Below, one piece after another: positions 1-64,000 of a stretch of 64,000 nucleotides of DNA; position 1 is the first letter of the stretch; the number at the start of each line of letters is the position of its first letter. Source of the DNA: Microbacterium sp. LWO14-1.2 (GTDB taxonomy: Bacteria; Actinomycetota; Actinomycetes; Actinomycetales; Microbacteriaceae); the NCBI RefSeq assembly GCF_038397715.1, contig NZ_CP151633.1:3100001-3164000 (forward strand). The letters run 5' to 3'. The notes beneath the pieces were generated by a model that was given only the letters and a program-made list of their open reading frames with translations, searched no databases and was not told the DNA's origin. A program made the translations under genes and the position numbers.

Positions 1-1
1 C

Positions 2-415
2 GTCGTGGTCGGCACCGGCATCGGCACGACCGCCGGCGCGTTCCTCATCGGGATCGCGGCCGCGTTCGCGATCGGGCGGATCGTCGAGCAGCACCTCGTC
101 TCGGTGTCGCCCGGCGTGATCGAAGCGGCCCGCGCGATGGGCGCGAGCCCGCTGCGCATCCTCTTCACCGTCGCGATCCCCGAATCCCTCGGCCCGCTGA
201 TCCTCGGCTACACCTTCATCGTCGTCGCTCTCATCGACATGACGGCGATGGCCGGTCTGATCGGCGGTGGCGGCCTCGGAGCCTTCGCGCAGGTCTACGG
301 GTTCCGGCAGTTCGAGCCGGTCGTGATGTGGGCGGCGATCATCCTCATCGTCGTGTTCGTGCACCTGGTGCAGCTGCTGGGCACGAGGCTCGCGCGCAAG
401 ATCATGCGTCGCTGA
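2..415 (+). CDS. metI: MetI-type ABC transporter permease, C-terminal part
   Basis: The reading frame is open at the window edge, so the true start lies upstream; 137 residues are visible. It is the C-terminal part of a binding-protein-dependent permease. The EAA loop that contacts the ATPase is clear (EAARAMGASPLRILFTVAIPE with a VSPG lead-in), and hydrophobic segments lie on both sides of it. The tail with GGGGLGAFAQVYGF and a final LARKIMRR closely resembles the methionine permease MetI, which works with MetN (ATPase) and MetQ (lipoprotein) to import D/L-methionine; the partners would lie to the left. The stop overlaps the convergent pseudouridine synthase gene by 14 bp. The methionine assignment rests on recalled family resemblance; membership in the permease family is secure. 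Confidence 0.85.
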   Translation, partial: VVVGTGIGTTAGAFLIGIAAAFAIGRIVEQHLVSVSPGVIEAARAMGASPLRILFTVAIPESLGPLILGYTFIVVALIDMTAMAGLIGGGGLGAFAQVYGFRQFEPVVMWAAIILIVVFVHLVQLLGTRLARKIMRR

Positions 416-1367
416 CCGCGCTCGCGCCGGAGCGCCCGCGGGCGCCCGGGGCGAAGGCGAGCGAGAGTCGCGTGGTGAACTCCCTCGGGGCGCCGGTCAG
501 CGGGTCGACGAAGCGCAGCTCGCGAGCCAGCAGCTGCAGCGGCCGGTCGAAGTCATCGGGGGTCTCGGGCTCCAGTACGGGGTAGAAGCGGTCGTGCAGG
601 ATGCCGAGCCCCACCGCCGCGAGATGCACGCGCAGCTGGTGCATCTTGCCGCTGTGCGGACGCAGCAGCGTGTGTACGACGCGATCGTCGGCATCCTGGA
701 TCTCGATCAGCGTCTCCGCGTTCGGCTCCCTGTCCGGCACGACCTCGACGCGCAACTGCGCCCGCGGCTTCACGATGTGGTTGCGGTGCACGAGGGGAAA
801 GCGCGCGGCATCCTGCTCCCAGCTCTCCGGGCGTGCGGACACCGCCTCGTAGGTCTTCTGCACCTCGCGGTTCTCGAACATCAACTGGTACGCCCCTCGG
901 GTCTCCGGCCGTGCAGAGAACATCAGCACACCGGCGGTGGCACGGTCGAGGCGATGGATCGGGGTCAGTTCCGGGATGCCGAGCAGATTGCGCAACCGCA
1001 CGAGGGCCGAGTTCTGCACGTACTTGCCGCCCGGGGTGGTGGGGAGGAAGTGCGGCTTGTCGATCACGACGAGGTCGTCGTCCTGGTGCAGCACCTCGAT
1101 CGGGAACGGGATCTCGCGCTCCTCCGGCGGCTCGCGGTAGTACCAGACGAACTCCTCCGCCCCGAGCGGGGTGTCCCGCGGGAGCGCCCTCCCGTCGCGC
1201 GCCACGATCTCGCCGCGGTCGAACCGGACCAGCAGGCGCTCGGGGTCGAGGTGGAAGAAGCGCTCGATCATGTAGGCCGCGATCGTGGGCCACTCGCCCG
1301 TCAGGGGAACGTGCAGACGGGTCGCCCCGACGCCGTCGCGCATCGGGAGGGGGGAGAGCATGCCCAT
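402..1367 (-). CDS. RluA-family RNA pseudouridine synthase
   Basis: 321 residues. The family signature HRLDRATAG lies at about residues 138-146, with the catalytic aspartate at about 141. VVIDKPHFLPTTPGG precedes it and the C-terminal LLRPHSGKMHQLRVH motif is typical of RluA/RluC/RluD enzymes, which isomerise uridine to pseudouridine in 23S rRNA or tRNA. I cannot name the target site. There are two possible ATG starts 6 bp apart (1367 and 1361); the open frame runs further back but would overlap the upstream regulator. The gene begins 10 bp after the stop of the GlxA-type regulator on the same strand, so the two may be co-transcribed, although no functional link is obvious. Confidence 0.88.
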   Translation of the reverse strand: MGMLSPLPMRDGVGATRLHVPLTGEWPTIAAYMIERFFHLDPERLLVRFDRGEIVARDGRALPRDTPLGAEEFVWYYREPPEEREIPFPIEVLHQDDDLVVIDKPHFLPTTPGGKYVQNSALVRLRNLLGIPELTPIHRLDRATAGVLMFSARPETRGAYQLMFENREVQKTYEAVSARPESWEQDAARFPLVHRNHIVKPRAQLRVEVVPDREPNAETLIEIQDADDRVVHTLLRPHSGKMHQLRVHLAAVGLGILHDRFYPVLEPETPDDFDRPLQLLARELRFVDPLTGAPREFTTRLSLAFAPGARGRSGASAVSDA

Positions 1368-1377
1368 TCGGACCAGC

Positions 1378-2331
1378 CTACGCGGCCCGCGCGAACCGCG
1401 ACCGGTACTGCTGCGGCGCGATGCCCAGCCGATCGCGGAAGTGCTTGCGCAGAGCGGCCGCCGTGGCGAACCCCGAGCGCAGGGCGACATCGTCGATCAG
1501 CAGGTCGGTCGTCTCCAGCAGCTCTCGCGCACGGTCGACCCTGGCGTCGGCGAACCAGTCGCCGACCGTGCGGCCCGTCTCGCTCCGGAACCGTCGAGTG
1601 AGGGTCCGGACGCTCATGCCGAAGTGCGCGGCGACCGCTGCGAGCGACAGCGGCTCCTCGACGTGGGCCAGCAGCCAGGCCTGGATGTCGCCCGCCGATC
1701 CGACGGGAGTCTGCGGCACCGGCGGACGCGCGATGAACTGCCGCTGACCTCCGCCGCGGTGCGGCGCGGCGAGCGTGGTCTGCGCGACGAGAGCGGCGAC
1801 GGCCGCGCCGTGGTCGCTCGCGATGAGGTGCATGGTCGCGTCGACAGCGGCGGATGCGCCGGCGGCGGTGAGCACGGAACCCTCGTCGACGAAGAGCTCG
1901 TCCTCGCGCAGCCGCACCCGGGGGAACCGGCGGGCGAACTCGTCGGACGCGCACCAGTGCGTCGTCGCCTCCTTGCCGTCGAGCAACCCCGCTGCCGCGA
2001 GGGTGAACGCACCGGTGCAGAAGCTCACGATGCGTCGGTCGGCGTACTCGGCCAGTCCGATGGGGTCTCCGGCGATCTCCGCGTCGCTCCAGGGCGGCAC
2101 GATGATGGTGTCGGCCGTCTCCAGGATCCGACGGTCGGCGGCCGGCGTGATCGCGAAGTCGGCGTTCGTCGCGACGGGGAGGCCGTCGAGCGTGCAGGTG
2201 GTGACGGAGTACAGGGGCTCGCCGTCGCGCTGAGCCGCGCGGAAGAAGCGGGCGGGCACCCCGAGCTCGTAGGGGAAGACGCCGGGGAGGGCGACGACGG
2301 CGATCCGATGCATGGCTCTATCGTGACACAT
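1378..2331 (-). CDS. GlxA-type transcriptional regulator (DJ-1/PfpI + AraC HTH)
   Basis: 317 residues. The N-terminal two thirds is a DJ-1/PfpI-like domain (IAVVALPGVFPYELGVPARFF near the start; VSFCTGAFTLAAAGLLDG in the middle with the nucleophile-elbow-like CTGAF). The C-terminal 100 residues form an AraC/XylS DNA-binding domain with two helix-turn-helices (LAAVAAHFGMSVRTLTRRF; LLIDDVALRSGFATAAALRKHF). This is the GlxA architecture, generally a one-component regulator. The ATG at 2331 has an AAGGA box 4 nt upstream; an ATG at 2313 fits the usual family N terminus and remains possible. It is divergent from a quinone oxidoreductase gene across an 89-bp gap holding two inverted repeats, so control of that neighbour is plausible (inference). 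Confidence 0.85.
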   Translation of the reverse strand: MCHDRAMHRIAVVALPGVFPYELGVPARFFRAAQRDGEPLYSVTTCTLDGLPVATNADFAITPAADRRILETADTIIVPPWSDAEIAGDPIGLAEYADRRIVSFCTGAFTLAAAGLLDGKEATTHWCASDEFARRFPRVRLREDELFVDEGSVLTAAGASAAVDATMHLIASDHGAAVAALVAQTTLAAPHRGGGQRQFIARPPVPQTPVGSAGDIQAWLLAHVEEPLSLAAVAAHFGMSVRTLTRRFRSETGRTVGDWFADARVDRARELLETTDLLIDDVALRSGFATAAALRKHFRDRLGIAPQQYRSRFARAA

Positions 2332-2342
2332 GTTGTCCTTCG

Positions 2343-2398
2343 GGTCACTGGTGACCGTCCGTCCCGGCGATCATGCTGATCTCTGCGATCAGATGATC
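2343..2398. promoter_or_regulatory. Two inverted repeats in a divergent intergenic region
   Basis: Between the GlxA-type regulator and the oxidoreductase gene lie GGTCAC-TG-GTGACC (2343-2356) and a longer repeat, GATCATGCTGATC (2369-2381) facing GATCAGATGATC (2387-2398) across TCTGC, which is perfect except for one extra G. Placement between a regulator and a divergent enzyme gene suggests operator sites. This is inference from symmetry only. Confidence 0.5.
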
Positions 2399-2420
2399 CG
2401 CAGACCAGAAAGGCAAACCA

Positions 2421-3362
2421 GTGCGTTCAGCGAAGTACTCAGGCCCCGGCTCGGCCGCCGACGTGATCTCGATCGTCGAGGTCGAGACACCGACCCCGGG
2501 GCCCGGCCAGGTCCTCCTCCGGGTCGGAGCAGCCGGCCTCAACCCCGTCGACGTGAAGATCCGGGCGGCAGCGCACGACTTCGGCGTCATCCGCTACTCC
2601 GATCTCCCCGGGTGGGACGTCGCCGGCGTGATCGCCGAGGTCGGCCCCGAGGTCGCAGGCTGGGCGCCCGGCGACCGCGTCCACGCGCTCGCCGCCTTCC
2701 CCGACATCGCGCACACGCTGGCGGAGTACGCGCTCGTCTCCGCCAGCGACCTCGCCCCGATCCCGAGCACGTGGTCGACGGCGCAGGCCGGCGCCGCCCC
2801 GCTCGCTGTGCTCACGGCCTGGCAGGCGCTGGATGCCGCGGGGGTGCGCGACGGGCAGCGCGTCCTCGTCCTCGGCGGCGCCGGAGGCGTCGGTCACCTG
2901 GCGATCCAGCTCGCCGTCGCCCGCGGAGCAGAGGTCGTCACGACGGGCAGCCCGGCGAAGCACGAGCTGCTGCGGGGCTGGGGAGCGGCCGAGGTCGTCG
3001 ACTACCGCGACGAGCAGGGCCTCGCCGCCATCGCCCCCGTCGACGCCGTGATCGTCACTGTCGACGCGACGCTCCCGCCGCGCGGTGCCGTGCGCGAGGG
3101 GACGTCGGTGATCACGATCACCGGCCTGTCCGCCGCGCAGACGGCCCAGCTCGGGGAATGGGGAGCATCGCCCGTGCAGCGCATCCTCGTCCATGCCGAC
3201 GGCGCAGAGCTGTCGGAGATCGCGACGCTCGCCGAAGCGGGTCGCGTGAGCGTGCACCTCGACTCGAGCTATCCGCTCGACGAGCTCGCCGCGGCGCAGG
3301 AGCGGGTGGAGACGGGACGCTCGACGGGCAAGGTCGCCGTCATCGTCGATCCGGGGATCTGA
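2421..3362 (+). CDS. Zinc-independent NADP-dependent quinone oxidoreductase-like protein
   Basis: 313 residues, the usual length of the zeta-crystallin/quinone oxidoreductase branch of the medium-chain dehydrogenase superfamily. The GroES-like N terminus shows GAAGLNPVDVKIRAA and PGWDVAGVI. The nucleotide-binding Rossmann motif VLGGAGGVGHLAIQLA is at about residues 150-165. No structural or catalytic zinc ligands are seen, as in quinone reductases. The start is GTG with an AAAGG box 8 nt upstream. The substrate is unknown; members reduce quinones or enals with NADPH. Its position opposite a GlxA-type regulator suggests inducible expression (inference). Confidence 0.88.
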   Translation: MRSAKYSGPGSAADVISIVEVETPTPGPGQVLLRVGAAGLNPVDVKIRAAAHDFGVIRYSDLPGWDVAGVIAEVGPEVAGWAPGDRVHALAAFPDIAHTLAEYALVSASDLAPIPSTWSTAQAGAAPLAVLTAWQALDAAGVRDGQRVLVLGGAGGVGHLAIQLAVARGAEVVTTGSPAKHELLRGWGAAEVVDYRDEQGLAAIAPVDAVIVTVDATLPPRGAVREGTSVITITGLSAAQTAQLGEWGASPVQRILVHADGAELSEIATLAEAGRVSVHLDSSYPLDELAAAQERVETGRSTGKVAVIVDPGI

Positions 3363-3416
3363 CGCGCCGCCCGGTGCGGGCCGGTACCGCCGGCCCGCAC
3401 CGCCGTGCGGGTGCCG

Positions 3417-3911
3417 TCAGACGTCGAAGCTGAGGCTGAGCTTGCGCAGCAGTGCTGCGAGGCGGTCGCGGTCGCCACGCGAGAGCCCCTGCAGCAGGTC
3501 GGCCTCGACATCGACGAGACGTGTGATCGCGGCATCCACGCGGATGCGTCCGTCGTCGGTGAGCGTGACGAGCACGCTGCGTCCGTCGGCGGGATCGGCC
3601 TCTCGACGCACGAACCGCCGTCCGACGAGACGGTCGATGCGGTTGGTCATCGTGCCGCTGGAGACGAGCGTCTGCTGCAGCAGCTGTTTGGGCGAGAGCT
3701 GGAACGGCGAGCCGGCCCTACGCAGGGCGGAGAGCACGTCCCACTCCCACGGCTCGAGGTCGCTGCGTCGGAAGACATCGCGCCTGGCGCGGTCGAGCAG
3801 ACGCGTGAGGCGGTCGACGCGCGACAGCACCTCCAGGGGGGAGAAGTCCAGATCGGGGCGCTGGGCGTTCCAGGCGCCGACGATGCGATCGACCTCATCC
3901 GCCTGGCTCAT
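3417..3911 (-). CDS. MarR-family transcriptional regulator
   Basis: 164 residues. The winged helix-turn-helix is visible: LEPWEWDVLSALRRAG, then LSPKQLLQQTLVSSGTMTNRIDRL (recognition helix) and the wing RRFVRREADPADGRSVLVTLT, whose DxRS core is the MarR hallmark. MarR proteins bind as dimers and often release DNA on binding phenolic or other small ligands. The ATG at 3911 gives the normal family length; the longer open frame would run back through the tRNA gene. A GATAAT box 6 nt before the ATG suggests a leaderless transcript. Neighbours give no clue to the regulon. Confidence 0.9.
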   Translation of the reverse strand: MSQADEVDRIVGAWNAQRPDLDFSPLEVLSRVDRLTRLLDRARRDVFRRSDLEPWEWDVLSALRRAGSPFQLSPKQLLQQTLVSSGTMTNRIDRLVGRRFVRREADPADGRSVLVTLTDDGRIRVDAAITRLVDVEADLLQGLSRGDRDRLAALLRKLSLSFDV

Positions 3912-3917
3912 CCGTCC

Positions 3918-3923
3918 ATTATC
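3918..3923 (-). promoter_or_regulatory. -10 box of the MarR gene (leaderless)
   Basis: GATAAT (minus strand) ends 6 nt before the ATG at 3911, so transcription would start at or next to the start codon; no Shine-Dalgarno sequence is present. Confidence 0.5.
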
Positions 3924-4001
3924 GCGGGTGGGCGCGCGATCGCCGCTGGCACACGGGCGGACGTGGCAGACTTGACGGGCGGCCGCCCCCGGGTGCCGCG
4001 G

Positions 4002-4073
4002 TCCGCCGTGGTGTAATGGCAGCACGACAGCCTTTGGAGCTGTGAGGTCTAGGTTCGAGTCCTGGCGGCGGAG
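4002..4073 (+). tRNA. tRNA-Gln (anticodon TTG)
   Basis: The 72-nt cloverleaf folds fully. The acceptor stem TCCGCCG pairs with CGGCGGA (4066-4072), discriminator G at 4073. The anticodon arm is ACAGC-CTTTGGA-GCTGT, placing TTG at the anticodon position. The T arm is CTAGG-TTCGAGT-CCTGG. CCA is not encoded. The gene ends one base before the ATG of glmU, so the tRNA 3' end and the glmU start practically touch. Confidence 0.95.
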
Positions 4074-4074
4074 C

Positions 4075-5502
4075 ATGACAGGGAACAACCTCGCCATCAT
4101 CGTCCTCGCCGCAGGACAGGGCACGCGTATGAAGTCCCGCCTTCCGAAGGTGCTGCACCCGATCGGCGGACGACCCCTCGTCGGCCACGTGCTGACCACC
4201 GCCGCGCGGCTCGCCGCCGACCACGTCGAGGTCGTCGTGCGTCACGAGCGCGACCAGGTGGTCGCCGCGCTGCGCGAGGACTATCCCGACGCCGTCTTCG
4301 TCGACCAGGACGACGTGCCGGGCACCGGCCGTGCCGTGCAGGTGGCGATCGACGCGATCCCCGACTTCCAGGGAGACGTGCTCGTGCTCTCCGGCGACTG
4401 CCCTCTGGCCGACGCCGACACCCTCGGCGCGTTCCTCGCCGAGCATCGGGATGCCGGAGCTGCGGCGACCCTGATGACGGCGGTCGTCGACGACCCGACC
4501 GGATACGGGCGAGTGATCCGCGATGCCGACGGCGGCGTCGACCGCATCGTGGAGCAGAAGGACGCGACCGCCGACGAAGCCGCCGTGCGCGAGATCAACG
4601 CGGGCATGTACGTGTTCCGTGCCGAGGTGCTGCGCCGCTACCTGCCCCAGGTCGGCGTCGACAACGCGCAGGGGGAGATGTACCTCACCGACGTGCCCGG
4701 TCTGCTGCGCGCCGCAGGCGACCGCGTCGCGGCATCCGTCGTCTCCGACGTGTCCGTGACGTTCGGCGTCAACGACCGCGCGCAGCTCGCGCTCGTCGGC
4801 CGTCTGCTGAACGAGCGCATCGTGCGCCGCTGGCAGCTCGAGGGGGTCACCGTCATCGACCCGGCCACCACCTGGATCGACGACGACGCGACGCTCGCAC
4901 CCGACGTCACGATCCTCCCGAACACGCACATCCTGCGCGCCACGACCATCGCCGAGGGGGCGACCGTCGGCCCCGACACCACCCTCGTCGACTGCGAGGT
5001 GGGGGAGCGGGCGACCGTGCGCCGCACCGACGCGACCCTCGCCGTGATCGGCGCCGAGGCCACCGTCGGGCCGTTCTCGTTCCTGCGACCGGGCACCGTG
5101 CTCGGCGCCAAGGGCAAGATCGGCGCCTACGTCGAGACGAAGAACGCCGAGATCGGCGAGGGCAGCAAGGTGCCGCACCTGTCGTACGTCGGCGACGCCA
5201 CGATCGGCCGGGGCGTGAACCTCGGCGCGAGCACCATCACCGCGAACTACGACGATGTGAACAAGCACCGCACCGTGGTCGAGGACGAGGTGCACACGGG
5301 CTCGCACACGACCCTGGTCGCGCCCGTTAGGCTGGGTGCTGGCGCCAAGACAGGTGCCGGCGCCGTCGTCCGCAAGGACGTCCCGGCCGGTGCCCTTGCC
5401 ATGAGCGTCGCCCCCCAGCGCAACATCGAGGGCTGGGTCGAGAACAACAGGGCAGGCACGGGTGCGGCGGATGCCGCAGCACGGGCTCGGACGGCGGAGT
5501 AG
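4075..5502 (+). CDS. glmU: Bifunctional N-acetylglucosamine-1-phosphate uridyltransferase / glucosamine-1-phosphate N-acetyltransferase
   Basis: 475 residues. The N-terminal pyrophosphorylase domain begins with LAAGQGTRMKSRLPKVLHPI (residues 11-30), the nucleotide-binding loop; VLSGDCPL and DVPGTGRAVQ follow. The C-terminal half from about residue 260 is a left-handed beta-helix with hexapeptide repeats and the acetyltransferase site SYVGDATIGRGVNLGA. It makes UDP-GlcNAc for peptidoglycan in the cytoplasm. The ATG at 4075 puts the nucleotide loop at its normal distance from the N terminus. Between the tRNA and this ATG there is only one base, so no normal leader exists; GGAG in the tRNA acceptor end is too close to serve as a usual Shine-Dalgarno. 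prs follows after 8 bp, the arrangement conserved in actinobacteria. Confidence 0.96.
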   Translation: MTGNNLAIIVLAAGQGTRMKSRLPKVLHPIGGRPLVGHVLTTAARLAADHVEVVVRHERDQVVAALREDYPDAVFVDQDDVPGTGRAVQVAIDAIPDFQGDVLVLSGDCPLADADTLGAFLAEHRDAGAAATLMTAVVDDPTGYGRVIRDADGGVDRIVEQKDATADEAAVREINAGMYVFRAEVLRRYLPQVGVDNAQGEMYLTDVPGLLRAAGDRVAASVVSDVSVTFGVNDRAQLALVGRLLNERIVRRWQLEGVTVIDPATTWIDDDATLAPDVTILPNTHILRATTIAEGATVGPDTTLVDCEVGERATVRRTDATLAVIGAEATVGPFSFLRPGTVLGAKGKIGAYVETKNAEIGEGSKVPHLSYVGDATIGRGVNLGASTITANYDDVNKHRTVVEDEVHTGSHTTLVAPVRLGAGAKTGAGAVVRKDVPAGALAMSVAPQRNIEGWVENNRAGTGAADAAARARTAE

Positions 5503-5510
5503 GCGGACTG

Positions 5511-6545
5511 ATGGCGCGCAAGAAGAAGACGGTCGACCTGGACCGGGACAACGGCATCGCGCCGGGTCTCGTCGCGAAGACCAAGAAGCGGCTCGTCGTC
5601 GCCGGTGGTCGATCGCACCCGGAGCTGACGGCCGCCGTCGCTGCGGCGCTCGGCACCGAGATCGCCCCGGTCGAGCACCGCACCTTCGCCTCCGGCGAGA
5701 TCTACGCGCGGTTCGAGGTGTCGATCCGCGGGTGCGACCTCTTCCTCATCCAGACGTTCGGCGAGCCGGTGAACGAGTGGCTCATGGAGACGCTCATCAT
5801 GATCGACGCCGCCAAGCGCGCGTCGGCCAAGCGCATCACGGTCGTCGCGCCGTACTATCCGTATTCGCGTCAGGACAAGAAGGGCCGCGGTCGTGAGCCG
5901 ATCAGCGCCCGTCTCGTGGCCGACCTGCTGAAGACGGCGGGCGCCGACCGCGTCATGAGCGTCGACCTGCACGCCGCCCAGATCCAGGGCTTCTTCGACG
6001 GCCCCGTCGACCACCTGTTCGCGAAGCCCGTGCTGCTCGACCACTTCCAGCGCACGCTGAGCCCGGAGGACCGCGAGATCCTCACGGTCGTCTCGCCCGA
6101 CATGGGCCGTGTCCGCGTCGCCGACACCTGGTCCGACAGCCTGGGTGCGCCCCTGGCCATCATCCACAAGCGCCGTGACCCGAAGGTCGCGAACCAGGTC
6201 TCGGTGCACGAGATCGTCGGCGCCGTCGAGGGGCGCACCTGCCTCCTCGTCGACGACATGATCGACACCGGCGGCACGATCGTGAAGGCCGCGCAGGCGC
6301 TCAAGGCCAACGGCGCGCATCGCGTGATCGTGGCCGCCACGCACGCGATCTTCAGCGACCCGGCGTCGGAGCGGCTGCAGGACGCCTCGATCGACGAGGT
6401 CGTCATCACCGACACGATCCCGCTCACGGAGTCGCGGCGCTGGGAGAAGCTCACGATCCTCCCGATCGCGCCGCTGCTGGCCCGCGCCATCCACGAGGTG
6501 TTCGAGGACGGCTCGGTCACGAGCATGTTCGGCGGCGACGCGTAG
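5511..6545 (+). CDS. prs: Ribose-phosphate pyrophosphokinase (PRPP synthetase)
   Basis: 344 residues, slightly longer than usual because of a basic N-terminal extension (MARKKKTVDLDRD). It converts ribose 5-phosphate and ATP to PRPP for nucleotide, histidine and tryptophan synthesis. The PRPP-binding loop LLVDDMIDTGGTI is at about residues 244-256; the ATP-binding region includes YYPYSRQDKKGRGREPIS and the metal site VDLHAAQIQGFF. It is separated from glmU by 8 bp and is certainly in the same operon; both products feed nucleotide-sugar and cell-wall synthesis. No clear terminator is seen in the 95 bp downstream. Confidence 0.96.
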   Translation: MARKKKTVDLDRDNGIAPGLVAKTKKRLVVAGGRSHPELTAAVAAALGTEIAPVEHRTFASGEIYARFEVSIRGCDLFLIQTFGEPVNEWLMETLIMIDAAKRASAKRITVVAPYYPYSRQDKKGRGREPISARLVADLLKTAGADRVMSVDLHAAQIQGFFDGPVDHLFAKPVLLDHFQRTLSPEDREILTVVSPDMGRVRVADTWSDSLGAPLAIIHKRRDPKVANQVSVHEIVGAVEGRTCLLVDDMIDTGGTIVKAAQALKANGAHRVIVAATHAIFSDPASERLQDASIDEVVITDTIPLTESRRWEKLTILPIAPLLARAIHEVFEDGSVTSMFGGDA

Positions 6546-6640
6546 GCGACGCAGCGTCACGGCACAGCCGGTACATAGGACGCATCCCTACGGTCGATTC
6601 AACGACATGCAGTTGTCTCGAACAGAGCCGGAGGACCATC

Positions 6641-7102
6641 ATGATCCGCACGACCGTACCGACCACTGTCCGCAAGGGTTCCGCGCTCCTCGGCGTCGCC
6701 GGACTCCTCGTCCTCGCCGGGTGCTCCGGCACCGGTGACGCGCAGTCGCCCTCGACCGGCGACAACGGAAGCACGCCGTCGTCGGACTCGGCCGCCACCG
6801 GTGGCGAGTACAAGGACGGCACATACGAGGCCGAGGGCTCGTACCAGACCCCCGAGACCGTCGAGACGATCTCGGTGTCGCTGACGATCGCCGACGGCGT
6901 CGTCGAATCCGTCGAGGTCACGGGCGACCCCAAGGCCCGCGAGACCGAGCAGTACCAGGGCCAGTTCATCGACGGCATCTCCGACGAGGTCGTGGGCAAG
7001 TCCCTCGACGACATCTCGGTGAGCCGCGTCGCCGGCTCCTCGCTCACGAGCGGCGGATTCAACGAAGCCGTCGCGTCGATCAAGGAGCAGGCCGCCGCCT
7101 GA
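6641..7102 (+). CDS. FMN-binding domain lipoprotein (flavinylated electron carrier)
   Basis: 153 residues. A signal peptide ends in a lipobox LAGC with Cys28; a Ser/Thr/Gly-rich linker follows, then an FMN-binding domain (residues about 58-153). The flavinylation region reads AGSSLTSGGF (residues 131-140). Aligned by eye with the SGATLTS core of NqrC-type domains, Ser134 occupies the place of the modified Thr; ApbE can modify Thr or Ser. The protein would sit on the outer face of the membrane with covalently bound FMN. ApbE follows 15 bp later and a membrane reductase after that, so the three form one functional unit. The ATG has a CGGAGG box 7 nt upstream. The flavinylation itself is inferred. 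Confidence 0.85.
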   Translation: MIRTTVPTTVRKGSALLGVAGLLVLAGCSGTGDAQSPSTGDNGSTPSSDSAATGGEYKDGTYEAEGSYQTPETVETISVSLTIADGVVESVEVTGDPKARETEQYQGQFIDGISDEVVGKSLDDISVSRVAGSSLTSGGFNEAVASIKEQAAA

Positions 7103-7117
7103 GGCGCCTGACCCGCC

Positions 7118-7975
7118 ATGGCCATCTGGCGCTTCGAGGCGATCGGCACGCGGTGGGAGATCGAGAGCGCGTCCGACCTCGACGACGCGTCGCGGCAGGC
7201 CGTGAGCGCGGAGATCGAGCGCTTCGATCGGGAGTGGTCGAGGTTCCGCGACGACTCGGGCGTCACGCGGGTCGGCCGCGAGGGCGGGTCGATCCGCTCA
7301 CGCGATGCCGCCCCCATGCTCGACGCGTACCGCGACGCCTCGGCCGCGACGGGCGGTGCCGTGAACCCTCTCGTCGGCGACAGCCTCGCAGCCTTGGGCT
7401 ATGACGCCGCATACACTCTCACGGCCGGCCCGCCGGTCGCCGCTCCCTCGGACTGGCAGCGACTCGTGCGCTGGACGGCGGCCGAGGCCACGGCATCCGC
7501 TCCCGCTCTGCTCGACGTCGGCGCTCTCGGGAAGGGCCGACTGGTGGACCTCGTGATCGACGTGCTGTCGCGTGTGCCCGGCGACCTCGTCGTCGACGCC
7601 GGCGGCGACATCCGGGCGCGCGGAGCCGGGGTGCGCATCGGCCTCGAGCACCCGTACGACCCGACCAAGGCGATCGGCGTCGTCGAGCTGCAGGATGCCG
7701 CGCTCTGCGCCTCGGCGGTCAACCGCCGCGCCTGGGGAGACGGCCTGCACCATGTGCTCGACGCGCGCACCGGCGTCCCCGTGCGCACCTGGGCGGCGAC
7801 CTGGGCGATCGCCTCGGACGCGATGCGAGCGGATGCCGTCGCCACGGCGCTCTTCTTCGACGGCGGCACCGAGCTCGCCGCCGACTGGGGCGTGGAGTGG
7901 GTGCGCATGTCGACCGATGGGCGCGCCGAGCGCTCTGCGGGGTGCCCGGCCGAGCTGTTCTCCGTCAGGGCGTAG
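7118..7975 (+). CDS. apbE: FAD:protein FMN transferase
   Basis: 285 residues of ApbE family. Visible family features are the N-terminal FEAIGTRWEI, the GAVNPLVGDSLAALGYD stretch, DVGALGKGRLVDLV and VDAGGDIRARG, which together form the FAD and Mg site, and the late LHHVLDARTGVPV motif. ApbE transfers FMN from FAD to Thr/Ser of target proteins; the obvious target is the upstream lipoprotein. No signal peptide is visible and no longer start is available, because the upstream gene ends only 15 bp before. That would leave the enzyme in the cytoplasm while its substrate is exported, an unresolved point. Confidence 0.93.
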   Translation: MAIWRFEAIGTRWEIESASDLDDASRQAVSAEIERFDREWSRFRDDSGVTRVGREGGSIRSRDAAPMLDAYRDASAATGGAVNPLVGDSLAALGYDAAYTLTAGPPVAAPSDWQRLVRWTAAEATASAPALLDVGALGKGRLVDLVIDVLSRVPGDLVVDAGGDIRARGAGVRIGLEHPYDPTKAIGVVELQDAALCASAVNRRAWGDGLHHVLDARTGVPVRTWAATWAIASDAMRADAVATALFFDGGTELAADWGVEWVRMSTDGRAERSAGCPAELFSVRA

Positions 7976-8020
7976 GGGCATGGCCCTCGGCGCCGTCATC
8001 GATCAGGGAAGAGGAGAACC

Positions 8021-9595
8021 GTGATCACCTCCCTCACCGCACTGCGGCAGCGCGTGCTGGCGTTCCTCGGCGGCATCTCGATGTACCGTCTCGTGCTGTT
8101 CGCCCTGCTCGCGCTCGCCGTGATCGCGATCGCGCTCTCGGCGCTCGGCGTGATCGTCTCGCCGACGCCCCTCGAGATCGTCGCGTCGTTCGCCGTGCTC
8201 GCGGTCGTCATCGCGGCCGTCGACGCCGCCGTGCAGCGCCTGCTCCGCCTCCCGTGGCGTCTCGAGTCCTCGCTGGTGACGGCTCTCATCCTGCTGTTCG
8301 TCCTGCGTCCGGGAGTCGAGGGCACCGCACTGCTGGGTCTCGCGATCGCCGGCGCCCTCGCGAGCCTGTCGAAGTACCTCATCGCGTGGCGTGGCCGACA
8401 CATCCTCAACCCCGCCGCGTTCGGCGCGTCCGTCGTGTCGATCCTCGGGTCGTTCGGTGCTTTCGAGTGGCTGGGCACCTCGTCGTCGTGGTGGGTCGGC
8501 ACGCCCTCGCTGTTCCTCCCCGTCGCGGTCCTCGGTCTCGCGGTGCTGTGGCGCACCGAGAAGGTGCGCATCGTGCTCGCCTTCCTCGTGATCGCGATCG
8601 CCGTGTCGGTGCTGCGGCAGGCGGTGCAGGCGCAGGAGTTCGCGATCGCGTTCGACCTCGGCACCGCGCTCTCGTTCGCCGTGCTGCAGTCGCCCTTCCT
8701 CTTCCTCGGCGCGTTCATGCTGTCGGAGCCCCTGACGATGCCGCCGAGGCGCTGGCAGCAGTTCTCGGTGGCCGCCCTGGTCGGTGTCCTCGCCGGGTGG
8801 CCCATCGCGATCGGGTCGCTGTTCACGCTCGGTCAGGAACGGGCCCTGCTCATCGGCAACCTGCTCGCCTTCGCCTTCGCACTGCGGGGGTCGGTACGTC
8901 TCGTGCTCGAGCAGCGGCGGTCGCTCACCCCCACGGCGCAGGAACTCACCTTCCGCGCCCGCGGAACCGTGCGCTTCCTTCCCGGCCAGTACCTCGAACT
9001 CGACGTGCCGCACCGGCGGCCCGACGCCCGAGGCACCCGACGCGAGTTCAGCATCGTCTCGGCGCCCGCCGACCTGCCGACACTGCGCATCGCGTACAAG
9101 GACGGCGATCAGCAGCATCCGTCGAGCTACAAGCGCGCCCTCGCGGCGGCCCAGCCGGGCGCCACACTCGCTGTGACGGGCACCTGGGGCGACTTCCTCC
9201 TCCCGCGCTCCGACGCGCCCGTGCTCATGGTGGCAGCGGGCATCGGCGTGACGCCGTTCGTGTCGCAGCTGCGGCAGCTGCACCAGACCGGTCGGCAGCG
9301 TGACGTGGTGCTCGTGTACGTCGCCGCCGACAGCGGCGAGCTGGCCTTCCGCGACGAGCTCGCGGCGACGGGTGCGCGGGTGGTCGTGTTCACCCGCGAC
9401 GAGCCCGCCGACCTGCCCGCGCACTGGAGCTGGGCGCAGGGTGCGCGCCTCGACGGCGCCGGCCTCGATCAGTGGGTGCCGGACCTCGGCTCCCGCCACG
9501 CGTACATCTCCGGTCCGCCGCGGCTCATCGCCGACCTCGCCCCTGCGCTGCAGAAGGCCAGGTCGCTCACGACCGACGCGTTCGCCGGCTACTGA
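8021..9595 (+). CDS. NqrB/RnfD-like membrane protein fused to an FAD/NAD(P)H reductase
   Basis: 524 residues. About residues 20-305 form some ten membrane segments with the NqrB/RnfD signature (GRHILNPAAFGA; a later AFMLSEPLTMPP). I do not see the SGAT flavinylation loop of true NqrB/RnfD. From about residue 310 a ferredoxin-reductase module follows: FLPGQYLELDVP (about 318-330), RREFSIVS for FAD (about 338-345), AAGIGVTPF for NAD(P)H (about 404-412) and the terminal YISGPPRLI. The chimera can take electrons from cytosolic NAD(P)H to a membrane cofactor, and the neighbouring flavinylated lipoprotein is the likely outside acceptor. The GTG start has GAGGAG 6 nt upstream. The stop overlaps the convergent histidine kinase gene by 7 bp. 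Confidence 0.87.
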   Translation: MITSLTALRQRVLAFLGGISMYRLVLFALLALAVIAIALSALGVIVSPTPLEIVASFAVLAVVIAAVDAAVQRLLRLPWRLESSLVTALILLFVLRPGVEGTALLGLAIAGALASLSKYLIAWRGRHILNPAAFGASVVSILGSFGAFEWLGTSSSWWVGTPSLFLPVAVLGLAVLWRTEKVRIVLAFLVIAIAVSVLRQAVQAQEFAIAFDLGTALSFAVLQSPFLFLGAFMLSEPLTMPPRRWQQFSVAALVGVLAGWPIAIGSLFTLGQERALLIGNLLAFAFALRGSVRLVLEQRRSLTPTAQELTFRARGTVRFLPGQYLELDVPHRRPDARGTRREFSIVSAPADLPTLRIAYKDGDQQHPSSYKRALAAAQPGATLAVTGTWGDFLLPRSDAPVLMVAAGIGVTPFVSQLRQLHQTGRQRDVVLVYVAADSGELAFRDELAATGARVVVFTRDEPADLPAHWSWAQGARLDGAGLDQWVPDLGSRHAYISGPPRLIADLAPALQKARSLTTDAFAGY

Positions 9596-11106
9596 TCCGA
9601 GGAGTCGTCGTCCGCGGGCGATTCGTGGTGCATCGGGATCCGCACCGTGAAGGTCGTGTCGCCGGGTTCGCTGTCGACGGTGATCTGCCCGCCGTGCCCC
9701 TCGACGATCGCCTTCACGATCGCGAGTCCGAGCCCGGTGCCGCCGGTCTGTCTGGCTCGCGAGGTGTCCGCCCTGGCGAACCGGGCGAACAGCTCGTCGC
9801 GCACACTCGGGTCGATGCCGGGGCCGTCGTCGTGCACGCGCAGCACCGCGTCGTCGCCCTCGCGGTCGACGCGCAGCGTGATGTGGGTGCCTGCCGGCGT
9901 GTGCGTGCGGGCGTTCGCGAGCAGGTTGGCGACCACCTGATGCATCCGGCCGGCATCGCCGACGATCACGAGCGGCTCGTCGGGCACCTCGATGTTCCAG
10001 TGGTGCTCCGGCGCCGTCGGCCGGGCGTCAGAGAGGCCCTCCAAGGCGAGCTGGGTGAGGTCGACGGTGCCGTGCACGAGTTCCCGGCCCTCGTCGAGCC
10101 GCGCGAGGAGCAGCAGATCCTCCACGAGCCGTGACATGCGCAGCGACTGCGCCTGGATGCGCTCGAGCGAGGTCGTGGTTCCCTCGATCGCCGCAGGCCC
10201 CTGCTGCTGGCTGAGGGCCTTGAGCGACAGTTCGGAGTACCCGCGGATGCTGGCGAGCGGCGTCCGCAGCTCGTGGCTCGCGTCCGCGACGAACCGTCGC
10301 ATCCGCTCCTCGTTCTTCTGGCGTGCGGCCAGCGACGTGTTCACGTGATCGAGCAGCTTGTTCAACGATGCGCCGACGAGACCGGTCTCGGTGCGCGGAT
10401 CGGCCTCGTAGGCAGGAACCCGTTCGGTGATCTCGACCTGGCCGCGATCCAGCTGCTGGTTCGCGACGCGGGTGGCGGTCGCCGCGACGGCCCGCAGCGG
10501 ACGCAGGCTCACCCTGATCGTGATCGCTGTTGTCAGGGCGAGCAGGATCAGCCCGCCGAGAGTCGCGAGCACGATGACCGTCAGGAGGGTCGTGAGCTGA
10601 TTCTGGATCTCGTCGCGCGGCAGACCCGTCACGACGGTCGCCCCGGTCTGCGGCGCGGTCGCCACGACGAGTCGATACGACCCGAGCCCGTCGATCGTCA
10701 CGGTCGCGTTGGGGCCGCCGTGCAGACCTGTCTCGATCTGGTCGAGCTGCCTCGAGCTCAAGACCGATGGGCCGGTGCTCATCTCGTCCCGCGGACTGTT
10801 GAGGACCACGCCGCTGACGCCCGCCTGGTTCGACACCGCGACCAGTAGCCCCGACTCGGGTGAGGTGGTGGCTGAGAAGATGTCGGCTGCGGTGCCGATG
10901 TTCGAGGGGAACTTGTTGACCAGGTAGGTGAGCTGCCCGGCATACTGCTCGATCTTCTGGTCGAGCTGTCCCTCCAGGGTGCGGCCGAGGATCGCGCTCG
11001 TGATGATCGAGACGATCACGAGGATGAGCGACACGAACCCGATCACGGCCGTCATGAGCCGGGTCTGCAGGCTCATCGGCCGTGCCGCGAGTCGGGGAGT
11101 GGTCAC
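9589..11106 (-). CDS. Two-component sensor histidine kinase (HAMP, HisKA, HATPase)
   Basis: 505 residues from the GTG that overlaps the response-regulator stop by 4 bp; an ATG 10 codons later is also possible. Transmembrane helix 1 is near residues 20-42, then an extracytoplasmic sensor of about 140 residues, helix 2 (TTLLTVIVLATLGGLILLAL), a HAMP linker, the H-box ADASHELRTPLASIRGY (His about 278), N-box NLLANARTHTP, and the ATP lid DDGPGID and GGTGLGLAI. It would autophosphorylate and pass phosphate to the OmpR-type partner encoded just upstream. The signal is unknown. It converges with the flavin electron-transfer genes and touches them, which is suggestive but not evidence of regulation. 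Confidence 0.93.
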   Translation of the reverse strand: MTTPRLAARPMSLQTRLMTAVIGFVSLILVIVSIITSAILGRTLEGQLDQKIEQYAGQLTYLVNKFPSNIGTAADIFSATTSPESGLLVAVSNQAGVSGVVLNSPRDEMSTGPSVLSSRQLDQIETGLHGGPNATVTIDGLGSYRLVVATAPQTGATVVTGLPRDEIQNQLTTLLTVIVLATLGGLILLALTTAITIRVSLRPLRAVAATATRVANQQLDRGQVEITERVPAYEADPRTETGLVGASLNKLLDHVNTSLAARQKNEERMRRFVADASHELRTPLASIRGYSELSLKALSQQQGPAAIEGTTTSLERIQAQSLRMSRLVEDLLLLARLDEGRELVHGTVDLTQLALEGLSDARPTAPEHHWNIEVPDEPLVIVGDAGRMHQVVANLLANARTHTPAGTHITLRVDREGDDAVLRVHDDGPGIDPSVRDELFARFARADTSRARQTGGTGLGLAIVKAIVEGHGGQITVDSEPGDTTFTVRIPMHHESPADDDSSDQ

Positions 11107-11831
11107 TGAGGCGCCTTGATCATGTAGCCGACGCCGCGCACGGTGTGCAGCAGGGGAGTGCGGCCCGCGTCGATCTTCTTGCGGAGGTACGAGATGTACA
11201 GCTCGACCACCGAGGACTTGCCGCCGAAGTCGTAGCTCCACACCCGGTCGAGGATCTGCGCCTTCGACAGCACGCGCCGTTCGTTGCGCATGAGGAAGCG
11301 CAGCAGCTCGAACTCGGTGGCGGTCAGCTCGATCTCGGTGCCGTCGCGCACGACCTCGTGGCTGTCCTCGTTGAGCGAGAGGTCGGCGACGCGGAGGATC
11401 GACTGGCCGTCGTCGGCGGTGGCGTGCCCCGTGCGGCGGATGATCGCACGCAGGCGCGCGATCACCTCTTCGAGGCTGAAGGGCTTGGTGACGTAGTCGT
11501 CGCCGCCGGCGGTGAGGCCCGCGACGCGGTCGCCGACGGCATCCTTCGCGGTGAGGAACAGGACGGGCACCAGGTTCCCCGCCTCGCGGAGTCGCCGCAG
11601 CACCGACATGCCGTCGAGGTCGGGCATCATGATGTCGAGCACCAGGGCATCCGGCTCGAACTCGCGGGCGACCTGCAGGGCTTCGAGTCCCGAGGATGCG
11701 GTCCGCACCTCCCAGCCCTCCATCCGCAGGGCCATCGCGAGCAGGTCGGTGAGCATCTGCTCGTCGTCGACGGCGAGGATGCGCAGGGGGGAGCCGTCGG
11801 GGCGGCGCAGTTCGGGCAGATCGGTGCTCAT
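11103..11831 (-). CDS. OmpR/PhoB-family response regulator
   Basis: 242 residues. Receiver domain: acidic pair Asp22-Asp23 (RILAVDDEQ), phosphoacceptor Asp66 (LVLDIMMPDLDG), conserved Lys116 (YVTKPF). C-terminal winged-helix domain with LTATEFELLRFLMRNERRVL and the recognition helix SSVVELYISYLRKKID, ending LLHTVRGVGYMIK. It is translationally coupled to its kinase through a GTGA overlap. It lies 69 bp beyond the terminator of gnd, so it has its own promoter; CAGAAT lies 6 nt before the ATG and could be a weak leaderless -10 box. Confidence 0.95.
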   Translation of the reverse strand: MSTDLPELRRPDGSPLRILAVDDEQMLTDLLAMALRMEGWEVRTASSGLEALQVAREFEPDALVLDIMMPDLDGMSVLRRLREAGNLVPVLFLTAKDAVGDRVAGLTAGGDDYVTKPFSLEEVIARLRAIIRRTGHATADDGQSILRVADLSLNEDSHEVVRDGTEIELTATEFELLRFLMRNERRVLSKAQILDRVWSYDFGGKSSVVELYISYLRKKIDAGRTPLLHTVRGVGYMIKAPQ

Positions 11832-11900
11832 GACTCCATTCTGCGGAATCTCCTATGTGATTTCTATGGAGAGCGTTATGCGTTGGCTGAGAACGACGAA

Positions 11901-11925
11901 GGCCCCGGATCCACGATCCGGGGCC
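11901..11925 (-). terminator. Terminator of gnd
   Basis: A perfect 11-bp stem (11901-11911 with 11915-11925) with a CAC loop lies 17 bp after the gnd stop. In the minus direction it is followed by TTCGTCG, with no real T-run. Confidence 0.8.
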
Positions 11926-11942
11926 CTCGTCAGCGGGTGCGC

Positions 11943-13397
11943 TCAGTGCGTGTCTTCCGCCTCGATCTCGGTGCGGTCGCCCGACCACTGCGTGTGGAAG
12001 GTGCCTTCCTTGTCGATGCGCTTGTAGGTGTGGGCGCCGAAGAAGTCGCGCTGGCCCTGCACGAGGGCTGCGGGCAGGCGGTCGGCGCGGATGCCGTCGT
12101 AGTACGACAGCGACGACGAGAACGCCGGGGCGGGGATGCCGGCCTGCGCGGCCGTGACGACCACGCGCCGCCACGCGGCCTGGCCGCGGGTCAGGGCCTC
12201 GGCGAAGTACGGCGCGGTCATCAGCACCGGCAGACCGGGCTCGGCCGCGTAGGCGTCGGCGATGCGGTTGAGGAACTGGGCGCGGATGATGCAACCGCCG
12301 CGCCAGATCTTCGAGATCGCGCCGAGGTCGATGTTCCAGTCGTACTCGGCGGCACCGGCACGGATCTCGTCGAAGCCCTGCGAGTAGGCGACGATCTTCG
12401 AGGCGTACAGGGCGAGGCGCACGTCCTCGATGAAGGCGTCGACGTCTTCCGGGGCGACGGTGAACTCGTCGTCGGGGCCGGGGAGGGCGGATGCGACGGC
12501 GCGCTGCTCGGGGTGCGAGGAGAGCGAGCGCGCGAAGGTGGCCTCGGCGATGCCCGAAACCGGGACGCCCAGCGACAGGGCGGTCTGCACGGTCCACGCG
12601 CCGGTGCCCTTGGCGCCCGCCTGGTCGAGGATGACGTCGACGAGCGGCTTGCCGGTCTCGGCGTCCACCTGGCGGAGCACCTCGGCGGTGATCTCGATCA
12701 GGTACGACTCGAGTTCGCCCCGGTTCCAGTCGGCGAAGATCTCGGCGATCTCGGCGGGGCTCTTGCCGGTGCCGCGGCGGATGAGGTCGTAGGCCTCGGC
12801 GATGAGCTGCATGTCGGCGTACTCGATGCCGTTGTGCACCATCTTGACGAAGTGCCCGGCGCCGTCGTGGCCGACGTGCGTGACGCAGGGCTCGCCCTCC
12901 GCGATCGCCGCGATGGACTTCAGGATCGGACCGAGCGTGACCCACGACTCGTCCGAGCCGCCGGGCATGATCGACGGGCCCGTCAGGGCGCCCTCTTCGC
13001 CGCCGGAGATGCCGGCGCCGACGAAGTTCACGCCCGTCTCGCGGACGGCCTTCTCGCGGCGGATCGTGTCGGGGAAGTAGGCGTTGCCGCCGTCGACGAT
13101 GATGTCGCCCGGCTCGAAGACCTCGAGGAGCGAGTCGATCACGGCATCCGTCGGGCGGCCGGCCTTGACCATGATGATCGCGGTCCGCGGCTTCTGCAGC
13201 GAGTCGGCGAACTCCCGGTAGGTCTGCGCGGGGAGGAAGCCGGCCTCGGGGTGCTCGGAGACGAGCGTCTCGGTCTTCTCGTAGCTGCGGTTGAAGATCG
13301 CCACCGTGTTGCCCTCGCGGCTGGCGAGGTTGCGGGCGAGGTTCGACCCCATGACGGCGAGTCCGACGACTCCGATGTTGGCTGATGCTTCGGGCAC
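11943..13397 (-). CDS. gnd: 6-phosphogluconate dehydrogenase, decarboxylating
   Basis: 484 residues, the length of the long NADP-dependent Gnd family. The N-terminal Rossmann motif is GVVGLAVMGSNLARNLA. VDGGNAYFPDTIRR and the substrate signature GISGGEEGALTGPSIMPGG follow, with VKMVHNGIEYADMQ holding the catalytic lysine region. It oxidises 6-phosphogluconate to ribulose 5-phosphate with CO2 and NADPH release, supplying the PRPP and nucleoside pathways found elsewhere in this window. The start is GTG preceded by GAGGAG. A strong hairpin terminates it. It appears monocistronic. Confidence 0.97.
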   Translation of the reverse strand: MPEASANIGVVGLAVMGSNLARNLASREGNTVAIFNRSYEKTETLVSEHPEAGFLPAQTYREFADSLQKPRTAIIMVKAGRPTDAVIDSLLEVFEPGDIIVDGGNAYFPDTIRREKAVRETGVNFVGAGISGGEEGALTGPSIMPGGSDESWVTLGPILKSIAAIAEGEPCVTHVGHDGAGHFVKMVHNGIEYADMQLIAEAYDLIRRGTGKSPAEIAEIFADWNRGELESYLIEITAEVLRQVDAETGKPLVDVILDQAGAKGTGAWTVQTALSLGVPVSGIAEATFARSLSSHPEQRAVASALPGPDDEFTVAPEDVDAFIEDVRLALYASKIVAYSQGFDEIRAGAAEYDWNIDLGAISKIWRGGCIIRAQFLNRIADAYAAEPGLPVLMTAPYFAEALTRGQAAWRRVVVTAAQAGIPAPAFSSSLSYYDGIRADRLPAALVQGQRDFFGAHTYKRIDKEGTFHTQWSGDRTEIEAEDTH

Positions 13398-13476
13398 AGA
13401 GGGCTCCTCGATCGTGAAGGTTGGGATGCCTTCAGATTATCGCGGTGCGCGGGGCCCGGCCGCGTCTGTGTCGGCG

Positions 13477-13602
13477 TCAGTCCTTGCGGTAGCCGGAGCG
13501 GCCCAGCGAGAAGAGGGCCCCGAAGGTGGCGGCGGCCGCGCACACCGTCATCGCGCCGATGACCCAGGCGATCACGTGGGAGAAGAAGGCGCCGTCGAAC
13601 AT
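13477..13602 (-). CDS. Small membrane protein, 41 residues
   Basis: The ATG at 13602 has a GGAGT box 5 nt upstream. The product is 41 residues with one hydrophobic segment (HVIAWVIGAMTVCAAAATFGALFSLG) and a short basic tail ending SGYRKD. I do not recognise a family. A TAGGCT box at 13640-13645 would give a 30-nt leader. It lies between gnd (same strand, 79 bp downstream) and the divergent rplY. The codon use and ribosome-binding site make it a credible gene rather than noise; its function is unknown. Confidence 0.6.
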   Translation of the reverse strand: MFDGAFFSHVIAWVIGAMTVCAAAATFGALFSLGRSGYRKD

Positions 13603-13639
13603 GGGGACTCCGTTTTCTGCAGAAGGGACCGGTGTCCTC

Positions 13640-13645
13640 AGCCTA
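13640..13645 (-). promoter_or_regulatory. -10 box for the 41-aa membrane protein
   Basis: TAGGCT on the minus strand, about 38 bp before the ATG at 13602, leaving room for the visible GGAGT ribosome-binding site. Confidence 0.4.
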
Positions 13646-13655
13646 ACGGGTCGTT

Positions 13656-13664
13656 TGCTACCAT
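13656..13664 (+). promoter_or_regulatory. Extended -10 promoter of rplY
   Basis: TGCTACCAT matches an extended -10 element (TGnTAnnnT). Transcription from it would give a leader of about 150 nt before the rplY ATG, long for a ribosomal protein gene and a possible place for regulation. Confidence 0.45.
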
Positions 13665-13822
13665 GAGGGGAGTACCTCGGCGAGGGATGCTTCTGCGCGT
13701 GCGCAGCACATCCGTTATCGACGCGGCGAAGCAAGCCCGGTGGCTTCCCTCACGTGTCTGCGTTCGAGAACAATTCCAAGACCACCGCGCAGCCTCGCTG
13801 CGTGCCCCGAAGGAGAACCCCC

Positions 13823-14446
13823 ATGTCTGAAGACACCAAGGTCGTCGCCGAGCTCCGCGAGAGCTTCGGCAAGGGCTTCGCCCGTCGCCTCCGCGCCGCC
13901 GGCAAGATCCCCGCCGTCATCTACGGTCACGGCACCGAGCCCGTGCACGTGGCTCTGCCCGGCCACCAGGTCTCGCTGATCATCCGTCGCGCCAACGCAC
14001 TGCTCGAGCTCGACATCGCGGGCAAGGAGCAGCTCGCGCTGGTCAAGGACGTCCAGAAGGACCCGGTGCACCAGATCATCGAGCACATCGACCTGCTCGT
14101 CGTGAAGAAGGGCGAGAAGGTCACGATCGACGTCCCCGTCGTCGTCACGGGGGAGCCCTTCGCCGGCACCATCGCCACGCTCGACGCGACCACGCTGTCG
14201 ATCGAGGCCGAGGCCACGCACATCCCCGAGAACGTCGAGGTCTCCGTCGAGGGTCTCGAGGAGGGCGCGCACATCACGGCCGCCGACGTCACGCTCCCCA
14301 AGGGCTCGACCCTGCTCACCGACCCCGAGGTCCTGGTCGTCGCCGTGTCGGTGCCGGTCCTCGAGGTCGAGGCGGACGAGACCGCGGAGGAGCCCGCCGA
14401 GGGCGAGACCGAGGAAGAGGCCGCCCAGGAGGACGCCGCGGAGTAA
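13823..14446 (+). CDS. rplY: 50S ribosomal protein L25, long CTC form
   Basis: 207 residues. The L25 domain (residues about 1-95) binds 5S rRNA; it contains [21 protein letters not shown] and [16 protein letters not shown]. The TL5/CTC-type C-terminal domain follows and the protein ends in a very acidic Glu/Ala tail (residues about 185-207), typical for actinobacteria. The ATG at 13823 has AGGAG 7 nt upstream; the open frame extends back 23 codons without a better start. It is followed by a 15-bp terminator hairpin and then pth, the conserved rplY-pth pair of translation genes. Confidence 0.96.
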
Positions 14447-14463
14447 TCTCCGACAGCTTCAGA

Positions 14464-14498
14464 ACGGAGGGGACGCGAGGTCATCGCGTCCCCTCCGT
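14464..14498 (+). terminator. Terminator between rplY and pth
   Basis: A perfect 15-bp stem (14464-14478 with 14484-14498) with a GGTCA loop. It is very stable but is not followed by a T-run. Confidence 0.85.
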
Positions 14499-14553
14499 CG
14501 TATCCCGATCCGGACCGCGGAGCGCACGGTCCGACCCCCGAGAGGACGACGAC

Positions 14554-15135
14554 ATGGCATCCACCTGGCTCGTGGTGGGGCTCGGCAACCCCGGCCCGCG
14601 ATATGAGGCCACCCGGCACAACATCGGGCAGATGGTCGTCGACGAGCTCGCCGCGCGACGCGGCGAGACCTTCCGCGAGCACAAGGCTGGGGCGCGAGTC
14701 GTCGAGACGTGGCTGCGACCCGGGGCAGACAAGCTCGTGCTCGCGAAGCCGAACACTTTCATGAACGTCTCGGGGACGCCCGTCGCCGCCCTCGCGCGCT
14801 TCTACTCCGTGCCGCCGGAGCGCGTCATCGTCGTGCACGACGAACTCGACATCCCCTTCGACACGATCAAGCTCAAGACGGGCGGCGGCCACGGCGGACA
14901 CAACGGCGTGCGCGACATCGCGAGCGCCATCACGACGCCGGACTTCCCGCGGGTGCGGGTCGGAATCGGACGCCCTCCCGGTCGACAGGACCCGGCGGAT
15001 TGGGTGCTGTCGCCGTTCGGCAAGGACGAGCGCGCGAACCTTCCTCTCCTGGTGTCGGACGGTGCGGACGCCGTCGAGCTGCTCGTCGCAGAGGGACTCG
15101 TCGCTGCGCAGCAGAAGCACCACGCGCCGCGCTGA
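14554..15135 (+). CDS. pth: Peptidyl-tRNA hydrolase
   Basis: 193 residues, normal length. It recycles peptidyl-tRNA released from ribosomes. The active-site elements are present: [18 protein letters not shown] (Asn12, catalytic His22), [19 protein letters not shown] with the aspartate that orients the histidine, and [12 protein letters not shown]. The ATG is preceded by GAGAGGACGAC. It follows the rplY terminator, so it has its own promoter or relies on read-through. A repeat-rich gap separates it from the convergent gene at 15264. Confidence 0.97.
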
Positions 15136-15169
15136 ACCTCTCGAGCGGAGCCTGAGACCAGGATCTCCC

Positions 15170-15206
15170 GAGATCAGGAGGATACCGGCTGAAAGCTCCT
15201 GATCTC
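15170..15206. repeat. Inverted repeat / possible bidirectional terminator
   Basis: GAGATCAGGAG (15170-15180) pairs perfectly with CTCCTGATCTC (15196-15206) around a 15-nt loop. A third partial copy, GCTCCTGATC, is at 15214-15223, and a diverged one (GAGACCAGGATCTC) lies at 15154-15167. It sits between two convergent genes and could end both transcripts. The repeated words are also reminiscent of a dispersed palindromic element. Confidence 0.6.
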
Positions 15207-15263
15207 AGCGCATGCTCCTGATCCCGGTAGCCGCCCGCCATCGGAGCGGGTGGGGGACTGGTT

Positions 15264-16010
15264 TCAGGTCGTCGGCAGGAAGCCCGCAGCGGTCCCCGTG
15301 GAGACCGCGAACAGCAGCACGACCCAGAAGATGATCGGTCCGAGGGCCGCGACGACGAGCGCGGCGATGCCGGCGCCGCGTCCCTGATTGCGGCGGATGG
15401 CGATGATGCCGACGACGATCGCCGCGATCCCGAGGATCGTTCCGGTCCAGAACGAGATCTCGGCCCAGAGCACCTGGTCGCGGGCGGGGGACAGCAGCGA
15501 CAGGAAGTCGGGGTCCGTGGTGTCGAGGCCGCTGGGAATGCGGCGTCCGATCTCGTAGCCGGCGACGCCGACCACGATCGGCGTCACCACGGAGGACACG
15601 GCGGCGAAGATCAGCGACAGGATGCCGAGCAGTGCCGACTTCTTCTCGGTCGGGCGAGGCACCTGGTACGCGCCGGACGGAGCGGCGTACCCTCCGACCG
15701 GTACCTGATACGCCCCGGGGGGAGCGACCTGCGGGAACCCGGGTCCGCCGGGAGCGGGGAACGGCGGAGCACCGGCCGCGGCGGATGCCGACGGGACGCC
15801 CGGCGGCAGGGGCGCCTGCGCGGGAGCGGCCGGGTGGGCGGCGGGTGCCGCGTAGGACGGGGGAGCGGCGTAGGCCGGCGGGGCCTGAGGTGCCGGCGGA
15901 GCCTGTGATGCGGGCGGTGCCTGTGATGCGGGAGGCGCCGGAGGGTACGCGGCGGGTGCCGGAGGCACTGGGGGGACGTCACCGTACGGGGGCTGCTGCG
16001 GATCGCTCAC
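15264..16010 (-). CDS. Proline/alanine-rich membrane protein (DUF4190-like)
   Basis: 248 residues. Residues 1-115 are low-complexity Pro/Ala/Tyr/Gln with short repeats (PPASQAPP, PPSYAAP, GAYQVP). Three hydrophobic segments follow at about 125-150, 185-207 and 215-240, with the middle pair joined by IRRNQGRG, the layout of DUF4190-type proteins common in actinobacteria. No enzymatic motif is visible and the function is unknown. The start is GTG with TAGGAT 6 nt upstream and no ribosome-binding site, so it is probably leaderless. Confidence 0.7.
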   Translation of the reverse strand: MSDPQQPPYGDVPPVPPAPAAYPPAPPASQAPPASQAPPAPQAPPAYAAPPSYAAPAAHPAAPAQAPLPPGVPSASAAAGAPPFPAPGGPGFPQVAPPGAYQVPVGGYAAPSGAYQVPRPTEKKSALLGILSLIFAAVSSVVTPIVVGVAGYEIGRRIPSGLDTTDPDFLSLLSPARDQVLWAEISFWTGTILGIAAIVVGIIAIRRNQGRGAGIAALVVAALGPIIFWVVLLFAVSTGTAAGFLPTT

Positions 16011-16016
16011 GCCCCC

Positions 16017-16022
16017 ATCCTA
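16017..16022 (-). promoter_or_regulatory. -10 box (leaderless) of the proline-rich membrane protein gene
   Basis: TAGGAT on the minus strand ends 6 nt before the GTG at 16010. Confidence 0.55.
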
Positions 16023-16035
16023 GGTGCGCCCCGGT

Positions 16036-17917
<1,882 letters not shown>

Positions 17918-17924
17918 GATCCCC

Positions 17925-17930
17925 AGCCTA
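17925..17930 (-). promoter_or_regulatory. -10 box (leaderless) of xthA
   Basis: TAGGCT on the minus strand, 7 nt before the ATG at 17917, straddling the end of the upstream gene. Confidence 0.55.
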
Positions 17931-19142
17931 ACGAGCGCCTCCGACATCGCGGGGCGGACGGTCCCGCTCAGCGCGCAGCCGCTGCACGAACGTCGGTGGA
18001 GGGTCGGGGAGGGGAGGAGCTGTCGCTCGGAGCTCGTCCAGCTCCGCCTCGGCGACGCGGACGCCGTGCGCCGTCGTCCAGGTCCGGAACCAGGGCGCCG
18101 AGTCATGCTCCTCGACGGCCTCGCGCAGGCGGATCTCCGCCGCAGCGATCAGAGTGCGGTGCTCGGCGGCGCGCCGCTCGGCATCCGTCTCGTGCATCAA
18201 CGGGAGGTCGCGATCCCGCGCTGCGACGGCGATCCACGAGGAGGCGACCAGCATCACCACGCCGTTGACGCGGAACCACAGCAGGAGGCCGATGAAGATG
18301 GCGAACGTGGCCAGCAGGGGGTTGCTCGGGGTGTAGCTCAGCAGGAACCCGGCTCCGTACTGGAGCACTGTCATCGCCGCTCCGCCGAGGAGGGCACCCG
18401 GCCAGATCGTCCGCCAGGCGAGGGAGGTACCCGTCAGGAACCGCACCATCGCCGCCAGCGCCCCTGAGAGCAGCGCGAAAGACACCACCACGGTGCCGAG
18501 ACGGATGCTCAGGGTCAGTCCGGTCGACCCGGTGTCCCACCCGACGAGACCGAGCAGCCAGCTGAGAGCCGCTGCGCTCGCCGAGCTGAGCAGGGATCCC
18601 GCCAGCAGGGCGATGCCGAAGATGAGCGCTGCGAGGAGATCGCGCGCCTTCAGCATCACATAACTCCGCAGATCCGGCGGAAGCCCGAAGATGTCTCGAG
18701 TCGCCCGACGCGAGAACGTCACCCATCCGATGGCCGTCCAGATGACCGTGCCCAGCGCGATGAGGCCGGTGACGCTGAGCACGCCGGTGGTACTCGCGGC
18801 GATCTCCTGCGCCTGATCGGGGGTGAAGAGTCCGCCCTCGTCCTGGATGAGGTTCGGGATGTAGCTGTTGATCACGTCGATCAGGGCGTCGACGGCTTCT
18901 TCGCTCGCTCCGAGCCAGAGGCCGGCGACGGCGAACGCGAGGTAGATCGCGGCGAAGATGGCGAACAGGGCCTGATAGCTGACGCCCGCGGCGAGCAGAA
19001 AGCCGTTGTGCTGCAGGAAGTGCCGCCAGACCCGCACCGGGAACAGTCCGAGCGTGCGTCGGGTCAGTGTCGTCGCGCGCTGCACGGCGGCGTCGATCCG
19101 CCCCGCCTCGGGCTCGCCTACTGCTCGATCTCGGTCCGACAC
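17928..19142 (-). CDS. YihY/BrkB-family inner membrane protein
   Basis: 404 residues. The conserved early stretch is QHNGFLLAAGVSYQALFAIF, the family hallmark, and about six transmembrane helices follow (near residues 50-75, 120-145, 175-200, 215-240, 255-280 and 285-310). The C terminus from about 320 is soluble, charged and variable. YihY/BrkB proteins were once called ribonuclease BN by mistake; their true function is unsettled (envelope or transport roles proposed). The GTG start has TAGGGT 6 nt upstream, suggesting a leaderless mRNA. It is encoded directly upstream of xthA on the same strand. Confidence 0.88.
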   Translation of the reverse strand: MSDRDRAVGEPEAGRIDAAVQRATTLTRRTLGLFPVRVWRHFLQHNGFLLAAGVSYQALFAIFAAIYLAFAVAGLWLGASEEAVDALIDVINSYIPNLIQDEGGLFTPDQAQEIAASTTGVLSVTGLIALGTVIWTAIGWVTFSRRATRDIFGLPPDLRSYVMLKARDLLAALIFGIALLAGSLLSSASAAALSWLLGLVGWDTGSTGLTLSIRLGTVVVSFALLSGALAAMVRFLTGTSLAWRTIWPGALLGGAAMTVLQYGAGFLLSYTPSNPLLATFAIFIGLLLWFRVNGVVMLVASSWIAVAARDRDLPLMHETDAERRAAEHRTLIAAAEIRLREAVEEHDSAPWFRTWTTAHGVRVAEAELDELRATAPPLPDPPPTFVQRLRAERDRPPRDVGGAR

Positions 19143-19148
19143 GTCTTC

Positions 19149-19154
19149 ACCCTA
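19149..19154 (-). promoter_or_regulatory. -10 box (leaderless) of the YihY/BrkB gene
   Basis: TAGGGT on the minus strand, 6 nt before the GTG at 19142. Confidence 0.55.
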
Positions 19155-19171
19155 TCGGCGGATGCGGGCGG

Positions 19172-19208
19172 AAAAAGCAGACGGGCGGCCTCCCGAAGGA
19201 GACCGCCC
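19172..19208 (-). terminator. Rho-independent terminator of sdhCDAB
   Basis: GGGCGG (19183-19188) pairs with CCGCCC (19203-19208); the inner CTCC/GGAG pairs add to it after one mismatch, around a CGAA loop. In the minus direction the stem is followed after 6 nt by TTTTT (complement of 19172-19176), one of the few T-runs at a terminator in this window. Confidence 0.85.
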
Positions 19209-19226
19209 GCCCGACAGTTGAAGCCG

Positions 19227-19994
19227 TCAGGGGCGACCGCGAAGCACGGCCTGCTTGACCTCGGCGATGGCCTTGGTGACCTCGATGCCACGGGGGCACG
19301 CCTCGGAGCAGTTGAAGGTCGTGCGGCAGCGCCAGACGCCCTCCTTGTCGTTGAGGATGTCGAGGCGGACGTCCGCGTTGTCGTCACGGGAGTCGAAGAT
19401 GAAGCGGTGCGCGTTCACGATCGCGGCCGGGCCGAAGTACTGTCCGTCGGTCCAGAACACGGGGCACGACGAGGTGCACGCGGCGCAGAGGATGCACTTC
19501 GTGGTGTCGTCGAAGATCTCGCGGTCGGCGATCGACTGGGTGCGCTCCTTGCCCTTCTCCGGCACGGAGTTCGCGACGAGGAACGGCTGGACCTCGCGGT
19601 ACGACGCGAAGAACGGCTCCATGTCGACGACGAGGTCCTTCTCCAGCGGCAGGCCCTTGATCGCCTCGACGTAGATCGGCTTCGAGATGTCGAGGTCCTT
19701 GATCAGCGTCTTGCAGGCGAGGCGGTTGCGACCGTTGATGCGCATGGCGTCGGAGCCGCAGATGCCGTGGGCGCACGAGCGGCGGAACGTGAGCGAGCCG
19801 TCGACCTCCCACTTGATCTTGTGCAGCGCGTCGAGCACACGGTCGGTGGAGTAGAGCTCCACGTCGTAGTCGACCCAGTGCGGCTCCGCGTCGACCTCGG
19901 GGTCGAAGCGGCGGATGTTGAACGTGACGATGAAGGACTGGATGCCGGTGTCCTCCGTGGCCTCTGCGGGGGCCTCGGCGAGTGCGTTCGACAT
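19227..19994 (-). CDS. sdhB: Succinate dehydrogenase iron-sulfur subunit
   Basis: 255 residues. It carries the three Fe-S clusters linking SdhA flavin to the membrane quinone site. The [2Fe-2S] ligands are in CAHGICGSDAM and the following LACKTL; the [4Fe-4S] ligands are in CILCAACTSSCP; the [3Fe-4S] ligand set is in CSEACPRGIEV. It is the last gene of sdhCDAB, starting 2 bp after the sdhA stop. It is part of the TCA cycle and respiratory chain. Confidence 0.97.
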   Translation of the reverse strand: MSNALAEAPAEATEDTGIQSFIVTFNIRRFDPEVDAEPHWVDYDVELYSTDRVLDALHKIKWEVDGSLTFRRSCAHGICGSDAMRINGRNRLACKTLIKDLDISKPIYVEAIKGLPLEKDLVVDMEPFFASYREVQPFLVANSVPEKGKERTQSIADREIFDDTTKCILCAACTSSCPVFWTDGQYFGPAAIVNAHRFIFDSRDDNADVRLDILNDKEGVWRCRTTFNCSEACPRGIEVTKAIAEVKQAVLRGRP

Positions 19995-19996
19995 TC

Positions 19997-21823
19997 TCAG
20001 TACTTCCTCTCCATCGGCGGGTAGTTCAACTCGCCCTGCTCGTTCTTGGTGAAGACGACGGGCTTCCAGGCGAGCTTGATGTGGTCGCTCGGGTCAGAGG
20101 AATGCGGGTCGCCCGTGAGGTACGCCATCGTGTGCTGCATGTAGTTCTCGTCGTCGCGCTTCGGGAAGTCGTCGCGCATGTGGCCGCCGCGGCTCTCCTC
20201 GCGGTTCTGCGCCGCGTAGACCACGACCTCGGCGATGTCGAGCAGGAAGCCCAGCTCGACCGCCTCGAGGAGGTCGGTGTTGAATCGCTGACCCTTGTCG
20301 TCGACGTGCACGTTCTTGTACCGCTCGCGCAGCTCGGCGATGACGCCGAGGACGTGCTGCAGCGACTCGTGCGTGCGGAACACCTGCGCGCCCTTGTCCA
20401 TCTCGTCCTGCAGCGTCTTGCGCAGCACGGCGATGCGCTCGGTGCCCTGGTTGTTGCGCAGGCCCTCGAGCATGTCGGAGACGAACGCCGCGGGGTTCTC
20501 GGGCAGCGGGACGAAGTCCGCGGTCTTGACGTACTCGACCGCGTTGCGACCGGAGCGCTTGCCGAAGACGTTGATGTCGAGCAGCGAGTTCGTGCCGAGG
20601 CGGTTCGCGCCGTGCACCGAGACGCACGCGCACTCGCCGGCGGCGTACAGGCCGGGGACGACGGTGTCGTTGTCGGCGAGCACCTCGCCGTTGTTGTTGG
20701 TGGGGATGCCGCCCATGGCGTAGTGGGCGGTCGGCATCACCGGCACCGGTTCGACGACCGGGTCGACGCCGAGGTAGGTGCGCGCGAACTCGGTGATGTC
20801 GGGGAGCTTGGTCTCGAGGACCTCGGCTCCGAGGTGCGTGCAGTCCAGCAGCACGTAGTCCTTGTGCGGACCGGCGCCGCGGCCCTCCGCGACCTCCTGC
20901 ACCATGCAGCGCGCCACGATGTCTCGGGGAGCGAGGTCCTTGATGGTGGGGGCGTAGCGCTCCATGAACCGCTCGCCGGAGGCGTTGCGGAGGATCGCGC
21001 CCTCGCCGCGCGCACCCTCGGTGAGGAGGATGCCGAGACCGGCGAGACCGGTCGGGTGGAACTGGAAGAACTCCAGGTCCTCCAGAGGGAGGCCCTTGCG
21101 CCAGACGATGCCGACGCCGTCACCGGTGAGGGTGTGCGCGTTCGAGGTGGTCTTGAAGATCTTGCCGAAGCCGCCGGTGGCGAAGATCACGGCCTTCGAC
21201 TGGAAGACGTGCAGCTCGCCGGTCGACAGGTCGTAGGCGACGACACCCGCGACCTGCGTCTTGCCCGCGGCATCCTTCACCGTGATGAGGTCGAGCACGT
21301 AGAACTCGTTGAAGAAGTTGATGCCGAGCTTGACGCAGTTCTGGAACAGCGTCTGCAGGATCATGTGTCCCGTGCGGTCGGCGGCGTAGCAGGCGCGGCG
21401 CACGGGCGTCTTGCCGTGCTCGGCGGTGTGCCCGCCGAAGCGGCGCTGGTCGATCTTGCCCTCGGGCGTGCGGTTGAAGGGGAGGCCCATGTTCTCCAGG
21501 TCGATGACCGCGTCGATCGCCTCCTTGGCGAGGATCTCGGCCGCGTCCTGGTCGACGAGGTAGTCGCCGCCCTTGACCGTGTCGAAGGTGTGCCACTCCC
21601 AGCTGTCCTCCTCGACGTTCGCGAGGGCCGCCGCCATGCCGCCCTGCGCTGCGCCGGTGTGCGAGCGCGTCGGGTAGAGCTTGGAGATCACGGCGGTCTT
21701 CGCGCCGGGACCGGCCTCGATCGCGGCGCGCATTCCCGCGCCGCCGGCGCCGACGATGACGATGTCGAACTGGTGGTAGTGCACGCCGTCGCGCACGAAG
21801 GAGTCCTGGGTCTCTGTAGTCAC
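19997..21823 (-). CDS. sdhA: Succinate dehydrogenase flavoprotein subunit
   Basis: 608 residues. The FAD-binding motif [17 protein letters not shown] is at the N terminus (residues about 23-39). The flavinylation site is the usual [11 protein letters not shown] (His about 57). [13 protein letters not shown] and [12 protein letters not shown] are conserved substrate-site blocks, and [14 protein letters not shown] follows. It oxidises succinate to fumarate. It lies 20 bp after sdhD and 2 bp before sdhB. Confidence 0.97.
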
Positions 21824-21843
21824 TTCTTCTTATGCCTTCTCTT

Positions 21844-22287
21844 CTACTTGCCCAGCGTCTGGCACTGTTCCCACAGCGTGCTCGACTCGGTCACTCCGAG
21901 GCACGGGTCGAACGTGAAGACCACGAGGGTGCCGAGGATGATGAGCAGTGCGGCCGACAGGCCGAGGGCCCAGATCAGCGCCTTGCGCGCGGTGGCGTTG
22001 GTGACGTAGTCATTGACGATCGTGCGCATGCCGTTCGCGCCGTGGATCAGCGCCAGCCACAGCATCAGCACGTCCCACCACTGCCAGAACGGGGTGGCGA
22101 ACTTGCCCGCGATGAACGCGAAGTCGAGGGCGTGGATGCCCTCGCCGACCATGAGGTTGATGAACAGGTGGCCGAAGATGAGGATCACGAGCACCATGCC
22201 CGAGACCCGCATGAAGACCCAGCCCCACTTCTCGAGGTTGACTCCGCGGCGTGCACGGGTGGGGGCGGCGACGGTCTGAGCGGTCAT
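21844..22287 (-). CDS. sdhD: Succinate dehydrogenase hydrophobic anchor subunit
   Basis: 147 residues with three transmembrane helices (about 27-48, 70-92 and 108-130). FGHLFINLMVG includes a histidine suited to heme or quinone binding, and LALIHGANGMRTIVNDY is the conserved SdhD segment. The ATG at 22287 overlaps the sdhC stop by one base (TGATG), indicating translational coupling; the longer frame reading back into sdhC is a shadow. Confidence 0.93.
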   Translation of the reverse strand: MTAQTVAAPTRARRGVNLEKWGWVFMRVSGMVLVILIFGHLFINLMVGEGIHALDFAFIAGKFATPFWQWWDVLMLWLALIHGANGMRTIVNDYVTNATARKALIWALGLSAALLIILGTLVVFTFDPCLGVTESSTLWEQCQTLGK

Positions 22288-22721
22288 CAGTGTCCTCCTC
22301 CGAAGCCGGCGAACGCGAGCATGAGGTGGCGCGGCACGAAGCCCGCCATGATGATGCCCCACACCAGCAGCACGCCCCAGAAGAGCTGACGCTGGTAGCG
22401 GGCGCCCTTCGACCAGAAGTCGACCGCGATGATGCGCAGACCGTTCATGGCGTGGAAGACGATGCCCGCGACGAGCACGACCTCGCCGAGCGCCATGACC
22501 GGGTTCTTGTACGTGCCGATGACGGCGTCGTACGCCTCCGGCGACACCCTGATGAGTGCCGTGTCGAGCACGTGCACCAACAGGAAGAAGAAGATGGCGA
22601 CTCCGGTGATGCGGTGAAGCACCCACGACCACATGCCTTCGCGACCTCGGTAGAGGGTGCCGCGGGGGGTCTTTGACGTGGTTTCCGAAATCGACGGTGT
22701 CAAGCGAGCGCTTGTGGACAC
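22287..22721 (-). CDS. sdhC: Succinate dehydrogenase cytochrome b556 subunit
   Basis: 144 residues, first gene of the sdh operon. YRGREGMWSWVLHRITGVAIFF contains the quinone-site Ser/Arg region and FHAMNGLRIIAVDFW has the heme-ligand histidine; there are three membrane helices. The GTG start is preceded by GGGAGG 7 nt upstream, a strong ribosome-binding site. The operon order C-D-A-B is that of Actinobacteria and Proteobacteria. Confidence 0.94.
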   Translation of the reverse strand: MSTSARLTPSISETTSKTPRGTLYRGREGMWSWVLHRITGVAIFFFLLVHVLDTALIRVSPEAYDAVIGTYKNPVMALGEVVLVAGIVFHAMNGLRIIAVDFWSKGARYQRQLFWGVLLVWGIIMAGFVPRHLMLAFAGFGGGH

Positions 22722-22813
22722 GGTCGTCCTCCCTGGATCGATGTGACTCGGTCGCGTGCGCTGCGTGGTCCGGGCAGGATCCCGTCATCGCGAGGCACGG
22801 CCGATCGGAGTCC

Positions 22814-22819
22814 ATCCTA
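22814..22819 (-). promoter_or_regulatory. Candidate -10 box of sdhCDAB
   Basis: TAGGAT on the minus strand, about 93 bp upstream of the sdhC GTG. A second candidate, TAGGCT, lies at 22852-22857. No convincing -35 is seen for either. The 146-bp gap holds no other feature and no clear terminator for the upstream gene. Confidence 0.35.
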
Positions 22820-22867
22820 TTCCCGCCGGGAGGGTGCGGGCGACGAAGGGGAGCCTAAGTGGGCGGA

Positions 22868-24124
22868 TCAGCCGATCTGGCTCATGACGTTCCATCCGGC
22901 GCCGATGACCCGACCGCTGAGGAAGCCTCCTCGTCCATTCCCGGGGTACAGCAGCAAGTCGCCTGTCCCCGATCGCGCAATGATGTCCTGAGCGCCGTCC
23001 CCGTCGACATCGCCACCGCCGAAGATCGCCGTGAACGATCCCCACCCGTATCCGATCTGCATCGGGGAGCCCCAGCTGCCCTGTCCGTTCGTCGGATACA
23101 GCCAGAGCCGACCGTCGGCCGCGAGTGCCACCAAATCTCCGCGGGAGTCTCCGGTGAAATCGCCGACGTGCGAGATCCAGGAGAGGGTGTTCCAACCGTT
23201 GCCGATCCGGGTGGCGGCCCAATTGCTCCAGCCGCCCTGACCGTCACCGGTGTAGAGGAGCAGGTCGCCCGCCGCAGTCCTCGCGATGAGGTCGGTCTTG
23301 CGGTCACCGTTGAAGTCGATCCCGCCGATCAGCTGTGCGAATCCGCCCCACCCGTTGCCGATCGGAGTGGGGGATGCGAGCCCTCCCCGTCCGTTGCCTG
23401 GGTAGAGCATCAGGCGACCGTCGCTCTCGACACGGGCGATGTCGGCGTTTCCGTCGCCCGTGAAGTCCCCGAGGGTCGTGAAGGGGCGGTCGCCCCATGC
23501 GGGTGCGGCCGTCAGAGCTGCCCCGAATCCGGCCGAGCCGTTGCCGGGGTAGATCATCAGTGCACCGCTCGACGTCCTCGCGACGATGTCGGCGTTCCGG
23601 TCGCCGGTGAGGTCGCCGGCGCCACCGGGGAGCCGCTTGACCGGAGAACCGATCCCGAAGATCTGAACCCAATAGGTTCGGTAGCACGTCCCTGTCGCGT
23701 AGCCGACTCCCAGACCCGTGTACCGCCCGTCGAGGATGTTCGCGCGGTGACCGGCTGAGTTCATCCACGCGGTGACGACGGAGTTCGCATCCGGCTGACC
23801 TGCGGCGATGTTCTCGCCGGTCGCCACCCAGCCGGATGCCGCGACGCGCGAGCTTCGCCACGCGGCGGTGCTGTGCTCGAACGTGCACGACGAGGCAAGC
23901 TGACGCGCCCACTCCGCCGCCGCGGCATCGAGAGCGGGATCGGAGACGAGGGCGGGCAGTCCGGCCTGCGTGCGTTGCGCGTTCGTCAAGGTAAAGACGT
24001 CGCCGGCGACGCCGCCGGCGGCGGAGGCGGGCGCGGGCACGAGGGCTGTCGCTGCGAGGAGGAGCACGATGGCGGCGGCGGCGCGCCGGAGGAATCCGGG
24101 GCGCGGCTCGGGGGAGGGGGCCAT
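22868..24124 (-). CDS. Secreted CAP-domain protein with FG-GAP/VCBS-like repeats
   Basis: 418 residues. A signal peptide runs to about residue 36 (cleavage after PASAA). Residues about 40-160 form a CAP/SCP (YkwD-like) domain: FEHS (His84), GENI (Glu104) and AGHRANILD (His126), the usual metal-site cluster. From about residue 165 come five repeats of about 48 residues, each opening with a calcium-loop-like DxTGDxxxD or DxDGDxxxD and carrying a LLLYPGNG motif, as in FG-GAP/VCBS propeller repeats. It is an extracellular protein with no membrane anchor or sorting signal visible; binding of envelope glycans is a guess. The ATG at 24124 has TATGTT 6 nt upstream. It is divergent from manC. Confidence 0.85.
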   Translation of the reverse strand: MAPSPEPRPGFLRRAAAAIVLLLAATALVPAPASAAGGVAGDVFTLTNAQRTQAGLPALVSDPALDAAAAEWARQLASSCTFEHSTAAWRSSRVAASGWVATGENIAAGQPDANSVVTAWMNSAGHRANILDGRYTGLGVGYATGTCYRTYWVQIFGIGSPVKRLPGGAGDLTGDRNADIVARTSSGALMIYPGNGSAGFGAALTAAPAWGDRPFTTLGDFTGDGNADIARVESDGRLMLYPGNGRGGLASPTPIGNGWGGFAQLIGGIDFNGDRKTDLIARTAAGDLLLYTGDGQGGWSNWAATRIGNGWNTLSWISHVGDFTGDSRGDLVALAADGRLWLYPTNGQGSWGSPMQIGYGWGSFTAIFGGGDVDGDGAQDIIARSGTGDLLLYPGNGRGGFLSGRVIGAGWNVMSQIG

Positions 24125-24130
24125 GGCATG

Positions 24131-24136
24131 AACATA
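24131..24136 (-). promoter_or_regulatory. -10 box (leaderless) of the CAP-domain gene
   Basis: TATGTT on the minus strand, 6 nt before the ATG at 24124. Confidence 0.5.
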
Positions 24137-24175
24137 GTGGGACGTTCCGGGCAGAGCGCAAGCCCCTGTGCTCGA

Positions 24176-24181
24176 TACGCT
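24176..24181 (+). promoter_or_regulatory. -10 box (leaderless) of manC
   Basis: TACGCT on the plus strand, 6 nt before the manC ATG at 24188; only 63 bp separate the two divergent genes here. Confidence 0.5.
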
Positions 24182-24187
24182 GTCACG

Positions 24188-25303
24188 ATGAGCCAGCCGA
24201 TCCCCGACTTCTACGCCGTGATCCCAGCCGGAGGGATCGGCAGCAGGCTGTGGCCGCTCTCGCGGGCGGACGCACCGAAGTTCCTGCACGACCTCACGGG
24301 ATCCGGGCATTCGCTGCTTCGGGACACCTGGGACAGGCTCGAGCCGCTCGCCGGTCCCGATCGCATCGCTGTGGTCACGGGTCGCGCCCATCGCGCGGCC
24401 GTCGAGGCGCAGTTGCCGGGCATCGCCGACCTCAACGTGTTCCTCGAGTCCGAGCCGCGCGAGTCCGCGGCCGCGATCGGACTCGCGGCCGCCATCCTGC
24501 ACCGGCGCGACCCCGACGTCATCATCGGATCGTTCAGCGCCGATCACGTGATCCGGGGCACGCGCGTGTTCGAGTTCGCGGTGCGGGATGCCGTCGAGGT
24601 GGCGCGCGAAGGGTACATCTGCACGATCGGCATCTCTCCGACCGAGCCGGCGGTGGGCTTCGGCTACATCAAAAGGGGCCCGGAGCTCGTCGTCGACGGC
24701 GCGCGGGAGGCCGCCCTGGTGGAGAGCTTCGTCGAGAAGCCCGACATCGACACGGCGAGGGCCTATCTCGCGAGCCGGGACTACCTGTGGAACGCCGGCA
24801 TGTTCATCGCCAGAGCGAGCGTGCTGCTCGACGAGCTCGCGGCGAACGAGCCCGAGCTGCACGCGGGCCTCCTCGAGCTCGCGGAGGCGTGGGACGACCG
24901 TGAGCGCCGCGGTCCGGCGGTCGACCGCATCTGGCCCCGTCTGAAGAAGATCGCCATCGACTACGCCGTCGCCGAGCCCGCCGCGAGGCGCGGGCGGCTC
25001 GCGGTCGTGCCCGGGCACTTCGATTGGGACGACGTCGGCGACTTCGCCTCGCTGACCAAACTCATCACGAACGGGCGCAAGAACGACCTCGCCGTCCTCG
25101 GTCCGAAGGCGCGAGTGCTGTCGGATGCCGCGAGCGGCATCCTGGTCTCGCAGACGACGCGCGTGATCAGTCTGGTGGGAGTGCAGGACATCGTCGTCGT
25201 CGACACCCCCGATGCACTGCTCGTGACGACGGTCGAGCATGCGCAGCGGGTGAAGGGCGTGGTGGAGTCGCTCAAGCTCACGGGGCGCGGAGACGTGCTC
25301 TGA
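24188..25303 (+). CDS. manC: Mannose-1-phosphate guanylyltransferase
   Basis: 371 residues, the short form lacking the phosphomannose isomerase domain. The nucleotide loop VIPAGGIGSRLWPLSRAD is at residues 10-27; FSADHVI binds metal and nucleotide; FVEKPD and YLWNAGMFIA are the conserved sugar-phosphate blocks. It makes GDP-mannose for lipomannan, glycoprotein or polysaccharide synthesis. It is a single gene with a leaderless promoter, followed by 155 bp before the BMP lipoprotein. Confidence 0.93.
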   Translation: MSQPIPDFYAVIPAGGIGSRLWPLSRADAPKFLHDLTGSGHSLLRDTWDRLEPLAGPDRIAVVTGRAHRAAVEAQLPGIADLNVFLESEPRESAAAIGLAAAILHRRDPDVIIGSFSADHVIRGTRVFEFAVRDAVEVAREGYICTIGISPTEPAVGFGYIKRGPELVVDGAREAALVESFVEKPDIDTARAYLASRDYLWNAGMFIARASVLLDELAANEPELHAGLLELAEAWDDRERRGPAVDRIWPRLKKIAIDYAVAEPAARRGRLAVVPGHFDWDDVGDFASLTKLITNGRKNDLAVLGPKARVLSDAASGILVSQTTRVISLVGVQDIVVVDTPDALLVTTVEHAQRVKGVVESLKLTGRGDVL

Positions 25304-25377
25304 TGCGCAGATGAGCGCGCATCCGTGCTCACTCGTCGGCTTGATTTCAGGTTTGTAACCATTCCCTACCGGCCCGC

Positions 25378-25400
25378 TCGCCGATATACGGAATCGGCGA
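25378..25400. promoter_or_regulatory. Inverted repeat upstream of the nucleoside transporter operon
   Basis: TCGCCGAT (25378-25385) and ATCGGCGA (25393-25400) form a perfect 8-bp inverted repeat with a 7-nt spacer. A possible -10 box, TAACTT, is at 25410-25415, placing the repeat over the -35 area. It may be the operator of a nucleoside-responsive repressor not encoded here. Confidence 0.55.
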
Positions 25401-25458
25401 AACAGTAGGTAACTTTGATCGATCCGCGAGGGCCGCGGGTTCGTTGAGGAGGCATGAG

Positions 25459-26571
25459 TTGACCATCTCCACCACCAAGAAGCTTCTCGGCGCCACCATC
25501 GCCGCGGGCGTCGTCTTCGCACTCGCCGGCTGCGGCCAGGCTCCGACGGATTCGGGCGACAACGGAGGCGGCGACGCTGCATCCGACTTCCTTCCCTGCC
25601 TCGTCTCCGACGCCGGCGGATGGAACGACAAGTCGTTCAACCAGTCGGCCAAGGAGGGCATGGACCGCGCCGCGGACTCCCTCGGCGTCAAGCCTCTCGA
25701 GTTCGAGTCGGCCAACGACAACGACTACGCGCCGAACCTCGAGACCGCTGTCTCCGAGGGCTGCTCGCTCATCGTCTCGGTGGGCTTCAAGCTGTCTGCG
25801 GCCACCGTCGAGTCCGCACTCGCGAACCCCGAGATCGACTACGCGATCATCGACGACTACGCCGACAACGACTTCGACGGCACGACGGACGCTCCGAACA
25901 TCAAGCCCCTCGTCTTCGACACGGCTCAGGCTGCCTACCTCGGCGGCTACGCCGCAGCCGGATGGTCGGCGCAGGCCGGCGTGAACAAGGTCGGCACCTT
26001 CGGCGGCATGCAGATTCCGTCCGTCGCTGTGTTCATGGACGGCTTCGCCCTCGGCGTCGACAAGTACAACGAGGACAAGTCGGGCGCCGTGCAGGTCTAC
26101 GGTTGGGACGTCGACACCCAGGAAGGCTCCTTCACGGGTGGCTTCGACGCCAACGACACGGCCAAGCAGACGGCTCAGGGCGTCCTCGATCAGGGTGTGG
26201 ATGTCATCCTCCCCGTCGGCGGACCCATTTACCAGAGCGCTGCGGCCGCGATCAAGGACAGCGGCAAGGACACGCTCATGGTCGGTGTCGACAGCGACCT
26301 CGCCGTCGCCGATGAGAGCGTCGCAGATGTCACCCTCTTCTCGATCATGAAGGCGATCGACGTCGCTGTCGAGGACGCCACAATGGCGGCGTCGAAGGGC
26401 GACTTCGACCCGGCTCCTTACGTGGGCACGCTCGAGAACGAGGGCGTCAAGCTCTCAGGCTTCGGTTCCTTCGAGTCGCAGCTCCCCGACGGGCTGCTCG
26501 ACGAGATCGCCGCTCTGCAGGAGCAGATCATCTCCGGGGACATCACGGTGGAGTCCCCGAACTCCCCGTAA
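25459..26571 (+). CDS. BMP-family nucleoside-binding lipoprotein of an ABC importer
   Basis: 370 residues. Signal peptide with lipobox LAGC (Cys25), then a PnrA/BmpA-like periplasmic-binding fold: DAGGWNDKSFNQSAKEGM holds the purine-nucleoside contact region, VSVGFKLSAATVESA and FGGMQIPSVAVFMDGFALG follow. The best start is the TTG at 25459, with GAGGAGG 6 nt upstream; an in-frame TTG 15 bp earlier lies inside that ribosome-binding site. It captures nucleosides outside the membrane for the ATPase and permeases downstream. A hairpin separates it from them. Confidence 0.92.
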   Translation: MTISTTKKLLGATIAAGVVFALAGCGQAPTDSGDNGGGDAASDFLPCLVSDAGGWNDKSFNQSAKEGMDRAADSLGVKPLEFESANDNDYAPNLETAVSEGCSLIVSVGFKLSAATVESALANPEIDYAIIDDYADNDFDGTTDAPNIKPLVFDTAQAAYLGGYAAAGWSAQAGVNKVGTFGGMQIPSVAVFMDGFALGVDKYNEDKSGAVQVYGWDVDTQEGSFTGGFDANDTAKQTAQGVLDQGVDVILPVGGPIYQSAAAAIKDSGKDTLMVGVDSDLAVADESVADVTLFSIMKAIDVAVEDATMAASKGDFDPAPYVGTLENEGVKLSGFGSFESQLPDGLLDEIAALQEQIISGDITVESPNSP

Positions 26572-26590
26572 GTCACAGCAGGTCCAGGGC

Positions 26591-26621
26591 GGGGCGAGTG
26601 GAGCGAGCAGCCACTCGCCCC
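26591..26621 (+). terminator. Intercistronic hairpin after the BMP lipoprotein
   Basis: GGGGCGAGTGG (26591-26601) pairs perfectly with CCACTCGCCCC (26611-26621) over a 9-nt loop, 19 bp after the stop. It probably acts as a partial terminator or 3' stabiliser so that the binding protein is made in excess over the membrane subunits. Confidence 0.75.
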
Positions 26622-26709
26622 GTGCCGTGGACGGACGGCTGTCCGCAGGGTGCGCGCATCGCGCCGCAGCGCCCGAGACTCTTCGGACACTTCTGGATAA
26701 GGTGCAGAT

Positions 26710-28220
<1,511 letters not shown>

Positions 28221-28224
<4 letters not shown>

Positions 28225-29531
28225 GCGGGACCACACCGGGAGTCGAGCATTCCACGAACGGCACCCCCGCCGAGCAGCTTCCGCGGGCTACGGGTCCGCT
28301 GACGGGTGACGTCCCACCGCCCCCGCGGGGCAACGTCATCCTCAAGGAGATCCTGCGAGGAAGCGCTGTCTCCACGATCCTCGCCATCTTCCTGGCACTC
28401 GTGGTGGGCGGGATCCTCATCGCATTCACCAACGAAGACGTGCAGGAAGCGTCCGGGTACTTCTTCGCGCGCCCCGGCGACACTTTCGCCGCGGCATGGC
28501 AGGCCGTGTACAACGGCTACGAGGCACTTTTCCGCGGCGCGATCTTCAACGCGCGCGGGGCCGACTTCGCGACGCAGATACGGCCGCTCACGAACACGCT
28601 CGGCTTCGCGGCCCCGCTCATCGCCGCCGGTCTGGGTGTCGCCCTGGCTTTCCGCGTCGGTCTGTTCAACATCGGCGCCCGCGGTCAGATGCTCATCGGC
28701 GTCGCCGTCGCCGGCCTGCTGACGTTCAACCTCGATCTTCCGATCTGGCTGCACATCCCCGTCACGCTCGTCGCGGGCATCGCCGGTGGAGCGCTGTGGG
28801 GTGCGATCGCCGGTCTCATCAAGGCTCGTACCGGGGCCCACGAGGTGATCCTCACGATCATGCTCAACTACGTCGCGTACTACCTTCTGCTGTGGATGAT
28901 CCGCACCCCCGGACTCCTGCAGAAGCCCGGCACGAACCAGGCGCTGGGCTCGCCGACGCCCCAGTCCGCGCAGTTCCCCGAGCTGCTGGGACCCAAGTTC
29001 CCCTTGCTCGACCTCGGCTTCGTGTTCGTGATCATCGCCACCCTTTTCGTCTGGTGGCTGATCGAGCGCTCGGCGCTCGGTCTCCGTATGCGTGCCGTCG
29101 GGGAGAACCCGCACGCGGCACGTGCGGCCGGCATCAGCGTCCAGCGCGTCTACGTGTACGCGATGCTGTTCGCCGGAGGCCTCGCTGGGCTCGCCGGTAT
29201 GAATCAGGTGCAGGGCGCTGTCACGACGGGTATCACGGAGACGATCGACGCGGGCATCGGCTTCGACGCGATCACCGTCGCTCTGCTGGGGCGCAGCCGC
29301 GCCTGGGGCACGTTCGCGGCCGGGATCCTGTTCGGCGCCCTCAAGGCCGGATCGTTCTCGATGCAGGCTCAGGACATCCCCGTCGACATCGTGCTCGTCG
29401 TCCAATCGCTGGTCGTGCTCTTCATCGCGGCGCCGCCGTTGCTGCGAGCGGTGTTCTTCCTGCCCAAGTCGGATGCGGAGAAGGCCGCCAAGGCGAGAGC
29501 CAAGGCTGCGAAGAAGGCGGTGGTCTCATGA
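28221..29531 (+). CDS. Nucleoside ABC importer permease 1
   Basis: 436 residues with a proline-rich cytosolic N terminus (about 45 residues), then some nine or ten membrane helices. It belongs to the BPD_transp_2 family (RbsC-like): FNIGARGQMLIGVA and LRMRAVGENPHAARAAGISV are typical of the BMP-linked permeases. It ends in a Lys/Ala-rich tail. Start and stop overlap its neighbours by 4 bp (ATGA), so the three transporter genes are translationally coupled. Confidence 0.93.
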
Positions 29532-30814
29532 TGTCTCTCGTTCAGACCGAAGCCGCGGACGGCACAGTGCAGCTCGCGACCGTTCGGGAGCGCCACCTCA
29601 AGGCACCCGTCGTTCTCGCCGGAGTGACCGTGCTCCTGGCGCTTCTCTTCCTCCTGGTGCCGCGCAGCGGGACGAGTTCGTTCCGTCTCAGCGATCAGTC
29701 GTCGGCTCTCGCACTGCCGGACGTCGCGTTGCCGACAGGGCCGACAATCTGGGTCGTCGTCGGCATCCTGGTGGTGCTCACGATCGCGGCGGCGCTGCGA
29801 GCGTGGAGTTATCGCAAGGCGTCGCTGTGGATCGCCGCCGGTTTCGGGGCGATCGCTGTATTCGGCTTCCTCGTGTGGGCGGGGGCGGGCGGGCTGGTGC
29901 CCGTCACCAGTCTGCTGTTCGGCGCGGTGTCGCTGTCGGTGCCGCTCGTGTTCGGTGCCCTCGGTGGCGTGATCGGAGAGCGAGCCGGTGTCGTCAACGT
30001 CGCGATCGAGGGACAGCTGCTCCTCGGTGCGTTCTCGGCCGCCCTGCTCTCGAGCATCACGGGAAGTCCGTTCATCGGCCTTCTCGGTGCGATGCTCGGC
30101 GGTGTGCTCGTCGCGAGTGTGCTCGCCGCATTCGCCATCAAGTACCTCGTGGAGCAGGTGATCGTCGGCGTGGTGCTCAACGTGCTGGTCAGCGGTCTGA
30201 CCGGGTTCCTGTACGGTGCGCTTCTGGCTCCACACGAGGCGGAGCTCAATACACCGGTACGATTCAGCCGCATCGAGATCCCGCTGCTCAGCGACATCCC
30301 GATCATCGGACCGGTGCTCTTCAACCAGACGTTCATCGTCTACCTCATGTTGATCACCGTCGCCGTCGTGGCGTGGGGTCTCTACCGCACCAAGTGGGGT
30401 CTGCGTCTGCGCGCGGTCGGCGAGCACCCGCAGGCTGCGGACACGGTCGGCATCAAGGTGAACTCCACCCGCTTCTGGAACGTGCTTCTCGCGGGAGCGA
30501 TCGCCGGCGTCGGAGGCGCGTACTTCACGCTCGTGTCGGTCCCGCAGTTCGGCAAGGACATGACCGCCGGTCTCGGCTTCATCGCACTCGCGGCGGTCAT
30601 CTTCGGCCGCTGGGATCCGATCCGCGCGACTCTCGCCGCGCTGTTGTTCGGCTTCGCGACGAACCTGCAGAACCTGCTGTCGATCCTGAAGACGCCGATC
30701 CCTGGCGAGTTCATGCTGATGTTGCCGTATGTGGTGACGCTGCTCGCCGTCGCCGGCTTCGCGGGTCAGATCCGCGGGCCTGCGGCGAGCGGCAAGCCCT
30801 ACATCAAGTCCTGA
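29528..30814 (+). CDS. Nucleoside ABC importer permease 2
   Basis: 428 residues. After two helices near the N terminus comes the family core: GALGGVIGERAGVVNVAIEG, LNVLVSGLTGF and LRLRAVGEHPQAADTVGIKV, homologous to the end of permease 1. A double ATG starts the gene and the first overlaps the upstream stop. It pairs with permease 1 as the heterodimeric channel. cdd follows after 22 bp, linking uptake directly to nucleoside breakdown. Confidence 0.93.
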   Translation: MMSLVQTEAADGTVQLATVRERHLKAPVVLAGVTVLLALLFLLVPRSGTSSFRLSDQSSALALPDVALPTGPTIWVVVGILVVLTIAAALRAWSYRKASLWIAAGFGAIAVFGFLVWAGAGGLVPVTSLLFGAVSLSVPLVFGALGGVIGERAGVVNVAIEGQLLLGAFSAALLSSITGSPFIGLLGAMLGGVLVASVLAAFAIKYLVEQVIVGVVLNVLVSGLTGFLYGALLAPHEAELNTPVRFSRIEIPLLSDIPIIGPVLFNQTFIVYLMLITVAVVAWGLYRTKWGLRLRAVGEHPQAADTVGIKVNSTRFWNVLLAGAIAGVGGAYFTLVSVPQFGKDMTAGLGFIALAAVIFGRWDPIRATLAALLFGFATNLQNLLSILKTPIPGEFMLMLPYVVTLLAVAGFAGQIRGPAASGKPYIKS

Positions 30815-30836
30815 CACCCGAGGAGTCGAGAGAGAC

Positions 30837-31235
30837 ATGACCGATATCGACTGGGATGAACTGCGTCAGGTCGCGACCGACGCGATGACGAAGGCGTACG
30901 CGCCCTATTCGCGCTACAAGGTCGGAGCCGCGGCACTCGTCGGCGACGGGCGGATCGTCGCGGGCTGCAACGTCGAGAACGCCTCGTACGGCGTGACCCT
31001 GTGCGCGGAGTGCGCGCTGGTGGGTGATCTGCACATGTCGGGCGGTGGTCAGCTCGTCGCCTTCGTGTGCGTCAACAACGACGGGCAGACCATCATGCCG
31101 TGCGGCCGCTGCCGCCAGCTGCTGTTCGAGCACGCGATGCCGGGGATGCTGCTGGAGACCGTCTCCGGCATCCGCACGATCGACGAAGTCCTGCCGGACG
31201 CGTTCGGCCCCCGAGACCTGGAGGACGCCCGATGA
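30837..31235 (+). CDS. cdd: Cytidine deaminase
   Basis: 132 residues, the small tetrameric form. The zinc site is CAECA (Cys ligand plus the catalytic Glu) and PCGRCRQ (two Cys ligands); AYAPYSRYKVGAAALV and NVENASYG are the substrate blocks. It deaminates cytidine and deoxycytidine to uridine forms, feeding the thymidine phosphorylase encoded next (4-bp ATGA overlap). GAGAGAG precedes the ATG. Confidence 0.96.
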   Translation: MTDIDWDELRQVATDAMTKAYAPYSRYKVGAAALVGDGRIVAGCNVENASYGVTLCAECALVGDLHMSGGGQLVAFVCVNNDGQTIMPCGRCRQLLFEHAMPGMLLETVSGIRTIDEVLPDAFGPRDLEDAR

Positions 31236-32524
31236 GCGTTGAGCCCTTCGACGCCGTCGACGTGATCCGCGCGAAGCGCGACGGGGGAGCGGTGTCCGAG
31301 CCGGCCCTGCGCTGGATGGTCGATGCTTACACCCGCGGATACGTCTCCGACGCGCAGATGGCGTCGTTCGCGATGGCCGTCTTCCAGCGGGGGATGGAGC
31401 GCGACGAGATCCGTGTCCTCACGGACGCCATGATCGCGACGGGCGAGCGGATGAGCTTCGCACGCCTCGGCAAGAGGACCGTCGACAAGCACTCGACGGG
31501 CGGCGTGGGCGACAAGATCACGCTGCCGCTCGCTCCGCTCGTGGCGGTGTTCGGCGTCGCCGTGCCGCAGCTCTCCGGTCGAGGTCTGGGTCACACCGGC
31601 GGCACCCTGGACAAGCTCGAATCGATCCCGGGTTGGCGCGCGGCGCTCAGCAACGACGAGATGTTCGCGCAGATGAAGAGCGACGTCGGCGCCGTGATCT
31701 GCGCCGCAGGGTCCGGTCTCGCGCCCGCCGACAAGAAGCTCTACGCGCTGCGCGACGTCACGGGGACCGTCGAGGCGATCCCGCTCATCGCGTCCAGCAT
31801 CATGTCGAAGAAGATCGCCGAGGGCACAGACGCGCTCGTGCTCGACGTGAAGTTCGGGTCCGGCGCCTTCATGCAGGACATCGACCGCGCCCGCGAGCTC
31901 GCCCGCACGATGGTCGCGCTCGGCACGGACTCGGGCGTCGCGACGACCGCGCTGCTGACCGACATGAACGTGCCGCTCGGTTTCGCGATCGGCAACGCCA
32001 ACGAGGTGCGCGAATCGGTCGAGGTCCTCGCCGGCGGCGGTCCCGCCGACGTGCGAGAGCTCACGATCGCCTTGGCGCGGGAGATGCTGGCGCTCGCCGG
32101 ACAGCCGGATGCCGACGTCGAGGCCGCTCTCGACGACGGGCGCGCGATGGACAGTTGGAAGGCGATGATCCGCGCGCAGGACGGCGATCCCGACGCCGAA
32201 CTCCCGACGGCGCGCGAGACCCACGTCGTCACAGCCCCGGCCGACGGCGTCGTCACGCGCATGGACGCCTTGCCGTTCGGCATCGCCGCCTGGCGTCTGG
32301 GCGCGGGACGCGCTCGCGCCGAGGACCCGGTGATCTTCGAGGCGGGGATCGACCTGCACGCGAAACCCGGCGATCGGGTGACGGAGGGGCAGCCGCTGTT
32401 CACGCTCTCCGCCGCCGACGAGGCCCGTTTCCCGCGCGCGCTCGAAGCGCTCGAGGGGTCGTGGGAGGTCGGCGACAGCGCCCCGCGGCCGGGTCCCATC
32501 GTGCGCGAGCGCATCACCGCCTGA
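31232..32524 (+). CDS. deoA: Thymidine / pyrimidine-nucleoside phosphorylase
   Basis: 430 residues. The family signature LSGRGLGHTGGTLDKLESI and the phosphate-binding KHSTGGVGDK are clear, and the C-terminal domain contains APADGVVTRMDALPFG. It splits thymidine, deoxyuridine or uridine into base and (deoxy)ribose 1-phosphate. The start at 31232 overlaps the cdd stop. The pentose phosphate it makes needs a phosphopentomutase; see the mutase at 43688. Confidence 0.94.
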   Translation: MSVEPFDAVDVIRAKRDGGAVSEPALRWMVDAYTRGYVSDAQMASFAMAVFQRGMERDEIRVLTDAMIATGERMSFARLGKRTVDKHSTGGVGDKITLPLAPLVAVFGVAVPQLSGRGLGHTGGTLDKLESIPGWRAALSNDEMFAQMKSDVGAVICAAGSGLAPADKKLYALRDVTGTVEAIPLIASSIMSKKIAEGTDALVLDVKFGSGAFMQDIDRARELARTMVALGTDSGVATTALLTDMNVPLGFAIGNANEVRESVEVLAGGGPADVRELTIALAREMLALAGQPDADVEAALDDGRAMDSWKAMIRAQDGDPDAELPTARETHVVTAPADGVVTRMDALPFGIAAWRLGAGRARAEDPVIFEAGIDLHAKPGDRVTEGQPLFTLSAADEARFPRALEALEGSWEVGDSAPRPGPIVRERITA

Positions 32525-32593
32525 GCGGCGTCCGGGGGTGCGCTGCTTCGAGCGCTACCCTGAACTGACCGATCCGCGACCGAGAGGAAACAC

Positions 32594-33709
32594 ATGTCGA
32601 TCGACGCGAACGGCGACGTCACCATCCAGGGGGCGTCTCTGCGCGCCCTGCCGAAGGTGTCGCTGCACGACCATCTCGACGGCGCGCTGCGCCCCGCGAC
32701 GATCATCGAGCTCGCCGACGCCATCGGCGTCGAGGTGCCGGAATCAGACCCCCGCAAGCTGGGGCGGTGGTTCGCGTCGAAGAGCGACTCCGGCTCGCTC
32801 GTCGAGTACCTCAAGACCTTCGACCTCGCGATCGCCGTCATGCAGACGAAGGAGGGGCTGACCCGCGTCGCCAAGGAGTTCGTGCAGGACCTCGCGAAGG
32901 ACGGCGTCATCTACGGGGAGGTCCGCTGGGCTCCCGAGCAGCACCTCGCGCGCGGCCTCTCGCTCGACGACGCCGTCGAGGCGGTGCAGCAGGGGATCGA
33001 GGAGGGCGAGGATGCCGCGGATCGCTCCGGCCACAGCATCCGCGTCGGTCAGCTGATCACCGCGATGCGCCAGACCGACCGTGCCCGCGAGATCGCGGAG
33101 CTCGCCGTGTCGTACCGCGGCCGCGGGGCCGTGGGCTTCGACATCGCCGGCCCCGAAGACGGCTTTCCGCCGTCCGGCCACCGCGCGGCCTTCGACTATC
33201 TCGCCGAGAACTTCTTCCCCGTCACGGTGCACGCCGGAGAGGCCGCGGGGCTCGCGTCGATCCGCTCCGCACTGCTCGACGGACGTGCTCTGCGTCTCGG
33301 ACACGGCGTCCGCATCGCCGAGGACCTGCAGGTGATCACGCAGGAGGGCGACGAGGTGCAGGTGCAGTTCGGCGACCTCGCACGGTGGGTGCGCGACCGG
33401 GAGATCCCGCTCGAGCTCTCGCCCTCCTCCAACCTGCAGACGGGGGCCGTGGCGGCATGGGGCAAGACGCTCGCCGACCACCCGTTCGACCTGCTGTACC
33501 AGCTCGGGTTCGCGGTGACCGTGAACGTCGACAACCGCACCATGAGCGCAACCTCCCTGACGCGTGAGCTCGCGCTGCTCGTGGAGGCGTTCGAGTACGA
33601 CCTCGACGACCTCGAGACCTTCCAGTTCAACGCCGCCTCCGCCGCCTTCCTGCCGGTCGAGGAACGCGAAGAGCTCGTCGAGATGATCGGCGAGGGCTTC
33701 TCCGGCTGA
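32594..33709 (+). CDS. add: Adenosine deaminase
   Basis: 371 residues. Zinc ligands and catalytic residues are visible: SLHDHLDGAL (HxH), VHAGEAAG, LGHGVRI, and VNVDNRTMSATSL carrying the metal-site Asp. It deaminates (deoxy)adenosine to inosine, a substrate for the PNP encoded at 45.4 kb. TACCCT at 32556-32561 followed by GAGAGGA 7 nt before the ATG suggests it also has its own promoter in the 69-bp gap after deoA. Confidence 0.94.
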   Translation: MSIDANGDVTIQGASLRALPKVSLHDHLDGALRPATIIELADAIGVEVPESDPRKLGRWFASKSDSGSLVEYLKTFDLAIAVMQTKEGLTRVAKEFVQDLAKDGVIYGEVRWAPEQHLARGLSLDDAVEAVQQGIEEGEDAADRSGHSIRVGQLITAMRQTDRAREIAELAVSYRGRGAVGFDIAGPEDGFPPSGHRAAFDYLAENFFPVTVHAGEAAGLASIRSALLDGRALRLGHGVRIAEDLQVITQEGDEVQVQFGDLARWVRDREIPLELSPSSNLQTGAVAAWGKTLADHPFDLLYQLGFAVTVNVDNRTMSATSLTRELALLVEAFEYDLDDLETFQFNAASAAFLPVEEREELVEMIGEGFSG

Positions 33710-33727
33710 GCCGCGAGGAGGAGGGTC

Positions 33728-34834
33728 GTGGCTTCCGGGGGGAAGAAGAGGCGCCGCATCGGCGTCGTCGTCGCAGTCAGTGCCGTGCTGGTCGTCGCAG
33801 GGGCGTGCGCTGTCGCGTTCGTGTCGCTGAATCGCCCGCCGGAGGTGAAGGTCCCGCGCATCGAGGCGCAGCCGATCGAGAGGCCGCTGACGCCCGCGCA
33901 GCAGCTCGTGGCCGATGCCGACGACCCGCTCGCCTGCGCGGTCACGTTCCTCGGCGACGGGGCTCCGGTCGACCCGATGCTGCAGTGGCAGAACGCTCTG
34001 TACGCAGGATTGCCCATCCCCGCTCAAGACGGGCGCGTCTTCGCGGGCTGGTACCCGACGGAAGCCGATGCTGCCGCGCTGTCGGCGGCGGTGCGCGTCA
34101 ACGGCGCCGATCCCGTGGTCTGCGTCGACCAGCAGGTCGAGCTCTTCGCAGGGTGGACGACCCCCGAGGCGAACGCGGCCGAGAACGCGAAGATCCCGAT
34201 CCTCATGTATCACCAGTTCACGACGAACCCCGATGGGGAGTCCGGGTGGCTGCGCGGCAACTACGCCTACATCGGCGACTTCGAGGCGCAGATGAACCAC
34301 ATCGCGACCACGGGCTTCTACCTGCCGACGTGGGACGAGCTGAGCGCCTTCATCGACGGACGGCTCTTCCTCCCCGCGCACTCCGTCATCATCACCGACG
34401 ATGATGCGGATCAGACCTGGTTCGACCTCGCCGTCCCGGTGATCGACAAGTACAGGCTGCTGTCGACCTCGTTCATGATCACCGCGTACCGACAGGATCC
34501 GGCGCCGTCGATCTACGTGCTGCGCCGCTCGCACACGAACGACATGCATCAGGCCGGCGAGAACGGCAAGGGCCGCATGGTCAACTGGACGGCCGAGGAG
34601 ATCGCGGCCGACATGAACGCGTCGGGCGACATCCTGGGCGTGCGCGAAGTCATGGCCTACCCGTTCGGTCATTACAACGACACGGCCAAGCAGGGCGTCG
34701 CGATGGCCGGTTTCGAGATGGCGAGGACGATCGAACCGGGGTACGTGACCATCGGCACCGACAAGCTCGCGCTGCCGGTGGTCCGCATCGACTACGGCAT
34801 GGGGCTCGAGGCGCTGATCACGCGGATCGGCTGA
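33728..34834 (+). CDS. Membrane-anchored polysaccharide deacetylase-like protein
   Basis: 368 residues. A basic N terminus and one transmembrane helix (residues about 10-32) anchor an extracellular domain. The NodB-type carbohydrate esterase 4 core lies at about 155-360: ILMYHQFTT, then SVIITDDDADQTWF (usual TFDDG region altered to TDDDA), and RRSHTNDMH in the place of the HxxxH metal pair. MAYPFGHYND corresponds to the RPPYG-type motif. The altered first motif makes catalysis likely but not certain; substrate unknown. The GTG start has GAGGAGGAGG nearby. It lies 18 bp after add, likely a read-through neighbour without functional link. Confidence 0.75.
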   Translation: MASGGKKRRRIGVVVAVSAVLVVAGACAVAFVSLNRPPEVKVPRIEAQPIERPLTPAQQLVADADDPLACAVTFLGDGAPVDPMLQWQNALYAGLPIPAQDGRVFAGWYPTEADAAALSAAVRVNGADPVVCVDQQVELFAGWTTPEANAAENAKIPILMYHQFTTNPDGESGWLRGNYAYIGDFEAQMNHIATTGFYLPTWDELSAFIDGRLFLPAHSVIITDDDADQTWFDLAVPVIDKYRLLSTSFMITAYRQDPAPSIYVLRRSHTNDMHQAGENGKGRMVNWTAEEIAADMNASGDILGVREVMAYPFGHYNDTAKQGVAMAGFEMARTIEPGYVTIGTDKLALPVVRIDYGMGLEALITRIG

Positions 34835-34855
34835 CGACCGGACGGGCCGCGTGTG

Positions 34856-35602
34856 TCATCCCGCGGGCAGCTCGGCGAAGAACGTCCGGAGGAGTTCCGC
34901 GACCTGCGCGTGCATCGCCTCGTCCGAGATCGTCGCAGTGCCGTCGCCGGCCTGCGGACCGTAATCCCCGAACGAGGCGTGCGACGCACCGTCGATCTCC
35001 ACCATCTCGGCGTCGGCGGGGAGCAGATGCCGGGCGTCCTCGATCTTGGCGGGCGTCGACAGACCGTCCTCGCTGCCGGCGATGCTGAGCACGCGGAGGT
35101 CGGATGCCGACACGTCCCCGGCGCAGTACGAGCCGAACAGCACCAGCGCCTCGGCGTCGGCGGCGAGCTGGCAGGCGCGCACGCCGCCGAGGGAGTGACC
35201 TCCCACCGCCCAGTCGTCGATGTCGGGGGCGGCGGAGGTGAAGGAATCGAGTCCGCGCAGGTCGAAGAAGGCGAGGTTCAGCCACGGACGGGTGATGACG
35301 ACCGTGACGCCGTCCTCGGCGAGGCTCTGCAGGATCGGCGCGTACGCCCAGGGGTCGACCTTCGCGCCCGGGACGAACACGAGCCCGAGGTCCGATTCCC
35401 CGTCGGCCGGGGTCATCACGATGCCCTGCGGAGCGTCGGCCACATCGATCGCGCTGTTGGCGCGGACGTCGGCGAGGGGCTCCGGCTCGGCCGCCATGAC
35501 GCCGACCTGGCTCCACACGACGATGCCCGCTGCGCCGAGCACGATCACCCCGACGAGGCCCCACCCGACGGACTTCAGGACCCGGCGACGTTTCTTCTGC
35601 AC
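34856..35602 (-). CDS. Membrane-anchored alpha/beta hydrolase
   Basis: 248 residues. A basic start (QKKRRR) and one helix (about 12-30) make it a membrane anchor with the catalytic part outside. The nucleophile elbow is GGHSLGG with Ser137; the Asp is probably in IAGSEDGLS and the His in DGASHASFG, giving a complete triad. It resembles the actinobacterial dienelactone-hydrolase-like or alpha/beta hydrolase_5 group, whose substrates are mostly unknown. The GTG start has TACGGT 6 nt upstream. It converges on the deacetylase-like gene with a 21-bp gap. Confidence 0.8.
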   Translation of the reverse strand: MQKKRRRVLKSVGWGLVGVIVLGAAGIVVWSQVGVMAAEPEPLADVRANSAIDVADAPQGIVMTPADGESDLGLVFVPGAKVDPWAYAPILQSLAEDGVTVVITRPWLNLAFFDLRGLDSFTSAAPDIDDWAVGGHSLGGVRACQLAADAEALVLFGSYCAGDVSASDLRVLSIAGSEDGLSTPAKIEDARHLLPADAEMVEIDGASHASFGDYGPQAGDGTATISDEAMHAQVAELLRTFFAELPAG

Positions 35603-35608
35603 GCATCA

Positions 35609-35614
35609 ACCGTA
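35609..35614 (-). promoter_or_regulatory. -10 box (leaderless) of the alpha/beta hydrolase gene
   Basis: TACGGT on the minus strand, 6 nt before the GTG at 35602. Confidence 0.5.
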
Positions 35615-35670
35615 CGTCCTGCACCTGCGCGCTGCCGCGTGTCGTCGGTTGGGCGGGGGCCGGAGCGCAG

Positions 35671-35707
35671 ACCGCCCCCTGCCGATCGGGGCGGCAGGGG
35701 GCGTGGT
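35671..35707 (-). terminator. Terminator of the mannitol PTS operon
   Basis: GCCCCCTGCCG (35674-35684) pairs perfectly with CGGCAGGGGGC (35692-35702) over a 7-nt loop, and ACC/GGT at the base can extend the stem. It is 16 bp after the mtlD stop. No T-run follows. Confidence 0.8.
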
Positions 35708-35723
35708 CCGGAAAAGCTGCGGA

Positions 35724-36881
35724 TCAGGAGGCGCGCAGCGCCGTCTGTCGCGAGGCGACCGCGTCGCGCACGGCGGGGAACAGCGGGTGCTCCGGGTCGA
35801 GTCCGGTCGTGCGGGTGGTGAACGACTCGGCATCCTCCGTGCGCAGCAACGTCTGCAGTTCGACGGCCTGCTCGTCCTCCGGCTCCTCGAACTCGAGAGC
35901 GGCCGTGACCGCCCCGACGAGGGCGATCGTCGGCAGGCCCCGTTCGGCGGCCATGGCCGCCGGGCCGATGAACCGCTCGTGTCGGGAGATCTTGCGCAGC
36001 GGCTGTCGGCCGACGCGCTGCACGGTGTCGACGAGCGACGGGTTGCGGAAGCGCTCCAGGATCTTCGCGCGATAGTCCGCCAGCTCCGCGGGGTCGAGGC
36101 CGTGCTCGGCCACCAGGACAGCCGAGGTCTCCTCGAGAGCAGCCGACACGCGCGCGGCGATATCGGGATCGTCGAGCGCGTCCGAGATCCGCTCGATGCC
36201 GGCGCGGGCTCCGAAATACGCGGTGGCCGCGTGGCCCGTGTTCACGGTGAAGAGCTTGCGCTCGATGTAGGGCGCCAGATCGTCGACGAAGTGCGCTCCG
36301 GGGATGCTCGGCAGGTTCCCGCCGAAAGCGCCGGCCTCGATGGCCCACTCGTAGTACGGCTCGACCGTGACGTCGACGCCACCGTCTGCGGGTTGGCCCG
36401 GCACGATGCGGTCCACCGCAGTGTTGGCGAACACCGCACGGGAGAGCAGCTCGGCGGCATCCGCGCCCGCCGCCTTCTCAACCTCCGCCCGCAGGGTGTC
36501 CGTCGCCCCGATGGCGTTCTCGCAGGCCATGACCTGCAGGGGCGCGGCGTCGGGGGAGCGGCGGGCGAGCCCTGCCACGATCGTCGGCGCGACGAAGCGC
36601 AGCACCGTGGGCCCGACCGCGGTGGTGACGACGTCGGCCGTCGCGACCTCGTCGGTCACGCCCTCGGGGTCGTTCTTGCTGTTGACGGCGCGGAAGCCGG
36701 TCACCACGTGGTCGGTGCCCCCGGGGCCCGCCTCGTGCACCGTGTACGAGTCGACGGCGTTGATCGCGTCGACCAGCGCATCGGCGACGTCGGAGAAGAC
36801 GACCTCGTACCCGCCCTCATTGAGCAGCAGGCCGACGAATCCACGGCCGATGTTCCCTGCGCCGAAGTGGACGGCCTTCAT
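35724..36881 (-). CDS. mtlD: Mannitol-1-phosphate 5-dehydrogenase
   Basis: 385 residues from the ATG at 36881, which gives the family N terminus MKAVHFGAGNIGRGF (NAD-binding). In-frame GTG (36899) and ATG (36896) starts overlap the upstream IIA stop and would add 5-6 residues, so a coupled start is possible. KNDPEGV, VDRIVPGQ and ERKLFTVNTGHA are the polyol-dehydrogenase blocks; the catalytic Lys is in the KLFTVNTGHA region. It oxidises mannitol 1-phosphate to fructose 6-phosphate. It is the last gene of the PTS operon. Confidence 0.95.
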   Translation of the reverse strand: MKAVHFGAGNIGRGFVGLLLNEGGYEVVFSDVADALVDAINAVDSYTVHEAGPGGTDHVVTGFRAVNSKNDPEGVTDEVATADVVTTAVGPTVLRFVAPTIVAGLARRSPDAAPLQVMACENAIGATDTLRAEVEKAAGADAAELLSRAVFANTAVDRIVPGQPADGGVDVTVEPYYEWAIEAGAFGGNLPSIPGAHFVDDLAPYIERKLFTVNTGHAATAYFGARAGIERISDALDDPDIAARVSAALEETSAVLVAEHGLDPAELADYRAKILERFRNPSLVDTVQRVGRQPLRKISRHERFIGPAAMAAERGLPTIALVGAVTAALEFEEPEDEQAVELQTLLRTEDAESFTTRTTGLDPEHPLFPAVRDAVASRQTALRAS

Positions 36882-36895
36882 CGGACGGTCGCCCA

Positions 36896-37327
36896 TCACT
36901 CGTTGACGGCCGAGAGCAGCGCGAACAGCTCGTCGGGGGTCTGCGCGGCGTTCAGCTTCGCGACGTCGTCCTCGTCGGAGAAGAGGATCGCGATCTGCGA
37001 GAGGATCTCCAGGTGCTCGTCACCCTTGCCGGCGATGCCGATGACGAACGTCGCCTGCTCCCCGGCCCAGTCGACGCCGCCGTCGTAACGGACGACCGAC
37101 AGCGCGGAGCCGAGGATCGCATCCTTGGCGTCGTTGGTGCCGTGGGGGATGGCGAGCCCGTTGCCCATGTACGTCGACACCGTCTCCTCGCGCTGCCGCA
37201 TGGCGTCTGCGTACGCGGGCGTGACGGCTCCCGCGGTGACGAGGATGTCGGTCGCCTCCTGCAGCGCGGCCTCCTGAGTGCTGGAGCCGGAGTGGATGCG
37301 GACCTGGCCGAGGGTGAGAACGCTCAT
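36896..37327 (-). CDS. mtlF: Mannitol PTS EIIA component
   Basis: 143 residues of the fructose/mannitol IIA family. The phosphorylated histidine is in GNGLAIPHGTNDAK (His about 65). It receives phosphate from HPr and passes it to the IIB domain of MtlA. The ATG at 37327 has AAAGGAA 7 nt upstream; the longer frame reads back through the hairpin and is discarded. It sits 73 bp after mtlA with a hairpin between, and mtlD follows directly. Confidence 0.94.
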   Translation of the reverse strand: MSVLTLGQVRIHSGSSTQEAALQEATDILVTAGAVTPAYADAMRQREETVSTYMGNGLAIPHGTNDAKDAILGSALSVVRYDGGVDWAGEQATFVIGIAGKGDEHLEILSQIAILFSDEDDVAKLNAAQTPDELFALLSAVNE

Positions 37328-37360
37328 GGTGATTCCTTTCCGAGGATTCTGCGGAGATGG

Positions 37361-37394
37361 GGGCGGGGCGGATGCCGTGGCACCCGCCCCGCCC
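37361..37394 (-). terminator. Intercistronic hairpin between mtlA and mtlF
   Basis: GGGCGGGGCGG (37361-37371) pairs with CCGCCCCGCCC (37384-37394), 11 bp with a 12-nt loop. It may reduce read-through into mtlF-mtlD or protect the mtlA 3' end. Confidence 0.65.
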
Positions 37395-37400
37395 GGTCTG

Positions 37401-39038
37401 TCATTCGCCGGATTCGCGCTGCTCGCGCACCATCTCGACGACTTCTTCATACTGCGGCGCGTTCATGAAGTTGTCCACGGACACGTGCACGGAGTTCGGC
37501 GACTGCGCCTTCGCACGGTCGGTGAGCTGCTGCTGCGTGATCACGAGGTCGGCCGTGCCGTCGAGGTTGGCGATCGCCTGGTTGGTGACCGTGACGCCCT
37601 CGATGCCCGCCTTCTTGAACTTGTTGCGCAGCACGCTCGCGCCCATCGCCGACGAACCCATGCCCGCGTCGCACGCGAACACCACGTTCTGGATCGGGGT
37701 CGTCGCGACGGCCGTAGCCGTGCCCGTTCCTGCGGCGGCTCCGGCTGCGGCGGAGGATGCGCGCAGCGAGTCCATCGCGGCGGAGGACTTGCCCTTGTTC
37801 GCCTCGGTCTGCGCGATGGCCGCGCCGAAGGAGTCACCTTCGGCGGCCAGGTCGCGCTTGCGAGACGCACGCAGGATCACGGCGGTGATGAAGAACGTGA
37901 CCGCGGCGGCGATGAGCACCGAGAGGTAGACGACCAGGACGTTGCCGACCCCGCCGCCGAGCGCCGCCGCGGTCACGGCGATGATGCTGCCGGGAGCTGC
38001 CGGGAAACCGAGTCCGCCACCGAGCACCATGTTCGTGGTGACGCCCGCCGCACCACCCGCGATGAGCGCGAGGATCGTGGTGGGCTTGCTGAGCGCGTAC
38101 GGGAAGTAGATCTCGTGGATACCACCGAAGAACTGGATGATCGCGGCTCCGGGGGCGGAGGCCTTGGCCGCGCCGACACCGAAGAACGTGAACGCGAGGA
38201 GAAGGCCGAGGCCAGGTCCGGGGTTCGCTTCGATGAGGAACAGAATCGACTTCCCGGTGTCCGCAGCCTGCTCGATGCCGAGCGGCGTGAACACGCCGTG
38301 GTTGATGGCGTTGTTGAGGAAGAGCACCTTGGCCGGCTCGACGATGATCGAGACCACGGGCAGGAGGTTCAGCGAGACGAGCCAGTCGACGGCTGCACCG
38401 AGCACCGCACTGACACCGAGCATCACGGGACCGAAGGCGAAGAACCCGACGATCGCCAGGATCATGCCGAGGATGCCGGCGGAGAAGTTGTTCACGAGCA
38501 TCTCGAAGCCGGGGCGAATCTTGCCGTCCCACAGCTTGTCCATCTGCTTGGTGATCCACGCGGCGATCGGGCCCATGATCATGGCCCCGAGGAACATCGG
38601 GATGTTGGTGCCCACGATGACACCCATGGTCGCGATGGTCGCCACGACGCCGCCGCGCTCGCCGTAGACCATGCGGCCGGCGGTGTTGGCGATCAACAGG
38701 GGAAGGAGATACGTGACCATGGGGCCGACGAGGCCCACGTAGGCGAAGAAGTTCCCGCCGTCGCCCTCGGCGATCGCGGTCATGGCGCCGTTCCAGCCGA
38801 TCGCGGCCGAGTCACCTCCGCCGCCGATGATCTCGGCCACCGGAGCCCAGTGCCACGCGGAACCGAAGGGGCTGTCGGCGCCGAAGAATCCGGCGGGGAT
38901 GAACAGCATTGTGATGAAGCCCCACGCGATGAACGCCGCGATGTTGGGCATGATCATTCCGGACAGGAACGTGCCGAAGCGCTGCACGCCTGTTCGGAGA
39001 CCGCCTGATCTGGTGGCGGCCGGTGACGTCGTCGTCAT
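37401..39038 (-). CDS. mtlA: Mannitol PTS EIIBC (CB) component
   Basis: 545 residues. The IIC domain (about 1-345) has eight or so membrane segments and the conserved FFGGIHEIYFPYAL motif with the substrate-site Glu. A linker of about 70 residues leads to the IIB domain, whose phosphocysteine is in VVFACDAGMGSSAMGASVL. It transports and phosphorylates mannitol. The IIA domain found at the C terminus of E. coli MtlA is a separate gene (mtlF) here. The ATG overlaps the ptsI stop by 4 bp. Confidence 0.95.
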   Translation of the reverse strand: MTTTSPAATRSGGLRTGVQRFGTFLSGMIMPNIAAFIAWGFITMLFIPAGFFGADSPFGSAWHWAPVAEIIGGGGDSAAIGWNGAMTAIAEGDGGNFFAYVGLVGPMVTYLLPLLIANTAGRMVYGERGGVVATIATMGVIVGTNIPMFLGAMIMGPIAAWITKQMDKLWDGKIRPGFEMLVNNFSAGILGMILAIVGFFAFGPVMLGVSAVLGAAVDWLVSLNLLPVVSIIVEPAKVLFLNNAINHGVFTPLGIEQAADTGKSILFLIEANPGPGLGLLLAFTFFGVGAAKASAPGAAIIQFFGGIHEIYFPYALSKPTTILALIAGGAAGVTTNMVLGGGLGFPAAPGSIIAVTAAALGGGVGNVLVVYLSVLIAAAVTFFITAVILRASRKRDLAAEGDSFGAAIAQTEANKGKSSAAMDSLRASSAAAGAAAGTGTATAVATTPIQNVVFACDAGMGSSAMGASVLRNKFKKAGIEGVTVTNQAIANLDGTADLVITQQQLTDRAKAQSPNSVHVSVDNFMNAPQYEEVVEMVREQRESGE

Positions 39039-40717
39039 GATGTCGTCTCTTTCTGGTGAGGGAGGGTAGCTGTGGCTTCGACCACCGCGTGGCGCGCACC
39101 GGCGGCGTCGTCGGCCGCCAGTGCCCGTTCGGCGAGGCTCCGCGCCTCGTCGAGGGTTCGTTGGGACAGGGTGTGGCGCACGTCCGCCAGGGCGGACGGG
39201 GCCATCGACAGGCTCGTCGCGCCGAGGCCGACGAGCACGACGGCGAGCAGCGGGTCTGCTGCCGCCTCGCCGCAGATGCCGACGGGCTTGCCGAGGCGAG
39301 CGCCCGCGTCACCGACCTCCCTGACCAGGCGCAGCACGGCGGGGTGCCACGGGTCCTGGAAACCGGCGACCGAACCGAGGAGGCGGTCGGCGGCCATCGT
39401 GTACTGCGTGAGGTCGTTGGTGCCGATGGAGGCGAAGTCGGCGTGTGCGAGCACGCGGTCGGCGAGGAGAGCGCTGGACGGCACCTCGACCATGACGCCG
39501 GCCGTCTTGAGCCCGTACTCGCGCGCGAGACCGGTGAAGTAGGCGGTCTCCTCGACGGTGGCGACCATCGGGGCCATGACCCACAGCTCGGCCTCGGTCT
39601 CGGCATCCGCCTCCGCGAGCGCAGTGAGCTGCTCGCGGAGGATGTCCTCGCTCGCGCGGAGCGCGCGGAGCCCGCGCAGTCCGAGAGCCGGGTTCTCCTC
39701 GTGCGCGTCGTTGAGGAACGCGAGGGGCTTGTCGGCGCCGGCGTCGAGCATGCGCACGACGACCTTCTTGCCGGGGAACGCGGCCAGCAGCTCGCGATAC
39801 GCCTCGCGTTGCTGCGCGACCGTCGGCGCCTGCGACGACGACAGGAACAGGAATTCGGTGCGGAACAGCCCGACGCCCTCGGCCCCGCGTTCGACGGCAT
39901 CGGCTGCGTCTGCAGGCTTTCCCAGGTTCGCCAGCAGCGGGATCAGCGTGCCGTCGGCGAGGGCGCCGGGAGTCAGGGGTGCGGCGTCCGCCGAGCGGCG
40001 GGCCGCGGCGCGCTGTTCGGCGCGCTCCTTCTCGTCGTCTGACGGGTCGACCGTGACGATGCCGGCCGCTGCGTCGACGATGACCGGCTGGCCGGTCGAG
40101 AGATCGGATGCCGCGGCCGCGCCGACGATCGCGACGATGCCCTTCTCGCGGGCGAGGATCGCGGTGTGCGAGGTGGGACCGCCGTCGAACGTGACGAGGG
40201 CGAGCACCTGATCGAGGTTCAACAACGCCGTGTCGGCCGGCGCGAGGTCGCGGGCGACGAGCACGAACGGGTGACCGGGATCGGGGACACCGGGTGCGTC
40301 GACGCCGCGCAGACGGGCCAGCACGCGCTGGGCGATGTCGTCGAGGTCGGCGGCGCGCTCGCCGAGATACCCGCCGACGGCCTCGAGGGTCGCGCGGAAG
40401 CCCGCGAACGCGTCGTGCACGGCCCATTCGGCCGTCGCACCGTCGTCGATGCGGGCGTCGACCTCGTCCTGCAGCGTCGGATCCTCGGCGATCATCGCCT
40501 GAGCCTCGAGCACCTCCTGCGCCGATCCGCCGGCGGTCTCCCCGCGGGCGTTCAACTCCGCGGCGACGGCGGCGATCGCCTCGCGGACGCGGGTGCGCTC
40601 GGCATCGGCGCCCTGCGTGCTCGGCGTGCTGTCGGGCGCGGGCAGCGCCTCGGTCATCCGGACGACCGGCCCCTGGGCCACACCGAGACCGATACCGACT
40701 CCGCGGAGCTCGGTCAT
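39035..40717 (-). CDS. ptsI: PTS enzyme I (phosphoenolpyruvate-protein phosphotransferase)
   Basis: 560 residues. The N-terminal phosphohistidine is in FDGGPTSHTAILAREKG (His about 184). The C-terminal PEP-binding barrel shows EGVGLFRTEFLFL, MVEVPSSALLADR and the end region GICGEAAADPLL with the active Cys. It takes phosphate from PEP and hands it to HPr. It is encoded inside the mannitol operon, coupled on both sides by 4-bp overlaps (ptsH before, mtlA after), rather than at a separate general PTS locus. Confidence 0.95.
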   Translation of the reverse strand: MTELRGVGIGLGVAQGPVVRMTEALPAPDSTPSTQGADAERTRVREAIAAVAAELNARGETAGGSAQEVLEAQAMIAEDPTLQDEVDARIDDGATAEWAVHDAFAGFRATLEAVGGYLGERAADLDDIAQRVLARLRGVDAPGVPDPGHPFVLVARDLAPADTALLNLDQVLALVTFDGGPTSHTAILAREKGIVAIVGAAAASDLSTGQPVIVDAAAGIVTVDPSDDEKERAEQRAAARRSADAAPLTPGALADGTLIPLLANLGKPADAADAVERGAEGVGLFRTEFLFLSSSQAPTVAQQREAYRELLAAFPGKKVVVRMLDAGADKPLAFLNDAHEENPALGLRGLRALRASEDILREQLTALAEADAETEAELWVMAPMVATVEETAYFTGLAREYGLKTAGVMVEVPSSALLADRVLAHADFASIGTNDLTQYTMAADRLLGSVAGFQDPWHPAVLRLVREVGDAGARLGKPVGICGEAAADPLLAVVLVGLGATSLSMAPSALADVRHTLSQRTLDEARSLAERALAADDAAGARHAVVEATATLPHQKETTS

Positions 40718-40992
40718 ACGGTCGCCTCGTCGTGGTCGGTCGTGAGCAGCTCCGTGAGCGTGTCGAGCACGTTCTCTGCGTTGTCGCCGTCGGCGGTGAG
40801 CGTGACGTAGTCGCCGTGTTCGATCGCGAGGGCGATGACGCCGAGGATGCTGGCGGCGTTGACGGCCTTACCCGAGTCCTTCGCGATGGTGACAGCGATG
40901 CCCGACTCCTTCGCCGCCTGCGCGAAGAGCTTGGCGGGGCGGGCGTGAAGGCCGTGCGACGAGCCGATCCGGACGGTACGGGAAACGGTCAT
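40714..40992 (-). CDS. ptsH: Phosphocarrier protein HPr
   Basis: 92 residues. The phosphorylation site is GSSHGLHARPA with His16; the regulatory serine region is NAASILGVIALAIEHGD with Ser48. The ATG at 40992 overlaps the upstream IIB gene's stop, and its own stop overlaps ptsI. A longer in-frame reading exists but runs through the IIB gene. It carries phosphate from enzyme I to MtlF and possibly to the regulator at 41469. Confidence 0.94.
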   Translation of the reverse strand: MTVSRTVRIGSSHGLHARPAKLFAQAAKESGIAVTIAKDSGKAVNAASILGVIALAIEHGDYVTLTADGDNAENVLDTLTELLTTDHDEATV

Positions 40993-41303
40993 GATGTTCC
41001 TTTCGGGGTGTTCCTGACGTCGATGATCGAGCGGGCGAACGCGAGCGTGCGCGTGCCGTCCCTGTCTGCGAAGACATCTGCGGGCAGCACGGCGACGGGC
41101 GCCATGACGGCGTCGCGGATGCTGTCGAGACGGTCGGCGAAGTGAGGACCGAGGAGGACGAGGTCGTGGTCGCCGCCGTACACGGACTGCTCGGTGCCGG
41201 CCTTCGCCTGCCACTCCAGCCCGGCGTCGGCCGCTGCACGCCGCAATCGTTGCGCGACGAACGTGCTCGACGCGCCGGCGCCGCACACCACGAGGATCCT
41301 CAT
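40989..41303 (-). CDS. Stand-alone PTS IIB-like protein
   Basis: 104 residues. The N terminus MRILVVCGAGASSTFVAQRL is the P-loop of the lactose/cellobiose IIB family with a phosphorylatable Cys7. It is the first gene of the operon IIB-ptsH-ptsI-mtlA-mtlF-mtlD. MtlA has its own IIB domain, and no matching IIC is encoded in the window, so this IIB has no obvious transport partner. It could serve the divergent PRD regulator as a phosphate donor or relay, or a transporter elsewhere; both are guesses. The ATG is chosen by family alignment; GGAAGGTGG lies upstream. Confidence 0.8.
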   Translation of the reverse strand: MRILVVCGAGASSTFVAQRLRRAAADAGLEWQAKAGTEQSVYGGDHDLVLLGPHFADRLDSIRDAVMAPVAVLPADVFADRDGTRTLAFARSIIDVRNTPKGTS

Positions 41304-41330
41304 CGATGCCACCTTCCTGAGAACATTCTG

Positions 41331-41390
41331 GGAACAGATGCTTCCGGGGTGCCAACACGTTCCTTTCCGCCCCCGCGGAACGCCCGTTCC
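41331..41390. promoter_or_regulatory. Repeated GGAAC/GTTCC half-sites upstream of the PTS operon
   Basis: The 165-bp divergent gap between the IIB gene and the PRD regulator contains GGAAC (41331), GTTCC (41359), GGAAC (41377) and GTTCC (41386). The last two form GGAAC-GCCC-GTTCC. These look like binding sites of the PRD regulator (inference). Confidence 0.5.
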
Positions 41391-41468
41391 GACGCATGCC
41401 GCTCCGGTAGCTGACATCATGGGAATCACGTCACGGACAGTGCAGTCAGCACGGGAGCGGGGAGGATC

Positions 41469-43391
41469 ATGTCGCGGCAGCGCCAGGACCAGCTCCTCTC
41501 CACCCTGCTGCGTCAGGCGTCGTGGGCGACGGCGGCGAGTCTCGCCGACCAGCTGGGCGTGACGCCGCGGAGCGTCCGGTCCTACGTCTCGGCCGTGAAC
41601 GCGCGCACGCCAGGAGCCGACGCGATCGAATCAGGGCCGGCGGGGTACCGTGCGGGTCCGGCGGCGCGCGACGCACTGCGCGCACGACAGGCGGGGGAGT
41701 CGGCACCGCGTGACCGCCTGCACGCGCTCATCCGCGCGCTGCTCGACGATCCTTCCGGGATCGACGTCTTCGCCATGGCGGAACGCCTGCACGTCAGCGA
41801 GGCGACGCTCGAGTCAGATCTGGCGCGAGTGCGCGGTCTGCTCGACGACACCGACCTCGCGCTCGACCGCGACCGCGAGGTGGTCCGGCTGCGGGGCAAC
41901 GAAGCGGCACAGCGCCGTCTGCTGAGCAGGCTCGCACACGACGAGATGGATGCCGCGTCGTTCCACCCCGAGACCTTCCGCCGCGCGCTCGCCGGCAGCG
42001 CCGTGTCGGCGCAGGCCGTCGCTCCTTTCAAGTCGGAGCTCGTCCGCGAGCTGGGAGCACTCGGCTACTTCGTGAACGAGCTCGCCATCTCCGACGTCCT
42101 GCTGCACATCGCGATCGCCGCCGATCGGGTGGCATCCGGGCACGCCCTCGAATCGGCATCCACGACTGCGCGTCCCGAGATCCCCGAGGTCGGCGCGATC
42201 ATCGCCCGCCTCGCTCAGGACCACTTCGCCGTCGCGCTGGGAGAGGGCGACAGCGGGCACCTGGCGTCGCTCGTCCTCACCCGCATCGTCGCGCCGGGTC
42301 AGGACGCGACGGGGGAGGTCGCGCGCAGCGGCGTCGACCCGGCGGTGGAGTCCGCCGTCCGCGACGAGATCGCGCGCGCCGCCGACGACTTCCAGGTCGA
42401 TCTGCTCGACGAGACGTTCGTGCTGCGGCTGGCGCTGCACGTCCAGAACCTGCTGCGGCGGGCGGAGGAGAGCGCGCTCACCCGCAATCCGCTCACGCGG
42501 TCGCTGAAGACCTCCTACCCCATGATCTTCGAGGTCGCCGTCTCGATCGCGAGCGGGCTCCACGACCGGCTCGGCACACCGATCCACGACGACGAGATCG
42601 CCTACATCGCCATGCACGTGGGCGGCAGGCTCGAACGCAGCCGCAAGGCCGAGTCGATCCTCACAGCCACGATCGTCTGCCCCGGCTACTACGAGCTGCA
42701 CGAGCTGCTGCGGTCCAGCGTCGACCGTTCGCTCGGCTCGGCGATCGAGGTCACGAGCGTCGTGACCAACGTCGATCCCGACTGGGCGTCGTTCGACACC
42801 GACCTCGTGCTCAGCACGATCGAGCCGGGCGCGACCGGCGATCGCTTCGTGCGCATCCAGCCCTTCCTCACGGATGCCGATGTCGACCGCATCCAGCAGG
42901 CGGCCGCCCGTGTGCGGCGGGCGCGCCGTCTCGCGCGACTGCGGACCGAGCTCGCGCGCTATTTCGTCGCCGAGGCGTTCGTGCATCCGCTCCCCGACGA
43001 GGGCGAGGAGGCGATCATCCGACGCCTCGGCGGACTGCTTGCGAACGCAGGACTCATCGGCGCGGACTACATCGAGAACACCATCGCCAGGGAGCGCATG
43101 TCGTCGACCGCGTTCACGGATGCTCTCGCCGTGCCCCACGCTCTGCAGATGACGGCGGCGCGCACCGCCATCGCGATCGGCGTCGCCGACGGATCGGCGG
43201 CATGGGGGGAGGGGCGCGTGCAGGTCGTCGCGCTCGCCGCGTTCAGCGAGAGCGACCGCGCCGCGTTCCAGACCGTGTTCGAGCAGCTCGTCGAGGTGTT
43301 CAGCGAGCGGGAGAGCGTGCAGCGCATCGTGCGCCGGGGCACGACCTACGAGGCCTTCCTCGACGAGCTCGTCGCCGTGATCGACGGCTGA
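41469..43391 (+). CDS. mtlR: PRD-containing transcriptional activator (MtlR/BglG type)
   Basis: 640 residues. The order of domains is two N-terminal helix-turn-helices (about 1-60 and 85-140), PRD1 (about 185-290, DVLLHIAIAADR), PRD2 (about 295-400, DDEIAYIAMHVGGRLER), an EIIB-like module (Cys about 404 in TIVCPGYY) and an EIIA-like module (about 500-640, His about 557 in DALAVPHALQM). This is the MtlR/LicR activator layout, controlled by PTS phosphorylation. DNA-binding rather than RNA-binding N-terminal domains argue against antitermination. It is divergent from the mannitol operon, its probable target. GGGGAGGA lies just before the ATG. Confidence 0.9.
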   Translation: MSRQRQDQLLSTLLRQASWATAASLADQLGVTPRSVRSYVSAVNARTPGADAIESGPAGYRAGPAARDALRARQAGESAPRDRLHALIRALLDDPSGIDVFAMAERLHVSEATLESDLARVRGLLDDTDLALDRDREVVRLRGNEAAQRRLLSRLAHDEMDAASFHPETFRRALAGSAVSAQAVAPFKSELVRELGALGYFVNELAISDVLLHIAIAADRVASGHALESASTTARPEIPEVGAIIARLAQDHFAVALGEGDSGHLASLVLTRIVAPGQDATGEVARSGVDPAVESAVRDEIARAADDFQVDLLDETFVLRLALHVQNLLRRAEESALTRNPLTRSLKTSYPMIFEVAVSIASGLHDRLGTPIHDDEIAYIAMHVGGRLERSRKAESILTATIVCPGYYELHELLRSSVDRSLGSAIEVTSVVTNVDPDWASFDTDLVLSTIEPGATGDRFVRIQPFLTDADVDRIQQAAARVRRARRLARLRTELARYFVAEAFVHPLPDEGEEAIIRRLGGLLANAGLIGADYIENTIARERMSSTAFTDALAVPHALQMTAARTAIAIGVADGSAAWGEGRVQVVALAAFSESDRAAFQTVFEQLVEVFSERESVQRIVRRGTTYEAFLDELVAVIDG

Positions 43392-43417
43392 TCGCTCGGC
43401 CTCTGCGACGGGTCCGG

Positions 43418-43681
43418 TCAGCGACGGGGGTCGAGCACCTCGACGAGTGTGTCGAGCACGGCATCCGCGCGCGTCGACTCGGCCGTCTCGAGCACGACGG
43501 CGTCGCCCTCGGCGAGGCCCAGGTCCATGATCGCGAGCACGCTGCTGAGGTCGACCACCGAGCCCGTCGTCGTCGTGAGCGTCACCGGGTGGGGGTGCGC
43601 CCGCACGAGTCGGACGAGCTCGGCGACGGGCCGGGCGTGCACGCCGTTGTGCGCGCTGATGACCACGTGTCTCTTCGGCAT
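43418..43681 (-). CDS. Second HPr-family phosphocarrier protein
   Basis: 87 residues. His15 lies in AHNGVHARPVAEL and Ser46 in VVDLSSVLAIMDLGLAEGD, so both phosphorylation sites keep classical HPr numbering. It shares clear but limited identity with the HPr at 40714. It is the third gene of an operon behind PNP and a sugar-phosphate mutase, 6 bp after the mutase stop, and converges on mtlR. A role in linking nucleoside use to PTS regulation, or in a second phosphotransfer chain, is inferred only from position. Confidence 0.88.
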   Translation of the reverse strand: MPKRHVVISAHNGVHARPVAELVRLVRAHPHPVTLTTTTGSVVDLSSVLAIMDLGLAEGDAVVLETAESTRADAVLDTLVEVLDPRR

Positions 43682-43687
43682 GGCGTC

Positions 43688-45358
43688 CTAGGACCGCTCC
43701 GCCAGGAGTGCCCGCACCGCGCTCTCGAGTTCGTGCACCCGCTCGGCCGCCTGCGCGGCGGACTCGCCCGCCGCGTCGATGTAGACCTTGAGCTTGGGCT
43801 CGGTGCCGCTGGGGCGCACGATGATGCGTGACCCGTCGGCCAGCCGATAGCGCAGGACGTCGCCGGAGGGCTGCCCCTCCGCCGCGCGCAGCAGGTCGTC
43901 CGCCGACGAGACCGCCTGCGACCCGAAGCCGGTGGGCGCCGATGCGCGCAGCGAGGACATGACCTTCCCGATCACCGACAGGTCGTCCACGCGCACGGAC
44001 ACCTGACCGCTGGAGTAGTGGCCGTAGGTGTCGCCGAGCTCGCTGAGCAGGCCCGCGAGGTCGGTGCCGCGGTCCCGCGCCTCGGCGGCGAGGCCGAGGA
44101 TCGCGACGACGCCCGAGATCCCGTCCTTGTCCCGCACGGTGCCGGGGTTGACGAGGTAGCCGAGGGCCTCCTCGAAGCCGAACACGATGCCCGGAGCGCG
44201 GGAGATCCACTTGAAGCCCGTGAGGGTCTCGTGGAAGTCGAGTCCGTGGTGCGCGGCGATCGCTCCGAGCCCGGGCGACGACACGAGCGAGCAGGCCAGG
44301 GAGGCGCCCGGTGTCCCTGCGGCAGCGCGTGCCGCACGGGCGCCGAGCAGCAGGCCCACCTCGTTGCCGGACAGCCTGCGCCAGCCGTTCTCGGCATCCG
44401 CATCGGGGATCGCCACCGCGAGGCGGTCGGCGTCGGGGTCGTTCGCCAGGATGAAGTCGGCCTGCACCCGTCGCGCCTTCGCGAACGACAGGTCCATCGC
44501 GCCCGGCTCCTCCGGGTTGGGGAACGACACGGTGCGGAAGGTCGCGTCCGGCTCGAGCTGTTCGCCGACGACCATCGGCTGCGGGTATCCGGCGGCGCGG
44601 ACGATGCGAGACACCGTCTCCCATCCCACGCCGTGCATGGCGGTGTAGACCCAGCGGAGGCCGGATGCCGACGCCGGTGCCGGTGCGACGGACGCCGTCG
44701 CGGTCACGTACGCCTCGACGACCTCTTCGCCGGCCGTTTCGTACGACGTCGAGCGCGGAAGCGCCGTGACATCCCCGGCGTCGGCGATGCGCTGGATGTG
44801 CGCCGCGATCTCGGCATCCGCGGGGGACACGATCTGCGAACCCTGGTCCGCTCCACCGAGGTACACCTTGTAGCCGTTGTCGTTCGGCGGATTGTGCGAC
44901 GCGGTCACCATGACACCGGCGTCCGCACCGAGGTGCCGCACAGCGAACGCGAGCACGGGGGTCGGGAGCAGGCGGGGGAGGATGATCGCCCGCAGTCCCG
45001 CCCCCGCGAACAGCTCGGCGGAGTCGGTCGCGAACACACGCGAGTTGCGGCGCCCGTCGTACCCGATGACGACCGTCGGCGTGCCGCCCTCCGCGCGCTC
45101 GCGGAGGTAGGACGCGAACCCGGCGGCCGCCTGCGCGACGAGCACACGGTTCATCCGGTTGCTGCCGGCGCCGAGCGCGCCGCGGAGTCCGGCCGTGCCG
45201 AACGCCAGGCGCGAGCCGAACCGATCGTCGAGGTCGGCGACCGCCGCTGCGTCACCGGAGGCCGCACGAGTGATCACCCCGGCAAGCTCGTCGCGGGTCT
45301 CGTGATCGGGGTCCTGCCGCAGCCAGGCGCGCGCCTGCTCGAGGCGCTGCTCGCTCAC
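43688..45358 (-). CDS. Phospho-sugar mutase (phosphomannomutase/phosphoglucomutase family)
   Basis: 556 residues, the long PGM2-like type of the alpha-D-phosphohexomutase superfamily. The phosphoserine is in VMVTASHNPPNDNGYK (about Ser152). The metal loop is ANDPDADRLAVAI, the sugar loop GFEEALGYLV, and the phosphate-binding site RPSGTEPKLKVY. Its start overlaps the PNP stop by 4 bp. Because PNP and DeoA release ribose 1-phosphate and no deoB is present in the window, it may work mainly as a phosphopentomutase, as PGM2-type enzymes can; alternatively it acts on hexoses for manC. Confidence 0.9.
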   Translation of the reverse strand: MSEQRLEQARAWLRQDPDHETRDELAGVITRAASGDAAAVADLDDRFGSRLAFGTAGLRGALGAGSNRMNRVLVAQAAAGFASYLRERAEGGTPTVVIGYDGRRNSRVFATDSAELFAGAGLRAIILPRLLPTPVLAFAVRHLGADAGVMVTASHNPPNDNGYKVYLGGADQGSQIVSPADAEIAAHIQRIADAGDVTALPRSTSYETAGEEVVEAYVTATASVAPAPASASGLRWVYTAMHGVGWETVSRIVRAAGYPQPMVVGEQLEPDATFRTVSFPNPEEPGAMDLSFAKARRVQADFILANDPDADRLAVAIPDADAENGWRRLSGNEVGLLLGARAARAAAGTPGASLACSLVSSPGLGAIAAHHGLDFHETLTGFKWISRAPGIVFGFEEALGYLVNPGTVRDKDGISGVVAILGLAAEARDRGTDLAGLLSELGDTYGHYSSGQVSVRVDDLSVIGKVMSSLRASAPTGFGSQAVSSADDLLRAAEGQPSGDVLRYRLADGSRIIVRPSGTEPKLKVYIDAAGESAAQAAERVHELESAVRALLAERS

Positions 45359-46188
45359 AGCGCCTCGACCACTCGGGCCAGCAGCGCCGAGATGACGGGC
45401 TCGGCCTCACGGCCCGCCTCGATCACCTCCGCGTGACTGAGCGGTGTCTTCTGGATGCCGGCGGCGAGGTTCGTGATCAGCGAGAAGCCGAGGATCTCCA
45501 TCCCCGCCTCGCGCGCGGCGATCGCCTCGAGGGCGGTCGACATGCCGACGATGTGCCCGCCGATGTGCTTCGCCATCTGCACCTCGGCCGGCGTCTCGTA
45601 GTGCGGTCCGCGGAACTGCGTGTACACGCCCTCGTCGAGGGACGGGTCGACGCTGCGCGCGACGTCGCGCAGGCGAGACGAATACAGATCGGTGAGGTCG
45701 ATGAAGGTCGCGCCCTCGAGCGGCGAGTCGGCCGTGAGGTTGATGTGGTCGCTGATGAGCACCGGCTGGCCCGGCTTCCACGTCTCGCGCACGCCGCCCG
45801 CGCCGTTCGTGAGGACCATGATCCCCGCCCCCGTGGCCGCGGCTGTGCGGACGGAGTGGACGACACGACGGACACCGTGCCCCTCGTAGTAGTGCGTGCG
45901 AGCGCCGATCACGAGGACGTTCTTGCCGTCGGGCGTGCGGATGCTGCGGAGCGTGCCGACGTGTCCCTCGAGCGCCGGCTTCGAGAAGCCGGTGACCTCG
46001 GTCGCCGGGATCGTGGCGACGGTCTCGCCGATGATGTCGGCCGCCTTGCCCCACCCGCTGCCGAGCGTCAGGGCGATGTCGTGCTTCTCGACGCCGGTGA
46101 GCCGGGCGATGTCCGCGGCCGCTGCGGCTGCGACCTCGAAGGGGTTCGCATTCGGGTCGTCGAGGGGGTTGCTGTGGTTTTCAGGCAT
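45355..46188 (-). CDS. punA: Purine nucleoside phosphorylase
   Basis: 277 residues of the trimeric PNP/MTAP family. LTLGSGWGKAAD and ARTHYYEGHG bind phosphate; VYTQFRGPHYETPAEVQM and GMSTALEAIAAREAGM form the purine site; SLITNLAAGIQ follows. It cleaves inosine and guanosine to base and ribose 1-phosphate and fits with adenosine deaminase at 32.6 kb. It leads the PNP-mutase-HPr operon. TAGAGT 6 nt before the ATG suggests a leaderless mRNA. Confidence 0.94.
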   Translation of the reverse strand: MPENHSNPLDDPNANPFEVAAAAAADIARLTGVEKHDIALTLGSGWGKAADIIGETVATIPATEVTGFSKPALEGHVGTLRSIRTPDGKNVLVIGARTHYYEGHGVRRVVHSVRTAAATGAGIMVLTNGAGGVRETWKPGQPVLISDHINLTADSPLEGATFIDLTDLYSSRLRDVARSVDPSLDEGVYTQFRGPHYETPAEVQMAKHIGGHIVGMSTALEAIAAREAGMEILGFSLITNLAAGIQKTPLSHAEVIEAGREAEPVISALLARVVEAL

Positions 46189-46194
46189 GGATCC

Positions 46195-46200
46195 ACTCTA
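46195..46200 (-). promoter_or_regulatory. -10 box (leaderless) of the PNP operon
   Basis: TAGAGT on the minus strand, 6 nt before the ATG at 46188. Confidence 0.5.
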
Positions 46201-46245
46201 GGAAGGTGGACGGCCGGGTGCCAGGATTGCGGGAGAATGGGAGGC

Positions 46246-47691
46246 ATGTCTTCCACGCCCTTCGAACGCACTCAGCGCGTCGCCGTGCTCGGCGGCGGCC
46301 CCGGCGGATACGAGGCTGCCCTCGCGGCAGCCCAGCTCGGAGCCGAGGTGACCCTCGTCGAGCGGGTGGGCGTCGGTGGAGCGGCCGTGCTCACCGACGT
46401 CGTCCCGTCGAAGAGCCTCATCGCCACCGCCGACGCGGCTGTCGCGATCTCGGAGGCATCCGACCTCGGAGTGCAGTTCTACGCCAAGGGCGAGCACGGC
46501 AAGCCGCTCAAGCCCGAGATCGCCATCAACCTCGCCGCCGTCAACAAGCGGCTCATCGCGCTCGCCGGCCAGCAGTCCGAGGACATGCGCTCGACCCTGC
46601 TCGAGGCGGGAGTGCGCATCCTCTCCGGGCACGGGCGCCTCGAGGGCCCGAACGCGATCGTCGTCTCGACCGGGCAGGACGGCACCGACTTCGACCGCAT
46701 CGAGGCCGACACGATCGTCGTCGCGGTCGGAGCGTCGCCGCGTGAGCTCGATTCCGCGAAGCCCGACGGCAAGCGCATCCTCACCTGGACGCAGCTGTAC
46801 GACATGAAGGCGCTCCCCGAGCACCTCATCGTCGTCGGGTCGGGCGTCACGGGTGCCGAGTTCGCGTCCGCGTACATGAACCTCGGATCGAAGGTGACTC
46901 TCGTCTCCAGCCGCGAGCAGGTGCTGCCCGGCGAGGACCAGGACGCGGCGAAGGTGCTCGAGAAGGTCTTCAAGCGCGGGGGCATGGAGTTGCTGTCGAA
47001 AGCCCGTGCCGAGAAGGTCGAGGTGATCGACGACGGCGTCCGTGTGACGCTCGCCGACGGCCGCACGGTCGAGGGCAGCCACTGCTTGATGGCGGTCGGC
47101 TCGATCCCGAACACGAAGGGCATCGGGCTCGAGGACGCGGGCGTCGAGCTCACCGAGCAGGGCAACATCCGGGTCAACCGCGTCGCTCGCACCTCGGTGC
47201 CCAACGTGTACGCGGTCGGCGACTGCACGAACTTCTTCCCGCTCGCCTCCGTCGCGTCGATGCAGGGGCGCACGGCGGTGTTCCACGCCCTGGGCGACAT
47301 CGTGATCCCGTTGGAGCTCATCAAGATCACCTCCAACATCTTCACCGCGCCCGAGATCGCGACCGTCGGGTACTCGCAGAAGGACGTCGAGGAAGGGGTG
47401 GCCGACGGCCTCGTCTACAAGCTTCCTCTCGCCGCGAATCCCCGAGCGAAGATGATGGGCATCAAGGACGGCTTCGTGAAGCTCATCGCCCGCAAGGGGT
47501 CGGGTACGGTCATCGGCGGCGTCATCGTGGCGCCGAAGGCGTCGGAGCTCATCTACCCGATCGCCGTCGCGGTCGAGCGCCGACTCACCGTCGACCAGGT
47601 CTCGCGGGTCTTCGCGGCATACCCGTCGCTGTCGAGCAGCATCACCGACGCCAGCCGCGCGATGCACCTCGTCAACGCGAAGATCAACTAG
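46246..47691 (+). CDS. lpdA: LpdA-like NAD(P)H quinone reductase
   Basis: 481 residues with the fold of flavoprotein disulfide reductases: FAD motif VLGGGPGGYEAA (14-25), NAD motif VVGSGVTGAEFAS, and VYAVGDCTNF. The redox-active CxxxxC is absent: the segment at residues 44-57 is GGAAVLTDVVPSKS. The C-terminal His-Glu pair of lipoamide dehydrogenases is also not seen. This matches Mycobacterium LpdA (Rv3303c), an NAD(P)H:quinone reductase, and excludes a normal dihydrolipoamide dehydrogenase. The ATG at 46246 is preferred, with GGGAGA 9 nt upstream, over an ATG 9 bp earlier. Confidence 0.9.
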   Translation: MSSTPFERTQRVAVLGGGPGGYEAALAAAQLGAEVTLVERVGVGGAAVLTDVVPSKSLIATADAAVAISEASDLGVQFYAKGEHGKPLKPEIAINLAAVNKRLIALAGQQSEDMRSTLLEAGVRILSGHGRLEGPNAIVVSTGQDGTDFDRIEADTIVVAVGASPRELDSAKPDGKRILTWTQLYDMKALPEHLIVVGSGVTGAEFASAYMNLGSKVTLVSSREQVLPGEDQDAAKVLEKVFKRGGMELLSKARAEKVEVIDDGVRVTLADGRTVEGSHCLMAVGSIPNTKGIGLEDAGVELTEQGNIRVNRVARTSVPNVYAVGDCTNFFPLASVASMQGRTAVFHALGDIVIPLELIKITSNIFTAPEIATVGYSQKDVEEGVADGLVYKLPLAANPRAKMMGIKDGFVKLIARKGSGTVIGGVIVAPKASELIYPIAVAVERRLTVDQVSRVFAAYPSLSSSITDASRAMHLVNAKIN

Positions 47692-47710
47692 CGCGAGCGT
47701 CGTCGCACGC

Positions 47711-47742
47711 AGAAGAGCCCCCGCCGCGGCGGGGGCTCTTCT
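47711..47742. terminator. Bidirectional terminator between lpdA and the carboxylase gene
   Basis: A perfect 32-bp palindrome whose halves (47711-47726 and 47727-47742) begin AGAAGAGCCCCC. It lies 19 bp after the lpdA stop and 15 bp after the convergent carboxylase stop, and ends in CTCTTCT/AGAAGAG in both directions, so it can terminate both. Confidence 0.9.
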
Positions 47743-47757
47743 CGTCGGCGGATGCCG

Positions 47758-49524
47758 TCAGCTGATCGTGAGCAGCTGATGTCCCGCGGAGACGGTGGCA
47801 CCGGCATCCGCGTTGATGTTGCCGATCACGCCGTCCTTGTGCGCCTGCAGCGGCTGCTCCATCTTCATCGCCTCGAGGACCACGACGAGGTCGCCCTTGA
47901 CGACCTGCTGCCCCTCTTCGACGGCGACCTTGACGACGGTCGCCTGCATCGGCGACTTCACGGCATCGCCCGAGGCGCCGGCGCTGACGGACGTGGCATG
48001 GCTGCGACGAGACGGCGGCACGGCGGCCGGGCGTCCGACGGTGCCGGCGGCGACCGCGACGCGATCGGGGAGGCTGACCTCGAGGCGCTTGCCTCCGACC
48101 TCGACGACGACCGTGTGACGGCCCGACTCGGCGGCGGGGGACTCCAGCTCTCCGTCCCATGCGGGGATGTCGTTGTGGAACTCGGTCTCGATCCAGCGCG
48201 TGAAGACGCTGAACTCGCCGTTCTCCGCCGTGAACGCCGGGTCGTTGACGACCTTGCGGTGGAAGGGGAGCACGGTGGGGAGGCCCGCGACCTCGAACTC
48301 CTCGAGGGCGCGACGCGAGCGCTCGAGGGCTTCGGCGCGGTCCTTGCCGGTCACGATGATCTTCGCGAGCAGCGAGTCGAAGGCGCCGGAGACGGAATCG
48401 CCGGCGGTGACGCCGGAGTCCAGGCGGATGCCGGGGCCGCCGAACGTCTTGAAGACGTGGATGGGTCCGGGCTGGGGAAGGAAGCCGCGACCCGGGTCCT
48501 CGCCGTTGATGCGGAACTCGAAGGAGTGCCCGGTCGGTGCGGGGTCGTCGTAGTCGATTGTGCCGCCGGCTGCGATGCGGAACTGCTCGCGGACCAGGTC
48601 GATGCCCGTGACCTCCTCCGACACCGGGTGCTCGACCTGCAGGCGGGTGTTCACCTCAAGGAACGACACCGTGCCGTCTGCGCCGATGAGGAACTCGCAG
48701 GTGCCGGCGCCGACGTAGCCGACCTCTTTGAGGATCGCCTTCGACGCGGCGTAGAGCTGAGCGTTCTGCTCCTCGGTGAGGTACGGGGCCGGGGCTTCCT
48801 CGACGAGCTTCTGATGACGGCGCTGCAGCGAGCAGTCGCGCGTCGAGATGACGACGACGTTGCCCGCGGCATCCGCGAGGCACTGGGTCTCGACATGCCG
48901 GGGCTTGTCGAGGTACTTCTCCACGAAGCATTCGCCGCGGCCGAAGGCGGCGACGGCCTCGCGGGTCGCCGATTCGAACAGCTCGGCGACCTCGTCGAGT
49001 TCGCGGGCGACCTTGAGGCCGCGTCCGCCGCCGCCGTACGCGGCCTTGATGGCGATGGGAAGGCCGTACTCCTGTGCAAAGGCGACGACCTCGTCTGCGC
49101 CGGAGACGGGGCCGGGCGTTCCGGGGGCGAGCGGTGCGCCGACCTTCTCGGCGACGTGTCGCGCGGTGACCTTGTCGCCGAGCGCTTCGATGGCCTCGGG
49201 GGACGGTCCGATCCAGGTCATGCCCGCACCGATGACGGCCCGCGCGAAGTCGGCGTTCTCAGCGAGGAAGCCGTAGCCCGGGTGCACGGCGTCGGCGCCG
49301 GCGCGTCGGGCGACCGAGAGGATCTTCTCGATCTGCAGGTAGGTCTCCGCGCTCGTGGCGCCGCCCAGGGCGTAGGCCTCGTCGGCGAGACGGGTGTGCA
49401 GCGCATCGCGGTCCTGGTCGGCGTAGACGGCGACCGATGCGATTCCGGAATCCCGGGCGGCACGGATGATGCGTACGGCGATCTCGCCGCGGTTGGCGAT
49501 GAGCACCTTGGCGATATCAGGCAT
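47758..49524 (-). CDS. accA: Acyl-CoA carboxylase alpha subunit (biotin carboxylase + BCCP)
   Basis: 588 residues. Biotin carboxylase comes first: [28 protein letters not shown], the ATP-grasp loop [32 protein letters not shown]. The C terminus is a biotinyl domain with VLEAMKMEQ (Lys about 554). It carboxylates biotin, which the beta subunit (a candidate lies at 56381) then uses to carboxylate acetyl- or propionyl-CoA. The ATG at 49524 is supported by the family N terminus and a TAGGCT box 7 nt upstream; the frame extends 17 codons further but lacks a better start. The symbol follows actinobacterial AccA-type usage. Confidence 0.94.
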
Positions 49525-49531
49525 GGTTGCC

Positions 49532-49537
49532 AGCCTA
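49532..49537 (-). promoter_or_regulatory. -10 box (leaderless) of the carboxylase alpha gene
   Basis: TAGGCT on the minus strand, 7 nt before the ATG at 49524. Confidence 0.55.
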
Positions 49538-49602
49538 GCGAGAAGAGGGCCGATCGCTTTGACGACTCCCCACAAGAAAGACGGAGAAACGTGGAGGGGA
49601 CC

Positions 49603-50241
49603 CTACGACCAGAGGTCGGTCCAGCGGACGCCGAGTTCAGCGGCCAGACGGCGCACGGTCGACAGTGACATGCCCACCACCGTCGACGGATCGCCGTCGA
49701 CACGGTTGATGAACGCGCCGCCCAGGCTGTCGACCGTGAAGGCTCCGGCCACGTGCAGGGGTTCGCCGGAGGCGACGTAGGCCTCGATCTCGGCATCGGA
49801 CACGTCGTCGGCGAACGTCACGGACGCTTCCGCCGTCGCGGTCGCCTCCACCGGGTCGACTCCAGGCGAGACACGGAACACGGAGTGCCCGGAGTGCAGG
49901 ACGCCGGTCGCGCCCCGCATCTCCCGCCACCGCCGAGTGGCCTCCTTGGGCGTGTAGGGCTTGCCGTAGACCCGGCCGCCGAGCGCGAACATCGAGTCGC
50001 CGCCGATCACGATCCCGTCGAACGACCCCTCGGATGCGAGCCGGTGCGCGACGTCCGCGGCCTTGGCCCTGGCGAGCAGCAGGACGAGCTCGGCAGGAGG
50101 GAGCTCGGATCCGCGCGTGGCCGCTGCCGACGCGGCCAGTGCCTCCTCGTCGACCCCGGGTGCTTCGGTCAGCGGCTCGATGCCCGCTTGCCGGAGCAGC
50201 ATGAGACGGGCGGGGGAGGTGGAGGCCAGGCAGACGCGCAT
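49603..50241 (-). CDS. maf: Maf-family nucleotide pyrophosphatase
   Basis: 212 residues. It opens with the Maf signature CLASTSPARLMLLRQAGIEP; VIGGDSMFALGGRVYGKPYTPKEA and AGAFTVDSLGGAFINRVDGD are the conserved catalytic blocks, with Asp and Lys of the nucleotide site in GDSMF and KP. Maf proteins hydrolyse non-canonical or modified NTPs such as dTTP, UTP and m5UTP. The ATG at 50241 gives the family start; a GTG 9 bp upstream is in frame. It lies 78 bp upstream of the carboxylase gene on the same strand, a conserved actinobacterial neighbourhood. Confidence 0.93.
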   Translation of the reverse strand: MRVCLASTSPARLMLLRQAGIEPLTEAPGVDEEALAASAAATRGSELPPAELVLLLARAKAADVAHRLASEGSFDGIVIGGDSMFALGGRVYGKPYTPKEATRRWREMRGATGVLHSGHSVFRVSPGVDPVEATATAEASVTFADDVSDAEIEAYVASGEPLHVAGAFTVDSLGGAFINRVDGDPSTVVGMSLSTVRRLAAELGVRWTDLWS

Positions 50242-50248
50242 GTGCACC

Positions 50249-50258
50249 ACCGTATCCT
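50249..50258. promoter_or_regulatory. Overlapping divergent -10 boxes of maf and the RNA methyltransferase gene
   Basis: On the minus strand TACGGT (50249-50254) lies 7 nt before the maf ATG. On the plus strand TATCCT (50253-50258) lies 6 nt before the methyltransferase ATG at 50265. The two boxes share two base pairs and the whole intergenic region is 23 bp. Confidence 0.55.
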
Positions 50259-50264
50259 CGAAGG

Positions 50265-51494
50265 ATGACTTCCTCCCCCGACCTGCTCGATCTGGACATC
50301 ACGGGAATCGCGCACGGCGGCACCTTCATCGCCCGCCACGAGGGGCGCGTCGTGTTCGTCTCCGACGCGATCCCCGGGGAGCGCGTCCGGGCACGCCTCG
50401 ACGCCGACTCGGCGGGCTCCTCCAAGAGCTTCTGGCGTGCGGAGACCGTGGAGGTGCTCGACGCCTCCCCGCACCGTCGACCGCATGTCTGGGCGGAGGC
50501 CGACGTGTCGCGGGCGCCCGAGCAGCGGGCCGGCGGCGCCGATCTCGGTCACATCGATCTCGCGCACCAGCGCACGGTGAAGCGCCAGGTGCTCAGCGAG
50601 GCGCTGGACAGGTTCGCCGGGGCGGGGCTCGAAGCGCCCGAGGTCGAAGCCGTCGATTCCGGCGATGGGACGGGGTGGCGCTCCCGGGTCACGCTCCACG
50701 TCGACGACGACGGTGTGATCGGCCCCTACGCGGCCCGCAGTCACCGCGTCATCCCGGTCGAATCGCACCCTCTCGCCCGACCCGCGGTGGCGGATGCCGC
50801 GCTGGGACTCGACGGCGCGCGTCCGGGGAGCGTCGAACTGGTCGAGCCGGCGGACGGAGAGGTCCGCGTCATCCGCCGCGACGCCCGGACCGAGCGCCCT
50901 CGACGCGGCACGAGCCGCAGACCGGACCCGGAGATCGTGTTCGAGCAGGTCGGCGATCGGCGGTTCCAGCTCGACGCCGGCGGGTTCTGGCAGGTGCACC
51001 CGCGCGCGGCCTCCGTGCTCGACGCGGCCGTGTACGGCATCCTCGACGGACACGTCGACGAGGGCCGCACCCACTACGACCTCTACGGCGGAGTCGGACT
51101 GTTCGCCGCGACGCTCGCCGACCTCGGCGGAACCGACATCGTCACGGTCGAGGCCAACGCGAGAGCGACCGCGCACGCGGCGGCGAACCTCGCCCCGCTG
51201 GACGTGACGGCGGTCACGGCGCGCGTCGACCGCTTCCTGGCGGGTCTGCCGACGGGTGCCGCTGCGGGCGCCGTGGTACTCGATCCGCCCCGTGCGGGCG
51301 CGGGACGCCAGGTCGTCGACGCGCTGAACGCACTCGCGCCGGAGGCGATCGCCTACGTGGCCTGCGATCCTGTCGCGCTGGCGCGCGATCTCGGTACGTT
51401 CCGCGAGTACGGCTGGCAGGTGCCGCGGCTGCGCGCCTTCGATCTCTTCCCGCACTCGCACCACTTCGAGGTCGTGGCGCTGCTCACCCGCTGA
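50265..51494 (+). CDS. Class I SAM-dependent RNA methyltransferase (TrmA/RlmD family)
   Basis: 409 residues. An N-terminal TRAM domain (about 5-60; DITGIAHGGTFIARHEG) binds RNA. The catalytic domain has QLDAGGFWQVHPRAA, the SAM motif DLYGGVGLFAA, VLDPPRAGAGR and the nucleophile motif AYVACDPVALARDL with the catalytic Cys, and it ends in the usual HFEVVALL. It makes 5-methyluridine in rRNA or tRNA; the target cannot be read from the sequence. The iron-sulfur cysteines of RlmD are not evident in the N-terminal half. It is divergent from maf with overlapping promoters. Confidence 0.88.
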   Translation: MTSSPDLLDLDITGIAHGGTFIARHEGRVVFVSDAIPGERVRARLDADSAGSSKSFWRAETVEVLDASPHRRPHVWAEADVSRAPEQRAGGADLGHIDLAHQRTVKRQVLSEALDRFAGAGLEAPEVEAVDSGDGTGWRSRVTLHVDDDGVIGPYAARSHRVIPVESHPLARPAVADAALGLDGARPGSVELVEPADGEVRVIRRDARTERPRRGTSRRPDPEIVFEQVGDRRFQLDAGGFWQVHPRAASVLDAAVYGILDGHVDEGRTHYDLYGGVGLFAATLADLGGTDIVTVEANARATAHAAANLAPLDVTAVTARVDRFLAGLPTGAAAGAVVLDPPRAGAGRQVVDALNALAPEAIAYVACDPVALARDLGTFREYGWQVPRLRAFDLFPHSHHFEVVALLTR

Positions 51495-51524
51495 TCGCCG
51501 ATCTCCAACGACTCGACTAATCAG

Positions 51525-51530
51525 TAGGCT
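51525..51530 (+). promoter_or_regulatory. -10 box (leaderless) of the LuxR-type response regulator gene
   Basis: TAGGCT on the plus strand, 6 nt before the ATG at 51537. Confidence 0.55.
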
Positions 51531-51536
51531 GGGCGG

Positions 51537-52199
51537 ATGAGCAGGGTCGCACTGATCGATGATCACGAGTCCGTCCGTCTGGGACTCGAGGCGGCATGTG
51601 CGCGTGACGGCGCGGGAACCGTGGTCTTCTCCGGCAGCACCGTCGGCGCGTACCTCGACTGGCGTGCGGCGACCTCCGCGGCCCCCGCGGATGTCGTCGT
51701 CCTCGATCTGACGCTCGGTGACGGCACCACCGTCACCGAGAACGTGTCGTCGCTGGTGGCCGACGGAGCGAGCGTCGTGATCCACAGCGTCGCCGACCGT
51801 CCCGCAGCCGTCCGAGAGGCGCTCGTCGCCGGCGCCGCGGGCGTGGTGAGCAAGTCCTCCGCGCTCGACGACGTGCTCGAGGCCATCCGCACCGTGGCTC
51901 AGGGCGAGGCGTTGAACAACGTCGAGTGGGCGAGCGCCGTCGATGGGGACCGCGACTTCGCCGACGCGCAGCTGTCGTCGCGCGAGCGCGAGGTGCTGCG
52001 CCTGTACGCGACGGGTCTGCCGCTCAAGGCCGTCGCCGAGCGGCTGGGAGTGGCCTACTCGACCGCCAAGGAGAACATCACCCGCATCCGCGTGAAGTAC
52101 GTCGACGTCGGTCGCCCCGCGCCCACCAAGGTCGACCTGCTCCGGCGCGCGATGGAGGACGGGATCGTCGCCGCCGACGGGACGCCGAGTGCCCACTGA
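51537..52199 (+). CDS. LuxR/NarL-family response regulator
   Basis: 220 residues. Receiver: ALIDDHESVRLGLEAA (acidic Asp8-Asp9), phosphoacceptor Asp57 in VVVLDLTLGDG, and Lys in GVVSKSSALDDV. A LuxR-type DNA-binding domain occupies about 145-205 (LSSREREVLRLYATG, then AERLGVAYSTAKENI). It is the first gene of a three-gene set with two membrane kinase-like proteins; the kinase GTG begins 11 bp before its stop, so the genes are coupled. The target genes are unknown. Confidence 0.92.
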   Translation: MSRVALIDDHESVRLGLEAACARDGAGTVVFSGSTVGAYLDWRAATSAAPADVVVLDLTLGDGTTVTENVSSLVADGASVVIHSVADRPAAVREALVAGAAGVVSKSSALDDVLEAIRTVAQGEALNNVEWASAVDGDRDFADAQLSSREREVLRLYATGLPLKAVAERLGVAYSTAKENITRIRVKYVDVGRPAPTKVDLLRRAMEDGIVAADGTPSAH

Positions 52200-53421
52200 G
52201 CCGCTCAGCATCCGCGAGGCCTGGAGCCAGATACCCTCTCCGGGCAGCGTGGAGACCGAGTTCGAGCGCTTCACCGGCAAGCGCATGGAGCGCATCCTCG
52301 CGACCGTGGTCGCGATCGGATCCTCGGCGCTGGGAGTCCAGGCGCTCTTCGCCGCTCTCCCGACGATGTCCTGGAGCGACGCGCCCCGCGTGATCACTCT
52401 GCTCGCGGTCTACATCCCGTTCGCGCTCATGCTGGTCGCGTGTCTGGTCGGTCGCGGCGTGCGCACGGCATCCGGTCTCTTCGCGATCGTGTACGTGCTC
52501 GCGCTCGGCGCGTGGCCGAGCCTGGTCGGCGTCTCCGCGGGCTCGGCCACCCAGCCCTGGATCTTCTTCCTCGTGAACGTCGGCGTGGTCGCCGCGATGC
52601 TCGCGTTCCCCCTGTGGCTGCAGTTCTCGTGGGCCGTCGGCCTTCCCTTCGTGTACGGATACGTGCGGCTCGTCGAGGGAGGCTTCTCGCGCGACTTCTG
52701 GGTCACCACGGCGTTCGACGTCTCGTTCACGCTCATCCTCGGCATCGTGATCATCTCCCTGGGCTGGATGTTCCGCTCGGTGGCCGCGGGAGTCGACGAG
52801 GCCAGGGCGCGCGCGGTGTCGTCGTATGCGGATGCCGCAGCGGCGGCCGCCGCGGAGGAGGAGCGCGTCGCGATGTCGGCGCTCATGCACGACAGCGTGC
52901 TGGCCGCCCTCATCGCCGTCGAGCGCGCGGAGGGCGAGCGCGCGCGCGAGCTCGCCGTCGGCATGGCGCGCGAGGCGCTCACCCGGCTGGCGAACACCGA
53001 GGCCGCCGTCGCCCAGGAGGGCAGTGACGAGCCGGTGGCGACCGATCAGATCGTGGCCGAGCTGCGGCGCGCCCTCTCCGAACTGGGCGCCGACGCGATC
53101 GTCGAGGAGCGCGGCCCGATCGGGCTCCTGCCCGGCAGGGTCGCGCGGGCGCTGGTGCTCGCCGCCCGCCAGGCGCTGGGCAACGCCGTGACCCACGCCC
53201 ACGGTCGCGGCCTGCACATCCTCGCGGAGGGACGCGGCGACGAGGGCATCGTGGTGACGATCTCCGACACCGGCCCCGGCTTCGACCTCGACGCGATCGG
53301 CGCCGACCGTCTCGGCATCCGCGCCTCGATCCTCGCGCGCATGGCAGGAGTCGCGGGGACCGCGGACATCGACTCGTCGGAGCTCGGCACCACCGTCACG
53401 CTCGGGTGGGAGCACTCGTGA
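52189..53421 (+). CDS. Membrane sensor histidine kinase (NarL partner type)
   Basis: 410 residues. About six membrane helices occupy residues 35-200 (pairs near 38-60, 68-88, 92-112, 118-138, 142-160 and 175-198). The cytosolic part has EEERVAMSALMHDSVLAALI with the probable phosphohistidine (about His234) and an HATPase domain: GRVARALVLAARQALGNAVTHA (N box) and SDTGPGFD then DRLGIRASILARM. The H-box differs from the common ELHD form but keeps His-Asp. It lacks a large external sensor, suggesting membrane or lipid-phase sensing. The start overlaps the response regulator and the stop overlaps the next gene (GTGA). Confidence 0.87.
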   Translation: MPTEPLSIREAWSQIPSPGSVETEFERFTGKRMERILATVVAIGSSALGVQALFAALPTMSWSDAPRVITLLAVYIPFALMLVACLVGRGVRTASGLFAIVYVLALGAWPSLVGVSAGSATQPWIFFLVNVGVVAAMLAFPLWLQFSWAVGLPFVYGYVRLVEGGFSRDFWVTTAFDVSFTLILGIVIISLGWMFRSVAAGVDEARARAVSSYADAAAAAAAEEERVAMSALMHDSVLAALIAVERAEGERARELAVGMAREALTRLANTEAAVAQEGSDEPVATDQIVAELRRALSELGADAIVEERGPIGLLPGRVARALVLAARQALGNAVTHAHGRGLHILAEGRGDEGIVVTISDTGPGFDLDAIGADRLGIRASILARMAGVAGTADIDSSELGTTVTLGWEHS

Positions 53422-54413
53422 ACAGGACGGTGCGCAGCGTCGCGACCTCGCTGGCCGTCGGGTTCGCGATGTACTTCGTGGCGCGCGGCGTGTGGTGGAT
53501 CGAGCAGCCGACAGCGCCCCTGCTCATGGTCGCTGCGATCGGTCTGTACCTCGTCGTCGTGTGCGCCGCCATCCTCTGGGATTCCGCGACGTCAGTGCGG
53601 ATGCCGCTCTGGACGGCGCTCCTGGCGCTCGTCTCGAGCGCGGTGATTCCCACTCTCGTCACACTGTCCCTCGATCCCGTCACGCTCACCGCGCCGTTCG
53701 CCACCTGGTACATCGGAGCGCTCGGGCTGCTGGGAATCGTCTGCGTCGTGCGGCGGAGACTGGTGATCGGATGGCTGGTCATCGTCGTACTGATCGCCGC
53801 GTCGTCAGCCGCGCTCGGGTTCTTCGTCGCTCTGTCGCTGGGTCTCGTGGGCTCCGTGATGTGGGTCGCCGTCGCGCACCTGCTCGTCATGTTCTGGGAT
53901 CGAGCCGTCCGCGACACCGAACGGCTCGCGGGCATCCAGCAGGCCGTGTCGGCGTGGCACGCCACGCAGCAGGTGCGGCAGAAGGAGCGGCGCCTGCGCA
54001 CACAGTTCGCGGTGGCGGTCGCCGGCCCGCTGCTGAGCCGCGCTGTGGCGACCCACGGCGAGCTCGACCCCGAGGAACGCCTGGAGGCCCGCCTCGCCGA
54101 GGGCCGGCTCCGTGATGAGCTCCGAGGGGCGGATCTGCTCAATGACGCGGTGCGGGATGCCATCGAGGAGGCCCGGCGCAGGGGCGCCGTCGTCACGGTC
54201 TTCGACGAGGGCGGGCTCGACGACGTGACCGAAGCCCGACGGGCGGAGATCCGCGACGAGCTCGCCGAGGTGCTGCGCGCGGCGAATGCCGAGAGATGGA
54301 TCATCCGGGCGGCCAGGGATCCACGCACCGCGGTGACCGTGGTCGGCAGGGCGAGCGCGGGCAGGGCCAGCGACGACGACGCGGTCGACGTCTGGCACGA
54401 GATCCCGCGCTGA
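53418..54413 (+). CDS. Membrane protein, probable pseudokinase partner of the sensor kinase
   Basis: 331 residues from the GTG that overlaps the kinase stop; a GTG 12 bp earlier is possible. Five or six membrane helices (about 8-160) resemble the layout of the preceding kinase. A coiled segment rich in Arg/Gln (HATQQVRQKERRLRTQF) leads to a soluble C terminus. There ADLLNDAVRDAIEEARRRG followed by VVTVFDEGGLDD looks like the N-box region of an HATPase domain. No phosphohistidine motif and no G-box (DxGxG, GxGL) are present. It is likely a degenerate kinase that modulates its neighbour. The family relation is my reading, not a known match. Confidence 0.65.
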   Translation: MNRTVRSVATSLAVGFAMYFVARGVWWIEQPTAPLLMVAAIGLYLVVVCAAILWDSATSVRMPLWTALLALVSSAVIPTLVTLSLDPVTLTAPFATWYIGALGLLGIVCVVRRRLVIGWLVIVVLIAASSAALGFFVALSLGLVGSVMWVAVAHLLVMFWDRAVRDTERLAGIQQAVSAWHATQQVRQKERRLRTQFAVAVAGPLLSRAVATHGELDPEERLEARLAEGRLRDELRGADLLNDAVRDAIEEARRRGAVVTVFDEGGLDDVTEARRAEIRDELAEVLRAANAERWIIRAARDPRTAVTVVGRASAGRASDDDAVDVWHEIPR

Positions 54414-54727
54414 CAGACCCACCGGTCGACTGCACTGACCCGGCCGCACTGCGACGACTCGCACGCGCGCCTCGACTCCGACCGGGGGAGGTGATCGGAG
54501 GCGAGGGCGGTAAGAGAATGGGCGAGGGGCGGCGAAGCCGCCAGCCCCTCGCCGTGCGGAACAGTTACCCGAAAACCGTCCGCCGATGACCGGTCTGCGT
54601 CTATCTACCCTGGGACAGAGAGACCAGCCGAACGCGAAGCGTCCCCTTCAGTCTCACGGTTCTCCACGACGTTGTCTGTAGGTATTTTGGGGGACACGGA
54701 ATCGGCCATCGTGCGAGAAGATGGGAC
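54414..54727 (+). other. 314-bp intergenic region before the ROK regulator
   Basis: No gene is visible. It contains a hairpin at 54521-54553. TACCCT at 54606-54611 is a possible -10 box for the ROK gene and would give a leader of about 110 nt. The segment 54660-54720 is less GC-rich than its surroundings (for example GTAGGTATTTTGGGGG) and may hold regulatory sites. Confidence 0.5.
54521..54553 (+). terminator. Hairpin after the LuxR-type two-component genes
   Basis: GGCGAGGGGC (54521-54530) pairs with GCCCCTCGCC (54544-54553), with a further GGC-GAA-GCC mini-stem inside. It lies 107 bp after the last gene of the set. No T-run follows. Confidence 0.6.
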
Positions 54728-55960
54728 ATGGCAATGCGCCGGGGTACCAACCTGCCGCGGATGGGCGATTTCAACCAATCGGTGATTCTCGAAGCCATCC
54801 GCCGCTCCGTCGACGGGCTCAGTCGCATCGAGCTCGTGGACGCGACGGGGCTGTCCGCCCAGACGGTGACGAACATCACGCGGCGTCTGCTCGACGAGGG
54901 ACTCATCGCCGAAGCCGGTCGCACGATCAACGGGCCGGGGAAGCCGCGGGTGACGCTGCGGCTCGTCGCCGAGAGCCGCTTCGCCGTGGGCGTGCACCTC
55001 GACCCGGCTGTCATCACGGTCGTGCTGCTCGACATGTCGGGCGCCGTCCGACGGCGTCGGTCGGTGCGGACAGGGGACAAGGCGCCCGAGAGCATCGCGG
55101 AGACGATGGCGCGCACGGTCGAGACGGTCGTCGAGGATTCCGCGGTCGACCGCCGGCTCGTCGCCGGCGTGGGCGTGGCCGTTCCCGGACCGCTCGACGC
55201 GGCGAGGGGCACGGTGATCGACCCGCCCAAGCTGCAGGGCTGGCACAGGGTGCCGCTTCGGGCAGTCGTGGCCGAGGCATCGGGCTTCGAGGTCATGCTG
55301 GAGAAGGACACGGTCGCCGCCGCCGTGGGGGAGCAGTGGACCGGGCGCTGGGCGGCGGACGGCTCGTTCGTCTTCGTGTACCTCGGCACCGGCATCGGCG
55401 CGTCCCTGGTGCGAGACGGGGATGCGATCAGGGGGAGCTCGCGCAACTTCGGGGAGATCGGGCACATCATCGTCGACCCCGAGGGGCCGGCGTGCCCGTG
55501 CGGCTCTCGTGGATGCGTCGACGTCGTGTGCACGCCCCAGGCCATCGTGGAGCGGGCCGAGCGTGCGGGCCTCTTCGCCGACGCGGTCGACCCGGGCGAC
55601 ATCCAGGCGGTCGAAGAGCGGTTCACTCGCCTATGCGAGCGGGCAGCGGGCGGGGAACCAGCGGCGGCGGCGGCGCTCGAGACCGCGGCCGCGCATCTGT
55701 CGATCCTCATAGCCGTGCTCACAGACCTGCTCGACGTCGACCGCGTCGTGCTCGGCGGGCCGTGTTGGGCGACTCTCAGTGACCTCTATCTGCGAGTGCT
55801 GCCCGAGATGGTGTACCGCCGCAGCGCCACCCGGGCGCTGCGAACGATCCCGATCGACGGCACCGTCGTGGGCGAAAACGTCGGCGCGGTGGGAGCCGCC
55901 TGCGTGGTGCTGGATGCCGTGCTGACTCCCCGTGCGTCGGACCTCTACCTCGACGACTGA
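54728..55960 (+). CDS. ROK-family transcriptional regulator
   Basis: 410 residues. An N-terminal winged helix-turn-helix (about 12-75; SRIELVDATGLSAQTVTNITRRL) precedes a ROK sugar-kinase-like domain: GVGVAVPGPLD, VEKD-like segment MLEKDTVAAA, YLGTGIGASLV, and the zinc motif CPCGSRGCVD preceded by FGEIGHI. The sugar-binding Glu/His set is therefore present, so a sugar or sugar-phosphate ligand is likely. No ATP-site assessment is possible by eye. No transporter or catabolic gene is adjacent, so its targets are probably elsewhere. The ATG lacks a clear ribosome-binding site; two further in-frame ATGs lie 6 and 33 bp on. Confidence 0.9.
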   Translation: MAMRRGTNLPRMGDFNQSVILEAIRRSVDGLSRIELVDATGLSAQTVTNITRRLLDEGLIAEAGRTINGPGKPRVTLRLVAESRFAVGVHLDPAVITVVLLDMSGAVRRRRSVRTGDKAPESIAETMARTVETVVEDSAVDRRLVAGVGVAVPGPLDAARGTVIDPPKLQGWHRVPLRAVVAEASGFEVMLEKDTVAAAVGEQWTGRWAADGSFVFVYLGTGIGASLVRDGDAIRGSSRNFGEIGHIIVDPEGPACPCGSRGCVDVVCTPQAIVERAERAGLFADAVDPGDIQAVEERFTRLCERAAGGEPAAAAALETAAAHLSILIAVLTDLLDVDRVVLGGPCWATLSDLYLRVLPEMVYRRSATRALRTIPIDGTVVGENVGAVGAACVVLDAVLTPRASDLYLDD

Positions 55961-55977
55961 ATCAGGCTTCACCTGGG

Positions 55978-55986
55978 ATACCGGTA
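55978..55986. repeat. ATACCGGTAT palindrome after the ROK gene
   Basis: ATACCGGTAT (55978-55987 by its ends) is a perfect 10-bp palindrome inside a wider imperfect one reading GATACCGGTATATCGGTGTC. It could be a binding site; nothing else in the 181-bp convergent gap except the terminator at 56101 is recognised. Confidence 0.3.
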
Positions 55987-56100
55987 TATCGGTGTCGCGG
56001 TCGGAGGGATAAGTCCAGTCGATGTACTATCGAAACCGGTGCGCCGACTGGGGTGAATCCGGGGGGTGGGTCCCGCGTGCACAGCGGAGACTCTCTGCGC

Positions 56101-56128
56101 GGCCCGTGAGCTGGGGGGCTCACGGGCC
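56101..56128 (-). terminator. Terminator of the accD-accE operon
   Basis: GGCCCGTGAGC (56101-56111) pairs perfectly with GCTCACGGGCC (56118-56128) over a 6-nt loop, 13 bp past the accE stop. It may also stop transcription from the convergent ROK gene. Confidence 0.8.
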
Positions 56129-56141
56129 CGCAGGCCCGGTC

Positions 56142-56384
56142 TCAACCGGAGAAGCGCCCCCAGGGGATGTCACGCCGCAGCGGCTTGCGGAGCGATCGCT
56201 GCGTCCTCATCCACGCCGACACCTGCGGCTCCTCCGCCACGGCCTCGGCCGACTCCTGCGCGTACGCATCGCTGACCACGGCGATCAGCGCGGCGAGTTC
56301 CTCCTCCGTGGCGTTCCCGCGCGTGATCTCGATCGTCGGGGGCTGTTCTCCCGACTCCGGGACGGCATCCGATGGCGCGCTCAC
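56142..56384 (-). CDS. accE: Acyl-CoA carboxylase epsilon subunit
   Basis: 80 residues. It is a small actinobacterial subunit that stabilises the alpha-beta carboxylase complex. It has the typical form: acidic variable N terminus, then [20 protein letters not shown], then a basic tail with [21 protein letters not shown]. The GTG start overlaps the accD stop by 4 bp. The family motif (T-x-G-x-A-x-x-E-E-L-A-A-L) is well kept. Confidence 0.88.
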
Positions 56385-57970
56385 AGCGGGATGTTCCCGT
56401 GCTTCTTCGGAGGCAGCTCGGCGCGCTTGCCACGGAGGGCCCGCAGTGCCTTCGCGATCGACACGCGCGTGTTCGCCGGTTCGATGATCCCGTCGATCTC
56501 GCCGCGCTCTGCGGCCAGGAAGGGCGAGGTGACGCTGTATGTGTACTCGTTCGCGAGGCGGGTGCGCACGGCGGCCACGTCTTCGCCCGCCTCCTCGGCC
56601 TTGCGGATCTCGTTGCGGTAGAGGATGTTCACGGCGCCCTGTCCGCCCATCACGGCGATCTCCGCCGTGGGCCACGCGAGGTTCACATCGGCGCCGAGCT
56701 GCTTGGAGCCCATGACGATGTACGCGCCGCCGTAGGCCTTGCGCAGGATGACGGTGACCATCGGCACGGTGGCCTCGGCGTACGCGTAGATGAGCTTCGC
56801 GCCGCGGCGGATCACGCCTGTCCACTCCTGGTCGGTGCCCGGCAGGTAGCCGGGGACGTCGACGAGCGTCACGATCGGGATGGAGAACGCGTCGCAGAAG
56901 CGCACGAAGCGGCTCGCCTTCTCGCCCGCCTCGATGTTCAGCGTTCCGGCCATCTGCGACGGCTGGTTCGCGATGATGCCCACGGAGCGACCCTCGACGC
57001 GGCCGAAGCCGATCACGATGTTCGGCGCGAACAGCGGCTGCACCTCGATGAAGTCGCCCGCGTCGACCACGTGCTCGATGACCGAGTGGATGTCGTACGG
57101 CTGGTTGGGGGAGTCGGGGATGATCGTGTTCAGTGAGCGGTCGGCATCCGTCGTCTCCCATTCGAAGCCGCTCTCGTAGCCGGGGATCTCGGCCATGTTG
57201 TTGTCCGGCAGGAAGCTCAGCAGCGTGCGCGCGTAGTCGAGCGCGTCGTCCTCGTCCTGCGCGAGGTAGTGGGCGACGCCGGAGCGCGTGTTGTGCGTGA
57301 GCGCGCCGCCGAGCTCCTCCATGCCGACGTCCTCGCCCGTGACGGTCTTGATGACGTCGGGGCCGGTCACGAACATCTGGCTGGTCTTGTCGACCATGAT
57401 GACGAAGTCGGTGAGCGCGGGGCCGTAGACGGCGCCGCCGGCCGCCGGACCCATGATGATCGAGATCTGCGGGATGACACCCGACGAGCGCGTGTTGAGG
57501 CGGAAGATCTCGCCGTACTTGCTGAGGGCGAGCACGCCCTCCTGGATGCGCGCGCCGCCGGAGTCCAGGATGCCGATGATCGGCATGCCGTTGGTGAGCG
57601 CGAACTCCATGATCTTGATGATCTTGTCGCCGGACACCTCGCCGAGGGACCCGCCGAAGGTCGTGAAGTCCTGAGAGTACACGGCGACGGTCCGGCCGTG
57701 GATCGTGCCGACGCCGGTGACGACGGAGTCGCCGTACGGACGATTGCGGTCCATGCCGAAGGCCGTGGTGCGGTGCCGCACGTACTCGTCGAACTCGACG
57801 AAGCTGCCCGGGTCGACGAGCAGTTCGATGCGCTCGCGAGCGGTCATCTTGCCCTTGGCGTGCTGCTTCTCCTGCGCGACCTTCTCGGCGTCGACAACGG
57901 CTTCGTTGTAGCGAGCGCGGAGGTCTGCGAGTCTGCCGGCGGTGGTCGAGAGTTCGGGCTGTTCCGTCAC
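56381..57970 (-). CDS. accD: Acyl-CoA carboxylase beta subunit (carboxyltransferase)
   Basis: 529 residues of the AccD5/PccB type. The oxyanion-hole loops are present: [17 protein letters not shown] in the N-terminal half and [17 protein letters not shown] in the C-terminal half; [18 protein letters not shown] opens the conserved domain. It transfers carboxyl from biotin to acetyl- or propionyl-CoA, giving malonyl- or methylmalonyl-CoA. The GTG at 57970 has TAGGGT 7 nt upstream; the open frame extends 19 codons back. Its alpha partner is probably the gene at 47758. Confidence 0.95.
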
Positions 57971-57977
57971 GGATTCC

Positions 57978-57983
57978 ACCCTA
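57978..57983 (-). promoter_or_regulatory. -10 box (leaderless) of accD-accE
   Basis: TAGGGT on the minus strand, 7 nt before the GTG at 57970. Confidence 0.55.
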
Positions 57984-58098
57984 TCGTCGGGTCGGCGCCC
58001 CTCGTTGGATGCTCGCGACAACGGCACGCCCGATCCTTTGGTGATTCCGGGAGTCGGAGGCGTGAACCTCGACGGCTTTCCTCTCGTCTCTTCTCCGA

Positions 58099-58117
58099 CC
58101 GGACTCGCCGAGTCCGG
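58099..58117 (+). promoter_or_regulatory. Leader hairpin before the small secreted protein
   Basis: CCGGACTC (58099-58106) pairs perfectly with GAGTCCGG (58110-58117) over a GCC loop, ending 9 nt before the AGGAG ribosome-binding site. It may be an operator or a leader structure affecting translation or stability. Confidence 0.4.
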
Positions 58118-58138
58118 CGCACATGACAGGAGCAGGCC

Positions 58139-58498
58139 ATGAAGAAGAAGATCGCAGTCGCCCTCACGTCCCTCTCGCTCGCCGCCGGTGCGGCGGTGCT
58201 CGCCGCCGTGCCGGCTCAGGCGGCAGAGGGGTGCGACCCCGGCGCCGTCTGCTACGTGCTCGACGGAGTGATCAAGGCGGAGGTCGCGCCGGGGGTCAAG
58301 CCGCGCACGTCCTTCGACGAGATCGTCAACAACTCCTCCTCGACCGTCCGGGTCGCGTGGACGGGGTCGGGCGAGTCGTTCATCCCCGGTTACGCGACCG
58401 CCGTCGGCAACACGGAGACCGTGCGGGCGGGGAAGAGGGTGTACCTCGGCGACTTCACCACCGCCGACACGGTGCTCAGCGTCCGCGTCGTTCGCTGA
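58139..58498 (+). CDS. Small secreted protein of unknown function
   Basis: 119 residues. A clear signal peptide (KKK start, hydrophobic core, PAQAA cleavage after about residue 28) gives a mature protein of about 90 residues. Two cysteines (CDPGAVC) lie near its N terminus and probably form a disulfide. The rest looks like an all-beta domain with many Val/Thr. I do not recognise a family. The ATG has AGGAG 6 nt upstream and follows the leader hairpin at 58099. It is bounded by the divergent accD and a convergent gene, so it is a single transcription unit. Confidence 0.75.
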
Positions 58499-58504
58499 CC
58501 GCGG

Positions 58505-58540
58505 CGTCGTCCGCCGCGACTCCGGTCACGGCGGACGACG
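58505..58540. terminator. Terminator between the small secreted protein and the convergent gene
   Basis: CGTCGTCCGCCG (58505-58516) pairs perfectly with CGGCGGACGACG (58529-58540) over a 12-nt loop; it can serve both convergent genes. Confidence 0.8.
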
Positions 58541-58542
58541 GC

Positions 58543-59547
58543 TCAGCGGCCGTCCGAGGGATCTTGCTGGAAGGGCTCCGACGAGGCGACCCCCGGAAGA
58601 TCGTGCCCACCGGTGAGCTGCTCCTCCGTCTCCGTACCGCCGCGGCGGCCCCGCCGTGTGGTGAGCTCGCCCAGGCGGCGGCCGGCCCGTCCGACTCCGC
58701 GGGCCGCTGTTCCCGCTGCGCCCGCGACAGCGCCGCCGGTGAACCGCGCACCGCTCAGGAAGCGCTGCTCGAGTCTCTGCGCGCCGGGCACGGGCTCCAG
58801 CTCGACCGGGAGCTCGATAGGCGGGGCGCCGAACGCCTTATGGGACGTCGTGAGCACTCGCCTGCCCAGGATGTGGTTGCCGGCTCCTCCCACGGCGGCG
58901 CCGACGCCGAAGGGGAGCGCCTTGCCGATGAACGATGCGCCGCCCTTCGCAGCGAACTGACGCACGAACGCGCTCTTGAGACGGTCGGCGAGCGGGCCCA
59001 CTGCCGCCCGGGGCAGCGACTTCGTCACGAGTTCGCCCCAGTAGGACGACCGGGATCCGCCCCGTCCGGCGGCCTGACCTGCGAGCTGGCCGACGAGGTC
59101 GACGCCCTCCTTGCCGAGCATCAACGTCATGACCAGCGCCCTGGCGCGGTCGGGGTTGGAGACCGGGATGCCGTGCACCTCGGCGACCGACTGGGCGAAC
59201 AGCGCCGTGGACTCGACGAATCCGACCGTCTCGACGCCGGACAGCGCGAGCGTGATGCCGGTGCCGATGCCGGGCACGACGGCGGTCGCTCCGACCGCCG
59301 CACCTCCTGCGGTGACCGCGGCGAGGTAGCGACGCTCGAGGATGCGGATGATCTCCGCGGGGCTCGCCTGGGGGTTGCGCAGTCGGATGCTGCGGATGTG
59401 CGCGAGGACCAGAGGTCGCTGGATGGCGAGGACGCGGTCGAGGCCGCGCACCATGAGCGGATGCTCGGTCGAGCCGACCGGCGGCACCCCCTTGTCCCAG
59501 GGGGAGTCGTCAGGCAGGGAGTGGATCTTGTGCACCTTCGGAGCCAT
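58543..59547 (-). CDS. Glycine/alanine-rich protein, possibly EcsC-like
   Basis: 334 residues. It contains two long Gly/Ala-rich hydrophobic stretches (about 78-105, AAVTAGGAAVGATAVVPGIG; and about 205-230, FIGKALPFGVGAAVGGAGNHILG) separated by a helical, charged region. The section VESTALFAQSVAEVHGIPV resembles the EcsC family, whose role is unclear; the match is weak. The C terminus from about 270 is basic then acidic and low in complexity. The ATG at 59547 is chosen because TATGAT lies 6 nt upstream; the frame opens 16 codons earlier. Confidence 0.65.
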   Translation of the reverse strand: MAPKVHKIHSLPDDSPWDKGVPPVGSTEHPLMVRGLDRVLAIQRPLVLAHIRSIRLRNPQASPAEIIRILERRYLAAVTAGGAAVGATAVVPGIGTGITLALSGVETVGFVESTALFAQSVAEVHGIPVSNPDRARALVMTLMLGKEGVDLVGQLAGQAAGRGGSRSSYWGELVTKSLPRAAVGPLADRLKSAFVRQFAAKGGASFIGKALPFGVGAAVGGAGNHILGRRVLTTSHKAFGAPPIELPVELEPVPGAQRLEQRFLSGARFTGGAVAGAAGTAARGVGRAGRRLGELTTRRGRRGGTETEEQLTGGHDLPGVASSEPFQQDPSDGR

Positions 59548-59553
59548 GAGCCG

Positions 59554-59559
59554 ATCATA
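59554..59559 (-). promoter_or_regulatory. -10 box (leaderless) of the Gly/Ala-rich protein gene
   Basis: TATGAT on the minus strand, 6 nt before the ATG at 59547; the best match to consensus in this window. Confidence 0.6.
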
Positions 59560-59582
59560 GGAATCCCCGCCGCGAAAAACCC

Positions 59583-59616
59583 GAAAGCCCGGCACCCTTG
59601 ACGGGGCCGGGCTTTC
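59583..59616 (-). terminator. Rho-independent terminator of the nucleotidyltransferase gene
   Basis: GAAAGCCCGGC (59583-59593) pairs perfectly with GCCGGGCTTTC (59606-59616) over a 12-nt loop. In the minus direction GGGTTTTTCGC follows, giving a real T-run, 17 bp after the stop at 59634. Confidence 0.85.
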
Positions 59617-59633
59617 GTGCAGATCTCGAGTGC

Positions 59634-60326
59634 TCAGACGAAGAGGTTCGCCCGCTCCAGGTCTTCCGCGAAGTCGATCTCGACCGCGTACAGGTCGGAG
59701 ACGTCCATCGGCTCGAGCAGGAGGCCGTTCTCGGCGATCGCGAGCTCGAGGCCGCGCTCGAAGTAGTCCTGGTCCTCGACCCGCTGCAGCTGGCGCATGA
59801 ACGCCTTCTTGTCGGCGGACGAGATGTAGTTGATGCCCACCGCCTCGCCGAGGCCGCCCTTGACGGTCTTGGAGAGCTCCTTGATGAAACCCTCGGAGGT
59901 CACGGTGTACTTGACCTCCTCGTCGCTCACCTTGGAGGTGTTGACGGTCACGAACGACTGGTCGCGCTCGATGTAGGCGGCAGCGCGGCCGAGGATCATC
60001 GGGTCGAACACCACGTCGCCGTTCATCCAGAGGACGCCCGCCTTGCCGGTCGCGCCGAGCGCGCGGAGGAGGCTCTTCGAGGTGTTGGTCTCGTCGTACC
60101 GCTCGTTGTGCACGTAGTTGACGTTCGGGAACGCCTCGATGATGGTCTCGGCGCGGTAGCCGACGACGGTCGTGATGCGGGCGTCGCTGCCGAAGGCGGC
60201 GCGGATGTTGTCGTGCTGCTGACGCATGATCGTGCGGCCGTCGCTCAGTTCGGTGAGCGGCTTGGGCAGCGCACGGCCGAGGCGCGAGCCCATGCCTGCG
60301 GCGAGGATGACGGTCTGAAGAGTCAC
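59634..60326 (-). CDS. Sugar or choline-phosphate nucleotidyltransferase (LicC/RmlA-like)
   Basis: 230 residues. The nucleotide loop is VILAAGMGSRLGRALPKPLTE, with LWMNGDVVFD as the metal-binding Asp motif, HNERYDETNTSKSLLRAL and YAVEIDFAEDLERAN at the end. The size and the NTSKSL motif fit the NTP_transferase group that includes LicC CTP:phosphocholine cytidylyltransferase and sugar-phosphate nucleotidyltransferases. Substrate is not certain. The GTG at 60326 has AGGAG 6 nt upstream. An envelope or teichoic-acid decoration role is inferred; no partner gene is adjacent. Confidence 0.83.
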   Translation of the reverse strand: MTLQTVILAAGMGSRLGRALPKPLTELSDGRTIMRQQHDNIRAAFGSDARITTVVGYRAETIIEAFPNVNYVHNERYDETNTSKSLLRALGATGKAGVLWMNGDVVFDPMILGRAAAYIERDQSFVTVNTSKVSDEEVKYTVTSEGFIKELSKTVKGGLGEAVGINYISSADKKAFMRQLQRVEDQDYFERGLELAIAENGLLLEPMDVSDLYAVEIDFAEDLERANLFV

Positions 60327-60352
60327 GAGTGCTCCTAAAGGATTGGTGTTCA

Positions 60353-60371
60353 CGGTCGGTTCACCGACCGG
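60353..60371 (-). promoter_or_regulatory. Hairpin in the leader of the nucleotidyltransferase gene
   Basis: CGGTCGGT (60353-60360) pairs perfectly with ACCGACCG (60364-60371) over a TTC loop. It lies between a possible -10 box (TAGCAT, 60395-60400) and the ribosome-binding site, so it would be in the 5' UTR or act as an operator. Confidence 0.45.
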
Positions 60372-60394
60372 ACACTTCGTCGTGCCGTGAGTCA

Positions 60395-60400
60395 TGCTAG
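60395..60400 (-). promoter_or_regulatory. Candidate -10 box of the nucleotidyltransferase gene
   Basis: TAGCAT on the minus strand, about 69 bp before the GTG, leaving a leader of about 60 nt with a hairpin and AGGAG. Confidence 0.4.
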
Positions 60401-60561
60401 CGATAGAGCCTGGGAACGCCCGGGGTCGGGCGCTCCTGTTGCCGTTTCGTGACCCACTACACACCGGACGCTCAGATTCGTCCAGAGCCTTGCGCGACGG
60501 CGTTTCGTCTGATCCGCTGGGCAATGTTGCGGTCGGCCGTGGAGAATGTCGTGCCCGTTGA

Positions 60562-60567
60562 TACCGT
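60562..60567 (+). promoter_or_regulatory. -10 box (leaderless) of the ABC ATPase gene
   Basis: TACCGT on the plus strand, 6 nt before the GTG at 60574; TTGCGG at 60537-60542 could be a -35 with a long spacer. Confidence 0.5.
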
Positions 60568-60573
60568 AGGACG

Positions 60574-62366
<1,793 letters not shown>

Positions 62367-62391
<25 letters not shown>

Positions 62392-63932
62392 GGGCAGCGC
62401 TCCTGATCGGGTCGCTGCGCGGCGAACGACGGGTGCGCACCCTGCTGATGTTCGTCGTCGTCGTGGCGCTCACCGTGGTGGTGTGCTCGGCGATCCTGAG
62501 TCTCGACGACGCTCCGGTCGAGGTCGCGCGCACGGTGATCGTGCTCGGCAGCGGCGCGCTGTTCCTCGGCTTCCTCGTGGGCCCGCTGCTCGTCGGCGCC
62601 ACCGATCAGCTCGACCCGCGGCGCTTCGCCGTCTTCGGCGTCGATGAACGTCAGATGCCGTGGATCCTCGCGCTCGCGTCGCTCGTGAGCGTGCCGAGCT
62701 TCGCCGTGCTCGCCGTGCACTCCAGCGTGTGCATCGTCGCCATCCGCCTCGGAGCGCCGTGGCCGGCTGCTGTGCTGATGAGCGTCCTCGCGGTGCTGTC
62801 GACCGTTCTGGTGGCCCGCATCGGGATGGCCCTCAACGCCCTCCTGCTCCCGGAGCGGCGCTCGCGCGAGCTCACGGCCGTCTTCGCGCTCGCCGTGCTG
62901 GTCGTCGCCTTCCCCGTCGCCGTCTTCCTCGCGTCGCTCAACTGGGAGGGACAGGTTCCCGCCTCGGTCGCGAACGTCACGGCGGTCGTCGGGCTCACGC
63001 CGATCGCGGCCGCCCCGCGGTTCCTGTTCGCGGCGGCAGCCGGCGACACGTCCAGCTCGTGGATCAGCGGCCTCATCGCGGCAGCCACCGCCGCCGTGCT
63101 CTGGGTCCTCTGGACATGGCTCGTCCGTCGCCTGCTCACGACCACCGAGCGCCCCGCGGCCTCCCGTGAGCGCACAGGCCTCGGGTGGTTCGGTCTGCTG
63201 CCGTCGAACGCCTTCGGCGCGATCGCCGCGCGCAGTCTCGTGTACTGGCTGCGCGACCGCCGCTACATCATGAACGTGATCGTGGTGCCGATCGCGGGCG
63301 TCCTCACGGTGCTCCCGCTGCTCGTGGCCGGCGTGCCGCTCGAGATCGCCGCGCTGTTCCCCGTGCCGGTGATGGCGCTGTTCTTCGGCTGGCTGCCGCA
63401 CAACGACGTCGCGTACGACTCCACGGCCCTGTGGACGCATGTGGCCAGCGGGGTCCGCGGCGCTCCGGACCGTCTCGGCCGTCTCGTCCCCGTCGTGCTC
63501 GTCGCTGTGCCGGTTCTCGCGATCGCCGTGCCGCTCACCCTGCTGTGGATCGACGACTGGCGGCTCCTGCTTCCGCTCGTGGGTCTCGGAGCGAGCCTGC
63601 TGCTCGCCGGTCTCGGGCTCTCGAGCATCGTCTCGGCCGTCGCGCCCTACGCCGTCTCGCGTCCGGGTGACAGTCCGTTCCAACAGCCGCAGCGTGCGGC
63701 ATCCCGAGGCGTCTTCGGGCCGGCGGCGGCGTTCCTCGGAGCGATCGTCGTCAGTGCTCCGACGGCGTGGCTGTTCGCGATGACCGTCTTCGAGGGCTCC
63801 GAGTACGCGCCGGCGACCTTCTGGACGGGTCTCGGAACGGGCGTCGCGGTGCTCGCGATCGGCGTGACCGTGGGCGGTCTGATCTTCGAGCGCGGCGGTG
63901 AGCGGCTGATGGAGTTCGTCGAGACGGCATGA
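62367..63932 (+). CDS. ABC transporter membrane protein
   Basis: 521 residues from the GTG at 62367, which lies 25 bp inside the end of the ATPase gene and has GGAGGGG 6 nt upstream. Some twelve hydrophobic segments are spread along the protein, with a charged central loop near 260-290 (RLLTTTERPAASRERTG). There is no nucleotide-binding motif. Two halves of about six helices each suggest a fused exporter permease served by the upstream ATPase; the substrate is unknown. The longer open frame contains an Arg-rich lead that is only a shadow of the ATPase gene. Confidence 0.85.
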
Positions 63933-63960
63933 CGCCCGCCCGACGTCGTGCGCGCGCGGC

Positions 63961-63966
63961 TAGAAT
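63961..63966 (+). promoter_or_regulatory. -10 box (leaderless) of the last gene
   Basis: TAGAAT on the plus strand, 6 nt before the ATG at 63973. Confidence 0.5.
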
Positions 63967-63972
63967 CTCGTC

Positions 63973-64000
63973 ATGAGTACTCCGCTGGACAGCCCCGATC
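63973..64000 (+). CDS. Start of an unidentified gene, cut by the window end
   Basis: Nine residues (MSTPLDSPD) follow an ATG that is placed 6 nt after a TAGAAT box. The start resembles that of small DUF3039-type proteins of Microbacteriaceae as I recall them, but nine residues cannot settle it. Confidence 0.4.

Follow-up and report, generated by a model that had tools for sequence, protein, structure and literature searches.

A putative NAD(P)H-driven flavin electron exporter of actinobacteria combines a lipoprotein carrying a GSS motif with an ApbE lacking an export signal

The window analysed here, a stretch of 64,000 nucleotides, carries three adjacent genes that rather probably specify an electron exporter of two subunits, driven by NAD(P)H, together with its own maturation enzyme, FMN being attached in the cytosol to Ser-134 of a lipoprotein that is then exported. 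The genes encode an FMN-binding lipoprotein of 153 amino acids (6641..7102), the FAD:protein FMN transferase ApbE, of 285 amino acids and without a signal peptide (7118..7975), and a 524-amino-acid fusion of an NqrB/RnfD-like membrane domain with an FAD/NAD(P)H reductase (8021..9595). All three lie on the + strand, with gaps of 15 bases between the lipoprotein gene and apbE and 45 bases between apbE and the fusion gene. They are present as open reading frames with homologies that agree with the description in the first-pass annotation, and the arrangement is not due to chance, because the same genes are kept side by side in other genomes. The interest of the locus lies in the conflict between a leaderless ApbE and an exported substrate, rather than in the module itself, which is known and conserved.

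Upstream of the module lies prs (5511-6545), and downstream a convergent histidine kinase and response regulator. No sigma-70-like promoter turned up in a consensus scan of 6300-9900; one terminator-like site was found there, inside apbE, where shuffled sequences lead one to expect 0.5. The window's genome is a single contig of 3.78 Mb, and the nearest relatives of the window's proteins are from Microbacterium. Two sets of loci were used for comparison, one from Microbacteriaceae and one of named loci from actinobacteria, CPR and Chloroflexota (including Arthrobacter, Aeromicrobium, Cellulomonas, Saccharibacteria, Dictyobacter and Ktedonospora); the sets partly overlap, and five ApbE sequences are common to both.

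In the mechanism that we propose, NAD(P)H would reduce FAD at the cytosolic end of the fusion, and electrons would cross the membrane by way of a flavin bound non-covalently in the NqrB/RnfD-like domain and reach the FMN of the outside lipoprotein, which would pass them to a further acceptor, with metal ions as no more than a guess. ApbE would act in the cytosol, taking FMN from cytosolic FAD and placing it on Ser-134 of the pre-lipoprotein, which would then be exported, probably via Sec, and lipidated. The electron path through the fusion to the lipoprotein is drawn by analogy with published models, and the direction proposed earlier for this locus, with NAD(P)H as the source and an extracytosolic flavin as the destination, fits both the sequence and the published model.

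Within the fusion, about residues 1-290 (8021..8890, + strand) form the membrane domain and about residues 300-524 (8918..9592, + strand) the cytosolic domain that binds FAD and NAD(P). The latter was assigned from PF00175, which matches residues 403-505 of the C-terminal half with 35.1 bits against a cut-off of 22, and from solved relatives of the reductase half such as 5ogx (E = 4e-17). The N-terminal half gave no Pfam match up to E = 0.1, and PF03116 found no match anywhere in the window's genome; this family does clear its cut-off on the fusion of another genome (G206). A profile of the membrane domain built from 80 relatives matched 25 RnfD-type sequences with a probability of 96.6 and E = 5.5e-10, against a probability of 0.4 and E = 0.13 for the reversed-target control under either setting; the alignment covered 202 columns by default and 291 under the permissive setting. 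The motifs NPA (residues 130-132), WW (157-158) and FMxxEPxT (with EPLT at 236-239) rank among the top conserved sites of this domain, which is predicted from hydropathy and charge to have some ten helices and its two ends on the inside. The fusion contains no cysteine. A covalent FMN in the membrane domain was considered and rejected: Thr-161 aligns near the NqrB/RnfD threonine, yet the position is variable (T in 54, S in 13, N in 10 and A in 3 of 80 sequences), and [ST]GA[ST] occurs, at whatever position, in 5 of 80. According to the main text of Huang et al. (2024, PMC11334425), a flavinylation site is absent from the membrane domain of the Nqr/Rnf-like class.

The FMN_bind family PF04205 scores 22.8 bits on the lipoprotein, barely above the cut-off of 22. 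A search of its own genome returned this protein as the one match, and a phylum-wide search scored the genome without any, so the Pfam model is marginal for this branch. The signal peptide (6641..6724, + strand) runs to the lipobox Cys-28 (LAGC), a site called with the lipobox consensus and found in 79/79 aligned Microbacteriaceae rows. A profile of 33 relatives of the lipoprotein aligned with the solved FMN-binding domain 8p2a at no better than E = 0.014, setting GSSLTS opposite SGATYTS; Ser-134 occupies the position of Thr in the canonical SGAT. The putative acceptor motif AGSSLTS covers residues 131-137 (7031..7051, + strand). Its core GSSLT is present in all 79 Microbacteriaceae rows and in 51 of 52 named actinobacterial rows, the window being counted in each and the remaining row reading SSSLT. 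Of the 24 rows from CPR, Chloroflexota and unassigned bacteria, 3 have it and the other 21 carry GAT or GAS. With both locus sets pooled, GSSLT is found in 125 of 147 distinct lipoproteins, and the intermediate motifs SGAS, AGAS and GGAS are seen among the relatives. We infer that Ser-134 is the FMN acceptor. The motif of ApbE substrates, D-x-x-[S/T]-G-A-[S/T], is replaced in the window's lipoprotein by S-R-V-A-G-S-S, and the text of a review reports reduced flavinylation in tests where the Thr of the flavinylation motif was replaced by Ser or its Ala was altered.

The ApbE of the module scores 129 bits with PF02424 and is the single match to this family in the window's genome; its profile reaches 13 distinct ApbE sequences of solved structure at E of 0.001 or better. 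Alignments to solved ApbEs place D239, S199 and H212, each found in 77/77 rows, on the Asp-Ser-His triad as a review describes it in its text. Among 71 ApbE-lipoprotein pairs, window included, the lipoprotein partners of subtype AIGTxW carry GSS (53), GAS (3) or SSS (1), those of subtype MGMP carry GAT or GAS in 13/13, and one pair with GSS was left untyped; these counts take no account of kinship among the rows. That the ApbE subtype tracks the acceptor type, that Ser-134 and its neighbours are invariant, that relatives show intermediate motifs, and that apbE is retained between the other two genes all argue against GSS being a dead acceptor. Under that alternative, which we consider unlikely, the lipoprotein would bind FMN loosely, if at all, while ApbE would serve a different target, one in the cytosol. 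It finds its support in the non-canonical motif and in the cytosolic ApbEs with cytosolic targets described in the texts consulted, for Klebsiella and, as a single predicted case, for Paracoccus.

No room is left for a signal peptide on the window's ApbE, because an in-frame TGA stop (7109..7111, + strand) ends six bases before the start at 7118. All ApbE sets were screened with one simple hydropathy rule rather than a trained predictor. In start-codon ORFs, an export signal was found in 0/76 module ApbEs of Microbacteriaceae and 0/72 of the named loci, giving 148 module rows (143 distinct) without a signal. Other loci of the class Actinomycetes gave 0/40 for a set hand-picked to vary the families and 0/30 for the best-scoring loci, the two overlapping in six (64 distinct). 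For the control, formed by the 30 best-scoring ApbE loci drawn phylum-wide, none of them from the class, the result was 25/30, with a lipobox in 7; the other 5 are likewise without a signal. Since fewer than 15 residues precede the domain in 21/76, 38/72, 8/40, 5/30 and 1/30 of these ORFs, respectively, the screen was repeated on stop-to-stop readings, where signals appeared in 0/76 and 0/73 module rows (one row of each module set starts before the frame opens and one is cut at the end of the stretch), in 1/40 (L275) and 1/30 (L249) of the other class loci, and in 25/30 outside the class. The hits in L275 and L249 fall outside their start-codon ORFs. At 29 of the 40 varied class loci the same stretch also encodes an FMN_bind protein, with a GA[ST]-type motif in 27 of them, so the leaderless ApbE is a trait wider than the module. 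In the literature text searched, we met neither a leaderless ApbE beside an exported target nor a GSS acceptor. With an ApbE devoid of an export signal and an acceptor motif that is non-canonical, two features that the first-pass annotation did not remark on, the place of flavin attachment becomes the question at issue.

The lack of a leader suggests that FMN is attached inside the cell before export, and attachment in the cytosol is, judged from sequence, the most likely course. The genome holds one ApbE and one FMN_bind match, so that FMN, if attached at all, is most simply attached there. PF07456, a family of FAD exporters, was found in 0/197 genomes of the class Actinomycetes; in an equal-sized draw from the class, ApbE was present in 121/197. 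In a draw from the phylum, PF07456 matched 23/149 genomes, those among the matches listed all lying outside the class, and of the 30 genomes that make up the signal control, 19 have it and 11 do not. An exported ApbE and a PF07456 FAD exporter thus tend to co-occur, and both are absent from the class sample. The zero count of PF07456 in the class, with the zero count of signals in start-codon ORFs of module ApbEs, tells against the alternative that ApbE is exported in some unrecognised way and, as in Listeria, attaches the flavin once the lipoprotein too is outside, with FAD supplied by another exporter, PF07456 being the one exporter family covered. We hold this to be improbable, even though the characterised ApbEs that act on exported targets are extracytosolic, as stated in the text of a review and for Listeria (PMC9973259).

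As for the route of the lipoprotein, its signal in the window has no twin arginine. Tat export as a rule was rejected, since a loose RR pattern based on the Tat consensus is found in 5/79 Microbacteriaceae rows and 6/52 named actinobacterial rows, with the window counted in both sets. Export of the lipoprotein is probably via Sec, which its signal sequence and the rarity of the loose Tat pattern make likely. The Sec channel reportedly lets bulky side groups through. We know of no covalently flavinylated Sec passenger, which counts against the proposed course.

Several points weigh against the favoured reading of cytosolic attachment followed by export. GSS departs from the substrate motif, and reviewed tests, as their text relates, found weakened flavinylation after Thr-to-Ser or Ala changes; the FMN_bind score is marginal; known ApbEs with exported targets, in the sources consulted, sit outside the cytosol; and 5/30 control ApbEs from outside the class lack a signal too.

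The fusion was found (E < 1e-50) in 79 of 199 Microbacteriaceae genomes searched, the window's own among them. Across 79 other Microbacteriaceae loci, all three genes are present in 75, apbE in 76 (absent from L067, L105 and L108) and the lipoprotein gene in 78, where the one locus without it (L013) is a 3 kb contig; L111, taken as a non-member locus, has neither. The 80 named loci gave the lipoprotein gene in 75, apbE in 72 and both in 70, with several of the misses on short contigs and a different gene order in a few (for example L175). The three genes thus travel together, and the outcome that the first-pass annotation had named as refuting its proposal, a lack of such conservation, did not occur. 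Retention of the lipoprotein gene at all Microbacteriaceae loci save that 3 kb contig, and a published complex model whose text sets the lipoprotein flavin beside the membrane subunit, make it very unlikely that the fusion itself mainly reduces membrane quinone, as the related NQR complex is described as doing, the lipoprotein then acting as regulator or sink.

A constant fourth partner, which had been suggested as a check on the neighbourhood, was not found among the clustered neighbours of 159 loci (the window, 79 others and 79 named, in partly overlapping sets); the top non-module family occurs at 47/159 and is non-adjacent. Neighbouring genes were called with a crude GC-position rule that is weak for low-GC loci, and clustering fused apbE with the fusion into one cluster because of overlong ORFs. 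No terminal acceptor is evident, in agreement with the first-pass annotation. Rejected as constant partners were P-type ATPases (23/159 loci, 21 near, of several subfamilies) and histidine kinases (29/159 loci, 20 near, mostly in Microbacterium). Ten downstream neighbours at non-actinobacterial loci comprise two metal transporters (VIT1 directly downstream of the module in L188, Nramp in L176), five proteins without a Pfam match and three unrelated ones (SDR, methyltransferase and RuvC); a magnesium-type P-type ATPase lies upstream in L176 and other ATPases at other loci. VIT1 is reported in six Nqr/Rnf-like clusters in the text of Meheust et al. (2021, PMC8238504). These scattered links to metal transporters hint at metal reduction; the presence of VIT1 in 190/195 genomes is uninformative. 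No evidence was found for a replacement of MsrQ-like systems, strong PF01794 hits (E up to 1e-12) occurring in 29/79 genomes with the fusion versus 56/120 others (Fisher p = 0.19).

We tentatively extend this reading, with somewhat less than even confidence, to Actinomycetes and the module at large: leaderless ApbEs would flavinylate in the cytosol, FMN-loaded proteins would cross Sec, and in the module the acceptor would have drifted from SGAT to an invariant GSS. If this is true, FAD export is not needed and a covalent flavin is a passenger of the Sec channel; should a large class flavinylate inside, current statements on where flavinylation happens, whether it requires exported FAD and what cargo Sec can take would have to be revised. 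As a member of the NQR family, the module would also be a very small wire from NAD(P)H to the outside, apparently made with flavins alone.

Compared with complete NQR and RNF complexes, the module shares an NqrB/RnfD-related membrane domain and an FMN-binding partner. Against the subunit list of those complexes, it differs in having two subunits only, with no cysteine in the fusion for Fe-S and no PF03116 match in the genome, and it is not a complete NQR or RNF complex.

The closest known system is the Nqr/Rnf-like flavinylation system, described in the text of Meheust et al. (2021, PMC8238504) as 127 clusters, chiefly from Actinobacteria and CPR, and defined by PF03116 plus PF00175. Judged from sequence features, the window's module is a member of this class although PF03116 misses its fusion: the lipoprotein gene and apbE are adjacent to the fusion, and the FMN-binding protein has a lipobox. 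As far as the published texts go, both have an extracytosolic FMN-binding protein, ApbE and an NqrB/RnfD-like domain that is fused to PF00175 and lacks a covalent FMN site, in a system known from Actinobacteria and CPR and from a model for Ktedonobacter. Huang et al. (2024, PMC11334425) modelled the two-subunit complex and, in their main text, proposed that the membrane domain offers a non-covalent site, which the covalent flavin samples. The parts are as first described, but the locus is less new than had been implied, being one of a published class with a complex model. The published detector PF03116 does not reach this fusion, and the published text mentions neither an ApbE without a signal nor an acceptor of the GSS type; these two features appear new to the class within the literature text searched.

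Extracellular electron transfer in Listeria (PplA, FmnB, EetB/FmnA; PMC9973259), also a Gram-positive system, pairs an ApbE-type enzyme with an exported protein that is flavinylated, as is predicted for the module. According to that text, the Listeria ApbE is extracytosolic and needs FAD export, marked by EetB (PF07456), whereas the window's ApbE has no signal and PF07456 is absent from the class sample. The cytosolic ApbE of Klebsiella (PMC12052999) resembles that of the window in lacking a signal peptide, but its target, as described there, is a soluble cytosolic fumarate reductase, while the predicted target in the window is an exported lipoprotein.

The branch to which the module belongs scores at or below the limits of two Pfam models, PF03116 (NqrB/RnfD membrane domain) and PF04205 (FMN_bind), and published counts made with either model therefore probably miss it. 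Within the Actinomycetes, ApbE lacking an export signal, as judged by a hydropathy rule, was general in the class sample of other ApbE loci (L230-L299); such signal-less proteins also adjoin FMN_bind proteins there, with canonical motifs in 27 of 29. Three loci (L067, L105 and L108) carry the fusion and lipoprotein genes, with apbE absent from the fetched stretch, and two of these, L105 and L108, contain SGAT within the membrane domain of the fusion.

Clustering of neighboring genes revealed P-type ATPases of several subfamilies adjoining the module in 23 of the 159 loci, for example convergent with it in L042, L084 and L152, and upstream on the same strand in L122, L126 and L128. Metal transporters lie immediately 3' of the fusion and on its strand in two loci: a VIT1 transporter in L188 (7537-8250) and an Nramp transporter in L176 (7527-8810). 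In the window, a two-component system (9589-11831) is convergent to the module, and its kinase ORF shares 7 bases with the fusion gene at the latter's 3' end. Many Microbacterium loci have a kinase of the same family downstream of the module.

Elsewhere in Microbacteriaceae, strong matches to PF01794 (MsrQ-like) were observed at most about 1 kb from VIT1 matches, for example on contigs G155:C41, G025:C1 and G011:C13. It is in this proximity of PF01794 and VIT1 that these genomes resemble the published MsrQ-like/VIT1 clusters.
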